Origin: Bacillota bacterium
Lineage (GTDB): Bacteria; Bacillota; SHA-98; UBA4971
Direction: 5' to 3'
DNA: 54,507 nt
Assembly (NCBI GenBank): GCA_024653485.1
Contig: JANLFY010000010.1
Location: 1-54,507, forward strand
Shown here: positions 1-54,507 of the stretch, one piece after another
How the letters are laid out: every line of letters begins with the position of its first letter
Position numbering within the stretch: the stretch's first letter is position 1
Position numbers and translations under genes: made by a program
The notes under the pieces: model-generated
Database searches by the model: none
Told to the model about the DNA's origin: nothing
What the model saw: only the letters and a program-made list of their open reading frames with translations

Positions 1-326
1 TTTCTCAGTCCAGATGAATGTGTTTTGGGGTGACAAAATCACAGTCCGTTGACAGGCCGGTGCAGTTCCGGCGTGTGGCATTCACGACAGCGGGCCTACA
101 AGACCGCAAGACCGCAAGGCGCACGTCAAGGTTTTGAGGTCTCGTTCAGGGTCTCGTGCAGCGGTGTCCGACCGAGGTCGAAAAGGCTGGTCACCCACGG
201 CACGAGACCTTTCGCGAGCTGGCCGCGAGTCCGTGGCGAGCTCACGCTCTGACTCCACCCATTCACTACGGCCTGCTCCTTATCTCCGAATCATGCCGCC
301 GTGTGTGTTGCCATGGAAAATGACAC

Positions 327-355
327 TTGACACATGTGAACCAGGGCTATATAGT
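327..355 (+). promoter_or_regulatory. Sigma-A type promoter TTGACA-17-TATAGT
   Basis: A perfect -35 box (TTGACA, 327-332) lies 17 bp from a 5/6 -10 box (TATAGT, 350-355). Transcription would start near 362 and run into the 9-bp repeat array and then towards the XRE regulator at 955. A GGAAAGG sequence just before an ATG at 373 could start an 83-residue repetitive hydrophobic reading frame (373-624), but nothing else supports that protein. Confidence 0.6.
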
Positions 356-411
356 AGTGCTGGAAAGGTGCAATGCCAGTAGCAGTGGAGCGCGGAAGCG
401 AACCGTTGGTT

Positions 412-573
412 GTCGCGGCGCTCGCGGTTCTCGCGGTGCCCACGGCGGTCACGGCGCTGATGGTGCTGACGGCCATCACGGCCGTCAGGGCGGTCACGGA
501 CCGCGCGGTGCTTACGGTGCTCGCGATGTCCACGAGGTTCGTGGTGGTCACAGTGTGCTCGGTGTGCCCGGTA
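412..573. repeat. Degenerate 9-bp tandem array (about 18 units)
   Basis: The sequence can be cut into 18 consecutive 9-mers close to the consensus CTCACGGTG, for example CTCGCGGTT (421), CTCGCGGTG (430), GTCACGGCG (448) and CTTACGGTG (511). The 9-bp period is why some frames on both strands read as collagen-like Gly-X-Y. Confidence 0.85.
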
Positions 574-584
574 TACTCTGCACC

Positions 585-683
585 CTCGCACGCCCCGCAC
601 GCCCTGCACACCCGGTGCGCCTAGCGCGCCCAGCGTGCCCGGCAGCCCCGCACGCCCAGTTCGCCCAGTGCGCCCGTCGGGCC
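585..683. repeat. Second degenerate 9-bp tandem array (11 units)
   Basis: Eleven consecutive 9-mers resemble CCCGCACGC, for example CTCGCACGC (585), CCCGCACGC (594), CCTGCACAC (603) and CTAGCGCGC (621). The unit differs from that of the array at 412-573, but the period is the same. Confidence 0.75.
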
Positions 684-954
684 CGGCGCGATTGAAGCGT
701 GCCGAACACAAGCGCGCCCGGACACAAGCGCGCGAGGCACACGGTTCGCGGCATCTCACGAACCCCGCGAGAGGCGCTGGGCGCGCGGCATCCGCGAGTC
801 ACCGAGTCACTTGGGGCAACCAGGATCACACAGGCTACATTCGGGTCACACGGATGACGAGATGCGCACGGGTCATGCGAGACATACATAGGCGCTGCCG
901 TGTGACAGGGGCCGGGAGACAGCGGCCTTACGACACCATGAGGAGGCTGAGCCT

Positions 955-1509
955 ATGGATTTCGGAGAGCGCCTGAGGAGGATGAGAGAGAACGCCGGTC
1001 TCAGCGCAAGAGCCCTTGCAGAGAAGGTGGGAGTATCCCCCAGCTTCATCTACCAGCTCGAGCGGAACGAGGCCACTCCATCGTTTTCGACACTCAAGCG
1101 GATAGGCGCTGTCCTTGGGACGGGCGTGTCTGTCCTCACCGACGACGAGTTCCCAGAGGAATGGGTCGTGGTCCGCAAGGGCGGCCGGCGGAGGCTAGTT
1201 ACGGGATGCGACGGCGTGAACATAGAGCTCTTTACGTTTCTCGGGTCGCGTAGCAAGCGGATGCAAGCGTGCTTCGTCTCGCTCGGGCCCCAGGCCAGTT
1301 ACCCCCGGGAGAACCTCGTGTACGGCCACGAAAGAGACGACTTTGTGTACGTGCTCGAGGGGAGTGTCGAGGTTCTGAGCGGGGGTAAGTGGTACCGTCT
1401 GGAACCGGGAGACGCCGCCCACTTCTCCATCCACAGTGTGGAGGCACTGCGCAACGCGGACAGCTCGCCAGCCGCGGCGCTTTGGGTGGTCTCTCCATCT
1501 GGCGTGTGA
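955..1509 (+). CDS. XRE family transcriptional regulator with C-terminal cupin domain
   Basis: A DNA-binding regulator of 184 residues. Residues 5-58 form an XRE/Cro-type helix-turn-helix (GLSARALAEKVGVSPSFIYQLE). Residues about 105-180 form a small cupin barrel (YVLEGSVEVLSGGKWYRLEPGD), the ligand-sensing part in this family. The length is normal for XRE-cupin proteins. The ATG at 955 has a GAGGAGG site about 8 bases upstream. It stands alone in front of the hydrogenase locus, separated by repeat-rich DNA, so its target is unknown. The promoter at 327-355 could transcribe it through a long leader. Family assignment is secure; ligand and regulon are not visible. Confidence 0.93.
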   Translation: MDFGERLRRMRENAGLSARALAEKVGVSPSFIYQLERNEATPSFSTLKRIGAVLGTGVSVLTDDEFPEEWVVVRKGGRRRLVTGCDGVNIELFTFLGSRSKRMQACFVSLGPQASYPRENLVYGHERDDFVYVLEGSVEVLSGGKWYRLEPGDAAHFSIHSVEALRNADSSPAAALWVVSPSGV

Positions 1510-1602
1510 CCTGGCGTGATCTTGCGTGATGGAGTTGCGTAAAGGACGCGGCGCGTGACCGCATGTCCGGTGTTCCGGTGCTGCCTCGGCGAGTGGGGAC
1601 AA

Positions 1603-1638
1603 GCGTCTGGCCAAGGATCTGGCCAAGCGTCTGGCCAA
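1603..1638. repeat. 12-bp tandem repeat, 3 units
   Basis: GCGTCTGGCCAA (1603), GGATCTGGCCAA (1615) and GCGTCTGGCCAA (1627) follow one another directly. Units 1 and 3 are identical. Confidence 0.9.
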
Positions 1639-1758
1639 AGGCGGGGAAGTACGGCGTGGGCCGGATGGGTGCGCCCAGGATTGTGCAGGCTTTCACAAAC
1701 TCCGCGAACTCGCGGGGAGACGCACGACCGGCCAGACAAAGAGCGGCCGCTATCAGGT

Positions 1759-1818
1759 GACGAGGCGCCGCATAACGAGACGTCCCATTACGAGGCGCCG
1801 CGCGACGAGGCGGCGGGT
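1759..1818. repeat. 15-bp tandem repeat, 4 units
   Basis: Units start at 1759, 1774, 1789 and 1804 and share (G/A/T)ACGAGGCGCCGC. In one frame this reads as a five-residue Arg/Thr repeat. It lies upstream of the chosen hydC start and is unlikely to be translated. Confidence 0.8.
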
Positions 1819-2152
1819 CGCGACGCCCAAGGCGCATGTCAAGACAGACCGCGCCTGCCGGAGTGGCTTGCGGCAGGTCAACGGAGGTCACGGCAAGTTA
1901 CGAGGGCCGATACTAGGTGATATCCGGTTACGGCAACTCGCGGTGAGCCGCGGTGAGTCGCGGCGCGACCGGCGGCGCAACAGGCGGTGCCACCGGCATT
2001 GCGAGCGGCACTGCGACCGGCGACCGGCGACCGGCGGTGTGGCGCGCTCCAGCGCGACGGGCGGCGGCCCGCAGGATCCGCAGACATTCAAAGCAAGAGA
2101 ACGCGCTCTGGACAGGCTCTGGACAGCGCGAACGACACGGGGGGTAACGCTT

Positions 2153-2785
2153 ATGGCGGTGGCGGAGAGTCAAGTGTTTCAGCGCAAGTTTGACAAGGTA
2201 AACGCGATCATCGAGAGGCATGGCGGCAAGGTGTCCAACCTGATAGCCATCCTCCAGGAGATCCAGTCGGAGTACCGCTATCTCCCGGAGGAAGTGCTCA
2301 CCTACGTTGCAACGGCGCTCGGGATACCCCCGGCGACTGTGTACGGGGTCGCCACGTTCTACGCGCAGTTTTCTTTGAAGCCCAAGGGAAAGTACGTCAT
2401 CAAGGTGTGCGACGGGACCGCGTGTCACGTGCGGGGTTCCGAGAGACTGCGTTACGTGGTACGGGAGAAGCTTGGCCTCGATGACTCCAAGGACACCACA
2501 GACGATCTCAAGTTCACCTTGGAGACGGTGTCATGCATTGGTGCTTGCGGGCTGGCACCGGTGGTAACGGTGAACGACCGCGACGTGCATGGCCAGCTTA
2601 CTCCGGAGGCGTTGTCGATAATCCTTGACCAGCTGATCGCGAAGGAGAAAGCCGGTGATGTGACCAGAGATGGTTCGGGCGGGGACGACGCGACAAGGCA
2701 CAGCACAGACGGAAACACAGACGGAAACAACGTGTCGGGTCGCAGCGCAGAGCTGGACGGTAGGGAAAAGGGGTGTCGGGAATGA
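2153..2785 (+). CDS. hydC: NuoE-like [2Fe-2S] subunit of NAD-linked [FeFe] hydrogenase (HydC)
   Basis: A 210-residue thioredoxin-fold ferredoxin of the 24-kDa NuoE/HydC family, the small electron-transfer subunit of soluble HydABC hydrogenases. An N-terminal helical part (KVNAIIERHGGK) precedes the [2Fe-2S] domain with ligands C86, C91, C128 and C132 (CDGTAC and CIGAC). The ATG at 2153 follows a G-rich site and gives the usual family start; the frame is open further upstream only through repeats. The last 45 or so residues are a polar Asp/Gly/Thr tail containing a 12-bp duplication (CACAGACGGAAA) and are not typical of the family. The stop overlaps the start of hydB in ATGA, so the two are translationally coupled. 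Confidence 0.93.
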   Translation: MAVAESQVFQRKFDKVNAIIERHGGKVSNLIAILQEIQSEYRYLPEEVLTYVATALGIPPATVYGVATFYAQFSLKPKGKYVIKVCDGTACHVRGSERLRYVVREKLGLDDSKDTTDDLKFTLETVSCIGACGLAPVVTVNDRDVHGQLTPEALSIILDQLIAKEKAGDVTRDGSGGDDATRHSTDGNTDGNNVSGRSAELDGREKGCRE

Positions 2786-4902
2786 CCGCGCGGCTAAACA
2801 CGCCACAGGACGTCGAGTCGTATGCGAATGACATGAAGGCGGCCCTCGGCCGCCAAAGAGTGCGCGCTCTCGTGTGCGCGGGAACGGGCTGTATGGCTAA
2901 CGGCTCACTCAAGGTTTACGAAAGGCTCAAGGACGCGATCAGGGAGAGAGGTCTCCTGATCGAGCTCGACATGGTGCTTGACGCGTGCAAGACCGAGAGC
3001 GGGAGTGCGCGCGACGCGAGCGCACCTGGCGCGTCCCGCGGGGAGTCCTGCAACGATGGTTGCACGGTCCGGGTCGGCGATGCCTCAGCGTCCACAGCTC
3101 ACCCTGCGTCCGCGTCCGAGGCCAGAGGTGGGCGCACGCTTGAGGTCGGCGACGCGCCTGGTGCCACAGACGGAGCGCCGTCCGCGCATGGGGCCACGTC
3201 CAAGTCCTCGGCAGTCGGATCAGCCGGCGGGGTGGGCGTGTCCATCAGCGGCTGCCACGGGTTCTGCCAGATGGGCCCGCTCGTCCGGATAGAGCCGCAA
3301 GGCATCCTGTACGTGCAAGTGAAGCCCGAGGACGTTGAGGAGATCGTCGAGACCACCCTCGTCCGCGGCGAGGTCGTCGAACGCCTCCTGTATCACGACC
3401 CGTCCACCGGCGAGCCCGCTCGCACGGAGGAGTCGATACCGTTCTACCGCAGGCAGGTAAGGGTGGTCTTGGCAAACTGCGGTCGAATGAACCCAGAGGA
3501 CATCCGGGAGGCCATCGCCCACGGCGGCTACGGGGCGATTGCGCGCATCCTCAGCGGGATGACGCCTGAAGAGGTGATCCAGACCGTAACGGCCTCCGGC
3601 CTTCGAGGGCGCGGCGGCGCCGGCTTTCCAACCGGGCGCAAGTGGTCCTTCGCGCGGGCGGCGGCCTCGGACAAGAAATACGTGATCTGTAACGGCGACG
3701 AGGGGGATCCTGGCGCGTTCATGGATCGCAGCGTCATGGAGGGCGACCCCCACAAGGTGATAGAAGGCCTAATGATAGCGGCATACGCCATAGGTGCCGA
3801 CGAAGGGTTCATCTACGTGAGGGCGGAGTACCCCGTCGCCGTGAGCCGCCTCAAGAGGGCGGTCGCGCAGGCTCGGGAGCACGGCCTTCTCGGACGCAAC
3901 ATCCTCGGGAGCGGCTTCTCGTTCGACATTACGATCAAGGAAGGCGCAGGAGCGTTCGTGTGCGGCGAGGAAACCGCGCTCATTTCGTCGATCGAGGGCA
4001 GGCGCGGCATGCCGAGTCCAAGGCCCCCGTACCCCGCGACCAGTGGCCTCTTCGGCAGGCCGACAGTCATCAACAACGTCGAGACGTTGGCCAACTTGCC
4101 CGCCATCATCACGAAAGGGCCGGAGTGGTTCAGGTCGTACGGCACCCCGACGAGCCCGGGAACGAAGACCTTCGCCCTCGCGGGACAGGTGGCCAACACC
4201 GGCCTGGTCGAGGTCCCTATGGGGCTCCCGCTTCGAGACCTCATCTTCGACATCGGCGGCGGGATGAGGGGCGGCGGGAAGTTCAAGGCTGTCCAGATAG
4301 GCGGACCTTCCGGCGGGTGTCTCGGCGAGGAACACCTCGACGTGGGTCTGGATTACGAATCGCTGGCGAAGGTCGGCGCGATGGTGGGATCCGGCGGGAT
4401 GGTGGTGATGGACGACACCGCGTGTATGGTGGAGGTCGCTCGGTTCTTCATGAGGTTCACGCAGAGCGAGTCGTGCGGCAAGTGTGTCCCGTGCCGGGAA
4501 GGCACGAAGCAAATGCTGGCCCTTCTAACGAAGATGACGAGCGGGGAAGGGGCACCGGAGGACCTTGGACTCCTCGAGGAGCTTGCGCTGGCGGTGAAGG
4601 ACGGGTCCTTGTGCGGCTTGGGCAAGACCGCTCCCAACCCCGTCCTGACGACTCTGAAGTACTTCCGTCCGGAGTACGAGGCACACGTGGTGCGAAAGCG
4701 CTGCCCGGCCGGGGCGTGCCAGGCGTTGCGCACGTATTCCATTGACGCCTTGAAGTGCCGCGGGTGCACCCTGTGCGCGAAGGTTTGTCCCATTGGCGCC
4801 ATTTCGGGTGAGCGTGGTAAGCCTCACGTGATAGATCCGGAGAAGTGCGTCAAGTGCGGGACGTGTGTCGAGAAGTGCAGGTTCGGCGCCATACACGCCT
4901 AG
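2782..4902 (+). CDS. hydB: NuoF-like NAD(H)- and FMN-binding subunit of [FeFe] hydrogenase (HydB)
   Basis: The flavin subunit, where NADH is oxidised or NAD+ reduced. Order of parts: thioredoxin-like [2Fe-2S] domain (C32 and C37 in CAGTGC, then C157 and C161 in GCHGFCQ), NuoF FMN/NAD domain with GDEGDPGAFMDRS, SLBB-type domain, a [4Fe-4S] site CGKCVPC near residue 565, and a C-terminal 2x[4Fe-4S] ferredoxin (CRGCTLCAKVC, CVKCGTCVEKC). This is the HydB layout of NAD-dependent, often electron-bifurcating, hydrogenases. The ATG at 2782 sits in the ATGA overlap with hydC behind AAGGGG; a GTG at 2773 is the alternative. Residues about 75-150 split the thioredoxin domain with an Ala/Ser/Gly-rich insertion lacking in homologues I know. 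Confidence 0.94.
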   Translation: MTARLNTPQDVESYANDMKAALGRQRVRALVCAGTGCMANGSLKVYERLKDAIRERGLLIELDMVLDACKTESGSARDASAPGASRGESCNDGCTVRVGDASASTAHPASASEARGGRTLEVGDAPGATDGAPSAHGATSKSSAVGSAGGVGVSISGCHGFCQMGPLVRIEPQGILYVQVKPEDVEEIVETTLVRGEVVERLLYHDPSTGEPARTEESIPFYRRQVRVVLANCGRMNPEDIREAIAHGGYGAIARILSGMTPEEVIQTVTASGLRGRGGAGFPTGRKWSFARAAASDKKYVICNGDEGDPGAFMDRSVMEGDPHKVIEGLMIAAYAIGADEGFIYVRAEYPVAVSRLKRAVAQAREHGLLGRNILGSGFSFDITIKEGAGAFVCGEETALISSIEGRRGMPSPRPPYPATSGLFGRPTVINNVETLANLPAIITKGPEWFRSYGTPTSPGTKTFALAGQVANTGLVEVPMGLPLRDLIFDIGGGMRGGGKFKAVQIGGPSGGCLGEEHLDVGLDYESLAKVGAMVGSGGMVVMDDTACMVEVARFFMRFTQSESCGKCVPCREGTKQMLALLTKMTSGEGAPEDLGLLEELALAVKDGSLCGLGKTAPNPVLTTLKYFRPEYEAHVVRKRCPAGACQALRTYSIDALKCRGCTLCAKVCPIGAISGERGKPHVIDPEKCVKCGTCVEKCRFGAIHA
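3000..3235 (+). repeat. Low-complexity in-frame insertion in hydB
   Basis: About 75 codons of Ala, Ser, Gly and Asp interrupt the N-terminal thioredoxin-like domain between its two cysteine pairs. Two related blocks of about 23-24 residues can be seen, one with TVRVGDASAS and one with TLEVGDAPGA. The flanking domain halves are conserved, so this is an expansion inside a loop. Confidence 0.7.
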
Positions 4903-5278
4903 TCGCGGAGTGCGAGCCACAGGCCGTTAAGCCGGAGTGCTAGCCACAGGCTGCTAACCGCGGCGGGTCAATTCCGGCAAGGTTAGCCCGGGAAGGTCAG
5001 CTCGGGGTGGCTGGCCCTGGGGGCTGGCCCGGGGGGTGGTTCCGGAGGGTGATTCCGGGGGGGTGGTTCCGAGGGCTGGTGCCGGGGACTGGCCCGGGGT
5101 GGCGGCCCGGGACGGCCCGGGGCGGCTGCACGGATATGGCTGGTCCACAAAGGCTGCTCCGGGAAGATTAGCCCCGGAAAGATTAGCTCGGTGAGACCGG
5201 CTGGGCGAGGCTAAACGCATGACGCTCACCAACCACGACGCGTGGCCGCCAAAATGGACTGAAGGAGGTAACGAGGCT
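4903..5278. repeat. G-rich degenerate repeats between hydB and hydA
   Basis: The gap begins with a 27-bp tandem duplication (CGGAGTGCGAGCCACAGGC at 4906, CGGAGTGCTAGCCACAGGC at 4933). It continues with many degenerate copies of GGGTGGTTCCGG and GGGCTGGCCCGG up to about 5145, and ends with GGAARATTAGC copies near 5160-5190. No gene is visible. The many G runs on the plus strand could form G-quadruplexes in the mRNA between two genes that should be co-expressed. Confidence 0.75.
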
Positions 5279-7303
5279 ATGCCGCACGTGACGGTCGATG
5301 GCCAAAAGGTTGAGATAAACGGTGAGAAGAACATCCTCGAGGTGGTGCGCAAGGCGGGAATCGAGCTCCCGACGTTCTGCTACCACTCGGAGCTTTCTGT
5401 ATACGGCGCGTGCCGGATGTGCTCTGTCGAGGTGGAAGGCATGGGGCTCGTCGCGGGGTGTTCCACGCCGCCGGCGGACGGCATGGTCATCCGCACGAAT
5501 ACCGAGAGGACGCTGAGGCTGCGTCGCATGGTCATAGAGCTGCTCTTGGCCAATCACCACAGGGACTGCACTACCTGTGAGAAGAACGGCATGTGCAAGT
5601 TGCAGAGCCTTGCGTACCAGCTGGGCGTGAGGAAGGTCAGGTTCGGGGAGCGGGAGGAGATGCTTCCCATAGACGAAGGGAATCCGTCGGTGGTGCGGGA
5701 TCCCAACAAGTGTATCCTCTGCGGGGACTGCGTGAGGGTTTGCTCTGAGATCCAGGGCGTCGGGGTCCTGGACTTCGCGGGACGCGGGTCGCGCACGAGC
5801 GTGAGCCCGGCGTTCGGCCGGAAGCTGTCCCAGGTAGAGTGCGTGTACTGCGGTCAGTGCGTGGCCGTGTGCCCCACGGGAGCGCTCACGGGCAAGTCGG
5901 AGGTCGAGGCCGTGTGGTCTGCGCTCCATGACCCGTCGAAGACCGTGGTGGCGCAAGTCGCGCCGGCGGTGCGGGTCGCGCTGGGCGAGGTCTTCGGAGG
6001 CAAGCCCGGCGAGATAGGGACGGGCAAGGTGGTGGCTGCCCTGAAGAAACTGGGCTTCAAGAAGGTGTTCGATACGGTCTTCGCGGCCGACCTTACCGCC
6101 GTGGAGGAATGCCACGAGTTCCTGGAGAGGCTCGGGAAAGGGGAGAACCTCCCCCAGTTCACGTCGTGCTGTCCAGGGTGGGTCAAGTTCATGGAGCAGT
6201 ACTATCCTGACATGCTGCCGAACTTGTCCACCTGCAAGTCGCCGCAGCAGATGTTCGGGTCGGTCATAAAGCGCTTCTACTCCAAGGAGCTCGGAGTGCG
6301 CCCGGAGGATGTGTTCGTGGTCTCGATCATGCCTTGCACGGCCAAGAAGTTCGAGGCAACGAGGCCGGAGTTCGCGTCCGAGGGCGGCATTCGCGAGGTG
6401 GACGCGGTCCTATCCACGACCGAGCTCGGCATGCTCCTGAAGCAAGCCGGCACAGTCTTCGACGAGCTCGAGGAGGAAGGCTTCGACCAGCCGTTTGGCC
6501 TTACCACAGGCGGCGGCGTCATATTCGGTGTGACCGGCGGCGTGGCCGAGGCTGTGCTTCGAGCGGCAGCAGGTCGGCTGGGAGTGGACCCCGGAGGAAT
6601 CGAATTCCAGGAAGTCCGAGGCTTCGACGGGACGCGCGAAGCGACCGTGCGGCTGGGAGACGCTGAGATCAGCGTGGCCGTCGTGCACGGTCTCGCGAAC
6701 GCCCGGAGACTGGTGGAAGCGGTTCGGAGAAGAGAAGTGTGTTACAATCTAGTTGAGGTAATGGCTTGCCCAGGGGGTTGCGTCGGAGGCGGCGGACAGC
6801 CGTATCCGAATGACGTCCCTGCGAGAAAGGCCAGGGGAAAGGGTCTCTATCGGGCTGACAGGACGATGCAGCTACGCAGCCCCAGTGAGAACCTGGCGGT
6901 GGCGAAGCTCTACGAGAAGCACCTGGGAGGGCCGGGCAGCACGGCGGCGCACGAGGCGCTCCATACAGCGTACGGGCCACGCCGACGGATAACGGGGGAC
7001 ATGAGGATAAACGGCGCGGCGCCTGGGGCCCTCGATGTCTCGGTGTGCGTGGGCACCGGATGTTACCTGCGGGGATCCTACGACGTGATCGACACGTTCA
7101 CGAGGCTTGCCGAGGACGACGAGTTCATGGGACGCGTCAACCTCAAGGCCACGTTCTGCTTGGAGCACTGCGACCGTGGAGTGTCGATCAAGGTGGGTGA
7201 CGAGATCATCACCGGGGTGACTCCCGAGAACGCGCAGCGCGTCTTCCACGATCAGGTCGCGGCGCGGCTTACCAAAGAGCCTTGTCGGGCGTGCCGCAGC
7301 TAG
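5279..7303 (+). CDS. hydA: [FeFe] hydrogenase catalytic subunit (HydA)
   Basis: Catalyses reversible H2 formation at the H-cluster. Parts in order: N-terminal [2Fe-2S] ferredoxin domain (CYHSELSVYGACRMC), His-Cys3 [4Fe-4S] site (HHRDCTTCEKNGMC), two [4Fe-4S] clusters (CILCGDCVRVC, CVYCGQCVAVC), H-cluster motifs L1 TSCCPGW (295-301), L2 MPCTAKKFE (from 351) and L3 MACPGGCVGGGGQP (from 495), and the small-subunit region. Unlike minimal HydA it ends in an extra thioredoxin-like [2Fe-2S] domain with C590, C595, C627 and C631. All catalytic residues are intact, including the proton-relay cysteine of L1. The ATG at 5279 follows AAGGAGGT; the frame is open to 5219. Gene order C-B-A matches NAD-linked, potentially bifurcating enzymes. 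Confidence 0.96.
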   Translation: MPHVTVDGQKVEINGEKNILEVVRKAGIELPTFCYHSELSVYGACRMCSVEVEGMGLVAGCSTPPADGMVIRTNTERTLRLRRMVIELLLANHHRDCTTCEKNGMCKLQSLAYQLGVRKVRFGEREEMLPIDEGNPSVVRDPNKCILCGDCVRVCSEIQGVGVLDFAGRGSRTSVSPAFGRKLSQVECVYCGQCVAVCPTGALTGKSEVEAVWSALHDPSKTVVAQVAPAVRVALGEVFGGKPGEIGTGKVVAALKKLGFKKVFDTVFAADLTAVEECHEFLERLGKGENLPQFTSCCPGWVKFMEQYYPDMLPNLSTCKSPQQMFGSVIKRFYSKELGVRPEDVFVVSIMPCTAKKFEATRPEFASEGGIREVDAVLSTTELGMLLKQAGTVFDELEEEGFDQPFGLTTGGGVIFGVTGGVAEAVLRAAAGRLGVDPGGIEFQEVRGFDGTREATVRLGDAEISVAVVHGLANARRLVEAVRRREVCYNLVEVMACPGGCVGGGGQPYPNDVPARKARGKGLYRADRTMQLRSPSENLAVAKLYEKHLGGPGSTAAHEALHTAYGPRRRITGDMRINGAAPGALDVSVCVGTGCYLRGSYDVIDTFTRLAEDDEFMGRVNLKATFCLEHCDRGVSIKVGDEIITGVTPENAQRVFHDQVAARLTKEPCRACRS

Positions 7304-7535
7304 CGCATTCTCCGGCCGGGCCGTTTGTTGGTCGGCTCGTGCGCCGACCCACCTCGGGATCACCGGCCTCGGGAGCCCCGGGATCCATGGTCCTTGTCGA
7401 ACGACGGCGCATGGCGACTAAGAACAGGCTCTTTGAGCCCTGTTGCTCAATCAGCCAAGCCGCGCGTCTTGATGTGGTTTCCGGGGCCGTGTCGCCCGGT
7501 CCGGGTGGCCTGGGCCGGGTTGAGAGAGCTAGGAA

Positions 7536-7814
7536 ATGCGAGGTGCCGTCCCTGTGTTGACCATCTTCGTGTGCGTTGGCAGCTCCTGTTTTCTGCGAGG
7601 CGCCCCCGACGTGATCAAGGCATTCGAGGCGGAGATAGAGAGGAGGGCGCCCGGCCAGGTGGAGCTCAAGGGGACGTTTTGTCAGGACCTCTGCACTTTG
7701 GGGGTCACGGTGAGGATCGGGAGCAAGGTCTTTTCCGGCGTGAGGCCCGACGATGTGCCGCGGCTGTTCGATACGGAGGTTGTACCGCTGATAGAGAGCG
7801 CCTGCGAACGATGA
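7536..7814 (+). CDS. Stand-alone thioredoxin-like [2Fe-2S] ferredoxin, HydA C-terminal-domain paralogue
   Basis: A 92-residue protein that is only the NuoE-type [2Fe-2S] fold: C13 and C18 (CVGSSC), then C49 and C53 (CQDLC). It resembles the C-terminal domain of the preceding HydA (both have CVG..C, KGTFC or KATFC, and a GV.P.....FD pattern), so it may be a duplicate of it. It lies 232 bp downstream of hydA and 285 bp before the sensory hydrogenase gene, on the same strand. A role as electron carrier or signalling partner between HydABC and HydS is inference. The ATG at 7536 is used; a GTG at 7554 behind GCGAGGTG is possible. Confidence 0.82.
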   Translation: MRGAVPVLTIFVCVGSSCFLRGAPDVIKAFEAEIERRAPGQVELKGTFCQDLCTLGVTVRIGSKVFSGVRPDDVPRLFDTEVVPLIESACER

Positions 7815-7831
7815 TGCGCGAACGATGATGC
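7804..7831. repeat. 14-bp tandem duplication across a stop codon
   Basis: GCGAACGATGATGC is present twice in direct succession, at 7804 and 7818. The first copy contains the stop codon of the thioredoxin-like ferredoxin gene (7812-7814). Confidence 0.9.
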
Positions 7832-8098
7832 GCAGGAGGACGTGTCAAGACAGCGGGGCCTTTGCGCGTCGACATGCGGGAACTAGCGGCCTGCAATCCG
7901 CTTTCGATCCGCTGCTACCCGCCGACACTCGCGCGAGCGGCGAGGGGGGCGCGGGAGCAGCCGCGCGTCGCCAGTATGGATCGCGGCCCGCGCAGAGCGT
8001 AGAGGGCGCTGGATGACAATGGAGGGCGATGGAAGAAGCGAGGCGAGAGGCTGGCACCACGTAGTTGGGAGCTAGTCGGGAGCTGGAGGAGTGGTACA

Positions 8099-10312
8099 GT
8101 GAGTGTGATCGAGACCATAGAGGCCAAGTGCAAGGACTGCTACAAGTGTCTCAGGTCGTGCCCGGTCAAGGCCATCAGGATGGAACGGGGGGACGCGCCT
8201 CACGAGCTCCACGCGCGGGTGGCCGCTGAGCGGTGCGTCTACGACGGCACGTGCGTCCTTGTGTGCCCGCAGAGGGCCAAGAGGGTCGCAAGCGACCTCC
8301 ACAAGGTGCGCTCAGCCATCGCCGGCGGAGCGAAGGTGGCTGCGAGCCTCGCGCCCTCGTTTCCGTCCGCCTTTGCCCTTGACGGAGTGAATCCTCTAGC
8401 CGTTCCGGCGGCCCTTCGCCGCCTCGGCTTTCAAATCGTCCAGGAGACCGCGGTCGGTGCCGAGCTTGTGGGCGCCGAGCACGCGCGGGTCTTACGCGAG
8501 ACCAGCGTCCCGCTCATCTCCAGCTCCTGCCCTGCGGTGGTGAACCTCATCGAACGGCATTATCCCGAGGTCATTACATACCTTGCCCCCATCGTGTCGC
8601 CCATGATCGCTCATGGCCGCTTTCTCAAGCGGCTCGTGCCAGGCGTGAAGGTGGCTTTCATTGGCCCGTGCATCGCCAAGCACGAAGAGCGGGCAGTTCC
8701 GGGACTGGACGACGCCGTCGATTTCGTGCTGACTTTCGACGAGCTCGCAGGCGTCTTCACGCAAGAAGGCATTGACCTCAGTCAAATCGAGCCTGAGGAT
8801 TTCGACGGGCCGGCGCCTGACCTCGCGCGCCTCTTCCCCGTGAGTGGCGGCATGTTGAGGGCTTCCAGGCTCAGCACGGACATGCTTGACCGGGAGGTGC
8901 TGTCCGTATCGGGCATGAACAATTGCCGCGAAGTCCTGCGATGGTTCGTCGAAACCCTGCAGAGCGAGAAGCTGGGCTCCTGCGGTGCCTGCGACGCGAC
9001 TTCGCAGCACTCACGCGGCGCGACCCCGGACCCGCACAACGCGGGGGCCGTGCTGCCGGACCCACCCAACACTGAGGCCCTGCCGCCGGACCCGCGCACA
9101 ACGGATGTTGTGACACCGGACTTCCACAACGCGGGCGCTGGGGCTTCCCACGCGCGCAACGCGGACTCAGTGGCCCCGACCGCGAGGAGCGCTGACGCAG
9201 CGACCCCGAACTCACACGTGGCGCCAACAAGCCAGCTTCCGGAGACCTCGGATCCAGACCACGAAGCGCCCTTGGCCGGCGCACACGGATCAGCCCCGAG
9301 ACTGCCACGCCTCGTGGAGATGCTAGCTTGCGAGGGCGGGTGCATCAACGGACCCATGAATCCGGCGCGCGATGACATCTACGCGCGCAGGGCAAGAGTT
9401 CTTGAATACATGGAGCGAGCAGGGCACGCAAGGTCGCAGCCGCCGACGCGGTGCAGCATCGGGGCTATCGGGGCTGGCGAAGATGCCGTTCCCGTCGCTT
9501 CAGAGCAGGACCGGGACGGCGACCGGCTCATGAGGCCGGACGAGCACGTCACCTTGGGGCCCACCGTATGGCTGCCGAGGAACCTGCTCCACAGATCGTA
9601 CCGGAACCTGCGACCCGTGGCGCCCACCCCCGACGAGGACGCGATCAAGGCCGTCCTCGCCAAGACCGGGAAGTACGCGCCCGACGATGAGCTCAACTGC
9701 GGCGCGTGCGGCTACGATTCATGCCGTGACAAGGCTATCGCGGTGCTCCACGGGATGGCCGACCCCGAGATGTGCATCCCGTACATGCGCGAGCGCGCCG
9801 AGTCCATGGCGAACGTCTTCGTCGCCTCGGCGCCCTACGCGATCATCGTCGTTGACGAAGACGAGGTCATCCGCGATTTGAACGCCGCCGCGGAGCGCAT
9901 GTTCGGGCGGTCAAGACATGAAATGCTGGGCGGGAAGCTAGGTGCGTTCATCGACCCATCGAGCTTCAGACAGGTCCTCGACGCGAAGACGTCGCTCCAG
10001 GTCGAGGTGGCTTATCCCGAGCTCGGCCTCGTCACGAGGCAGACCATATTCTACGAGCCGGAAGAGAGGCTCGCCATGGCCATCATTGCAGACATCACGG
10101 AGGAGAGGTCGCATGCCGCTCGCCTGCAGAATCTACGAGCGGAGACCCTGGAGAAGGCGCAGGGAGTGATAGACAAGCAGATGGAGGTCGCGCAGAAGAT
10201 AGCGGGCCTCCTCGGGGAGACCACCGCCGAGACGAAGGTGCTGTTGACGCGGTTGATGAACGTGTTCAGGGAGGAAGGCAAGGGGAATGGTGGACCTCAG
10301 CGCAAACCTTAG
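8099..10312 (+). CDS. PAS-domain sensory [FeFe] hydrogenase homologue (HydS-like)
   Basis: A 737-residue protein with two N-terminal [4Fe-4S] sites, an H-cluster domain, a CxxCGYxSC-type [4Fe-4S] site (C534, C537, C542), a PAS domain (about 565-675) and a C-terminal coiled coil. The H-cluster motifs are altered: L1 is SSSCP (S143 replaces the proton-relay cysteine, C144 kept), L2 is GPCIAKHEE (C191) and L3 is ACEGGC (C411, C415) followed by GPMNP instead of GGGQP. Such changes are known from group C sensory enzymes, so catalysis is probably slow and the protein a sensor. In the second ferredoxin site D49 stands where a cysteine is expected (C46, C52, C56). Residues 309-378 are a decapeptide repeat insertion. 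The GTG at 8099 follows GGAGGAG. It overlaps the phosphatase gene. Confidence 0.9.
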   Translation: MSVIETIEAKCKDCYKCLRSCPVKAIRMERGDAPHELHARVAAERCVYDGTCVLVCPQRAKRVASDLHKVRSAIAGGAKVAASLAPSFPSAFALDGVNPLAVPAALRRLGFQIVQETAVGAELVGAEHARVLRETSVPLISSSCPAVVNLIERHYPEVITYLAPIVSPMIAHGRFLKRLVPGVKVAFIGPCIAKHEERAVPGLDDAVDFVLTFDELAGVFTQEGIDLSQIEPEDFDGPAPDLARLFPVSGGMLRASRLSTDMLDREVLSVSGMNNCREVLRWFVETLQSEKLGSCGACDATSQHSRGATPDPHNAGAVLPDPPNTEALPPDPRTTDVVTPDFHNAGAGASHARNADSVAPTARSADAATPNSHVAPTSQLPETSDPDHEAPLAGAHGSAPRLPRLVEMLACEGGCINGPMNPARDDIYARRARVLEYMERAGHARSQPPTRCSIGAIGAGEDAVPVASEQDRDGDRLMRPDEHVTLGPTVWLPRNLLHRSYRNLRPVAPTPDEDAIKAVLAKTGKYAPDDELNCGACGYDSCRDKAIAVLHGMADPEMCIPYMRERAESMANVFVASAPYAIIVVDEDEVIRDLNAAAERMFGRSRHEMLGGKLGAFIDPSSFRQVLDAKTSLQVEVAYPELGLVTRQTIFYEPEERLAMAIIADITEERSHAARLQNLRAETLEKAQGVIDKQMEVAQKIAGLLGETTAETKVLLTRLMNVFREEGKGNGGPQRKP
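9023..9232 (+). repeat. 30-bp (10-residue) in-frame repeat, 7 units, inside the HydS-like gene
   Basis: Seven units start at 9023, 9053, 9083, 9113, 9143, 9173 and 9203. The first four read TPDPHNAGAV, LPDPPNTEAL, PPDPRTTDVV and TPDFHNAGAG; the last three have drifted. The array sits between the H-cluster domain core and motif L3, that is, inside the catalytic fold rather than between domains. Confidence 0.9.
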
Positions 10313-11453
10313 AGTTGAGGTCGGAGTGAGCCAGCTGAACAAGCACGGCGAAGAGCTGTGCGGAGACAGCGTCGAGGTGAACAAGGGTTCCGGCTTCACC
10401 ATCGTGGCCCTCTCCGACGGACTCGGGAGCGGGGTCAAGGCCAATATCCTGTCGTCTCTGACTGTCCGGATGATCGTCAACATGCTCAAGGGCGGCCTTG
10501 CCCTCGAGGATGTCATCGACGCCCTCGCGCGCACGCTTCCCGTGTGCGAGAAGCGGCATCTTGCGTATTCCACGTTCAGCGTCCTCCAGATCTTTCACGA
10601 CGGCTCGGCTCACATTGCCGAGTACGACTCCCCGCCGGCGTTCGTGGGCCGGGGTCGGGAGCTCAGGTGTGTGCCGAGGTCGGAGTGCGTCATCGGGGGG
10701 CGCGTCATTAAGGAGGCCTTCTTCTCCGTCGAGGACGGGGACTGGATAGTGATGGTGAGCGACGGGGTTCTGCACGCTGGCATCGGAGGAGTGTGGAACA
10801 CCGGTTGGGGATGGGACAGGGTCGCGGAATACGTGAGATCGGCGTCTGGCTGGGCTGAAACGTCCCACGAGTTCGCGGAGGAGATCGCGAGGGTCACGAA
10901 CAAGCTGTACGGATTCAAACCAGGTGACGACGCGACAATCGTGGCGATTCGCACGAGGCGCGCTCGCAGCCTCACAGTGCTGGTAGGCCCGCCGGTGGAC
11001 CGCGCGGACGACCAGGTGGTGGTGGGGAAGCTCATGGAGGAGCCTGGCAAGAAGGTCGTGTGCGGCGGAACCACCGGCAACATGGTCGCGCGCGTTCTGG
11101 GCAAACCCATCGAGGTCGATCTCAGGTCCCAAGACAGACGCGTCCCTCCCACCGCCGACATTGAGGGAATAGACCTCGTCACCGAGGGAATGCTCACGCT
11201 GTCGTACACGCTGGAGATGCTCAGGACAGGCGCGAAGCTGCGCGACGTGGCGTGGAAGAGGGACGGCGCGAGCCGCCTGGCGGCTGCGCTCCTCGAGGCG
11301 GATAGCGTCCGCGTCATCGTGGGGCGGGCCATCAACCCCGCGCACCAAAGCCCCGACGTGCCAGTCACCCTAGCGCTGAAGCAGAAGATAGTCGACGAGC
11401 TCTCTCAAGTCCTGAAGAGAATGGGCAAGCAGGTGTCTGTAGAGTACTACTAG
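10287..11453 (+). CDS. SpoIIE/PP2C-type serine phosphatase
   Basis: A 388-residue protein with a SpoIIE-like PP2C phosphatase domain in residues 1-220: the metal-binding motif SDGLGSG (D44), a second VSDGVLHAG, and the closing GDDATIVAI. These proteins dephosphorylate serine or threonine on partner proteins with Mn2+ or Mg2+. Residues about 225-388 form a second region rich in charged helices that I do not recognise. The ATG at 10287 lies inside the end of the HydS-like gene (26-bp overlap) behind GGAGGAAGG. Such overlap points to co-translation and a shared signalling pathway: a redox or H2 signal from the PAS hydrogenase acting on the phosphatase. That link is inference from context. Confidence 0.9.
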   Translation: MVDLSANLRVEVGVSQLNKHGEELCGDSVEVNKGSGFTIVALSDGLGSGVKANILSSLTVRMIVNMLKGGLALEDVIDALARTLPVCEKRHLAYSTFSVLQIFHDGSAHIAEYDSPPAFVGRGRELRCVPRSECVIGGRVIKEAFFSVEDGDWIVMVSDGVLHAGIGGVWNTGWGWDRVAEYVRSASGWAETSHEFAEEIARVTNKLYGFKPGDDATIVAIRTRRARSLTVLVGPPVDRADDQVVVGKLMEEPGKKVVCGGTTGNMVARVLGKPIEVDLRSQDRRVPPTADIEGIDLVTEGMLTLSYTLEMLRTGAKLRDVAWKRDGASRLAAALLEADSVRVIVGRAINPAHQSPDVPVTLALKQKIVDELSQVLKRMGKQVSVEYY

Positions 11454-11509
11454 CCTCGCAGGTCGCCCAAGGCTTCTCCTGACCTGTCTTTCACCAATCT
11501 TGACATCTC

Positions 11510-11538
11510 TTGACATCGCGACGGAAGCATGGTAGCTT
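11510..11538 (+). promoter_or_regulatory. Promoter TTGACA-17-TAGCTT for the TetR operon
   Basis: A consensus -35 (11510-11515) is 17 bp from a weaker -10 TAGCTT (11533-11538). A second TTGACA lies just upstream at about 11500. The palindromic operator begins 13 bp after the -10, so a bound repressor would block the start region. Confidence 0.5.
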
Positions 11539-11550
11539 ACGAGGTACGAT

Positions 11551-11574
11551 GGATGACTGACCGGTCAGTCATCC
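11551..11574. promoter_or_regulatory. Perfect 24-bp palindromic operator, probable TetR binding site
   Basis: The half-site GGATGACTGACC is followed by its exact reverse complement GGTCAGTCATCC with no spacer. The core TGACTGACCGGTCAGTCA is of the size and symmetry bound by TetR/AcrR dimers. Its place between the promoter and the TetR gene points to autoregulation and control of the exporter genes downstream. Confidence 0.8.
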
Positions 11575-11653
11575 TGGAAAGTCATTCCGGTCAATCATCA
11601 CTGTCAATCATCACGGTCAGTCGTCCTGGTCGGTCATCCAGGTCAGTCGTCCA
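11563..11653. repeat. 13-bp tandem array of operator half-sites, 7 units
   Basis: The right half of the palindrome (GGTCAGTCATCC) is followed at exact 13-bp steps by copies at 11576 (diverged), 11589, 11602, 11615, 11628 and 11641, for example GGTCAATCATCA, GGTCAGTCGTCC and GGTCGGTCATCC. The array runs from the palindrome almost to 11660. Confidence 0.88.
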
Positions 11654-11758
11654 CAGGGATGCGACGGGGTGTTCATGAAGAGCAACTCTGACAGAGGGAA
11701 TGAGTCTGTGGAGCCCCAAGAAAGCCGCGCAAGCGGCGGGAGGCGGGAAGGGAACGCG

Positions 11759-12421
11759 ATGTCGATGGACATTGATGCAGGCTCGCTTGGCGGCGAAACC
11801 AGAGAGGCTGGAAAGCGCGACTTGATCCTTGACGCGGCCCAGCAAGTGTTCTCGAAGAAGGGCTTTCACCAGGCCACTGTCGAGGAGATAGCGGACGCGG
11901 CAGGCGTGGGCAAGGGCACGGTCTATCTCTATTTCCCCAGCAAGAAAGAGGTCCTCGTAGCTCTCATCGAGGAGCGACTCAGAGACCTTACGCGGGAGCT
12001 CGAGAGGCGCGCAAGGAGTGTCGCGGTGGGCGCGCGGAGCTGCACCGAGAAGCTGCGCAGGGCGATTTCCTATCAAATGGAGGTCCTTCGCAAGTCGCAG
12101 GATTTCCTCGCCGTGACGTTCGGCGACATAGGCGAGCTCGGGCGGGAGCTCGACAAGCGCACCAAGGATGCGCGCAGGGCTTTCCTCGCCGTCATGGAGT
12201 CCATCATCAGCGAGGGAACGAACAGGGGTGAGTTCCGGGACATAGACCCCCGCTTGGCATCATATGCCGTAGAGGGGATGATCATACACAGCGCTCTGGG
12301 CATGACCATAGGAGAGGGCGCTCAGATTTCGGAAGAGCATGTCTCGCAGCTCATCGACTTGTGCCTTCATGGCATCGTCCGCAATGGCATGGCCTGCGGC
12401 GAAAGCTGCGCCGACGCGTAA
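11759..12421 (+). CDS. TetR/AcrR family transcriptional regulator
   Basis: A repressor of about 220 residues. The N-terminal helix-turn-helix is typical (ILDAAQQVFSKKGFHQATV, then GVGKGTVYLYFPSKKEV). The remaining helices form the ligand-binding and dimer part. The ATG at 11759 follows GGGAAGGGAA and leaves 18 residues before the first helix, the usual family spacing; GTG 11669 and ATG 11675 are alternatives. It is the first gene of a cluster with an RND exporter, a LolA-like protein and an outer-membrane barrel and lies next to a 24-bp palindrome, so it most likely represses this cluster and itself. The inducer is unknown; lipids or hydrophobic compounds would fit the exporter type. Confidence 0.93.
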   Translation: MSMDIDAGSLGGETREAGKRDLILDAAQQVFSKKGFHQATVEEIADAAGVGKGTVYLYFPSKKEVLVALIEERLRDLTRELERRARSVAVGARSCTEKLRRAISYQMEVLRKSQDFLAVTFGDIGELGRELDKRTKDARRAFLAVMESIISEGTNRGEFRDIDPRLASYAVEGMIIHSALGMTIGEGAQISEEHVSQLIDLCLHGIVRNGMACGESCADA

Positions 12422-12502
12422 ACCAGCGGTGTGGAGGCGGCGCGGAGCTGACGGGGGTCACTGAGTTGAGCTGACCGTACGAGGTTCAGGGGGTACGTGG
12501 CG

Positions 12503-14956
12503 ATGGAACGACTTGCCAGATACACTGTGAAACATCCTGGAACAGTCGCGACCGTTCTCTGCGGGCTGACGCTCGTCTTCGCGTGCTTTCTGCCGCGAGT
12601 GCAGCTTAGGACGGATACCGCTGCGTTCGCTCCTGAGGACGACCCTGTGATCAAGGAGCTTGCGGAGACCGTCGAGGACTTCGGTTCACAGGACATCATC
12701 ATGGTTGTAGTCAAGGGAGACGTCTTCGCTCCCGAGACCCTGGCCAAGGTGCGACGACTTGCCGACGGCATCGCAAACCTATCGGGCGTGGACAGGGTCA
12801 CGACCCCCCTCGACGTCCAGTTGGTGCGGGGAGACGAGTTCGGCCTGCAGATCCTGCCCGCAGCCGAGCGCGTGCCCGAGACACTGGAGGAGGCAGAGGC
12901 CTTCCGGCAGGCGCTCAAGTCCACGCGCCAAGGCTCCGCCATGGTCGCCTCGAACGACGAGGCCATGGCCATTTTCATTACCCTCGAGCCAGGTATCGTG
13001 GCTTCGACCAGGGCTCATCACCTTGCCGGGGAGATAGAGGGCCTTGTGCGCCAGGAAGAGAGCCCTGGCCAGGAGACATACATAGTCGGGGAGGCGTACA
13101 TGGGCTACTGGGCCTCCCGGAACATGCGTCGTGACCTCAGGTTCTTGTTGCCGCTCGCCGTCGCGGTTGTAATAGGCGCCCTGTACGCGAGTTTCGGGAG
13201 CCTGTCCGACGTAGGCGCGCTCCTCGGGGGCATTGTGATGAGCGTCGTGTGGACCGTGGGACTCATGGCCGGCCTGGGCTACGAAATCACCATCGTGTCC
13301 ATGATGCTGCCCACGATCTTGGTCTCCATGGGGAGCGCCGCGGGCATCCATGTCTTGAACCGCTTTTACGAGGAGACGCGAGCCGGCGGGAACGCGGAGG
13401 ACTCCATCGTAAGAATAGTCGTTCAGCTGACGAGCCCCATATCAATGACGACGCTTACCACCGCGGTGGGATTCGCGTCCTTCCTCACGTCTTTCGTTCC
13501 TCCCGTGAGAGAGTTCGGCGCTCTCGCTGCAGTCGGGATCATCCTCAACATGCTTATCTCGCTTACGTGGGTGCCGGCGGTTCTGGCGGCGCGAGCAAGG
13601 CGCCTGGCCACCTCGGCGGCGTCCACATTGGACGCCAGGTCGCCTGGAGACGGCCGTCGCCGGCGCTTCCTCCTTCAGGAGCTGCTCGGTGCCACCGGGA
13701 GGCTGGTGGTGTCGCGTCCGCGCGAGATCGTAATTGGTGCGGTCGCGGTGACCCTTGCTTTCGCGGCCGGAATTCCCGGGCTTGCGGTGGAAACGAATTT
13801 CCTTCGCTATTTCAGAGAGGACAGTCCCGCCGTCACAGGCACGAAGGCCGTGGAAGATCACTTCGGCGGGACCCTCGGCTTGTCAGTGCTCGTCGACACG
13901 GGGGAGCCCGACGGCATCAAAGACCCTTCGGTGTTGAACCGCATGATCGAGTTGGAGAACAGGCTCAAGGGACTTGGTGAAGTAAGCGACCCGACTTCCG
14001 TGGCCAGCCTCATCCGCGAGGTGAATCAGGCCCTGAACAACAACGATCCTTCGCAGTACAAGATCCCGGACAGCCGGGAGGCGGTGGCGCAGGAGCTCTT
14101 GCTCTTCACCATGCAGGGTGGGTCGGGCCTCGACACGATGGTGAGCTACGACTTCCAGAAAGCCCTCGTGACCACGAGAGTCGTCAATCTCCCCACTTCA
14201 GAACTGCATCGCGTGATTGAGGCGGTGGAGCATATCGCGGGCGAAGTGTTCGGCGGCACCCATGTCAAGACAACCGTGGTGGGTCTGCCCAAGGTGATGC
14301 TGCGGCTCATGGACAGGTTCATGGACAGCCAGATTAAGAGCCTCGTCGTGTCGATGGCGGGCGTCTGGGCCGTGATCACTCTCGTCATGGGCTCCGCTTC
14401 CATGGGTCTATTGTGCCTCGTGGCCCTCTTCATCAGCGTTATCGTGAACTTCGGGCTGATGTCGTTCAGCGGAATCCCCCTTGACGTGGTGACGATAATG
14501 ATATCCGGCGTGGCCATTGGGATCGGCGTCGACTATTCGATCCATGTTCTCAGTAGGTACCGTCTGGAATTGAGGCAGGGTAAGGGCAGAGAGGACGCTC
14601 TCGCCAGCGTCGTGGGATCGACCGGGCGGGGCGTGTTCTTCAACGCGGCGACGTTGATCCTTGGGTTTGGTCTCCTAACGTTCTCGAGCTTCAGGGCGAT
14701 CTCCGTGTTCGGCCTTCTCGTGGCGGCGACAATGTTCACGAGCGCGCTTGGCGCCCTGCTCGTTCTGCCCGCGGTCTTGAGGCTCCTGCCCGCGGACCGT
14801 GTGCGTGACGCGGGATTCGGCGGAGTGCGGCGGGGGCGGGCGACACCTGTGTCTGCGCCCGCGGCCGCGCCTACGACAGCGCCCGCACCTACGCCCACTG
14901 CTGCGCCTGCGCCCGGACCCGGGGCGGCGCCCGCGCCCGCGCCCAGGTTGGGGTGA
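12503..14956 (+). CDS. RND/MMPL family transporter (HAE3-like hydrophobe exporter)
   Basis: An inner-membrane exporter of 817 residues with the duplicated RND topology. TM1 near the N-terminus is followed by a large periplasmic loop (about 35-205), a block of five to six TMs, a second single TM and loop (about 410-610), and a second TM block. The motif GVDYSIHVLSRY near TM10 is typical of MMPL/HAE3 proteins, which move lipids or other hydrophobic molecules. The ATG at 12503 is 9 bases from AGGGGG; a GTG at 12497 is too close to it. The last 45 residues are an Ala-Pro-Thr tail made of short GC-rich repeats. The following LolA-like protein and barrel suggest a three-part path across the envelope. 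Substrate is not visible. Confidence 0.92.
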   Translation: MERLARYTVKHPGTVATVLCGLTLVFACFLPRVQLRTDTAAFAPEDDPVIKELAETVEDFGSQDIIMVVVKGDVFAPETLAKVRRLADGIANLSGVDRVTTPLDVQLVRGDEFGLQILPAAERVPETLEEAEAFRQALKSTRQGSAMVASNDEAMAIFITLEPGIVASTRAHHLAGEIEGLVRQEESPGQETYIVGEAYMGYWASRNMRRDLRFLLPLAVAVVIGALYASFGSLSDVGALLGGIVMSVVWTVGLMAGLGYEITIVSMMLPTILVSMGSAAGIHVLNRFYEETRAGGNAEDSIVRIVVQLTSPISMTTLTTAVGFASFLTSFVPPVREFGALAAVGIILNMLISLTWVPAVLAARARRLATSAASTLDARSPGDGRRRRFLLQELLGATGRLVVSRPREIVIGAVAVTLAFAAGIPGLAVETNFLRYFREDSPAVTGTKAVEDHFGGTLGLSVLVDTGEPDGIKDPSVLNRMIELENRLKGLGEVSDPTSVASLIREVNQALNNNDPSQYKIPDSREAVAQELLLFTMQGGSGLDTMVSYDFQKALVTTRVVNLPTSELHRVIEAVEHIAGEVFGGTHVKTTVVGLPKVMLRLMDRFMDSQIKSLVVSMAGVWAVITLVMGSASMGLLCLVALFISVIVNFGLMSFSGIPLDVVTIMISGVAIGIGVDYSIHVLSRYRLELRQGKGREDALASVVGSTGRGVFFNAATLILGFGLLTFSSFRAISVFGLLVAATMFTSALGALLVLPAVLRLLPADRVRDAGFGGVRRGRATPVSAPAAAPTTAPAPTPTAAPAPGPGAAPAPAPRLG
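14857..14953 (+). repeat. Ala-Pro repeat tail of the RND gene
   Basis: The 3' end of the exporter gene is a low-complexity run of GCGCCC, GCGCCTACG and related words, coding for an Ala/Pro/Thr tail after the last membrane segment. It stops at the gene's stop codon. Confidence 0.7.
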
Positions 14957-15025
14957 GCGAAGCGCGCCGGGGTGTCACGGGAGGGCGGTGGCCGGTGAGG
15001 ATGTCAGTGCCGGAGGTGTTGAAGC

Positions 15026-15895
15026 ATGATGCGGTGTGATACACGACAATGGGCAAGGTGGACCAAGACGACGCTGGGGCGCCCGGTGGTCGCGGGTGTG
15101 GCGGCGCTCTGTGCGGCGACACTTTGCGCGGCGGCTTTGCTTGGGCCGCTCCGTGACTTCAACTCGGGACGGGTTGAGGCGTCGGAACTGACCGCCGAGC
15201 AGATCCTCGACAGGATCGAGGGCACGACCATGTTGACGGGCAACGGATCCGCCACGATAGAGCTCATCACGGAGAACAAGCGTGGGCAGCAACGGAGCAA
15301 CAAGCTCAAGGTGTACCGGGCTAAGGCCTCTGACGGCACGGAGAAGCAGCTCCTTGAGTACCTGTCTCCGGCGGATGTCGCGGGGACCAAGCTCCTCAGC
15401 ATAAGCGGGGGCAAGGAGGAAAGCCAGATCTGGTTGTTCATGCCGGCCCTGGGCAGAGAGAGGAGAATAGCGGGCACTGAGACGCGGTCGAAGTTCATGG
15501 GGACTGACTTCACGTACGAGGAGATATCCGGAGGCTCGACGTACAAGAGCGACTACAAGGCCGAGAAGCTCAAGGATGAGACCCTGGACGGGCGCAGCTG
15601 TTACGTGCTGCGCCTGACACCGCAGGATGGCGGCAACTACGCTTTCGTCAAGATGTGGGTGTGGCGAGACGAATTCATTCCCCTGAAAATCGAGTTCTAT
15701 GACAAGGACGGTAAAGTGCGCAAGGTGCTCTCGAACTCGGACTTGAAACGAAACAGCAAGGGCAAGTGGGATCCCTCCACCATCACCATGAGCGACGTCG
15801 TGGCGGGCACGAAGACGATAGTCAAGATCCTCGAAGCATCGGAGGACGCGGTTCCCGATGATTACTTCACCATCCGCTATCTGAGGCGGCGCTGA
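15026..15895 (+). CDS. Outer membrane lipoprotein-sorting (LolA-like) periplasmic protein
   Basis: A 289-residue protein with an N-terminal signal (Arg/Lys residues, then a hydrophobic run at about 22-42) and a LolA/LppX-like half-barrel. Recognisable blocks are LTAEQILDRIE, a YLSPADVAGTKLL strand-loop, SQIWLFMPALGRERRI, and GRSCYVLRLTP. Members of this family carry acyl chains through the periplasm and often sit beside RND/MMPL exporters. The ATG at 15026 follows GGAGGTG. It lies 69 bp behind the exporter and 105 bp before the barrel gene, so one operon is likely. A role in carrying the exporter's lipid substrate to the outer membrane is inference. Confidence 0.9.
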   Translation: MMRCDTRQWARWTKTTLGRPVVAGVAALCAATLCAAALLGPLRDFNSGRVEASELTAEQILDRIEGTTMLTGNGSATIELITENKRGQQRSNKLKVYRAKASDGTEKQLLEYLSPADVAGTKLLSISGGKEESQIWLFMPALGRERRIAGTETRSKFMGTDFTYEEISGGSTYKSDYKAEKLKDETLDGRSCYVLRLTPQDGGNYAFVKMWVWRDEFIPLKIEFYDKDGKVRKVLSNSDLKRNSKGKWDPSTITMSDVVAGTKTIVKILEASEDAVPDDYFTIRYLRRR

Positions 15896-16000
15896 AGAGG
15901 GCCGTGCCAAGTGAAGAAGCGCCAAGCGCAGGAGACGAAAGACCACCCTGCCGAGGAGGCGGATGACTAAAGGCCTCTGTATCGAGGAGGTTGAAAGACC

Positions 16001-17557
16001 GTGACGCGACGAGGATTGGCCGGATTGACGGGGCTAGTCGGTTGGGCCAGGCATGACAGGTGGGCACAGCGAGCGCATGAAAGGCGGGCTAAGCGAGCGG
16101 CGGGCACCGGTTACTTGGTGTTGTGCGCGGCGTTGGCGCTATGTTGCGCGTGGGCGGGTGCCATGCTCGCCGTGGGTACCGTGCTTGCAGCGGAGACCGC
16201 GTTTGGCGCGGAAACCGCGTTCGGCGAGGAGACCGGGATCGACGAGGGGAGCGGGTTCGGGATCTCTGAGATTGTGGCGTCAGGGGACGTGGAGCACGCT
16301 CTGGCGATCTCGCTGCGTGGGGAGGGCGTGACTGCCGCTGTGGCAAGTTACAGTCTGTCGCTGTCGGGAGAGTTCGGCGAAACGGGCGACGACGCGCTAG
16401 GCAGCTTCTACGTGTCGGTCGAGGGGGAGTACGATCTCCGCTCTGAAGAGGGAAAGCTCATGGAACTCGACGAGGCGTACGTCGATGTCTACTTGAGCGG
16501 TGCGGACTTGCGCCTCGGACAGCAGGTCGTCAGCTGGGGCACCGCGTACGCGCTCAATCCCACGAGCTACGTCAATCCGTTGCCAAGCGCGGCCTCTTCA
16601 TCGAGTGGCTCCGGCATCCCAGTTGTCGGAGGATCGGGAGGGCTGGACCTTGGCGGGCTTCCGGTGCCTGCAGTGACCGCCACGGTGTACCCATCCTGGG
16701 GGGACTTGGGGCTGGTGGCAGTAGTGAACCCAAGACTGCAAGGAGTGCCTCTACCCGTGGACGCACAGACGTCGCTCCTACAAGGAGTCGCGCATCAGAT
16801 CGGCGAGCCTCTGGCGCCGTTCGGGGGAAGGGCAGAGTTGTCTTCCGACCACTTCACGGTCGAGCCGCCGGAATCGCTGCGTGACCGGCTGGAGTACGCG
16901 GCGCGTGTGGGAACCAGGGTTGGCGGCTGGGACCTATACCTCAGCGCGTTCAGAGGATGGGATGACCACCCGGTCCTCTGGGTGAGCGCAACGCCGATGT
17001 CACCCCTGGAAGTGCGTGTCGATCCTCATGCGGCTTACCGGAAGGTGACGGAGGCCGGGGCAGCCGTAAGCTGCACGTGGGGACCGTACACGTTCTGGGG
17101 GGAGGGCAGCTACGCGTGGCCGGACCAGGTGCCCGAACTCGATGATCCAAACAACATCGCCTTTTCCTCAAACGAGCCGCACTGGCAGGCGGTGGTGGGA
17201 GGAGACAGGACCTTCGGCGACTCGAGCGAGGTGTACCTGATGATGGAGTACATATACAACTCCAGCGGCTCTATCATGATGCCCTACGAGCTCGGGCCTG
17301 GCGGTGAGGTTGAAGCAGGAAACTACGCTGTCGGAGTCGTGCGGTGGCAGCCCGAAGCGGACCACCGGTTTGAGGTGTCCGGCATCTACTGCGTAAACGA
17401 CCGGAGCTACGTCGCGGTTCCGCGCTACACTTACCAGGCGGACGAACACACCAGTCTGTGGCTGGGGCTCGCGCTCTCCGGGGGCGGTCGCGACACCGAG
17501 TTCGGGGCGTTGAGCGATGCCCCCTCCGCACTCATCGGGATGAAGTTAGCTTTCTAG
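16001..17557 (+). CDS. Outer-membrane beta-barrel protein of the RND-LolA cluster
   Basis: A 518-residue exported protein. A long basic N-terminus and a hydrophobic run (about 35-62) form the signal. The rest is rich in alternating polar/aromatic strands and ends in IGMKLAF, the C-terminal Phe signature of outer-membrane barrels. The segment LRLGQQVVSWGTAYALNPT resembles DUF1302-type barrels, which often neighbour LolA-like and RND genes. Just after the signal, AAETAF, GAETAF and GEETGI form a three-unit repeat. The GTG at 16001 follows GGAGG. A strong hairpin 46 bp after the stop may end the operon. Role: probable outer-membrane partner of the exporter; function unproven. Confidence 0.8.
   Translation: MTRRGLAGLTGLVGWARHDRWAQRAHERRAKRAAGTGYLVLCAALALCCAWAGAMLAVGTVLAAETAFGAETAFGEETGIDEGSGFGISEIVASGDVEHALAISLRGEGVTAAVASYSLSLSGEFGETGDDALGSFYVSVEGEYDLRSEEGKLMELDEAYVDVYLSGADLRLGQQVVSWGTAYALNPTSYVNPLPSAASSSSGSGIPVVGGSGGLDLGGLPVPAVTATVYPSWGDLGLVAVVNPRLQGVPLPVDAQTSLLQGVAHQIGEPLAPFGGRAELSSDHFTVEPPESLRDRLEYAARVGTRVGGWDLYLSAFRGWDDHPVLWVSATPMSPLEVRVDPHAAYRKVTEAGAAVSCTWGPYTFWGEGSYAWPDQVPELDDPNNIAFSSNEPHWQAVVGGDRTFGDSSEVYLMMEYIYNSSGSIMMPYELGPGGEVEAGNYAVGVVRWQPEADHRFEVSGIYCVNDRSYVAVPRYTYQADEHTSLWLGLALSGGGRDTEFGALSDAPSALIGMKLAF
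16187..16240 (+). repeat. 18-bp (6-residue) in-frame repeat, 3 units
   Basis: Units at 16187, 16205 and 16223 code for AAETAF, GAETAF and GEETGI at the mature N-terminus of the barrel protein. Confidence 0.88.
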
Positions 17558-17602
17558 TGCGCCGGTTAGTTTTGGAGCCTGGCGTCGGAGCCTGGCGTTG
17601 TC

Positions 17603-17643
17603 GCAAGCCTTCCTCGACCCGCTTGGGGTCAAGGAGGGCTTGC
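17603..17643. terminator. Long hairpin after the barrel gene, possible terminator
   Basis: GCAAGCCTTCCTCGACCC pairs with GGGTCAAGGAGGGCTTGC around a short loop, 18 pairs with two mismatches. There is no T run after it, so it may act as an mRNA 3' stabiliser rather than an intrinsic terminator. Confidence 0.5.
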
Positions 17644-17873
17644 CGCCTCTCGGGCGGGTCGCGCTTCATCCGTTGGAGCCGTCCCGAGCGATCCCCCAGA
17701 GGTGGCCGGCGCGAGGCGGCGTAGCGGGCGGCAGGTCGGCCGGCGATGTCGAGATCTTGGGCCGCGAGCATGGCAACAAGCGGGTGGCGGGCGGTCTGGT
17801 CCGCGGACCCGCGGCAGGACGGTGGGACGGCGGGACCGCGGGGCGGGCGTTGGTTCTCAGGCGGTGCGCGATC

Positions 17874-17882
17874 TGATACAAT
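17874..17882 (+). promoter_or_regulatory. Extended -10 promoter element (TGATACAAT)
   Basis: TG-n-TACAAT lies 63 bp before the SYLF gene. No good -35 box is present, as is common with extended -10 promoters. Confidence 0.5.
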
Positions 17883-17945
17883 GAACCCGGAGACCGAATC
17901 GGGAGCTATGACGAAGCCGGCTCGATTCGATCCTGAAGGGAGCGG

Positions 17946-18683
17946 ATGATGATGGTGGCGCGACGCATGGGGGGCATCATTAGAAGCGTTGTCGCGGCGA
18001 CCTGCGCCGCAGCGCTGGCAGCGATCGGTATTGCCGGGACGGCGCTCGCAAGTTCACCGGCTGAGAGGATAAGCGAGGCTGTTCAGGTCCTCAAGGAGAT
18101 GTCATCACAGGAAGACTACGAGGCGATGGCCTACATACTCAAGAGGGCGCAAGGGGTCGCCATCTTTCCTTCGGTGCTCAAGGCAGGCCTCATGCTCGGA
18201 GCGAGGCACGGGGAAGGTCTCGTGCTCCGCCGCGATCCCGGCACGGGAAAGTGGTACGGCCCGAGCTTCGTCACGATCACGGGGCTGTCGTGGGGGCCTC
18301 AGATAGGCGTGCAGTCAACGGCGCTCGTGCTGGTCATCACTAACGAGCGAGGTCTCAAAGGCTTCGAGGAAGGCAAGATCACCCTAGGCGGTGAAATGTC
18401 CATCGCCGCGGGCCCTGTGGGCCGCCACGCCGAGGCTGGCACCGACATTGAATTGAAAGCTGCCATATACAGCTACTCCATGAGCAAGGGCGTGTTCGCG
18501 GGGGCGTCGCTGGAGGGAGCGAGGATAGCAGAGGACGAATCCGCGAACGAGCTGTATTGGGGCGCGAAGCTGGCTCCGGACTCCATACTCGCGCGGGTGG
18601 CCTCCGATCAAAGGGTCAGAGCTCTCGTTGAGGAGCTAGACCGGCTCATCTCGAGCGCCGCAAAGGCGAAAAGCACGGCATAG
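17946..18683 (+). CDS. Lipid-binding SYLF domain protein, exported
   Basis: A 245-residue protein with a signal peptide (hydrophobic residues about 12-35, ending TALASS) and a full SYLF/Ysc84 domain: RAQGVAIFPSVLKAGLMLGA, a GPSFVTITGLSWGPQIGVQ block, and the GVFAGASLEGA end motif. SYLF proteins bind phosphoinositides or other lipids; bacterial ones are periplasmic or outer-membrane associated and of unclear role. The ATG at 17946 (others at 17949 and 17952) follows AAGGGAG. It is probably transcribed alone from the extended -10 promoter. Its place next to the lipid-transport cluster fits an envelope role. Confidence 0.92.
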   Translation: MMMVARRMGGIIRSVVAATCAAALAAIGIAGTALASSPAERISEAVQVLKEMSSQEDYEAMAYILKRAQGVAIFPSVLKAGLMLGARHGEGLVLRRDPGTGKWYGPSFVTITGLSWGPQIGVQSTALVLVITNERGLKGFEEGKITLGGEMSIAAGPVGRHAEAGTDIELKAAIYSYSMSKGVFAGASLEGARIAEDESANELYWGAKLAPDSILARVASDQRVRALVEELDRLISSAAKAKSTA

Positions 18684-18869
18684 GGACGCGCGGGGCTGAG
18701 ACGTGCGGCCTGGGGACGAACGGGGTGATGAAACCCAGGCTGGGTGGAACGGCGCCAGAGCAGCTTGGGACCGACTCGGGAGAGTGCGACACGGCGGCGG
18801 TCGCAGCATGGAAGGACGCGAAATGGATGCGGCTCTTCGGAAAGCGGGAAAGCGCCCCTGGAGGGCTGC

Positions 18870-20009
18870 CTACTGGGTACCGCGTCCGGTTTCGTCACGT
18901 TGGATGAAGACCCTGCGCACGAGCTGATATGTAAGCGCCAGGAGCAGCAGGAGGCCGGCGTAACCCACGGCCGGGTAAAGCGTCCTAACGATGCGACTGA
19001 AGCCTAGACGCCCCGCGAGCAGGGCCACAAGGCTCGCTGCGATGACGAGCCACCGAGAGGCTCTGGTGCCCGGCTTTGCGATGCGCGCGACGAACCCGTA
19101 GAGGTTGCCCACTGCCGTCGTGTATATCTCGAGGAGCAGCACCAAGCTGTAGCCGACCTGGACCAGCACGGGGAAACGTCCCGCGATGTACACCATGGGG
19201 ACCTGGACCGCCGCGGACTTCGGGAGCGTCGCGAGGAGGGCGAGGTGGATCGCGAGCGCCCCGAGGCCGAGGCCGATGCCTCCGAGGATCGCGCCGAGCT
19301 TCAGCGGGTGCGGACCTTCCGCTATTGCCCCGAGGGGAGCGAGCACTCCCACGGCGAGCACGATGTTGTAAGACACGTACACCACAGCGGACAGCGGCCA
19401 CGACGGCACAGCCGCCCTGGTAGAGTCCAGGGATCGAACGGCGGCAAGGTCGAGGGGCGTGCGCAGGAGCGTGGCGACGCTGATTCCCACGACGGCGACA
19501 AGGAGAGCCGGCACTACGACGCTTATCGCCGTGACCACCCCGTGAATCCCGGCGAGCACGGTCAGGAACGCCGCCACGACGAGGAGCACGTTTCCGACCG
19601 CTGCCGACAACCCGAACTGCTCGTGAAGGACTGCTCCCGCCCCCGCAGTCATGGCCACGAGCGCACCGAAGAGGAAGAACGTGATGACGCCGTCGATAGC
19701 GGTCCCGACCACGCGCCCGCCTGCCTCACGCACGACGGGCAGGTGCGATCTTGCGCCGAGACTCCTTCCTAGCTCCAATATGACGTATCCGTACAGCGAG
19801 AACAACGCCACTGCCAGACCTATGGCGGGAATCCCTCTCAAGCCGAAATGGCCGAAGAACTGAAGCACTTCCTGTCCCGACGCGAAGCCCGCGCCCACAA
19901 CCGTGCCTATGTAGGTAGCCGCGACTGCGAGCGCGGAAACATGCCTGCCATCCATGGTGCCCGCGGCCGCCCGCGGCCGCGCCTCCCGATCGCGTAGTCC
20001 TCGTCCCAT
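18870..20009 (-). CDS. YkvI family membrane protein
   Basis: A 379-residue integral membrane protein with about ten hydrophobic segments. The opening of TM1, ATYIGTVVGAGFASGQEVLQFF, is the hallmark of the YkvI family, a branch of the APC-type transporters with LeuT-like inverted repeats. No substrate is known. The ATG at 20009 is used, but the start at residue 19 (ATG at 19955) gives a more typical N-terminus; the intervening codons come from a GCGGCCGC-rich repeat. Neither has a clear ribosome-binding site. It is convergent with the SYLF gene and shows no operon partner. Confidence 0.85.
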   Translation of the reverse strand: MGRGLRDREARPRAAAGTMDGRHVSALAVAATYIGTVVGAGFASGQEVLQFFGHFGLRGIPAIGLAVALFSLYGYVILELGRSLGARSHLPVVREAGGRVVGTAIDGVITFFLFGALVAMTAGAGAVLHEQFGLSAAVGNVLLVVAAFLTVLAGIHGVVTAISVVVPALLVAVVGISVATLLRTPLDLAAVRSLDSTRAAVPSWPLSAVVYVSYNIVLAVGVLAPLGAIAEGPHPLKLGAILGGIGLGLGALAIHLALLATLPKSAAVQVPMVYIAGRFPVLVQVGYSLVLLLEIYTTAVGNLYGFVARIAKPGTRASRWLVIAASLVALLAGRLGFSRIVRTLYPAVGYAGLLLLLALTYQLVRRVFIQRDETGRGTQ

Positions 20010-20437
20010 GTTGGTCTTGGGCTTGCCGAAGTTCCTTGCCGAGGCTCCGCCTCACCTAGTTTGACCAGGCATGGCCTCCATTAATGCGGGAACGCGAGTT
20101 TCCCGCACGATACGCGACGCGATCCGGCCGCTTGTCGGGCGTGTCCGAGCGCCCAGTCGGCCCGGCCGGCGCGGCCGGCGCGACCAGCGCGGCGAACGAC
20201 GTCCGATCCTAAAGCGACCGGTTTCCGAGACCCCGGCCACCTCCTCGTCTGCCTCCGCTCCGAGACCCTTGTGCCCGCTTTGGCTGAGTCCGCTCCACTT
20301 GGCCGACTTGCTGGGCTTAGGGCTCACTTGACTCGGCTGACTTGGATCGCGCCGTGCCGGTGTCTCCGTCCTGCTTGCGCCGCGATAGACTCCGCGGCGT
20401 CTGGCAGCCGCTTACTGAAGGAAGTGGAGGCCTCACG

Positions 20438-20632
20438 TTGAATCACGATCGTGATAATGGAAGCGGCCTCCTCGCGCCGTTGAGGCAGGGTCCACCGCGC
20501 GTCAGCCCCGGAGCGTCGGCAGCGGCAGCAGCGGAGCAGCCCTTTGCGAAGCAGCAAGGCAGCGCCGTTGCAAAGCAGCAGACCAGCGGAGCGGCGAAAG
20601 CAGCGGAGCAGCAGGGAATTGAAGAAGCGTGA
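20438..20632 (+). CDS. Possible small protein, low complexity
   Basis: A TTG at 20438 lies 7 bases from GTGGAGG and opens a 64-residue frame rich in Ala, Gln and Lys. The sequence follows GCAGC-type repeats and has no recognisable domain or signal. It is listed because of the clear ribosome-binding site, but it may well be untranslated repeat DNA. Confidence 0.2.
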   Translation: MNHDRDNGSGLLAPLRQGPPRVSPGASAAAAAEQPFAKQQGSAVAKQQTSGAAKAAEQQGIEEA

Positions 20633-20778
20633 GCAGCCAAAGCACCGGGAGGCAAGGCAGCAGCGGAGGAAGGCCCTATAGCGGCGCGGATCAGTCAGGA
20701 AAGGAGTGAGAGCGTCCGGTCGGCCGAGGAGGCGGCCCGCACGCCAAGGAGATGACGTGGCCGGCAGCCGGCGGCGAC

Positions 20779-20834
20779 AGTTGACTGCTGGCAGTTGATG
20801 GCTGGGAGTTGACAGCTGACGACTGACGGCTGAC
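20779..20834. repeat. 14-bp tandem repeat, 4 units
   Basis: AGTTGACTGCTGGC (20779), AGTTGATGGCTGGG (20793), AGTTGACAGCTGAC (20807) and GACTGACGGCTGAC (20821) follow one another without gaps. More degenerate copies continue to about 20890. Confidence 0.9.
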
Positions 20835-20947
20835 TTGCGGTTTGGGGTCGGCTGTTGGGCTGCCCACGGTTGCAGCTTGCAGCTGACTCGGGCGGGCGAG
20901 GCGTGCCGTGCGAGGCGGCACGGGGAAGCGACCGGCGCGTTGTGGAC

Positions 20948-21472
20948 ATGAACAAAGGCGTTGTGTTTGTCACGCGGACTGCTGTGCTCTTGGCGCTCAC
21001 ACTCGCTATCCAGATGGTGGGAATGCCCCAGTATGCCACGGGGCCCCTCGTCAACGCGATGCTGTGCGTTGCCGCCACGTTCGTTGGGATCTGGAGCGGC
21101 GTGGCCATCGGTGTGGTGACGCCGGCGATAGCGTTCTGGCGAGGGATCCTACCGGCGCCCCTAGGCCCGATGATTCCTTTCATCGCTCTTGGGAACGCGG
21201 TGCTGGTGGTGGCGTACGGTCTGCTCGAGCGGCGGGGGAGGGTGGCTGCGATCGCGGGCATAGTGATCGCAGCGGTGCTCAAGTTCCTGATCCTCTCGGG
21301 CGCCGTGCGATTTGTGGTCGAGGTAAAGCCGGCCATCGCGCAAATGATGCAGGTGCCGCAGCTGTTTACGGCGCTTGCGGGAGGAGCGATCGCGCTCATC
21401 GTGGGTGAGGCGCTTCTTCGTACCGGCACCGTGAAGCGCCTCTCAGAGATAGGAAGGCGCGGCTCCAGATGA
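20948..21472 (+). CDS. ECF transporter S component
   Basis: A 174-residue membrane protein with five or six hydrophobic helices and the small, Ala/Gly/Val-rich make-up of substrate-binding S components of energy-coupling-factor vitamin transporters (TRTAVLLALTLAIQMVGMPQ in TM1, then a FVGIWSGVAIGVVTP segment). The S unit binds the substrate and uses shared EcfA/A'/T units, which are not in this window. The ATG at 20948 gives the usual start; the open frame extends to 20855 through repeat DNA. The stop overlaps the next gene in ATGA, so it is coupled to a P-loop NTPase. Substrate cannot be told from the sequence. Confidence 0.85.
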   Translation: MNKGVVFVTRTAVLLALTLAIQMVGMPQYATGPLVNAMLCVAATFVGIWSGVAIGVVTPAIAFWRGILPAPLGPMIPFIALGNAVLVVAYGLLERRGRVAAIAGIVIAAVLKFLILSGAVRFVVEVKPAIAQMMQVPQLFTALAGGAIALIVGEALLRTGTVKRLSEIGRRGSR

Positions 21473-21993
21473 CCGAACGGAAGAGGAACTTCTTCTTGAC
21501 CGGCCCGAAGCACGTGGGGAAATCCACGATTCTCTTCGCCGCGGTCGGGGCGTTCTCCGGGCGCATCGGAGGTTTTCGAGTGGAGAGGGTTTACGATGGG
21601 AAGCGTCTGCGCGCTTTCCGGCTCGTGGACCTCTTGTCGCATGAGTCCGCGGTGATTGCCCAAGCTCGTCGCGGCGGGTGGGACGTCCACGAAGGCGGCT
21701 TCGAGCTCGTCGGGGTGCAGGCGATAAGACAGGCTTTAGCTGCCGCCGACCTCATCGTGATGGACGAGTTGGGACGGTTCGAGCTTCGAGCGCCGACGTT
21801 CCTCCGGACGGTGGTAGATGCGCTCGACTCTCCGATCCCAGTGGTCGGGGTCCTCAAAGCCGATTCCAATCCATTCATCGATGCTATTCGTGGGCGCGAG
21901 GACACGTTGGTGGTCGAGGTCACACCTGGCAGAGAAGAGGACACCGCGAGTCGGCTCCGAGCGTTCCTGTCCAACGTGGTGGCGTGCCGATGA
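21469..21993 (+). CDS. Nucleoside-triphosphatase, THEP1 family
   Basis: A 174-residue P-loop protein: Walker A GPKHVGKST (12-20), Walker B LIVMDELGRFE (about 95-105), and the short length of the NTPase_1/THEP1 family, which hydrolyses NTPs in vitro and has no firm cellular role. The start lies in an ATGA overlap with the ECF S component. The pairing suggests a function in uptake or processing of the same substrate, which is inference. Its own stop overlaps the start of a 39-codon frame, also in ATGA. Confidence 0.88.
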   Translation: MTERKRNFFLTGPKHVGKSTILFAAVGAFSGRIGGFRVERVYDGKRLRAFRLVDLLSHESAVIAQARRGGWDVHEGGFELVGVQAIRQALAAADLIVMDELGRFELRAPTFLRTVVDALDSPIPVVGVLKADSNPFIDAIRGREDTLVVEVTPGREEDTASRLRAFLSNVVACR

Positions 21994-22109
21994 AACTCAG
22001 CGGTCTTGCCAGCCACATGCAATCCAGGGTGCCGGCGCCATACCCTTTTCGTTGGCTTGAGGTGAGACGAGGCACCGGCACCCGGCGAGCGGACCAGGAA
22101 CCTCACTGA
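21990..22109 (+). CDS. Possible 39-residue protein coupled to the THEP1 gene
   Basis: An ATG at 21990 overlaps the THEP1 stop (ATGA) and opens a frame of 39 codons starting MKLSGLASHMQSRVPAPYPF. It has no recognised domain. It could be a real small protein, or the remnant 5' end of a third operon gene. An inverted repeat (GGGTGCCGG at 22027, CCGGCACCC at 22075) lies inside it. Confidence 0.3.
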   Translation: MKLSGLASHMQSRVPAPYPFRWLEVRRGTGTRRADQEPH

Positions 22110-22111
22110 AC

Positions 22112-22411
22112 TCAAACGTGCTGTTGCATCGTGCTAGCGAAGTTCTGTACCCTCGCCACGTCCTGCGGCTGGGCCACGGCGGGCTGGTACCAACCCTTCC
22201 TGTTCATGAGGTCCCAGATCTCTTTTTGGTGTCTGAGATCCGTATCGAGGCTGTTCATGATCTGGCGACGCAGATCGGGGCTGGCCGCCTCGATCGCCCC
22301 CTTTGCGAGGCTACTAATGGAGAGCTTGTGTTCATCCAGGACTACTTGCATTAGATCCCGGTCGGTGAACCCGGTGTCACCTCTACGAACGTTGACGTTC
22401 GGCATGTTCAA
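22112..22411 (-). CDS. Spore coat protein, CotF family
   Basis: A 99-residue protein with the CotF-like helical-bundle motifs FTDRDLMQVVLDEHKLSI and a C-terminal GWYQP segment, as in clostridial spore coat proteins of this size. It would be made late in the mother cell and placed in the coat. The start is TTG at 22411 behind GGGGGGAA; an ATG two codons later is an alternative. It lies 102 bp downstream of a second small coat gene on the same strand. Together they show that the host belongs to an endospore-forming lineage. Confidence 0.87.
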   Translation of the reverse strand: MNMPNVNVRRGDTGFTDRDLMQVVLDEHKLSISSLAKGAIEAASPDLRRQIMNSLDTDLRHQKEIWDLMNRKGWYQPAVAQPQDVARVQNFASTMQQHV

Positions 22412-22513
22412 GTCTATTCCCCCCTTCGGTGTTGGCGTGCGGTCGAATCCCGTCTCGACTCGCGTCTGAGGCTGCGCGTCTGTCTTTGTCTCCGGTCAGA
22501 CTCCTGATGAACT

Positions 22514-22723
22514 CTACTGCAGAGTCGGGCGGGCCCCGACGAACGCCGAGTACGCGCTCATTTCGGCCCGGTGGTCCTTCGCGAGCCTCTCGCACAGCGA
22601 CTTGATCTCCGGATCCGCGCTCACCTGTGAGGCGTAATCCAGCAGCTTGGTCATGGACGCGGTGGACCTGAGGTGCTCCTCGATGAACATCAGCTCCTGC
22701 GTGGTCAACCTCTCCTGAGCCAC
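22514..22723 (-). CDS. Small spore-coat-associated protein
   Basis: A 69-residue, fully helical protein beginning LTTQELMFIEEHLRS and containing a CERLAKDHRAEM segment. It resembles the short partner proteins often encoded next to CotF-type genes in Clostridia. The GTG at 22723 follows GGGAGG. It is probably co-transcribed with the CotF gene downstream. Assignment rests on helical pattern and context, so it is somewhat less certain than its neighbour. Confidence 0.75.
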   Translation of the reverse strand: MAQERLTTQELMFIEEHLRSTASMTKLLDYASQVSADPEIKSLCERLAKDHRAEMSAYSAFVGARPTLQ

Positions 22724-22828
22724 CCTATCAGCCTCCCTTCGCTTTGTGTTGGTGGTGCCGCACGAGTCGTTTCCAGGCGACCGCGCTTAGTTTTCTCCGC
22801 ACGCCCGGTCGTTTATTCGAAGTCTGTA

Positions 22829-22860
22829 GGATTAGGCCATGACAGGACTAGGCCATGAGG
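22829..22860. repeat. 16-bp tandem duplication
   Basis: GGATTAGGCCATGACA (22829) is followed directly by GGACTAGGCCATGAGG (22845). It lies in the gap between the coat genes and the 2-oxoacid oxidoreductase operon. Confidence 0.85.
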
Positions 22861-22955
22861 CCTACTTATCGGGTCCTAAGTTCAGCGCGTCGACTCAGAG
22901 TGCAGAGACGGCCAGGGTCGCGCGACACGCGACTCGTGCCGCAGACGGGGCGGCG

Positions 22956-24101
22956 TTACCCGCGAGAGGCGCGGTCCGTCCGCAGGGTACGCGTGCCTGT
23001 CCTTGCGGTCTCCCTATCTACGTCTATTGCGCAGTCAGGGCAATGGTCGGCGCAAGTGCGGCACGCGATGCAGCCTGTCCCGTCTACCTGCACCGTCGGC
23101 GTGCCGTAGGCCCCGAGGTCCGTCGACCAGTGAAGGACATCCTCGGGGCACGTCTCTATGCATAGGCCGCAGCCCTTGCAGAGCTCCGGGAACAGGATCC
23201 ACCTTCCGCGCGGGACCCTGTACGCCTTTGCGGTGAACAACTCTGCCGTGGACGCGCTGCTCATGTCGGGTCCGCTCACTTGCGTCCACTTGCTCTCTTC
23301 GGGCGGACGGCCCGCTTCTGAGCCAGCCTCGGAGCGCCCACCGTCCTCCGTCTCTACGGCCGCGCCCACCTGTGGGTCGCGCGCGTAGGCCGCTTCAGGG
23401 CGGCCGGCCGCCTCACGGGCGCGCTGGCGACGGATGATCTCGGCCCCGCGTTCGAGCGCCCGGTGGTTCAGGTCACGCAGCCTCGGGTCGTCCCTGAACT
23501 TATGGCCTAGCTTGAGGTCGAGCGCTTCCTTCACCTTGTTCATTGTGACCATCTTGATGGTCTCGACCACCGCGCCCATCACTACGACGTTGAACACCCT
23601 CGGGATGAACTCGCGCCTCGCGACGTCGGCGGCTGGCACAGCCGCGACAAATGGCGCCACGCAGCCAGCCCCGTCGTTCCCGTCGTCGTGATCAGTTGCG
23701 GGCGCGTTAGGCTTCGTCCCCGTCATGTGGGCGAACGCTTCAGGCGCCACGGTGTCCCATGATTGGATGCCGATCGCTTCGTCGTCTATGACAGGCGGCT
23801 GGACGCTGGAGCTGTCATATATGAGCAAGGTCCTTGGTCCCACAAGGGGTGTCGTCCTTTCTATCGCTCGCGCGCTCAGCGCGACGAGGACGTCGGCGTC
23901 CCGAAACTTCGGGGAACCTATTGGGTGGTGCGCAAGCTGCACATATGCGAGCGACACTCCTCCGCGCTGCTCCACGCCGAAATTCGGGATGTAAAGGGCA
24001 TGGAGCCCTGAGAGGAACCCCGCCAGGGCGAGCACCTCCCCGACAAGCTGGACGCCTTGCCCACCCTCGCCAGCTAGGGCTACCTTCATGCGCTGCATCA
24101 C
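22956..24101 (-). CDS. 2-oxoacid:ferredoxin oxidoreductase, gamma subunit fused to a 2x[4Fe-4S] ferredoxin domain
   Basis: A 381-residue fusion. Residues 1-215 are the gamma subunit (AGEGGQGVQLVGEVLALAG; NFGVEQRGG), which helps bind CoA and shapes the dimer. Residues about 300-365 are a bacterial ferredoxin domain with CKGCGLCIETCPEDV and CIACRTCADHCPDCAI, the role usually filled by a separate delta subunit. A polar linker of about 60 residues joins them, and a second Asp/Gly-rich insert follows residue 130. Last gene of the operon alpha-beta-gamma/delta on the minus strand. The enzyme oxidises a 2-oxoacid with CoA and reduces ferredoxin, which could feed the hydrogenase at 2153-7303. The exact 2-oxoacid is not clear. 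Confidence 0.92.
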   Translation of the reverse strand: MMQRMKVALAGEGGQGVQLVGEVLALAGFLSGLHALYIPNFGVEQRGGVSLAYVQLAHHPIGSPKFRDADVLVALSARAIERTTPLVGPRTLLIYDSSSVQPPVIDDEAIGIQSWDTVAPEAFAHMTGTKPNAPATDHDDGNDGAGCVAPFVAAVPAADVARREFIPRVFNVVVMGAVVETIKMVTMNKVKEALDLKLGHKFRDDPRLRDLNHRALERGAEIIRRQRAREAAGRPEAAYARDPQVGAAVETEDGGRSEAGSEAGRPPEESKWTQVSGPDMSSASTAELFTAKAYRVPRGRWILFPELCKGCGLCIETCPEDVLHWSTDLGAYGTPTVQVDGTGCIACRTCADHCPDCAIDVDRETARTGTRTLRTDRASRG

Positions 24102-24148
24102 GTGTCTCTCTCACTTCCATCCAGGTCTCGTCCCGCTCTTACTCCCGC

Positions 24149-25111
24149 TCAAGGAGCTTCCGGTCCTTGCCTGACACACTCCCCGACGCCAGACTCGCCG
24201 ATTCTGGGCTCGCCGGTGTTGAACTCGCCGATCCTGAACGTCTTCCCCATGTCGCGCTCGAGAAAGCGCCACGTCTCCTTGGGACCGGTGCGCCAGTTCG
24301 TGGGGCACGTGGAGAGGGCTTCCACGAAGGACAGCCCTCGTCCGGCGATCTGGTGCTCGAGGGCACGCCTTATGAAGAGCTTCAGCTGGCGGAAGTTGGC
24401 TACAGTGCCACGAGCGGCGTACAAGCCTTCGGCGCGGATGTGCTTCACAAGCTCCGGGCCTGATACGGGGAACCCTGTCTCGAGCACGTCGCGCCCGTCG
24501 GGTGTGGTTGCCGTCTTCTGACCCGAGAGGGTGGTGGGAGCGAGTTGCCCGCCTGTCATCGCATATACGGTGTTGTTGCAGACTATCACGGTGATCCTGT
24601 CACTGCGGATCGCCGCGCTCACAAGGTGCTGGGCCCCAATCGCGTACGCCCCGCCGTCCCCCATGTACGCAATGCATACGAGGTCCGGCCGAGCGCGCTT
24701 CACCCCCACGATGACGGGAATGGTGCGACCGTGGTGAGTCTGGACGGTGTCTAGGTTGAAGAGGTTCCAGCTCAGGAGCGAGCACCCGATGTCGCAGCCG
24801 TACACGGTTTTCGCGGCTATGCCGAGGTCATCGATGACCTCGCCTAGGGAGCGCAGGATGATGCCGTGCCCGCAACCAGGGCAGAAGGGATGGGGCTTGG
24901 TTTCCGGCCGCCACGACCGGGGCATGCGTCCCGGTCGCATGCGGAGGGTTTCGGGCTGAGCGCTGTCGCGCATGGCCTCGCGACGGTGGATGAGGTGGCG
25001 GCGGGTTGGACCTGTCCGGCGCGCGGGCGCGTGCCAGCGCGATGTGGTATGGCTGTCGGTGTTCATTGCGTCCATCACGTCCTCACGAGCCTCTGACCCT
25101 CGCTCCATCAA
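24149..25111 (-). CDS. 2-oxoacid:ferredoxin oxidoreductase, beta (TPP-binding) subunit
   Basis: The catalytic thiamine-diphosphate subunit. It shows HPFCPGCGHGII, GCDIGCS, and the TPP motif GDGGAYAIGAQHL followed by NNTVYAMTGGQ, all in family order. The first 60 residues or so are Arg/Thr-rich and not typical; start sites at 25111 or 25108 (GGAG upstream) or at 24973 are possible, and the conserved domain begins only near residue 70. The C-terminus carries an extra tail RIGEF-NTGEP-RIGES-GVGEC made of a 15-bp repeat. Middle gene of the operon, between alpha (197 bp upstream) and gamma. Confidence 0.92.
   Translation of the reverse strand: MMERGSEAREDVMDAMNTDSHTTSRWHAPARRTGPTRRHLIHRREAMRDSAQPETLRMRPGRMPRSWRPETKPHPFCPGCGHGIILRSLGEVIDDLGIAAKTVYGCDIGCSLLSWNLFNLDTVQTHHGRTIPVIVGVKRARPDLVCIAYMGDGGAYAIGAQHLVSAAIRSDRITVIVCNNTVYAMTGGQLAPTTLSGQKTATTPDGRDVLETGFPVSGPELVKHIRAEGLYAARGTVANFRQLKLFIRRALEHQIAGRGLSFVEALSTCPTNWRTGPKETWRFLERDMGKTFRIGEFNTGEPRIGESGVGECVRQGPEAP
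24176..24235 (-). repeat. 15-bp (5-residue) in-frame repeat, 4 units, at the 3' end of the beta subunit gene
   Basis: Units start at 24176, 24191, 24206 and 24221 (plus-strand core ACTCGCCGAT or ACTCCCCGAC). They code for RIGEF, NTGEP, RIGES and GVGEC just before the stop codon. Confidence 0.88.
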
Positions 25112-25308
25112 TGTGACTCCGGGGCGGTCTCGGCGCTTGATGGCGTGCTGCGTTACGCAAACGGCTCAGCCACGCGCTGCTGAAGCGGAGGCGGCTCAAT
25201 CGCGATCACGGTTCCTCCGGGCTCAGCAAGGTCAGGGACTCACGCGGCTGCGGGGCGTCCTGCTTGACAGGCCCGCGAGGTGGCCCCCGAGCCTCATCGC
25301 ACTTCGCC

Positions 25309-26415
25309 TCAAGCGTAACGGTGTTGACCCTGCAGAAAACCGTCCCCCACGAAGTCCACGATCTCCTCGCTAGTGATTCCCACGCCGGGCTTGAGGTAGG
25401 CGTGTACGTCCACATCCACCTTTGCGTAAAGCTCCTCCCGGACCAAGCCGGCGAGCTGGCCGTATGCCGACTCCACCACGAGAAGCCGGCCCGCGCCACG
25501 TGCAGCCTCGGCGAGAGCTGTTGCCGGGAACGGCCTGAGAGTGATTGGCCTGAAGTAACCAGCCCGGATACCCCGTGCGCGCAGCATCCCGGCGGCCTCG
25601 CGTGCCGCTCGCGCGACTATGCCGTGTGCCACCAGGATGATCTGCGCGCGTTCGCATTCGTCCATCTCGAACTCCACTAGGCACCGAGCTACCTCTTCGT
25701 AGTCGCGGATGTTGGGAGCAAGCGCCTCGTACAGTTCCTCCTCGATGCTGTATGTGTTGCGCAGGTGGGCGGGCGGTCTGTCCACGCCCGGGGTCCCCGG
25801 CCTCCCAACGAAAGGTTCAGCGGTCGCGAGCGGAGAGCCTCTGTCCTCGGGGTTGTAGAAGGTCACCGCCTCGAGCATCTTCCCCTGGTAGCCGTCACCA
25901 AGCACAAACGTGGGAAAGCGCGTCCTCCAAGCAGTTGCGAACGCCTTGATGGTATAGTCGTAAAGGTCCTGGTGGGAGGCGGTGGAGTACACGATGCGGT
26001 GCCCTTCGCCGTTGCCGCCGAAGCACGTGAGCCGGAGTTCTTGCTGGCTGTAGATGACCGTCGCCGTGGATGGGCCTCCCCGTTGTTGTACAACCCATAC
26101 CACCGGGATGCGCATCATCTCGGCCATGGAGATCGGCTCCTGCATGAGGACGTTGCCCGGCCCCGCTGTCGCTGAGAAGGCCCTTTTCCCGGCGAGGACG
26201 GCCCCGATTGTCGCGAAGCCCGCCGAGAGCTCGTCCTCAGTCTGTAGGAAACCAAGGCCGTGTTCCTTGGCTAGGACCGCCCAGACGTGCATGATCTCAT
26301 TCTGGGGGGTGATCGGGTAGCCGCACATCATGTCGGCGCCGGCAGCGAGAGCTGCCCACGCCACGACCTCGTTCCCCGTCATGAACTTGCGCTGTTCGCC
26401 TTCGACCACTTTCAT
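25309..26415 (-). CDS. 2-oxoacid:ferredoxin oxidoreductase, alpha subunit
   Basis: A 368-residue alpha subunit containing the pyrimidine-binding and transketolase-C-like domains. Clear blocks are GNEVVAWAALAAGADMMCGYPITPQ, TEDELSAGFATIGA, SATAGPGNVLMQEP and PVVWVVQQRGGPST. The length suits the split four-domain type of 2-oxoglutarate/2-oxoisovalerate-like enzymes, as distinct from the single-chain pyruvate enzyme. First gene of the minus-strand operon; the ATG at 26415 begins the conserved domain. Works with the TPP subunit and the gamma-ferredoxin fusion encoded downstream. Confidence 0.93.
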   Translation of the reverse strand: MKVVEGEQRKFMTGNEVVAWAALAAGADMMCGYPITPQNEIMHVWAVLAKEHGLGFLQTEDELSAGFATIGAVLAGKRAFSATAGPGNVLMQEPISMAEMMRIPVVWVVQQRGGPSTATVIYSQQELRLTCFGGNGEGHRIVYSTASHQDLYDYTIKAFATAWRTRFPTFVLGDGYQGKMLEAVTFYNPEDRGSPLATAEPFVGRPGTPGVDRPPAHLRNTYSIEEELYEALAPNIRDYEEVARCLVEFEMDECERAQIILVAHGIVARAAREAAGMLRARGIRAGYFRPITLRPFPATALAEAARGAGRLLVVESAYGQLAGLVREELYAKVDVDVHAYLKPGVGITSEEIVDFVGDGFLQGQHRYA

Positions 26416-26743
26416 TGCGTGCGTCGAGCCGTCGCGAGACGTGATATGTGAGGAGCCTGCGCTCGGCCTCGGCCCCGGCCCGGGCTAAGGCCGTCTCAAG
26501 ACGAGTGTGCTCGAAAGGGTGACGGCCTATACAGGAGGATCACGGCCTTGACAGACCCATACACGATCTTTGGGACAGTGGCTGGTGAGTTCGTGCCGCG
26601 CGTTGAGCGTGATGCGCCGCGCGGTGCGCACTGAAGGGCGGTCAGTGCATCGGAACCGTCATCAACGACTCGTACGAGATAGCAACAAAGTCAGCAGAAT
26701 GATATAATAGTGTCGCACAACAACAATGTCGACAAACACGAGT
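26416..26743. other. Divergent control region, oxidoreductase operon and tRNA-Leu
   Basis: Carries the tRNA-Leu promoter at its right end. A short frame of 28 codons (26548-26634, TTG start behind AGGAGG) is visible on the plus strand but has no homology I recognise. A GGCCTCGGCCCCGGCCCGGGC stretch near 26465 is GC-rich and could fold. No clear promoter was found for the minus-strand operon. Confidence 0.5.
26700..26708 (+). promoter_or_regulatory. Extended -10 promoter of tRNA-Leu (TGATATAAT)
   Basis: A consensus TATAAT (26703-26708) preceded by TGn lies 35 bp before the tRNA. The -35 region (TAGCAA) is poor, in line with an extended -10 promoter. Confidence 0.7.
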
Positions 26744-26831
26744 GCCGGAGTGGCGGAATTGGCAGACGCAAGGGACTTAAAATCCCTCGGACCCTTGGTC
26801 CATGCGGGTTCGAGCCCCGCCTCCGGCACCA
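26744..26831 (+). tRNA. tRNA-Leu (anticodon TAA)
   Basis: An 88-nt class II tRNA. Acceptor GCCGGAG pairs with CTCCGGC, the anticodon loop contains TAA, a long variable arm (CGGACCCTTGGTCC region) is present, the T arm has GGTTCGAGCC, and CCA is encoded. Confidence 0.97.
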
Positions 26832-26849
26832 GCTATATCTAGGTTTCGA

Positions 26850-26880
26850 GGCTCCGGAGCATATGCTCGGAGCCTATTTC
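26850..26880 (+). terminator. Probable intrinsic terminator of tRNA-Leu
   Basis: GGCTCC-GGAGC pairs with GCTC-GGAGCC around ATAT with one bulge, followed by TATTTC. It lies 19 bp after the tRNA 3' end. Confidence 0.6.
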
Positions 26881-27331
26881 ACACGTCGCGTTCCGCCATT
26901 TGTGTGCCCAACCCGATGAGGCACAATCTCATCGAATTGTGAGTTCCGGCCTGTTGTGCCGCTTGGGAGGTCCCACCGCACCTAACGCTGCCCAAACGCT
27001 GGATAACGAGGCGCTTGCCAGAGAGCCAGAACTATCATCGGCGCCCTCGCCACGTAGCCCGGTGTTACCGGGCTATGCGACAGCACTGATAACAAGGTCA
27101 GTAACACGGGAACGGCTGGCCGTGATCGCAACACAGGCACACGGGCGTGCAGACGTCGCGGCCGCGGCGCAGTGGACGGTGCGGGCGATGTGGGCGATTC
27201 AGCTGACCCGGTAGCCGCGGTACTCTGGGCAGCGGCAATCTGAGGGGCCGCGCTCTGGACGGCGCGGCCGCGATCTGGGCCGGCACCCTTTGTCCCCAGG
27301 CAGTGCCGGCCGGCACAACCTGAGGTAGGAC

Positions 27332-27358
27332 GGACGGGAGCGCCGACGCGTCCCGTCC
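27332..27358 (-). terminator. Hairpin downstream of the exporter operon
   Basis: GGACGGGA pairs perfectly with TCCCGTCC around an 11-nt loop with further GCG/CGC pairing, starting 10 bp after the stop of the last minus-strand gene. There is no T run, so intrinsic termination is uncertain. Confidence 0.45.
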
Positions 27359-27368
27359 GGTCGTCCGG

Positions 27369-28394
27369 CTAGGCCCTGACGCCGGCCTTCTTCTGAATGA
27401 AGCTCTGAAAACTCTTATAGAAGTCTGCCAGCTTCTGAGCGTTCTCCTTCGCTACTTCCATGAGCCGCCTTAGGTCTTGTTGACTTAGCGGGGTCCTCTG
27501 CACCTGACCTTGGCCCTGACCCTGGACCGGGCCTGGGCCCTGATTCTGTCCGCTGCCCAGGCGCACGCCACCCATACGAGGACCGAGGCCGTACTTGGCG
27601 GGATCGAACTCGAAGTTGTCCACGTAAGCGACTTGATTCGCCGAAAGCACCTTCTCTATCTTGTCGATGGCTTGGCGAAGTTTCTCCTCGCGTGCCTCGC
27701 GTTGCTTGATCATCTCCTGAACCCTGGGGTCGTCCCTTGACGTGACGAATTGGCCTTGGCCTACCTGGATCTGGCTTTGGCCCTGAGTCTCGCCTGGCCG
27801 GCCAGATGGGTTTGCGAACTGGAATTGCGCCGGGTCCACCTCGAGCCGAACGAGGCCCTCATCCACGAGAGCCTTGAATATGGGCCATATGCTCGTGGCT
27901 TGGTTTCGCGTGAGAGCAAGCTTCTTGTCGCGTTCCATGTCCATGAGCCCCGCGAGAAGCCACACGAGATCTCTTTCAGCTGACTGCCTTTGCACCATTT
28001 GGCCGCCCGGTGGGAGCTGAACAACTCCGGCTCCGGCTTGGGCAAGCATCAGGCTTATGGCCGCGCTGTTCCCAGCCATGCCGCCTGCTCCGCCGGAGGT
28101 CGCACTCTCCGCCGCACCCGCCGCGACACCCGCCGTCTCAACCGAAGTCGCGTCAACTGCCTCGGCCGAGATCGCGTCTGCCGCCTCGGCCGCCGCACCT
28201 GCCGGCGCGCCAACTGCGACCACCGCCACCGCCGCAGCCAATGCTGCGGCCCGAAGTGACGCTAGCACTTGCGGCGGTCGCCGCAGCGACATCCAAGCGG
28301 CGGTGCCTCGTCGGGCCCTACAGGCGTCCATTTTGTCGGCCCGTCTGTGGCGAGGCCTCCTTCTCATGAAGAAGCTCACGCGTAGACTGATCAT
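27369..28394 (-). CDS. Exported protein of unknown function, last gene of the MacAB-TolC operon
   Basis: Not a family I can name. The protein has a long basic N-terminus, a hydrophobic signal-like stretch (Ala/Val-rich, 30 to 35 residues), an Ala/Glu/Ser repeat region, and then a folded-looking helical part with DLVWLLAGLMDMERDKKLALT, DKIEKVLSANQVAYVDNFEFD and a Gln/Gly-rich linker (VQGQGQGQ). The pairing of a helical segment with the phrase LSANQVAYVDNF recalls small periplasmic Spy/CpxP-like proteins, but only weakly. The ATG at 28394 follows GGAGGGGG; the frame is open to 28496. It lies about 145 bp after the permease gene, so it may be a periplasmic accessory of the exporter. Confidence 0.65.
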   Translation of the reverse strand: MISLRVSFFMRRRPRHRRADKMDACRARRGTAAWMSLRRPPQVLASLRAAALAAAVAVVAVGAPAGAAAEAADAISAEAVDATSVETAGVAAGAAESATSGGAGGMAGNSAAISLMLAQAGAGVVQLPPGGQMVQRQSAERDLVWLLAGLMDMERDKKLALTRNQATSIWPIFKALVDEGLVRLEVDPAQFQFANPSGRPGETQGQSQIQVGQGQFVTSRDDPRVQEMIKQREAREEKLRQAIDKIEKVLSANQVAYVDNFEFDPAKYGLGPRMGGVRLGSGQNQGPGPVQGQGQGQVQRTPLSQQDLRRLMEVAKENAQKLADFYKSFQSFIQKKAGVRA

Positions 28395-28469
28395 CCTTAG
28401 GTCCCCCTCCGACCCTTCGAACGTTTCTGTTGCACGCTGATTTCCACACTGACGTGAAGAGCTCACCTC

Positions 28470-28534
28470 TGAGACTGTCGCATCAGACCATCGCATGAGA
28501 CTATCGAGTGAGATTACCGCGTGAGATTATCGGG
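28470..28534. repeat. 13-bp tandem repeat, 5 units
   Basis: Units TGAGACTGTCGCA (28470), TCAGACCATCGCA (28483), TGAGACTATCGAG (28496), TGAGATTACCGCG (28509) and TGAGATTATCGGG (28522) fill the gap between the permease gene and the exported-protein gene. Confidence 0.92.
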
Positions 28535-28539
28535 GCGCA

Positions 28540-29748
28540 CTACTCGTACCTCAAGGCCTCCACGGGGTTCAGTCTCGCCGCCCTGCTCGCCGGGTATATC
28601 CCGAAGAAGAGGCCGACAGCGAGCGAGAAGCAGAACGGGAGGAACACTGCGCCCGCCGAGACCGCCGTGGGCCAATCAGCCACACGTGCCGCGATCTTCG
28701 AGCCCACGATTCCGAGGAGAATCCCGATCACGCCTCCCACCAGGCTCAGTACGACGGACTCCACGAGGAATTGCAGGAGGATGTCGGCGGTCCTCGCGCC
28801 CAAAGCTTTCCGAAGACCGATCTCTCTCGTTCGCTCGGTGACGGAGACGAGCATGATGTTCATGACCCCGATCCCGCCGACGAGGAGAGATACACTCGCG
28901 ATCCCGGCGAGGAGCACCGTAAACACGCGCGTGACGTCCTGGGCGGCGCTCAAGACATCGGCCTGGTTCCTCACGTAGAAGGCGTCCGTGCTGCCCAGGT
29001 GCGCGGCAAGAACCGACACTATCTCGTCGTTGGCGGAGTGCATGGACTTTGCGTCATTGGCCTGCGCGTAGATGGTGCGCACGTACTCCGTCCCGAACAT
29101 GCGCTTCTGCCCGGTCGTTATCGGGACGTAGATCGTGTCGTCTATATTGGTCATGCCGGCCTGACCTTTGGACTCCATGACCCCAACGACCGTGAGGCGC
29201 ACCTGGCCGACCTTGAGCTCCTGCCCGATGGGATCCGCGCCCGAGAAGAGCTCATCCACGACGCCTTGGCCTACCACTGCGACCTTGGCGGCGGACTCAA
29301 CGTCCTGGTCGGTGAAGAACGACCCCGAGGCGACGTTGAAGGACCTCACCGTCAGGTACTCGGGGGTTGTTGCCACGACCTGTGTTTGGATGCTGCTCGA
29401 CCCGTACCGCACGGTGGTGCCTCGTGCGATCTCCGGGGCGACAGCGCGGACGGACGGGCATCCTTCGCGTATCGCTCTGACATGGTCCATCGTGAGGACG
29501 TCCATGCTGCCGAACGCCCCCCTTGCCTGGGCGCCCGGTTCGCGGGTCCGGCCGGGCATTACGATCAGAAGGTTGGACCCGAGCCGCTCGATCTGCGACG
29601 ATACTCGAAGGTTCGCTCCTTCGCCGATTGCCACCATTATCACGACCGCGGCGACCCCGATGATGACGCCGAGCATCGTGAGGCCCGACCTCAGCTTGTT
29701 GCTGGTAATGCCCAAGAGCGCCGTGCGAATTCCCTCCAGGAGGTTCAC
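28540..29748 (-). CDS. MacB-like ABC transporter permease
   Basis: A 402-residue permease of the MacB/FtsX type. TM1 follows the N-terminus ([21 protein letters not shown]), a periplasmic MacB_PCD domain spans about 45-260, and three more TMs make up the C-terminal FtsX domain ([32 protein letters not shown]). Such permeases move substrates by driving a periplasmic machine with TolC and MacA partners. The GTG at 29748 overlaps the ATPase stop in GTGA with GGAGGTGAAGG upstream. All partner genes are present on the same strand. Substrates of MacAB systems include macrolides and lipopeptides; the one here is unknown. Confidence 0.93.
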
Positions 29749-30515
29749 CCAACCTTCACCTCCCCAGCGAGCCCGTCAGCCAGACTGGAGCCGGAGACCA
29801 AGGCATCGAGCGATGGGTCTCGGTCCGCGATGGTCCTCGACGTCACCGTCTCGTCAGCGACTATCAAGCCATCGCGAAACCGGACAATTCTCTTGGCGTA
29901 GTGGGCAATGTCGGAGTCGTGCGTCACGAGGACCACAGTGATGCCCCTATCGTTCAAGGCCTGGAAGATGGCCATGATTTCGGTGCCCGACTTCGTGTCC
30001 AGGTTTCCAGTGGGCTCATCCGCCAGGATTATCTGGGGGTGCGTGACCAGGCTCCTCGCTATCGCCACCCGCTGCTGCTGGCCACCCGATAGCTCCGAAG
30101 GCTTATGGTGCAGGCGGTCGCCGAGACCCACGGCATCGAGGGCTTCCACCGCGAGAAGCCTTCGAACGCGCCTCGGCACGCCCCGATAGATGAGCGGCAG
30201 CTCGACGTTGGCAACGGCGCTCAGCCTCGGTAGCAGGTTGAACGTCTGAAAGACGAACCCTATGCGGTGGTTTCTCACCCGGGCGAGCTCCGTATCGTTC
30301 ATGTCGCTCACGCACACCCCGTCGAGGGAGTACGTGCCCTCGGTGGGCTGATCCAGGCAACCGAGGATGTTCATGAACGTGGTCTTTCCTGAGCCGGACG
30401 GACCCATGATGGCCACGAACTCTCCCGCCTCGATGCTCAGGGACACGCCCCGAAGGGCGGCCACTTCTATGGTGCCGACCCTGTACACTTTACTCAGCTG
30501 ATCAACTTGGATCAA
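29745..30515 (-). CDS. MacB/LolD-like ABC transporter ATP-binding protein
   Basis: A 256-residue ATPase with Walker [11 protein letters not shown]-loop, signature LSGGQQQR, Walker [13 protein letters not shown] and an H-loop VTHD. It powers the adjacent permease; in the original MacB these are one polypeptide, here two genes. The TTG at 30515 behind GGGGTGAG gives the usual start [12 protein letters not shown]; an ATG at 30533 has no nearby ribosome-binding site. A C-terminal extension of about 30 residues follows the NBD. Translation is coupled to the permease. Confidence 0.93.
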
Positions 30516-30726
30516 ACCAGACTCACCCCGCATGTTGCCCGAGTGGGAGCCCTAGCTCTGCCTGACTTGCGAGGGCTTGCGCCTCGCTCGGACGCAGGCC
30601 TCTGGACTCATTCACGTGACAGAGTCATCGACCGTGCGGACCGCGGTGCCGCCTCTTGTCTTGTGGTGCTGCTGCTCACGCCGCCGCGCCGCTACTCACT
30701 CCGCCGCTGTTCACCCCACGCATCTG

Positions 30727-32310
30727 TCACGGTCGCCGCTCGATGATCATCATGCCTCCGCCTCCCGGCACCGAAGGCATCATGAAGTTGTTCCTGCGCG
30801 TTTGGGTGTTTCCGGTGGTGGAGGAGGTGGAGGTGCTACCCGCTCTGCGGATCGCCACCATTTCTCCAGGTTCGAGCCCGGACACCACCTCAGTCACGGT
30901 CCCGTCTGATATGCCGAGCTCGACCCGCTTGAAGAAAGGTTCTCCGCTTTCGTTCAGGGTACGCGCCATCGTGCGACCGCGCCGCTCTTCCAACGCTGCG
31001 TTCGGGATCGTGAGCACGTTCGTGCGCCGATCCAGCACCACATCAACGTCGGCCGTCATGCCCGGCAGGAGGGTCCGGGTGTCGTCGGTGACTCTAACAC
31101 CTACTTCGAAGTACACCACGCTGCTGATGACCTTTCCTTGTGTGGCAACGCTTTCAACGACTCCGCTGAAGACCTTGCCTGGGACCGACTCCACCTTCAC
31201 GTCGGCCGGCTGGCCGACCTTGATCTTGTGAACGTCCGTCTCATCCACGTTCGCCACGACCTCGAGCTGTGTTAGGTCCGCCACCACGACAAGCGCGGTC
31301 GACTGTCCCGCAAGCTGTCCCACTTGGGCCGCAACAGAGGTGACCGTTCCGTCAATCGGTGACACGACCCGCGTGAGGCTGAGGTTGCGTTCCGCGGCAC
31401 TCACAGCGTTCCTTGCCTGAGCCACCTGGGCCCGCGCGGTGAGGAGCTGCTGCTGGACGTTGGTGGTGTCGGCGTTTGCCTCAGCCAAGGCCATGTTCAG
31501 CTTGGCCTGGGCTACCGCCGCTTCGGCAGCCGCAAGATCGTCCGGATCTGGGCCCGCGAGCAGAGACTCCAGGTTGCGCTGCGCGGACTTGAGGGACTCG
31601 ACGGCGGCAAGGTACTTGCTTTCGGAGGTTTCCAACTGCTGGCGGCTTACCGCGCCTTGATCGAAGAGAGCCTTGTTGCGATCGTAATCCTTCTTGGCAC
31701 TCTCCGCCGTAAGCTGCGCCTGTGTGACCTGGGATCTGGCCTGCTCGATGTCATGGGGGGTGGCACCCTCTTTGAGCTCGGCCAGCTTTGCCTCAGCGTT
31801 CAGGAGGTTCGCCCTAGCCTGTTCGACCTGGAGCTGGCTTTGCGTGGGAGCGAGCCTGGCCTGTGTCTCCGCCTCCGCGAGCTTCGCCTCGGCGACGGCC
31901 AGATTGTCTCTGGCTTCCTGGAGACGCTCGCGAGCGTCTGTGTCATCGAGCACCACGAGCACCTGGCCCTTCTTCACGGCGTCCCCCTGCTTGACGAGGA
32001 CTTCCGAGACGGTGCCGCTCACCTTGGGTACCACATCGTAGCTCGAGCCTGGCTTCACGGTGCCCGAGGCTGTGACCCTGAGAGTGATCGAGCCTGTCTG
32101 CACGGGAACGAGCTGATAGAGCTCTTGCGAGCTTGCGGCCCCGCGGTTATTGAGGAAGAGTCCTCGGTACGCCGCGTACCCGGCTACCCCTATGGCACAC
32201 ACCGCAACGACCCCGGCGACCCAGAGGCGCCGCTTGCTCTTGCGCCGCCCGTTGGCGGGTCTGCGCGCAGTCGTCGCGTTGCCACCGGCGGTCACGTTGT
32301 TTCCGGTCAT
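30727..32310 (-). CDS. MacA/HlyD-type periplasmic adaptor protein
   Basis: A 527-residue membrane fusion protein. One N-terminal TM anchor (RRLWVAGVVAVCAIGVAGYA) is followed by a lipoyl half (VSGTVSEVLVKQGDAVKKGQVLVVLDD), a very long alpha-hairpin of about 200 residues rich in Ala, Glu and Gln, the second lipoyl half (VSPIDGTVTSVAAQVGQLA), a beta-barrel domain and a membrane-proximal domain. The hairpin is longer than in E. coli MacA, which may suit a wider periplasm or a different TolC. The C-terminus ends in Ser/Thr and Gly/Met stretches. The ATG at 32310 overlaps the preceding TolC stop (ATGA) behind GGGGTGGAG. Confidence 0.92.
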   Translation of the reverse strand: MTGNNVTAGGNATTARRPANGRRKSKRRLWVAGVVAVCAIGVAGYAAYRGLFLNNRGAASSQELYQLVPVQTGSITLRVTASGTVKPGSSYDVVPKVSGTVSEVLVKQGDAVKKGQVLVVLDDTDARERLQEARDNLAVAEAKLAEAETQARLAPTQSQLQVEQARANLLNAEAKLAELKEGATPHDIEQARSQVTQAQLTAESAKKDYDRNKALFDQGAVSRQQLETSESKYLAAVESLKSAQRNLESLLAGPDPDDLAAAEAAVAQAKLNMALAEANADTTNVQQQLLTARAQVAQARNAVSAAERNLSLTRVVSPIDGTVTSVAAQVGQLAGQSTALVVVADLTQLEVVANVDETDVHKIKVGQPADVKVESVPGKVFSGVVESVATQGKVISSVVYFEVGVRVTDDTRTLLPGMTADVDVVLDRRTNVLTIPNAALEERRGRTMARTLNESGEPFFKRVELGISDGTVTEVVSGLEPGEMVAIRRAGSTSTSSTTGNTQTRRNNFMMPSVPGGGGMMIIERRP

Positions 32311-33875
32311 AGTCTCCACCCCTCACGTCCCAGCAGTCCGACCGCCTTGCCAAGGCGAGCCCACGCGAGGTAGCAGTCGAACAGAGCTTGGACCTGTCCG
32401 GACTTGGCGTTGTCCAGAGACTGCGTGGCTTCGATCACCTCGGCCATCACCGCCACACCCGCCTCGAAGCGCGCCTTGGTGATTCGGAGAGTCTCCTCGG
32501 CTTCACTCACCGTGCTCTTGGCCAGCTCGTGCCTTAGAAAAGCCTGCTTGAGCGAGACGACCGCGGCGTATACGTCCTCCTCTATCGCCTGTCTCTGGCG
32601 TTCGAGCGCGGACCGCTGCATCTCTAGGCTCGTTTGTGCTTGCGCGAGCCTCTCCCGGCTCACCCCTCCGTCCCAGAGAGGCCAGGACACCTCAATGCCC
32701 ACTCTGGTCACGGATGTCGGCTCTGATGCCGCTGCACCTCCAGAGCCGTAGCCCCCGAGCTCGTCGCGAGACCCCGTGCTCTCTTCGCTGCCGAGCGTCA
32801 GCGTCCAACCCGCCTGGCCTGATGTGAGACCGAGCGTTCCCGTGGCGGACACGGAGACGTCGCCCTCTCTCGAATAGGTCGTCGAGACGCCTACTGAAGG
32901 CCACAATGCTCTTCGCGCCGTATCCACGGAGGCGCGTGCTCGTTCCACTAGGAGACTCGCCTGCTTTATCTCCGTCCGGTTCTCGAGGGCTAGTCCGACG
33001 AGCTCTTCAAGATCTCGGTTCTGGTCTATTTCGCGGTCCTGGATATCGTCGACGAGCGCGAACGTCGTGTCCGCCGGAAGACCCAACAGCAGAGCCAGGG
33101 AACGCATGGACGCCATCACGTCGTCCGCGGCCTTGGCCTGATTGAACCTTGCCTGGTTGAGCTGGCTTTCGGCCTTCATGAGGTCGAGAGCGGTCGCCAC
33201 ACCCAGCGTCAGCTTGGTGCGCCCTTCGTGAACGAGACGGGTTGCCGCCTCGACGGCGCCGTCGCTCAAGGCCTTGATCTGCTGGGCTCTGAGCACGTTG
33301 AGGTACGCTGAAATCACGCTGTACGTCACGTTCTGTTTCGTCCTCTCCGCGTCGAGCTCTGCCTGGCGCACGTCCACGGCCGCGAGCTCCGCGGGTGAAA
33401 GGCCCACGCTGAACGGCGGGGGAAGCAGTCCTGGCAACGTTTGGCTCACCGTCAGGCGCACCGAGGAGTCAGTGGCGGACGTCGAACCCCCCGAGCTGCC
33501 CGTGCCTCCCGAGCCGCCCGAGCCTCCCGAACTCCCTCCGGGACCCGAGTCGGAGGTATGGTAAGTGGTGGCGTAGTGCGACCCCTGGAGCACGATCTTG
33601 GGCTGCCGGGACCCGCCGCTCTCCCGGAACTTGGATCGGGCGACCTCCAGCGCTTGGGAGCTAGTTACCACATCTGGATTCTGCTTGGCAGCGAGGTCGA
33701 GCGCCTCCGCCAACGTGAGCCGAACCGGCGGCGACGGCGTTGCGTCAGTCGCTTCGAGTCCTCGCGGGCACACGGTGGCGATGGCGAGCACGCTCACGCT
33801 CGCCGCGACCGCCACTGCCCAAAGCTTCGCGCGCCGGGGATGAATACGTTCGGTCGTCCTAGCGTTGGTCGTCAC
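32307..33875 (-). CDS. TolC family outer-membrane efflux protein (second of two)
   Basis: A 522-residue TolC/OEP-family protein with a signal peptide (LWAVAVAASVSVLAIATVC) and the two repeated helical halves seen in the family: LTLAEALDLAAKQNPDV in the first and VERARASVDTARRALWPSVGVSTTYS in the second. A Gly/Ser-rich insert (GPGGSSGGSGGSGGTGSSGG) sits in the first half where the barrel strands lie. The GTG at 33875 overlaps the first TolC gene in GTGA with GGAGGT upstream. It forms the outer-membrane channel for MacA-MacB. Its presence is direct evidence for an outer membrane in this organism. Confidence 0.92.
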   Translation of the reverse strand: MTTNARTTERIHPRRAKLWAVAVAASVSVLAIATVCPRGLEATDATPSPPVRLTLAEALDLAAKQNPDVVTSSQALEVARSKFRESGGSRQPKIVLQGSHYATTYHTSDSGPGGSSGGSGGSGGTGSSGGSTSATDSSVRLTVSQTLPGLLPPPFSVGLSPAELAAVDVRQAELDAERTKQNVTYSVISAYLNVLRAQQIKALSDGAVEAATRLVHEGRTKLTLGVATALDLMKAESQLNQARFNQAKAADDVMASMRSLALLLGLPADTTFALVDDIQDREIDQNRDLEELVGLALENRTEIKQASLLVERARASVDTARRALWPSVGVSTTYSREGDVSVSATGTLGLTSGQAGWTLTLGSEESTGSRDELGGYGSGGAAASEPTSVTRVGIEVSWPLWDGGVSRERLAQAQTSLEMQRSALERQRQAIEEDVYAAVVSLKQAFLRHELAKSTVSEAEETLRITKARFEAGVAVMAEVIEATQSLDNAKSGQVQALFDCYLAWARLGKAVGLLGREGWRL

Positions 33876-35035
33876 GACGCGGTACCTCCATTTTCGATGC
33901 TCGTGTCGCCGATGGCCCGCTTGAACTGCGATCGCGCCACGTTGTAGTCGTACACTGCTTGCAGCGCGTCGATCCTGCTTTGAGTGTACTGATTCTGCGC
34001 AGTGAGTACATCCAGGTTAGTGGCCATGTCCGCTTCGAAGAGGAGCTGCGTCACGCGCAAGTTTTCCTCGGCTTCAGCGACTTTCTTGGCTGTCAGCTGA
34101 ACCTTCGCTTCGGCCTGTTTGAGTGCCACATATGCCTGGCGGACCGTCATCGATATCTTGTTCTTTTGCTCCTCGAGCCTCACCCTGGCGTCTTCCGCCG
34201 CCAGCTTTGCCCGCTCGTACGTGAGCCTTGGCGTGAAGTCGTTGTCTGAAAGAGTGACATTCATGTCAGCCGCTTCCACACTCGACTGAGCCTGCGCGAT
34301 CTCGACTCGGTGCTCGAGGGCGAAGGCGATGCTCGCCTCGAGGCCGAGGTCTCCCGTCTCCTCGTGAGAGAACTCGTCGCGCAAGCGAAGAACAGTCTCC
34401 GGAGCGAATCCGATCGCTTGGTTCAGCGCGACCATCGCAAGGTCCCTGTTGAGCGTGGCGCTCGCTACGCTGTTCTGCGCGGACGCGACTTGGTTCTCAG
34501 CCCTGATCAGGTCCAGCTTCGTGGCCATGCCCACTCTCTCTTTTGCCTTGGCGATCTCGAGCTGCTTTTCCGCCAGGTCGAGCGCCTGCTCTGAGATGGA
34601 CACGAGGTGTTCCGCCTTGAGAAGGGAATAGTACTGCTGATCCGCACTGAGGACCGCGTCCTGCTTGGCGATGTCCAGGTTCTTCTTCGCGACTTCCAGG
34701 CTCACGCGGGCCTGATATACTGACGTAGGCGATGGTCTGGTGAGGCTAGTGGCCTCCGCTTGGGCGAGTGCAAGCTCGGCGTCTTTCACCGAGCTTGTAG
34801 CCAAGAGCACGCTCGCGCTGCATTTCAGAGCCAGCTGGCGGCATTCCTCGAGGCTGACCTCTCTTACATTCGCTACGGGTTCGTCCACACTTTCGCTTTC
34901 ACCCGCGCTCCCGCCCGCCAATGCCGGGGATGAGAGCGCCGTTGCGACAAGCAGCATGACCACAACCGCCCAACGAGATCTCTTGATACCTGTGATACCC
35001 GCGCAACACCTCGGCAGCGACATCCTGAGTGACAT
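33872..35035 (-). CDS. TolC family protein (first of two)
   Basis: A 387-residue, shorter TolC-like protein with a signal peptide (RWAVVVMLLVATALSSPALA) and mainly long helices (VSLEECRQLALKCSASVLLATSSV; MTVRQAYVALKQAEAKVQLTAKKVAEAEENLRVTQLLFEADMAT in the C-terminal half). It is about 100 residues shorter than usual and the barrel-strand parts look reduced, so it could be a periplasmic helical partner rather than a full channel. The ATG at 35035 follows GGAGGGAGG. Head of the exporter operon, translationally coupled to the second TolC. Confidence 0.87.
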   Translation of the reverse strand: MSLRMSLPRCCAGITGIKRSRWAVVVMLLVATALSSPALAGGSAGESESVDEPVANVREVSLEECRQLALKCSASVLLATSSVKDAELALAQAEATSLTRPSPTSVYQARVSLEVAKKNLDIAKQDAVLSADQQYYSLLKAEHLVSISEQALDLAEKQLEIAKAKERVGMATKLDLIRAENQVASAQNSVASATLNRDLAMVALNQAIGFAPETVLRLRDEFSHEETGDLGLEASIAFALEHRVEIAQAQSSVEAADMNVTLSDNDFTPRLTYERAKLAAEDARVRLEEQKNKISMTVRQAYVALKQAEAKVQLTAKKVAEAEENLRVTQLLFEADMATNLDVLTAQNQYTQSRIDALQAVYDYNVARSQFKRAIGDTSIENGGTAS

Positions 35036-35682
35036 CGTGAACCGTTCCTCCCTCCAAAACCCTAGCTTTCAGACCCCACAACTCCGGCTGCCCTCCCGAA
35101 CACCTCTTCCGCTCGCCATACTCAACGTCCGGCCCCAGAGAGGCGCTCAAAAGAGGGGGTGCCCGGAGGCAGCCCCCGAACAGCGTGAACTGCTACCAAC
35201 AGGATAGACGTATGAGGCTGATGGTCTCTTCAGAGCACCATCGGGGCGGAGAACCCCCGACCAGGTGGAGAGCCCCCGACTAGGTGGAGAACCCCCGACT
35301 AGGCGGACAGCCGCGCCTGGACGGAAGGCCGCGACTAGAGGGAGAGCTCCCGAGCCCCGGCCTCTGACACCTCCTATCGCGCCGGGTTTCCTCATGAGGC
35401 CGCGCTCACGGAACTGGGTCTTCTCCCTGACTTTCGTTCATCACTATTGCTAACGCGCAGCACGTGAAGAAAGTGTGACAGAAAAACGAACGTTTTGTGA
35501 ACACACGGCGGTCTCGAGCGCGGGTGAGGGCGACGCACGTGGCTGCCACTTCCGCTTCTGCCATTTCTGGCCCCATTCCTTCTCGGCCATCTGGGCCTCA
35601 GTAACAGCTTCCGTCCCTCACGCTTCTGGGGCAGCTCTTGGTTCCTTGGAGCCTTCGGGTTCTCTCTGCCTGTCTGGCCTCC
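35036..35682. other. Intergenic region between histidine kinase and TolC genes
   Basis: Separates the two-component genes from the exporter operon on the same strand. It holds the 19-bp array at 35243-35354 and a small inverted repeat AAAACG-AA-CGTTTT near 35482. A short AT-richer segment at 35430-35500 may contain a minus-strand promoter, but no convincing -35/-10 pair was found. Sequence at 35560-35680 continues the CCTCGG/CTTCC pattern of the kinase tail beyond its stop codon. Confidence 0.55.
35243..35354. repeat. 18-19-bp tandem repeat, 6 units
   Basis: Units start at 35243, 35263, 35282, 35301, 35319 and 35337. The two best match AGGTGGAGAGCCCCCGACT and AGGTGGAGAACCCCCGACT; the outer ones are diverged. 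The array lies upstream of the TolC operon. Confidence 0.88.
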
Positions 35683-37701
35683 TCAGTTCCCCCTCGGCTC
35701 CCTTACGTCCTCAAGTCCTTCAGCAGATCCTTCGGTATCGTTGGCCACTTCAGCCACTTCAACCGCCCCAGCTCCCTCGGCCGCGAGAGTTCCCTCGCGC
35801 ACCATGTCCGCGTTCTCCAACGCCGCCACCTTGTCCGCTTCCGCCGAGCCAATCTGGTTGATTCCCTCGGTCACTTCCGGCGCTGCCGCCTCCTCGCTTT
35901 CTGCGACCCCTTCGACGCACTCAGACTCGTCTCGCGGCACAGCGGGGAGCGTGAAGCTGAATCTCGAACCTTTCCCGGGCTCGCTTTCCACGTCAACCCG
36001 TCCTCCATGCGCCGTGACTATCTGTCTCACGATAGCGAGGCCGAGGCCTGTTCCACCGAGCGCCCGCGCGCGCGACTTCTCGACCCTGTGAAAGCGCTCC
36101 CATACATACGGAAGGTCCTCAACGGGAATCCCGGGGCCGTGATCCCGCACGCTCACAGTGACCTCGTTCCCGGAAGACCGCGCCTGAATCGCGATGGCGC
36201 TTCCTGGCGGAGAGAACCTCACGGCGTTGCTGAGCAGGTTGATCAGCACCTGCTCCACACGGTCTTCGTTCGCTAGGATGAGCGGGAGGTGCACGGGGAT
36301 GTCAACCTCCACTTGGACCTGGTGTTCGCGCAACTGCGGGGTTAGCTTGAATAGAACCCGGGAAACGAGCTGGGATGCGTTTATGGGATTGAGATCCCAA
36401 CTGACCCTGCCCGACTCCATCAGCGCAAGGTCGAGGAGGTCGTGTATGAGACGGTTCAGACGCAGCGTCTCCCTGTGCATCACCTGAATGTACTGTCTCT
36501 TGACGGTCTCGTCGGAGATCACGTCATCCATCATGGCCTCCAAGAAACCTTGGATGGACGTGAGCGGCGTGCGAAGCTCGTGGGAGACGTTTGCGACGAA
36601 ATCCCGGCGGAGCTGCTCGAGCTGACGGACCTCGGTAATGTCCTGGAAGACCCCCACGGCACCGCAAACTCCGCTTTGCGTCTCCTTGAGAGGGGCTACG
36701 TGCACCAACCCAAACGTCTTCCCGTCAGCGAGCTTGAACTCCGCCGATTCCTCCTCTCCACGCTGGAGGACTCCGGAGAAAAGCTCGGCGAGGGCGGGAC
36801 ACGCTGCGAGGCCTGTAAGAGAACTACCCAGCAAGCCGGTGTCTTCACACTTCAGGATTCGGGCGGCCGCGGGATTGGCCAGGATAACCTTGCCGAGCTC
36901 GTTCGTGGCGACGACGCCCTCCGACATGTTGGAGAGGATGTTCTCGATCCTCAGCTTCTCCCTGCGAAGGGTGCCCACGGTCTGATCGAGCACGTCGGAT
37001 AGGTGATTGAAACTCTGCGCTAGCTGCCCAAGCTCATCGCGTGACGTAGAGGCTATCTTCTGTGTGAAATCGCCCCTGGCCATTTCCAGCGTGATTCTGC
37101 TCATTGCCTTGAGGGGCCGGGATATGGAACGGGAGAGGAAGTAGGCGAGGAACCCAGAGACGAGTATCGCGATGCCGGCGGCGTGGGCGATCAGGCGTTG
37201 GACCGAGCTGACCATGGCTGCGATGTCAGCGACAGGCGTGAAAAGCACTAAGAGTCCTACTACTTGGCTCTTCGGCCTTATGGGGACCGCCACCGAGAGC
37301 ATGGTCTGGTTGAACCTGGGGCTGAAGTTCCGCTTGGCGACGACCTCTCCTTTCAGGAGGCGTCGATTGTCCTCCTCGTCCAGCCGCAGTTGAGGCGGGC
37401 CGGGTAGGCGCGCGCCGCCCGCAAGGATGAAGCCGTCCTTATCCACGATAGCCATGCGAACATCCTGCGCATAGCCCAGCGTTCCCAGGGTGCGGTCGAG
37501 AGAAGCGAGATGCTCCCCCTTTTCGAGATAGGATTCGATGAGTTCGCCGATGGCCTTGCCCCTTTGCACCAGCTGACGTTCTCTTACAGAGTAATAGTAG
37601 CTCGCGAAGAGCTGGGACATGACGACGCCCACAGCCAGCAACGTCAGCAGCGCAACGACCAGGTATGACACTAAGAGCTTGGCGAAGAGGCTTCTCAACA
37701 T
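35683..37701 (-). CDS. Membrane-bound sensor histidine kinase with HAMP and PAS domains
   Basis: A 672-residue PhoR/WalK-type kinase. TM1 (about 8-30), an extracytoplasmic sensor region, TM2 (about 170-190), HAMP, PAS ([22 protein letters not shown]), HisKA with the phospho-His in [13 protein letters not shown], and HATPase with N-box [18 protein letters not shown] and [10 protein letters not shown]. The last 80 or so residues after the ATPase domain are an acidic Glu/Ala/Val tail that is not part of the family. It starts one base after the response regulator stop, so the two form one unit. It lies upstream of, and on the same strand as, the exporter operon, which may be its target. Confidence 0.95.
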
Positions 37702-38394
37702 CTACTCGCTCGCCTCTAGCTTGTAGCCGCGTCCCCATACGGTCTTGATGTAGGAGACTGCGCCGTTGGTGTTGAGTTTCTCACGCAACCGCTTGATATG
37801 AGTATCCACCGTGCGCGGGTCGCCAAGGTAATCGTAGCCCCACACTTCTTCGAGCAGCTGTTCGCGGCTGTACACGCGGCCTGGGTGGCACACCAGGAAC
37901 CATAGGAGCTCGAACTCCTTAGGGGTGACGGCGATCTCCTTGTCCCTCAACGTCACCCGGTTTGCGTCTCGGTCGACGGTGAGATCCCGATAGCTCGCCA
38001 CCCGCCCACCGTTTCCGGGACTTCCGGCCGCCCTCCGCAGCACCGCCTTCACGCGCGCGACCATTTCTCGTGGACTGAACGGCTTCGGTACGTAGTCGTC
38101 CGCGCCGAGCTCGAGTCCGAGTACCCGGTCAAACTCATCGGTACGGGCACTGAGCATGATGATTGGCACGTTCGAGGCCTTCTTCACCTCTCTGCAGACC
38201 GTCCAGCCGTCGACCTTGGGCAACATTATGTCGAGTATGATGAGGTCCGGGCTCGTGGCCTTGACCTTGTCGAGCGCCTCCTCTCCGTTGCTCGCCATTT
38301 CCACGCGGAAGCCCTCGTTTTCGAGGTACATGCGCACGAGCTCCCTCACGGATTCCTCGTCTTCCACGACCAGGATGGTGCCTGCCTTGCTCAA
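37702..38394 (-). CDS. OmpR/PhoB family response regulator
   Basis: A 230-residue regulator with receiver domain (acidic pocket E11/D12, phospho-acceptor D55 in LIILDIMLPKVDGW, Lys in DDYVPKPF) and a winged-helix OmpR-type DNA-binding domain (TPKEFELLWFLVCHPGRVYS; RTVDTHIKRLREKL). I place the start at TTG 38394, 6 bases from GGGAG, because that gives the family's normal N-terminus. A GTG at 38493 would add 33 Arg/Gly-rich residues read from repeat-like DNA. It is activated by the kinase encoded directly downstream. Confidence 0.94.
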   Translation of the reverse strand: MSKAGTILVVEDEESVRELVRMYLENEGFRVEMASNGEEALDKVKATSPDLIILDIMLPKVDGWTVCREVKKASNVPIIMLSARTDEFDRVLGLELGADDYVPKPFSPREMVARVKAVLRRAAGSPGNGGRVASYRDLTVDRDANRVTLRDKEIAVTPKEFELLWFLVCHPGRVYSREQLLEEVWGYDYLGDPRTVDTHIKRLREKLNTNGAVSYIKTVWGRGYKLEASE

Positions 38395-38493
38395 CGCCGC
38401 TCCCGCCTCCTCCCCTCCAGACGCCGGGGCGTTCCACCCCTGGCCTTTGCGCGCGCCTCCGCGCGTCTCCCCGCGCCTACGCCGCGCCCTCAC

Positions 38494-38562
38494 GCTGGCG
38501 CCCGTGGGCTGGCGCTCGTGCGCTGACGCCTGTGCGCCGTGCCCGTGCGCTGGCGCCTATGC
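38494..38562. repeat. 14-bp tandem repeat, 5 units
   Basis: Units GCTGGCGCCCGTGG (38494), GCTGGCGCTCGTGC (38508), GCTGACGCCTGTGC (38522), a 13-bp GCCGTGCCCGTGC (38536) and GCTGGCGCCTATGC (38549). It lies in the leader of the response regulator gene. Confidence 0.9.
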
Positions 38563-38637
38563 GACGGCGGCCCCGCCTCGACCTGCGAGAGGTCTCTCTT
38601 CGTCACGTCGCGTTGGAGGACCCCGCTCTCAAGAACG

Positions 38638-38643
38638 ATTATA
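38638..38643 (-). promoter_or_regulatory. Consensus -10 box (TATAAT) for the two-component operon
   Basis: Read on the minus strand this is a perfect TATAAT about 245 bases before the response regulator start. The -35 region is weak (TGGAAT), so the promoter is tentative. Confidence 0.4.
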
Positions 38644-38822
38644 CCCGTCTCTCTTGACGGATTCCATGACAAGAACCAAGAGCGAGGCCGCAGGGAGGGA
38701 CGTTGACCGGATCGTGTCCGGATAGTGTCTTGATCGATCGTGAAGCAAGGAGTTCCGCCCATGGACGGCGAATGATCCATACGGAGCGGTAGGCGTGAGA
38801 GCGACAGGGAGGGGCAAGCGGA

Positions 38823-39860
38823 ATGACCGGAGAGATGAGGGCCGTCATCAAACCAACTGCGGGGCCCGGGGCGGCAACGACTAAGGTGCCGATCCCGGGC
38901 GTAGGTCCAAGGGATGTGCTGATCAGGGTCAAGGCCACCGCGATATGCGGAACGGACATCCACATCTACAACTGGGATCCATGGTCGCAGTCCAGGATCC
39001 ATCCCCCGAGGGTATTCGGCCACGAGTTCTGCGGAGAAGTGGTCGAGGTTGGGCCGCAAGTAAGGTCGGCCGCCCCGGGGGATTTCGTTTCCGCCGAGAC
39101 CCACATCACGTGCGGCACGTGCTTTCACTGTCGCACCGGCAAAGGCCACATCTGCCAGAACGTGGAGATAGTAGGTGTCGATAGGGACGGGTGCTTCGCG
39201 GAATACGTAGTCGTCCCCGAAGAAAACGTTTGGAGAGTAGCGCCCGACGTTCCGCTCGAGATCGCGGCCATACACGACCCACTCGGGAACGCCGTGCACA
39301 CGGTCTTCTCGGCGGACGTGGCCGCGGCGACGGTCGCCATCATCGGTATGGGTCCCATAGGTCTGTGCGCCATTCCCATAGCGCGCATGGCGGGCGCGAC
39401 GCGCGTCTTCGTGACTGACGTAAACGACTACCGCCTTGATCTCTCAAGGAAGCTCGGCGCTGACTTGGTCATCAATTCGAGACGCGAGGACCCCGTGAGA
39501 CTTATGAGCGACGCCACGGACGGCATGGGAGTCGATGTCGTGCTCGAAATGTCAGGACATCCTGACGGCATCAGGCAGGGCCTCGCGGCGCTGCGAAAAG
39601 GCGGACAGATGAGCCTCTTGGGGTTGCCGTCACGACCGGTCGAGCTGGACCTCGCCAATGGCGTCATATTCAAAGGCGCCACTCTGAAAGGCATCTCGGG
39701 CAGGGAAATGTTCGCGACTTGGTACAAGGTTGCAGCTTTGTTGCGAGCGGGCCTAGACGTGTCGCCGGTGATCACCCATAGGTTCCCGCTGGACGAGTTC
39801 GAGGACGCCATGGAACTCGCGCGGTCAGGGAGCTGCGGGAAGATAGTTCTATTCCCGTAG
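38823..39860 (+). CDS. tdh: L-threonine 3-dehydrogenase
   Basis: Oxidises L-threonine with NAD+ to 2-amino-3-ketobutyrate. The 345-residue protein is a zinc-dependent medium-chain dehydrogenase: catalytic zinc region C42 (ICGTDIHIYNWD) and GHE (66-68), structural zinc C97, C100, C103 and C111, Rossmann motif IGMGPIGLCAIPIARMAGA, and the threonine-dehydrogenase signature ISGREMFATWYK. The ATG at 38823 follows AGGGAGGGG. The partner kbl lies downstream on the same strand, but 711 bp of repeat-rich DNA separates them. Together they turn threonine into glycine and acetyl-CoA. Confidence 0.96.
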   Translation: MTGEMRAVIKPTAGPGAATTKVPIPGVGPRDVLIRVKATAICGTDIHIYNWDPWSQSRIHPPRVFGHEFCGEVVEVGPQVRSAAPGDFVSAETHITCGTCFHCRTGKGHICQNVEIVGVDRDGCFAEYVVVPEENVWRVAPDVPLEIAAIHDPLGNAVHTVFSADVAAATVAIIGMGPIGLCAIPIARMAGATRVFVTDVNDYRLDLSRKLGADLVINSRREDPVRLMSDATDGMGVDVVLEMSGHPDGIRQGLAALRKGGQMSLLGLPSRPVELDLANGVIFKGATLKGISGREMFATWYKVAALLRAGLDVSPVITHRFPLDEFEDAMELARSGSCGKIVLFP

Positions 39861-39962
39861 GCCGGGCGACGTCCGGGGCGCCGCCCGGATCGGACCGGCT
39901 CGGGATCCCTCTGACCGGCTTCCGATCCCTTCGGCGGGCGCGGAGCGGCTCTGACAGGGCAG

Positions 39963-39986
39963 GATCAGCACGAGTCCGTGCTGATC
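39963..39986. terminator. Perfect 10-bp hairpin after tdh
   Basis: GATCAGCACG and CGTGCTGATC pair exactly around AGTC, about 100 bp after the tdh stop. No T run follows, so it may be an mRNA-end structure rather than an intrinsic terminator. Confidence 0.4.
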
Positions 39987-40087
39987 GAAGCACGGTCCGA
40001 ACAGCCGTGACAGCATAATCATGATGGAGGGAGGGAATACCGCAGACCCCGAGGAGCGATGGTCCCGAGGAGCGATGAAAGACACCG

Positions 40088-40191
40088 GATGAGGTGCCGA
40101 GAAAGGGTGTCGCGAAAAGGCGCCGTGAGAAGGCACCGTGTGAAGGCGCCGTGAAGTGGTGCCGTGGGAGGAAGCCCTGAGGCGGTGCCGA
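40088..40191. repeat. 13-bp tandem repeat, 8 units
   Basis: At exact 13-bp steps from 40088: GATGAGGTGCCGA, GAAAGGGTGTCGC, GAAAAGGCGCCGT, GAGAAGGCACCGT, GTGAAGGCGCCGT, GAAGTGGTGCCGT, a diverged unit, and GAGGCGGTGCCGA. The consensus is GAgaaGGcgCCgt. Confidence 0.92.
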
Positions 40192-40571
40192 GCGCGGCAG
40201 CTGGGAGCGACGCTGGCGCGACGCCCGTGTGAGGAGTGCGAGCAGCGCCTGGGACGCGAGCAGCGCTCGATCTGGGAGCGGTGGCCGCGGTGCGGGCGGC
40301 GCTCGACGCGCTACCAGCCAGCGACCGGAGTGCGGGCGACCGAGGCGGCGCGACCGAGGCAGAGTCACCGACGTGAGCGGTGGCCGGAGTGTGAGAAGCC
40401 CGCGCAGCGCGCAATGCGGCCGGGACGCCTGCGGAACCGGACAGTCGGATGCGAGCGCCACCTCAGTTGTGGGCGGCGTCTTCGGTGCGATCCTCGATGC
40501 GAGCAGGACCTGGTGCGAGTGTGGCGCAAGCAGGCGACGAGTTCAGCGGGGTCGTGCGGAAACGAAGTGTC

Positions 40572-41750
40572 ATGAAGGACGCATTGGCATTTGTGCAGGA
40601 GGAACTCAACGAGCTGAAGAGGCAGGGGCTTTTCAGGCTTCCAAGGGTGCTCGAAGGGGAGCAGCGGGCAAAGGCCGTCTTCGACGGGCGGACCGTCGTG
40701 AACCTCTCGTCGAACAACTACCTCGGCCTTGCCACCCATCCCAAGCTGCGCGAAGCCGCGAAGAGGGCCGTCGACGAGCTCGGAGTGGGCTCGGGCGCGG
40801 TCCGCACCATCGCAGGCACGATGGAGCTTCACTTGGAGCTCGAGAGGAGACTGGCGGAGTTCAAGAAGACCGAGGCCGTGCTAGTGTTCCAGTCGGGGTT
40901 CACGGCAAACGCCGGCACCGTGTCGTGTATCCTCGGGCGGGAGGACGTGATCATCAGCGACCAGCTCAACCACGCCAGCATCATCGACGGTGCGCGCCTG
41001 AGCAGGGCGGAGATCAAAGTGTTTCCACACCGGGACGTGAACGCCATGCGAAAGCTGCTCGAGGAGTCAAAGGGCGCGAGGCGGGTGCTCGTCATCACGG
41101 ACGGAGTGTTCAGCATGGACGGCGACATTGCGCCGCTGCCCGAGATCATACGAGTGGCAAAAGAGTACGGTGCCATCACCATGGTCGACGACGCTCACGC
41201 TAGCGGCGTGCTGGGCACGAACGGGCGCGGCACAGTGGACCATTTCGGCCTGCACGGGCAGGTGGACATCCAGGTGGGGACTCTCTCAAAGGCCATCGGA
41301 TGCCTGGGCGGGTACGTGGCGGGGAGCCGGGCGCTCATCGAGTACCTGCTCCAGCGAGGGCGGCCCATCCTCTTCAGCACGTCCCACCCGCCGGCGGTGA
41401 CCGCGGTAGCCCTGGGGGCCCTGGACATACTGCTCAACGAACCGGAGCTCATCGAGCGACTGTGGGACAACGCGAGGTTCTTCAAGAAGGGCTTGCAGGA
41501 CTTGGGCTTCAACACCGGCATCAGCGAGACTCCCATAACCCCGGTCATCGTGGGGGATGGACCGCTCGCGATGAAGCTGTCCGACCGGCTTTTCGAGGAA
41601 GGAGTGTTCGCCCAGGGCATAGCGTACCCCACCGTCCCGGTGGGCGCGGCGCGCGTGAGAACCATCGTGACGGCAGAGCATACGAAGGAGGACCTGAGCT
41701 TCGCGCTCGACGTGTTCGCCGAGGTCGGGAGGGAGCTCGGGATAGTCTGA
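40572..41750 (+). CDS. kbl: Glycine C-acetyltransferase (2-amino-3-ketobutyrate CoA ligase)
   Basis: Splits 2-amino-3-ketobutyrate with CoA into glycine and acetyl-CoA. The 392-residue PLP enzyme of the alpha-oxoamine synthase family shows [14 protein letters not shown], the glycine-rich [11 protein letters not shown], the [10 protein letters not shown] cofactor motif, the PLP lysine K240 in [13 protein letters not shown], and [10 protein letters not shown]. The length and the adjacent threonine dehydrogenase support Kbl over KAS or biotin synthases (BioF). The ATG at 40572 begins the conserved N-terminus; the frame is open upstream through repeats. The ribosome-binding site is weak (GGAAACGAAG). 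Confidence 0.94.
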
Positions 41751-41775
41751 GGGCGGTCGCGGCTGCATTTACCAC

Positions 41776-41803
41776 TTGACGACGCGGGCTCGTGTGCTAT
41801 AAT
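41776..41803 (+). promoter_or_regulatory. tRNA-cluster promoter TTGACG-16-TATAAT
   Basis: The -35 box TTGACG (41776-41781), a 16-bp spacer, and a perfect -10 TATAAT (41798-41803) with TG two bases before it. It lies 55 bp in front of the first of three tRNA genes. Confidence 0.85.
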
Positions 41804-41858
41804 AACCAGTGTAGTGGGGCGCTGCACACGAGGCGCGGTGCCGCAAACAGGTTTACGT

Positions 41859-41934
<76 letters not shown>

Positions 41935-42001
41935 TTTTTCGTCGCGTGGGACGTGCGGAGGCGAGAGCGTCCGACGCCCCACGCACACTCCATAGGCTCG
42001 A

Positions 42002-42078
42002 GGCGGCGTAGCTCAGTTGGTCAGAGCACGCGGTTCATACCCGCGGTGTCACTGGTTCGAATCCAGTCGCCGCTACCA
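42002..42078 (+). tRNA. tRNA-Met (elongator, anticodon CAT)
   Basis: A 77-nt tRNA with GGCGGCG/CGCCGCT acceptor, the loop TTCATAC with CAT, and encoded CCA. The body matches elongator Met better than lysidine-modified Ile, but the latter is not fully excluded. Confidence 0.93.
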
Positions 42079-42142
42079 TTGTGTAATCGAGACACGACCG
42101 GGGCTTCCCGGCCGTGTAGAAATGAATAGACCAGGTTTGGGT

Positions 42143-42218
<76 letters not shown>

Positions 42219-42303
42219 GCTATTTCCGCATACGGTATCCAGGTTGTGGTAAGTGGGGCCCGCGCCTGGTGAAAATCGGGTGAAAACGAAACGAGGCTTG
42301 CCC

Positions 42304-42332
42304 AAAAGCCCAGCTACGATGGCTGGGCTTTT
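42304..42332 (+). terminator. Intrinsic terminator of the tRNA cluster
   Basis: AAAAGCCCAGC pairs perfectly with GCTGGGCTTTT around TACGATG, ending in a T run and a T/G-rich tail. It lies 85 bp after tRNA-Lys. Confidence 0.93.
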
Positions 42333-42770
42333 GCTGTTGTGTTGGGCATTCGCTTACTTCCCGGGAAGAGGCGGTTCATGGCCTGGGCCGCCTCTTCCTC
42401 GCGACGAGGTCGTCCTCGCGAACACTCTTCTGGACTCTGAAGTTGTCGATTCCCGGTGAGTTTGATCGCGCTTCCTGCGATCGTCGCCACTCTGGAGATC
42501 GCCGGTGAGAGCTTGCTGATGATAAGTGAGCCGGGAGACGGCGCACCCCATGTGCGCTCGTCCTTCTGTCGAAGGGGCTAGAGTGAACTTGTCGCGATTG
42601 TACTCAAGCCCACCTGCGTGTCTAGGAGTTTCCAGGCAGTGTCGAACTCGGACGCCCCTAGATTCGGGAACGGGGACAACCCGTGAGACGGGAAAACGGC
42701 AACAAGACAAAGCGCCCCACCGCGGGGGACGGGGGGCGCCGCTGCTAAGGGGGCGGGAGTCCCGCTGACT
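42333..42770. other. Convergent intergenic region, tRNA cluster and barrel gene
   Basis: Contains the terminator of the minus-strand barrel gene (42695-42739). The rest, 42340-42690, shows no gene, repeat array or structure I can support. Confidence 0.6.
42695..42739 (-). terminator. Intrinsic terminator of the barrel gene
   Basis: Read on the minus strand, GCGCCCC pairs with GGGGCGC around a GC-rich loop and is followed by TTTGTCTTGTT. It lies 32 bp after the stop codon. Confidence 0.75.
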
Positions 42771-44129
42771 CTAGAACCGTAAGCCAATGCCCAGTTTCCA
42801 GCCTGAGAGCGAAACGTCCGAGGTATGGTCAAGCGTCCATTGATCATCCGACATGACGCCGTTTCCGTTCAACCTGCCGAGCGCCGCGCTGACCCCGCCG
42901 GGGCCACCTGTATAGATGGGGTAATGCCACCGGGGAGCCATCGGGAGGCCCTTCCACAATGCGTAAAACAAGCCACCCTCAACGAAGATGCTGTCCGTGA
43001 CGTCATACTTGAGACTGAGGTCGACCTGCGTCGCGATGGCATTGACCGCCTTCGTGGTCTCGGCCAGGTTCATCTCTCCGCTCAGTAGCACGTGGTCTTC
43101 GTCTTGATAGGTGACTTCTCCGTTCTCCGACTCCGTGTAGGTGTCGCTCATGGCATCCACGTCCGTTCCGCGGCCCCTGAAGGTGGCTGTGCCTGCGAGG
43201 TAGGAGCCGATGGCGGAAAGCGAAATGCCGAAACGGTTGGTAATCTCCCAATTGCCGGTGAACCCAACCGCGGGTCCGATGCCTTGGTAGGACACACTGC
43301 TCGACGTGTCGATGGACACATCGTTATGGTAGGTATCGTTGTACTCATGTGAAGTGTCTTCGTATAGGTAGGTATAGGTGTAGCTTTCATGGAACACCAC
43401 GCCGAGGTGCTGGTCCAGGTCCTCCTGCCAGGTGGTCCTGTGGAGGCCGCCAAGCACATTCACCTGTATCGAGTCCCCTTTTACAATCGGGTGCTCAGCC
43501 GTCACGTACATCGAGCCGAGACCCAGCTTTTGGGAGGCGCTCCATTTGGAAGCTCCCGCCTCCGGATCATAGGCCGACGTGTATTCGTATTCGTAACCCT
43601 CACCGGTGTAATCATATATTGCATGCGCCTCATACCAGCCGGGAAATCCACGGTAGTAGTATACGTCCAACCCCATATCCCAGAAATCCACAATGCCGCA
43701 TGACCACTCCCAGGAATCGGATTCCTCGTCATAGTGCTCATAATAGCCGGGCACGCTCCCAGACGCGCTTGCCTGCCCCTGAACGCCAAGCCAGGACACG
43801 GCAAACCGGGTATTGCCGACCGTGTACCCGAGGCTGAGGCGCCAGGGCGTGCCGCCTATCGTCGGGTGCAGCGCGATGGGGGTAGTTGTCCAGCCGTACT
43901 CCTCCAGCCACAGCCAATCGCCGTTCCTGTCTACCTCCGGTAGCGCATCCTCCTCAGAGTGCTCTTGGTAGTAGAATACTTCCGCGCCAAGGTCTTCATC
44001 TGCGCCGCTCAACGACATCCCGAGAAAGACATCGAGCTTGGCGTCGAACCCTGAGCCCAGAGCCGCACCGGACACCGTCAGAATCGCGACCATGACCAGC
44101 ACTAACGTCAAGACGGTTTTGCGAAACAC
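42771..44129 (-). CDS. Outer-membrane beta-barrel protein
   Basis: A 452-residue exported barrel protein, not in a family I can name. The GTG at 44129 lies behind AAGGAGGG and gives a clean signal peptide (FRKTVLTLVLVMVAILTVSG); the longer open frame to 44309 would bury it. The mature part is rich in Tyr, Trp, Asp and Glu in alternating strand patterns (ESYTYTYLYEDTSHEYND) and ends in LGIGLRF with the aromatic C-terminal residue of barrels. It is transcribed alone and ends in an intrinsic terminator. A leader hairpin is present. Its Tyr/Asp/Glu richness and monocistronic setting suggest an abundant porin-like protein, which is inference. Confidence 0.8.
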   Translation of the reverse strand: MFRKTVLTLVLVMVAILTVSGAALGSGFDAKLDVFLGMSLSGADEDLGAEVFYYQEHSEEDALPEVDRNGDWLWLEEYGWTTTPIALHPTIGGTPWRLSLGYTVGNTRFAVSWLGVQGQASASGSVPGYYEHYDEESDSWEWSCGIVDFWDMGLDVYYYRGFPGWYEAHAIYDYTGEGYEYEYTSAYDPEAGASKWSASQKLGLGSMYVTAEHPIVKGDSIQVNVLGGLHRTTWQEDLDQHLGVVFHESYTYTYLYEDTSHEYNDTYHNDVSIDTSSSVSYQGIGPAVGFTGNWEITNRFGISLSAIGSYLAGTATFRGRGTDVDAMSDTYTESENGEVTYQDEDHVLLSGEMNLAETTKAVNAIATQVDLSLKYDVTDSIFVEGGLFYALWKGLPMAPRWHYPIYTGGPGGVSAALGRLNGNGVMSDDQWTLDHTSDVSLSGWKLGIGLRF

Positions 44130-44663
44130 TCTTTCGAGTCCCTCCTTCTTGGTGATCGTTCCCCCCGAGAGAACACCTTCCCGCGGCCCCCCCTTAGCGG
44201 CTAGGAAGAAGGAACCCACCCTTGTGGGCGGGTTCACCTGGCTCCATGGTACCGCCAATGACCATTCCAGGTACCGCTTCTTCGCGCCACAGTCCTTCTG
44301 ACTCTTCACTATTATCGTGACATTTCCTGCGTAATCGGAAAATAAATTCTCATCACACGGTTGCGGACAGTTGCGTGCCGGGAAGCACGTCGCAAGGAGA
44401 CAGGGCAGAGCCCCTCGTGGAGCTTGAGGCTGGGCTGCAGAGGCCTGAGGAACTGAGGGTTCCGGAAGGCGTGTTCTGCAAGCGCAAGGATGGCACCGCT
44501 ACCGCACTTGGAAAGATGAGTCATGAGGAACGCGGTTACACAGAAACGCAGCTCTGTGGGCCGATACCCTGTGAGTACGCCATGACCCTGAGAGCTATCA
44601 AGTGGACGCCGAGCAGGGTTCCTACACCGTGACCTACATCGTGATCGTGGCATCAAGGATGAT
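44130..44663. other. Leader of the barrel gene and gap to the GrpB-kinase gene
   Basis: Contains the hairpin at 44212-44235 and, at about 44310-44345, an AT-richer stretch that could hold the barrel promoter (GATAAT on the minus strand). The part 44350-44660 has small frames on both strands without domain or ribosome-binding site. Confidence 0.5.
44205..44235 (-). promoter_or_regulatory. Leader hairpin of the barrel gene, possible attenuator
   Basis: On the minus strand GAACCCGCCC pairs with GGGTGGGTTC (one mismatch) around ACAA and is followed by CTTCTTCC, about 80 bases before the start codon. It has the look of an attenuator or mRNA-stabilising 5' stem; the tail is not a clean T run. Confidence 0.35.
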
Positions 44664-45752
44664 TCAACCGAGCATCGCAGCTAGATCGGTCGGCAAAGCC
44701 ATACGCACCACCCGTGCCACGATCTCCGCTGCTACGTCGGCCACTGTGCGCCCGTCCGTCTGCACGAGATAGTCCTCTATCGCGGCTTGTCGCAGGCCGT
44801 CAGCCAATTCTGCTGCGCGTTGCAGGTGCCACTCAAGGCTGTGCCCGCGTTCCCGAGCACGAACCCTCTCCTCCAGAACCGGCAAAGAAGCGGCAAGCCG
44901 CACGACCACAATGTCCGCCCCCGGCACGGCATCGCGGAACCCCTCGAGTTCCTCTCGCGTTTCCACCACCCGTGCCATCACGAGACAGCGTGCTCCACAT
45001 GAGCGGGCATTGCGCCACACATGGGCCAGATTGGCGCAGCCGAGGCCATGTCCAAAGCGATCGCCGGGTGAGTATGGGTAGCAGGCGGTGAGGACGTCGA
45101 AATCGACTAGCGCGTGCGGCACTCCGGCGGATGACAATGTGCCGGACAGCTCACTCGCCACTGCGCTCTTGCCAACGCCCACCGGCCCGCTCAAGACGAT
45201 CACGGGCACCCGTCTCCACCACGCTAGGGCGGTGCGTTCGGTATCTTTGACGAAGGCGTCCTTGCCGTCCATGTAGGCTGCGATGTCATACGGAAAACGG
45301 AGCGCCAGCTCCTGCTTGAGGGCGGCGTACCTGCCTGCCACGTCTGGATGAGCGCGCAGGTAATCGCGAAAGGCAAGGTGCCGGTCTATCTCTGGATTGC
45401 CGGCAGCGTACGCATGGACATGGTGTGTGCGAACATGGCGCGCGCGACGTTCGACCCCCTTGCGGAAATACCGTCGGCCAGGCAAGCCGAATTCCCCCAT
45501 GGGCTCATAGCCGAGCGCCTCCATGTTGCTGTTCAGGCCGTCCACTGCACGGATATCCCGCACAACTGGAAGGATGTCGATGATCGGCTTCGCCGCCAGC
45601 CCGGGGACGGCCGTGCTCCCGATGTGGTGGATATAGATGACTTCGCGCCCCAGCGCAGCCCGCAGGCGCTGGGCCTCCTCTTGGAATTGCCGCGACCAGG
45701 CAGGATCGTACGAGACGACCCTTACTTCGCATCCGGAGTGTTGACTGGACAT
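44664..45752 (-). CDS. GrpB-type nucleotidyltransferase fused to a P-loop kinase domain
   Basis: A 362-residue two-domain protein. The first half is a GrpB/UPF0157 domain (VVSYDPAWSRQFQEE, IHHIGSTAVPGLAAKPIIDI, HVHAY, FRDYLRAHPDVAGRYAALK), related to the nucleotidyltransferase fold and often found fused to dephospho-CoA kinase. The second half is a P-loop kinase-like domain with VLSGPVGVGKSAVASE and a DFDVL motif, followed by Arg-rich LID-like sequence (RVRARERGHSLEWHL). The P-loop half is not a standard CoaE sequence, so a different small-molecule kinase is likely. The ATG at 45752 follows GGGGAGGT; 45770 is the alternative. Transcribed alone. Confidence 0.85.
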   Translation of the reverse strand: MSSQHSGCEVRVVSYDPAWSRQFQEEAQRLRAALGREVIYIHHIGSTAVPGLAAKPIIDILPVVRDIRAVDGLNSNMEALGYEPMGEFGLPGRRYFRKGVERRARHVRTHHVHAYAAGNPEIDRHLAFRDYLRAHPDVAGRYAALKQELALRFPYDIAAYMDGKDAFVKDTERTALAWWRRVPVIVLSGPVGVGKSAVASELSGTLSSAGVPHALVDFDVLTACYPYSPGDRFGHGLGCANLAHVWRNARSCGARCLVMARVVETREELEGFRDAVPGADIVVVRLAASLPVLEERVRARERGHSLEWHLQRAAELADGLRQAAIEDYLVQTDGRTVADVAAEIVARVVRMALPTDLAAMLG

Positions 45753-46242
45753 TTGACCTCCCCATTTCATCCGCAGCCTTTCTGGAGGTGACCCGGTTCC
45801 GTGGTCATTCCAAGGCTATGCGACGGAGTCCCTGGACCACGAACAGGTTCGCTCTGTGAACGCGCATCTCCTTTTGACATTCCAACCTTGGACCCTGCCT
45901 TGGACTCTTGCAACTGCCCATGCTTGCCTCATGCGTTCCGTGTTACAGCGACACCACCATGGGAGGCTTTAGTCCAAGCAGTGCCTGAGTCTGTACAACT
46001 GCTCTGGTGTTGATTCGAGGGACGCGTTCTTCGACGACCCGCCGGGGCCGAAGCGGAAGCCGAAACCCGGGTCGGGGTCGGTGTGGGAGCTAGAGCTGGG
46101 GCGGGGTGTCTTGAGATCTGCACCTCTTGTGGAGCTGCCGCCCGTTGCTGCCCAGGGACCTTCGGGAATGCCACGGCCTTCCGTGGCCCACAATAGCCAC
46201 GGACGCAGGTCGCAAACACAAGAGAAATGGAGGCTCCGCATT
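45753..46242. other. Divergent intergenic region upstream of the DUF255 gene
   Basis: The DUF255 frame is open back to 46081 through short repeats (GGGTCGGGGTCGGTG, GCTAGAGCTGGGGC), so that part is treated as non-coding. A GCCACGG-CCTT-CCGTGGC hairpin lies at about 46170-46187. No other gene-like feature is seen. Confidence 0.5.
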
Positions 46243-48393
46243 GTGAACCGCCTGGCAGCCTGCAAGAGCCCCTATCTCCTTCAGCACGCCGAAAACCCGG
46301 TGGATTGGTACCCGTGGGGAGACGAGGCCTTCCGTCGCGCGAAGGAGAAGGACAAGCCCGTCTTCCTTTCGATAGGTTATTCAGCATGCCATTGGTGCCA
46401 CGTAATGGCCAGGGAGTCATTCGAGGACCCCGAGGTCGCGGAGGTCTTGAACCGGAATTACGTGGCGGTCAAGGTGGACCGGGAGGAGAGGCCGGACATC
46501 GACAACGTGTACCAGGCTGTGTGCATGGGCCTCACCGGTCAAGGCGGCTGGCCGCTCACCGTGATCACGACCCCCGACAAGAGGCCCTTCTTTGCCGGCA
46601 CCTACTTCCCCAAGACAGCACGGTACGGGCGGCCGGGCCTCCTGGAACTCCTGAAGGAGATCGCTCGACGCTGGACGCAGGACCGGGACGGTATTCTCGA
46701 TATCGCGGAGAACATCATGAACTCCATCCGCCAGGCGGCTCGGCCTCGGGGCGCGGAGTCAGTGCTAGGCCGCGGCGCGGAGGCGGCGCGAGCTCTAGGC
46801 GCGGAGGCGGCGCGAGCGTGGGGCGGGGAGGAACTGTCGGCGGCCGATCTGTCCGAGGCTGCCTTTCACGAGGCTTACCAGGAACTCGAAACCGCCTTCG
46901 ACGAGCGGCACGGAGGATTCGGGCATGCCCCCAAGTTCCCGGCGCCGGCCAACCTGTCCTTCCTTCTTCGCTACCACCGGGTGACAGGGGAGAGCCGAGC
47001 CCTATCCATGGTGGAGAAGACCCTTGTCGCCATGCGCCGCGGCGGCATCTACGACCAGGTGGGTTTCGGATTCCATCGCTACAGCACAGACCGTAAGTGG
47101 TTGGTCCCGCACTTCGAGAAGATGCTGTACGACAACGCTCTTCTTGCCCTTGCTTACCTCGAGGCGTACCAGGCGACGGGGAAGGAGTTCTATGCTCGGG
47201 TGGCCCGGGAGGTCTTCACCTACCTCGCGCGTGACATGCGCGCTCCCGACGGCGGCTTTGCCGCGTCCCAGGACGCGGACTCCGAGGGGAAGGAAGGGAA
47301 GTTCTACACCTGGACGCCAGACGAAGTTAGGGAGGTACTAGGGGAAGAAGACGCAGACCTCTTCTGCCGGTACTTTGGAATCACATCTGAGGGAAACTTC
47401 GAGACAGGCCGCAGTATTCCCAACCTTCTGGCGTCCGAGGCGGGAAACCTTGAGATAGCGGGTGGCTCGGGGCACATGGATGGGGACGGGGTCGAGGAGA
47501 GGCTCGCCCGAGCGAGGGAACGGCTTCTCAACGCGCGGGCCAGGCGCGTGCACCCCGGCAGGGACGACAAGGTCCTCACGGCATGGAACGGCCTGGCGGT
47601 GGCCGCGCTCGCCCGGGGTGGGCGTGTCCTTGCTGAGGCCTCATACGCTGAAGCTGCCGCCCGGACCGTGGACTTCATCCTGGAAACGCTGCGCCGCCCT
47701 GACGGCAGGCTACTCGCGCGCTACCGCGAGGGCGAAGGCAAGTTCCCTGCCTACCTGGACGACTACGCCTTTCTCATCTGGGGTCTCATCGAGGTATGGG
47801 AAGCGACGTTTGAGGCGGCTTACCTCAGGGTGGCGCTCGATCTCGCCCGCGCACAGTTGGACCTGTTCTGGGACAGGGAGCGGGGCGGGTTCTTCTTCAC
47901 CGGCGCAGACGCCGAGGAACTGCTCGTACGAACCAAAGATGCCCAGGACGGAGCGTTGCCTTCGGGCAACTCCGTGTCCGCCCATAACCTCCTGCGACTC
48001 GCCTCTCTCACGGGGGAGGAGGAGTGGAGGGAGAAGGTTCATGCTCTCTTTCAGGCGTTTTCCGGCGAGGTGGCTGCCCATCCATCGGGCTTCCCATTCT
48101 TGCTCACAGCCTGGAAGCTATCGGAAACTCCGCCCACGGAAGTGGTGATCGCTGGTTCATGGGAGAGGGAAGACACACGGCGGCTATGGGACGTAGTGCG
48201 GGGTCGGTTCATGCCGGAGGCCGTGATCCTGCACAACCCTGGCGGCGACCGAGGGAAAGCCCTCTCGGCTCTCCTGCCAGCCCTGACCGGCAAAGATGCG
48301 GCGGCGGACGGGCACGCCCTCGCCTACGTGTGCAAGGGCTTGAGCTGCCAAGAGCCGGTGGCGGACCCTATGAAACTGGAGAGGCTCCTTTGA
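46243..48393 (+). CDS. DUF255 thioredoxin-domain protein (YyaL/spermatogenesis-associated-20 family)
   Basis: A 716-residue protein with an N-terminal thioredoxin-like domain ([18 protein letters not shown]; active-site-like [34 protein letters not shown]) and a C-terminal (alpha/alpha)6 glycosidase-like domain ([44 protein letters not shown]). The family is common in bacteria and its function is not established. The GTG at 46243 lies 9 bases from GGAGG and gives the family start [12 protein letters not shown]. Residues about 170-200 carry an Ala/Glu/Gly octapeptide repeat between the two domains. Confidence 0.94.
46750..46845 (+). repeat. 24-bp (8-residue) in-frame repeat, 4 units, in the DUF255 gene
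   Basis: Units at 46750, 46774, 46798 and 46822 code for [24 protein letters not shown] and GGEELSAA. It is placed in the linker between thioredoxin-like and glycosidase-like domains. Confidence 0.9.
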
Positions 48394-48428
48394 GCCGCTC
48401 TTGGGCCGCAATCCCAGGAGCCGCCTGA

Positions 48429-48454
48429 TCCGAGTTCCGTGTCCGAGTTCCATG
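48429..48454. repeat. 13-bp tandem duplication
   Basis: TCCGAGTTCCGTG (48429) is followed at once by TCCGAGTTCCATG (48442), in the gap after the DUF255 gene. Confidence 0.85.
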
Positions 48455-48606
48455 CGCCTGGACCGACTCGTTCCGGTTCGGCCATATCTCCGGCCGGCTT
48501 GCCACTGCTTGCCGCTGATCCTGGCATGGCCCAGGCATGTCCGGTACGCCTCGCTCGACCTGGCAATCGGCCACCCGTAGTCGCCGGCGCGGCCAACCGC
48601 CTCGGG

Positions 48607-49863
48607 TCACTTGCGCCTCGTGAACTGGTCTATGAGGATGTTCCATGCCATGTTGGCCAGATAAGGCGCGTGCTTCCATTTCAGTATGCCTTTGAGGAGG
48701 CTGGCCTGTTTGTCTTTGGCGTCGCAGAACTGGTTCAGGAAATCACTCTTCTCCCGTTCGCACAACCGAAAAAGCGACTCGAAGCTGGCGTTCGAGCTCA
48801 TCCGGTCCCACATGAACCGGTAGAAGAGCTGCCGATTGTAGTAGCTGAGCAATCGGTATCGTTCCTCAATGCGCGGCAGGAACAGTTTCGGTGCTCCGTG
48901 ATTACCCGACAGATACTCCGGGATCAGTTCGCCGGCCACCAACCCTGACACCACGGCACCCTTGATCCCGTCACCACTGAAGGCCCCACAGAAGCCTGCT
49001 GCATCCCCTAACAGTACCACCCGTTCATCCCAGACGCATTTGTGGTAGCCGCCGATCGGCACATATCCTCCATAGCTTGTCTCTGGTCGTTCCGGGTCGA
49101 AGACGCTGATAACCTTGCGTCTGATCATGGTGTCAACCAAGCGTTCGAGCAACCGGGCCTTCTCGGCGCCGGGCGAGTACGTGGCGAGTCCGATGCGAAA
49201 GTACTTCCTGCGTCCGATGAAGTTGGGCGCGATCCACCCGCCGTATCCGAGGGAGAAGCTGCCAAACCAGAGGTGGTAGACTGTCCGGTCTGGCATGTCT
49301 CCGAGCAGGCAATCTCCTTCGTACACGCGCTCGTAGGCGAACAGGAACTTACGATTCACTCCCAATCCGCGTCCTGCCTGCGCAACCGCAGACCGTGCGC
49401 CGTCAGCCCCAACCAGGAGTCTCGCGCGGGCCTCCATCTTCGTTCTGCCCGAGGTGCACTCGACCGCCACCGAGTAGTCGCACCCGGGCTCGAGGCGGTA
49501 GCGCTCAAACGTCGTGCCGGTAAGGATCGTGACATTGTCGCCGCATCTGGCCACCATAGCGAGTAGCAGCTCCGGGGTATTGGTCGAGAAGATCCACGGA
49601 AAGTCCGTTCTGGACACGAACCAGCGGCTAAAGGACGGATCGACGACGCAGATGTCCACGATGCGGTTGGTTACGTAGCGTTCGACGTCCACGAGCGATC
49701 CGATGAGGTTCTTGGTCGTGACGGTAACGAGACCTGTGGTGGCTGCTGCTGCGTTAATGCGCTGCTTCTTTTCGAGCACGAGGACCTTCAACTCACGCGG
49801 GAGACGGAGGGCCAAGCTGAGCCCGGCGAATCCAGCCCCGACTATGATGACGTCGTACTTCAC
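48607..49863 (-). CDS. FAD-dependent oxidoreductase, geranylgeranyl reductase-like
   Basis: A 418-residue flavoprotein. The N-terminal Rossmann motif DVIIVGAGFAGLSLALRLP binds FAD; LLVGADGARSAVAQ and the later GDAAGFCGAFSGDGIKGAVVSG are the second and third FAD motifs of the PHBH/geranylgeranyl-reductase group, which reduces isoprenoid double bonds or hydroxylates small molecules. The GTG at 49863 follows AAGGAGG. Base composition is less GC-rich than the hydrogenase or oxidoreductase operons and no repeat insertion is present. It has no operon partner, so the substrate cannot be inferred. Confidence 0.88.
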   Translation of the reverse strand: MKYDVIIVGAGFAGLSLALRLPRELKVLVLEKKQRINAAAATTGLVTVTTKNLIGSLVDVERYVTNRIVDICVVDPSFSRWFVSRTDFPWIFSTNTPELLLAMVARCGDNVTILTGTTFERYRLEPGCDYSVAVECTSGRTKMEARARLLVGADGARSAVAQAGRGLGVNRKFLFAYERVYEGDCLLGDMPDRTVYHLWFGSFSLGYGGWIAPNFIGRRKYFRIGLATYSPGAEKARLLERLVDTMIRRKVISVFDPERPETSYGGYVPIGGYHKCVWDERVVLLGDAAGFCGAFSGDGIKGAVVSGLVAGELIPEYLSGNHGAPKLFLPRIEERYRLLSYYNRQLFYRFMWDRMSSNASFESLFRLCEREKSDFLNQFCDAKDKQASLLKGILKWKHAPYLANMAWNILIDQFTRRK

Positions 49864-50316
49864 TCTGGAGCCTCCTTAACCCCCTTGGAAGCTCGGCGGA
49901 GGCTCAACCACCTTCGGCCGCCGCTTCGCACTCATGACCGCGTCTCATGAGACCGTCAGGCCATTCCGATTCTCTTGCCCGACATGGAGCTTACCACGTC
50001 TGCTTGCAGTTCTCAACCCAGAGCAGACTGCGGCGTCGGATGCATGTTGAGCGACTCCATCCCATGGGGAACGAGGTGACTCTCGCTAGTAGGTGGCCCA
50101 GACGAGGTTGGTCAATCGCTTCCGGCGAACTTGGGCGGTTTTGGGCCTGGGGACGGCTGGACGAGCAGGGATCTACGACATTCAGAAGAAACAGGAAGAG
50201 AAAGCGGTGGAGACGATACCAGGGCAATGGGGTTATTGGCAGTCCGGCGGAGCTGAGCTAGCGAATGGGAGTGCGCAGGCTAGAGCAGGGGCTGAAGCAA
50301 GAGAGAGGTGGGGCGC
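49864..50316. other. Divergent intergenic region, no gene seen
   Basis: Small frames on both strands lack ribosome-binding sites and domains. No repeat array or clear promoter was found. Confidence 0.5.
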
Positions 50317-50859
50317 GTGTTCGTGGATCTTCATGAGGCCAATCCAGACATAAGAGAGCAAGCTGCGTGCGTGCTGTTCGAGGCCTTTCGAGATCGGAAC
50401 ATCCCGGCCTGGACCACGCTTGAAGACGCCCGCAGAGAGGTTAGTGAATGCACCGAGGATGAGTATATATGCCTCGGTATCATGGAGGGCAACAGACTGC
50501 TTGGCTGGGCGGGCCTTCGGCCGATGTACCACCACACATGGGAACTGCACCCAATGGTCATTCGGCCGGAGTGCCAAAGGAGGGGGCTTGGGAGGAGGCT
50601 GCTCGACGAAATCGAGAGGGAGGCTCGTAGCAGAGGAATCATCGGCATTGCGCTCGGGACGGACGACGAGACTTTCGAGACGAGTCTCTCCCTCAAGGAG
50701 CTGAACGCCAGCAACATATATGACGAGCTCAAGAACGTAAGGAATCTCGGGAAGCATCCATTCGAGTTCTATGCGAAGTGCGGGTACATGGTCGTTGGGG
50801 TCATACCAGATGCCGACGGACCGCGCAAGCCAGACATCTGGATGTGGAAGAGACTCTAG
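50317..50859 (+). CDS. GNAT acetyltransferase resembling aminoglycoside 6'-N-acetyltransferase
   Basis: A 180-residue GNAT protein. The acetyl-CoA loop is RPECQRRGLGRRLLDEIE, and the C-terminal half (GIALGTDDETFETSLS, then KNLGKHPFEFY-like NVRNLGKHPFEFYAKCGYMV and GVIPDADGPRKPDIWMWKR) follows the pattern of chromosomal AAC(6')-I enzymes, which acetylate the 6' amine of aminoglycosides. The GTG at 50317 is 5 bases from AGGTGG; a GTG at 50308 is possible. It lies in a run of less GC-rich single genes that could be acquired. Resistance activity is not shown by sequence alone; many relatives act on other amines. Confidence 0.85.
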   Translation: MFVDLHEANPDIREQAACVLFEAFRDRNIPAWTTLEDARREVSECTEDEYICLGIMEGNRLLGWAGLRPMYHHTWELHPMVIRPECQRRGLGRRLLDEIEREARSRGIIGIALGTDDETFETSLSLKELNASNIYDELKNVRNLGKHPFEFYAKCGYMVVGVIPDADGPRKPDIWMWKRL

Positions 50860-50989
50860 CAGGCCGTAGCCTCGTCGGCTTCGTCCCACGGCTTCTAGGA
50901 TCGGCGGCGGACGTGGTCAGCGGATATGCCGGCGACGGTGTCCATGTTCAGCCCTCTTCCGCTTCACTATCGCCGATGGAGGGATCGCC

Positions 50990-51466
50990 ATGAGGAGCCT
51001 ACTCATAGTCACAGTCGCGGTGCTTGTGTCGATGTTCGGAACAACGTGCGTAGCAGCGCAGAGTCTCACGGATACTCATCTGCAGGCTGCCGAGGAATTG
51101 CTGATGGAGATGAATGCGGAGCAGATGTTGGCAGAATCCATCAATGTCATGATCGATGCCCAACTCCAACAGACTCCTGAGCTAGCTCAGTTTGAGGACG
51201 TCATGCGCGCTTTCCTGGAGAAGTACATGAGTTGGCAGTGTCTTAAGGAACACATGGTGCGGCTCTACGCAGAGGCATTCACTGAGCAGGAGCTGCGAGA
51301 GATCGTTGCCTTCTATCGTTCGGAGACCGGCCGGAAAGCGATCGAGCTGACTCCTGTGCTGATGAGCAAGGGAATGGCTTTGGGGCAACAAGCTGCGCAA
51401 GATCACGTGCCTGAGTTGGAGCAGATGATACTGGAGCGAATGCAGGAATTGAGCAGCGTCAACTAA
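50990..51466 (+). CDS. DUF2059 domain-containing exported protein
   Basis: A 158-residue protein with a signal peptide (LLIVTVAVLVSMFGTTCVAA, cleavage near AQS) and a helical DUF2059 domain: HMVRLYAEAFTEQELREIV and AFYRSETGRKAIELTPVLM are the diagnostic part. DUF2059 proteins are periplasmic in diderm bacteria and have no known role. The ATG at 50990 follows GGAGGG. A CGTGGA/TCCACG stem lies just after the stop. Confidence 0.9.
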   Translation: MRSLLIVTVAVLVSMFGTTCVAAQSLTDTHLQAAEELLMEMNAEQMLAESINVMIDAQLQQTPELAQFEDVMRAFLEKYMSWQCLKEHMVRLYAEAFTEQELREIVAFYRSETGRKAIELTPVLMSKGMALGQQAAQDHVPELEQMILERMQELSSVN

Positions 51467-51757
51467 CGTGGAGGAGCGTCCACGGATGGTCCGCGCGCGG
51501 ACGGTCCGCGCATGTTCCCTCTCTGTACCGGGATCCTCCTTGCGCGTCAGACAACGACTGTGCCTGTGCCCGAGGTTCGGGTGGCAAGGGATGGGCAAGA
51601 GACTGTGTGCTCTGACCTTGAAGGCAGCAGCAATGCGGCGATGGCAATGAGTCTCTCCTCAGACTCATTCTATGGTTCAGCGGTATCGGGGCTCTTGGGA
51701 TAGTGGCACAGGCGGAATCAGTAGTTGGACAGGAGTCCACGCGAGGGGGCTGCAGTG

Positions 51758-52246
51758 ATGTTCACTATCGAATCGTCCATGTACGTTCCCGGAATGCGTG
51801 CCAGACGCGTCATCGACTTCATGCTTCACCCCGCTGACGACCTGTATCGAGACTGGTGGCCGGGAACGCATCTTTCGATGCACGCATTGAACGACTGTTC
51901 CGGTATCGGACAAGTGGTTTACATGGAAGAGTTGGTCGGTGACCGTCGTATCAGAATGAGGTGTGTCGTCACCGACCTTGATCCCGATCGGATTGCCTGG
52001 CAGTTCATATATATCGTGGGATTACCGTGCTCGCTCGTCATCAAGATTGATGACGATGACGAGGGCGCGACAATCACTCACACGATAAGGGTAGGGTACT
52101 CTGGACGACTTGGGCGACTTCTGGACCCACTCTTCAGAGTATACTTCTCGAAACGATTCGCCCAGATGATGAGTGAGCACTTTACCGTAGAGTTCGCAGC
52201 ATTGCCAGGGGTCCTTGAGAGACATGGGTCGCGCTCATCTGCCTAA
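51758..52246 (+). CDS. SRPBCC superfamily protein
   Basis: A 162-residue protein with the helix-grip pattern of START/SRPBCC ligand-binding domains: a leading strand, a helix (ARRVIDFMLHPADDLYRDWW), then strands GQVVYMEELVGDRRIRMRCV, IAWQFIYIVG and ATITHTIRVGYSG, and a long closing helix (FSKRFAQMMSEHFTVEFAAL). Such proteins bind hydrophobic ligands in a pocket. The ATG at 51758 follows GAGGGGG; the frame is open to 51725. No operon partner or substrate is visible. Confidence 0.75.
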   Translation: MFTIESSMYVPGMRARRVIDFMLHPADDLYRDWWPGTHLSMHALNDCSGIGQVVYMEELVGDRRIRMRCVVTDLDPDRIAWQFIYIVGLPCSLVIKIDDDDEGATITHTIRVGYSGRLGRLLDPLFRVYFSKRFAQMMSEHFTVEFAALPGVLERHGSRSSA

Positions 52247-53079
52247 CAAACGTGTCCAGATGACCGGACCGGGCGCGGTCGGTGGAGATCCCGGCGTTGG
52301 AAATACCGCGTCCGGTCTGGGTGCTGCAGGAAGGGCATCGGGGGGTCCGTCGTGTGCTGAAGGATCGGCCTCTCATCGCGGCACATGGAACTACATGCAT
52401 CAACCGGACCCCGGCTGCGTCGCGGGGCCGGACATGTCGCTGCTGAGAAGAGTTGGCGACCCACAGGGAACGCCTTCTTCCCCTGTCAATCGCACGTGCG
52501 ATCATTCCCTCACATGTCGGTCACAAACGAACCCACGCAGGTGAGCCGTCGGCTACCCGCACGCACCTTGTGCCGGGTGGTCAATGATGCGTCGGGCTAC
52601 GCTGTGATGCGCCGAGGTGCGCCGGGATGCCCGAGATGATGCGTCAGGATGCGCAGGAATGCCGCGGAGCGCGGCGGGACTCCTCTATTGGACGTCTGGC
52701 CGCAGTAGGTAACCCAGGACTCAGCGAACGGATGAGCTTGTCCCGCTCCGACTCTTGGCGTATCATGGTATTCAAGGGACATAGCTCCAAGAAGAATGCC
52801 TGAAGAGCATCGGGACTAGGAAAGTGTTGGCGAAGCCCGACTGGAAGCGGCCATGGTCCGGGATTCTCCCTGAAGGACTCCCCTCGGGAGCTTCTGTGGG
52901 ACGTCTGGCGATGATCTGACGGTTGCGGGGATGGCAGGACCAGGAGGAACGCACCGGTGTACTCTCTCTAGTCCCACCGCAGTGAGTCCCACAGCAGTGC
53001 CCGGTCCTGCAACGGTCTTGCGGAAGAGGATCCTCCCGCAGTGCCGATGACACGGGAGGATGGCGTGGGAGGGATTGCC
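52247..53079. other. Intergenic region, no gene seen, repeat-like in the middle
   Basis: At 52585-52665 GATGCG(C/T)C words recur at irregular 9-20 bp steps, a degenerate repeat. The rest shows small overlapping frames without domains. The UvrD frame is open from 53041, but a better start is at 53080. Confidence 0.55.
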
Positions 53080-54507
53080 GTGGCGGTTGAGCTGGATGAG
53101 AACCAACTTGAGGTCGCCAGGCATTTGACCGGAGGTCTGCTGGTCATGGCGCCCGTAGGCACGGGCAAGACGCTGGTCCTCGCCGAGCGCATGGCATACG
53201 CAATCGCCTCTAGGATCCCGCCCGAACGCATTCTGGGGCTCACGTTCACCAATCGAGCCTGCAACGAGATGCGTGAGCGAGTGAAAAAGCGTTACCCCCA
53301 GTTCGCGTCATCGGTCAGAATCCAGACGTTTCACGGGCTCTGTGCGACTATGCTTCGCACGGAGGCGAGGTACATAGGTCTGCCATGCGACTTCGTCATC
53401 TACGACGAGGCCGACTGCCAAGAGGTCATCAAGGAGCTCGGCGGCGACCCTGGTGAGGTGAGGAACATGCTGGCTGCAATACAGGGCGCCAAGGTGGACG
53501 CACCTCTTGAGCTCATATCGGCATCAGATCTATGGTCGCTAGAGCGTCTGTTCAGGCGGAAGTGCCCTGACTTGGCCGGGCTGGCCGTAAGATACCAAGA
53601 TGTGCTGAGGACTCGACATGCTCTCGACTTCGCAGACCTGGTGCTGATGGTGCGCGTAACCCTCAATGCGCACCCGGACGTTCGGAAGCGCTGGGAGAAC
53701 CGGTATGACCTCGTCCAAGTAGACGAGGTCCAGGACACTCACCTGTCCGAGTACGAGGTCGTCCGATATCTCGCAAGGCGCTCGGGCAACCTTGCCCTCG
53801 TGGGCGACATGAATCAGACCATATACGAGTGGCGCGGGTCAAGACCAGGCGAGCTGCTGACGAAGTTCTTCGAAGACTTCAAGCCCGTCACCACCATGTC
53901 TCTCGAGATCAACTACCGCGCCACGAGAGTGCTCGTGCAGGCCGCGAACGCAGTTGCCAGCCGCCTGAGACGGTATGTCAGTGGGGTTGCCCAGGGGACA
54001 GAGGGGCACAGGGAGACGGCCGCCGCAAGTAGCACTGCGGTTTCGCCACAGGCCGGTGCAGCGCGGTCCGCCCCAAGAGTCCGGGCCTGCCGGCCGTGTC
54101 GGCCGTCCGCGGCCGCAGAAAAGGGGGAACGGATCGGCATTCGGCGTTTTGACAACGAGCACAAGGAAGCCGATTGGGTCTGCAGCGCCATTCGGACGAT
54201 AGTGGACACGCGCTCTGTCCGCTATAACCAAATAGGTGTCCTAACTAGGACCAACGGGCGGGGCGAGGACATTTCAAAGGTATTCGCGAGAGAGAACCTT
54301 CCTCATGTTACCGTGGAGCAGTTCCAGTTCTTCGCGCGAGAGGAGATAAAGGACGCGCTTGCTTGCCTGAAGATGCTCATCAACCCAAGAGACAAGGCCA
54401 GTGTCACCAGAGTCCTGCTGAAGCTCGCAAGAGGAGTGGGCGATTCCACAATCAAGGACATCAATGTGAGGAGCCAAGGAACCGGCCTTTCCCTGTCCGA
54501 TCTCATC
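53080..54507 (+). CDS. UvrD/Rep family DNA helicase, 5' part only
   Basis: Superfamily 1A helicase, 476 residues seen before the window ends. Walker A is APVGTGKT (24-31), motif Ia ILGLTFTNRACNEMRERV, motif Ic/Ib QTFHGLC, DExx box VDEVQDTH (from 215), motif III GDMNQTIYEWRG, motif IV NYRAT. It unwinds DNA in repair or restart. The GTG at 53080 lies 7 bases from GGGAGGG; earlier starts at 53041 and 53047 lack this. Residues about 300-348 form an Ala/Arg/Pro-rich insertion before the conserved helicase 2A strand IGIRRFDNEHKEADWV. The first residue of Walker A is Ala where Gly is usual. The C-terminus, motifs V-VI included, is outside the window. Confidence 0.9.
   Translation, partial: MAVELDENQLEVARHLTGGLLVMAPVGTGKTLVLAERMAYAIASRIPPERILGLTFTNRACNEMRERVKKRYPQFASSVRIQTFHGLCATMLRTEARYIGLPCDFVIYDEADCQEVIKELGGDPGEVRNMLAAIQGAKVDAPLELISASDLWSLERLFRRKCPDLAGLAVRYQDVLRTRHALDFADLVLMVRVTLNAHPDVRKRWENRYDLVQVDEVQDTHLSEYEVVRYLARRSGNLALVGDMNQTIYEWRGSRPGELLTKFFEDFKPVTTMSLEINYRATRVLVQAANAVASRLRRYVSGVAQGTEGHRETAAASSTAVSPQAGAARSAPRVRACRPCRPSAAAEKGERIGIRRFDNEHKEADWVCSAIRTIVDTRSVRYNQIGVLTRTNGRGEDISKVFARENLPHVTVEQFQFFAREEIKDALACLKMLINPRDKASVTRVLLKLARGVGDSTIKDINVRSQGTGLSLSDLI
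53976..54120 (+). repeat. Low-complexity in-frame insertion in the UvrD-like gene
   Basis: About 48 codons of Ala, Ser, Arg, Pro and Gly interrupt the region between motif IV and the next conserved strand. The flanks (VLVQAANAVASRL and ERIGIRRFDNEH) are typical of UvrD proteins. Confidence 0.65.

Follow-up and report, generated by a model that had tools for sequence, protein, structure and literature searches.

A predicted TetR operator conserved in an uncultured Bacillota lineage and a species-specific 13-bp repeat array probably seeded by its right arm

The perfect 24-bp palindrome in front of a FadR/YsiA-like TetR gene is, in the reading that we consider likely, the autoregulatory operator of that gene, and the 13-bp direct repeats running on from its right arm are a species-specific minisatellite seeded by the operator, the regulatory role of which is probably small. 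Both lie in the 54,507-nucleotide stretch of DNA analysed here (the window). The original prediction placed the palindrome between promoter and TetR gene, and it is indeed found there, with 12-bp arms (GGATGACTGACC and GGTCAGTCATCC) that are 100% complementary. The features of the region are:

11498–11517, + strand: tandem duplication, two copies of TCTTGACATC carrying two TTGACA hexamers (one copy in relatives)
11510–11538, + strand: inferred promoter of the TetR operon, TTGACA-17-TAGCTT, read by eye, with a layout common to five congeners
11551–11574, unstranded: predicted TetR operator, perfect 24-bp palindrome, core ATGACTGACCGGTCAGTC kept in congeners
11563–11653, + strand: degenerate direct-repeat array, seven 13-bp units of the operator right arm, only in the window genome
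11654–11758, + strand: remaining leader, unconserved in relatives
11759–12421, + strand: TetR-family regulator, FadR/YsiA-like (TetR_N + TetR_C_24); mechanical ORF from 11669
12497–14956, + strand: MMPL/HAE3-like RND transporter, probably cotranscribed with TetR
15026–15895, + strand: LolA_like outer-membrane lipoprotein-sorting protein
16001–17557, + strand: DUF1302-like protein (weak match, below the curated cut-off)

The repressor gene, its promoter and the operator

The TetR gene heads a TetR-MMPL-LolA_like-DUF1302-like cluster. From alignment with relatives its start is most likely the ATG at 11759 or 11765, so that about 105 nt of leader separate the array from the gene, and the ORF called from GTG 11669 is probably too long at its 5' end. 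The protein carries the helix-turn-helix domain TetR_N (PF00440, 68.1 bits versus a cut-off of 24), the Pfam YsiA-like C-terminal model matches it above its own cut-off, and its best-scoring PDB entries by sequence are 1VI0, 3WHB, 5GPA and 5GP9. An AlphaFold2 model of moderate confidence (pLDDT 82) retrieves FadR structures at Foldseek ranks 1–11 (TMq 0.56–0.61). Since the NCBIfam FadR equivalog model gives 99.5 bits, under its curated cut-off of 200, we call the protein FadR-like and not FadR. The region 5219–11453 contains [FeFe]-hydrogenase-type genes (5219 and 8099) and, behind them and directly 5' of the TetR operon, a gene for a SpoIIE-type phosphatase (10287).

The promoter boxes are TTGACA (11510–11515) and TAGCTT (11533–11538), 17 bp apart; a consensus promoter scan did not call the pair, because the -10 box is weak. 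The second TTGACA of the TCTTGACATC duplication occupies the conserved -35 position. The palindrome starts 13 bp beyond the -10 box, shortly after the point where transcription is expected to begin, and a palindrome of 16–24 bp just past the -10 box is found in the window genome and its congeners, as would suit the TetR-family habit of a palindromic operator near the repressor's own promoter. Perfect arms of 12 bp exist only in the window genome; those of the congeners are 8 or 9 bp long.

Relatives were compared with one genome per species, the family being represented by 13 genomes, to which class relatives were added. Allowing at most two mismatches, the 17-mer TGACTGACCGGTCAGTC occurs at a single place per genome (on both strands, being palindromic) in 11 of the 13 family genomes, and in all 11 of these it lies 5' of the orthologous TetR gene. 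It is present in 6/6 genomes of the genus and 5/7 of the sister genus, and the two operator-less genomes (G010 and G011) also miss a close TetR orthologue; three class relatives (G013–G015) have the operator too. Because the site occupies one place per genome and always precedes the TetR orthologue, we assign it as the predicted operator of the downstream FadR/YsiA-like TetR, with a regulon of one operon. The comparative evidence for this assignment is strong, and the original proposal of a TetR operator is well supported by a site that appears to have been lost together with the orthologue. A literature search with the operator string found no match.

The array and its statistics

It had also been claimed that the right half of the palindrome is repeated six more times at exact 13-bp steps. 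Seven units at this spacing are confirmed between 11563 and 11653, though the copies are degenerate rather than exact and all seven differ from one another:

11563, unit 1: GGTCAGTCATCCT
11576, unit 2: GGAAAGTCATTCC
11589, unit 3: GGTCAATCATCAC
11602, unit 4: TGTCAATCATCAC
11615, unit 5: GGTCAGTCGTCCT
11628, unit 6: GGTCGGTCATCCA
11641, unit 7: GGTCAGTCGTCCA

Compared with the 12-bp arm, the six extra units agree at 9, 10, 9, 11, 11 and 11 positions, which sums to 61 against a background mean of 18.8 (sd 3.7). The 13-bp lag match fraction of the array is 0.74, a value reached by none of 200,000 Markov shuffles (maximum 0.58), and the array is far beyond chance expectation. It is found once in the window genome. 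Nothing was found in the plasmid records searched, and the 24-bp two-unit pattern had one match in viral contigs, about the chance expectation, by our own estimate, for 18 fixed bases. Unit position 13, the sole base outside the arm, varies more than the arm does (4/7 versus 11/84, Fisher p = 0.013, uncorrected); this could weakly suggest that the arm is under selection, although with seven units it is inseparable from chance.

Could the array have been made or lengthened by misassembly? The window genome consists of 41 contigs, and its named close relatives are nearly all metagenome-assembled genomes. However, collapse or stutter is unlikely, since the units all differ and the array, at 91 bp, is shorter than a usual read, and we regard an assembly artefact as extremely improbable.

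Short-unit arrays elsewhere in the genome

The base rate of such arrays was established on 454 kb of the window genome, taken as stretches. These contain 77 TRF arrays with a score of at least 50; 200 kb of sequence from a first-order Markov model yielded none. At scores of at least 45, intergenic DNA has 0.67 arrays per kb and coding DNA 0.17, the split being approximate since it stems from greedy longest-ORF gene calls. Units of 12–16 bp are the commonest length class, with 18 of the 32 intergenic arrays. The studied array is among the strongest intergenic arrays of the genome, yet of a common type: species-specific, built of degenerate tandem units and of a length usual in this genome, as expected of an intergenic minisatellite. 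The rotation arithmetic of the original prediction is right, as a 13-bp step corresponds to 1.24 turns, or about 86 degrees per unit, coming nearly into phase again after four units. It has no special explanatory value, however, because 12–16 bp is the usual intergenic unit length here. We likewise dropped the idea that the step is set by the repressor, as it is typical of the genome's arrays.

A few further arrays deserve mention. A very G-rich degenerate one with units of about 13 bp (4974–5133) lies directly 5' of the [FeFe]-hydrogenase-type gene at 5219; at about 5003–5111 the fraction of matches at a 13-bp lag is 0.72. About five copies of TGAGACTRTCGCA form a 13-bp array at 28470–28532, in a style like that of the studied one. 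At another locus (G000:C2, L141, 14086–14222) there are six 23-bp units with ATTCCGG...GATCACC, a pattern that seems reminiscent of the multiple terminal repeats found in IS21-type insertion sequences.

The array in relatives

The array is missing in all other genomes bearing the operator (0/5 congeners, and none of the other relatives). The relatives keep the palindrome and lack the array, which is confined to the window genome; this is one of the two outcomes that the original prediction named as jointly speaking against it. The conservation across orthologous loci that would mark a functional multi-site operator array is absent from this set. In a BLAST search of 11480–11680 against the genus, the alignments to G001 and G002 stop at 11570–11571, near the right edge of the palindrome, which means that the array starts where conservation ends.

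The TetR leader of one sister-genus genome (G009) has an array of its own, with many degenerate units of 23–27 bp at about 15860–15979 (C117, L165) and further ones towards the operator. Some of these units look like the operator core carrying a single extra base (ACTGAgCCAGT). Derivation of this array from the operator was considered and dropped, as the units are closer to a pre-start stretch of the TetR gene that is conserved in that genus, AATTGAAAGAGTGA, than to an operator half. Degenerate 22-bp arrays also follow directly after the TetR gene in G001, G004 and G005.

Could the array bind the repressor or act as RNA?

A matrix built from 13 operators gives the palindrome a full-operator score of 35.4, and the best position within the array scores -4.1 (rank 30 of 454,087 positions), so the repeated complete binding sites of a functional multi-site operator array are not found here. 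As single half-sites the units fare differently: those at 11589, 11615, 11628 and 11641 are strong, each within the top 8–29 of the 909 kb of strand scanned, and those at 11576 and 11602 are poor. In a symmetric TetR dimer, only one of the two heads would be able to recognise an array unit specifically.

What could such half-sites do? One proposal is a functional platform in which the palindrome is bound tightly and the half-sites weakly, so that the array concentrates or titrates TetR or lets its binding extend into the leader. In its favour, the array lies right next to the operator, a strong half-site is preserved in four of the extra units, the spacer base is more variable than the arm, and a FadR-type TetR protein is able to place a pair of dimers on a single semi-palindromic operator (PMC6449355). 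On the other hand, a symmetric dimer requires a dyad, there is no second full operator within the array, two units are poor half-sites, arrays of 12–16 bp are common in the genome, and the array is lacking in all relatives that share the repressor and the operator. On balance we find a platform of this kind unlikely, and its evolutionary extension, in which duplication of the arm has produced an antenna or titration array onto which TetR loads, a newly born multi-site operator, quite unlikely. Among the papers listed by our literature searches, none evidently dealt with a TetR half-site array.

Alternatively, the array could act via the leader RNA or the leader length, influencing the structure, stability or translation of the TetR mRNA rather than binding protein. 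It does lie inside the predicted transcript, and the operator-to-TetR distance varies among relatives from 86 to 620 nt, partly through arrays. Against this, leader (z = -0.98) and array (z = -0.67) are predicted to fold little better than their shuffled versions and the relatives have no such array, and we hold a role in the RNA to be very unlikely.

Discussion

Among the three roles originally offered for the array, repressor titration, spreading of binding into the leader and operator-seeded repeat expansion, the last fits best, with relatives keeping the palindrome in the absence of the array. For the operator-plus-minisatellite reading we propose the following scenario. A TetR dimer on the palindrome would block RNA polymerase, as is to be expected from a site just downstream of the expected transcription start. 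By homology, an acyl-CoA or related lipid would probably release TetR and so switch on the MMPL/LolA-like export operon. In the window genome, the right arm may first have gained full 12-bp complementarity to the left arm, perhaps through template switching inside the palindrome; replication slippage would then have duplicated this arm in tandem together with one additional base, after which the copies drifted. The TCTTGACATC duplication at 11498–11517 points to a local event similar to the birth of the array. The array copies would happen to be half-sites because their seed was an operator arm, and as lone half-sites they would probably have at most a small effect, as a weak antenna, by titration or through a longer leader.

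The finding as it stands is mostly ordinary. It nevertheless pins down the predicted operator of a FadR-like repressor that is conserved across an uncultured Bacillota lineage, together with its probable regulon of one operon, and it provides a clean case of an operator arm as raw material for repeat expansion, for which the relatives without the array serve as natural controls. Any binding of the repressor to the half-sites would make the locus an example of how multi-site operators can arise.

Comparison with known systems

The best solved relatives of the protein are the TetR-type FadR (YsiA) repressors of Bacillus subtilis and B. halodurans (3WHB/3WHC, 5GP9/5GPC), with a sequence E of about 2e-32 and fold ranks 1–11. 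Our protein differs from these in its equivalog score (99.5 bits versus the cut-off of 200) and in its neighbours, which form an MMPL/LolA-like export cluster instead of fatty-acid degradation genes. To our knowledge, no half-site array is known for the Bacillus FadR proteins. FadRSa of Sulfolobus acidocaldarius is a TetR-fold FadR that recognises semi-palindromic sites, its own operator among them, and the operator sequence decides whether one dimer or two are bound; it binds four genomic sites, in contrast to the one operator per genome found here, and no tandem array is described in the available part of that source (PMC6449355). The RptR system is alike in that a repressor promoter carries a series of short direct repeats; however, RptR is a different, small regulator and its minimal site is a complete 6-bp palindrome (PMC12255303), while each unit here is only half a palindrome. 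Degenerate short-unit minisatellites between bacterial genes are alike in unit length, degeneracy, intergenic position and species specificity, and the array described here stands apart from ordinary ones in that its seed is the arm of a transcription-factor operator.
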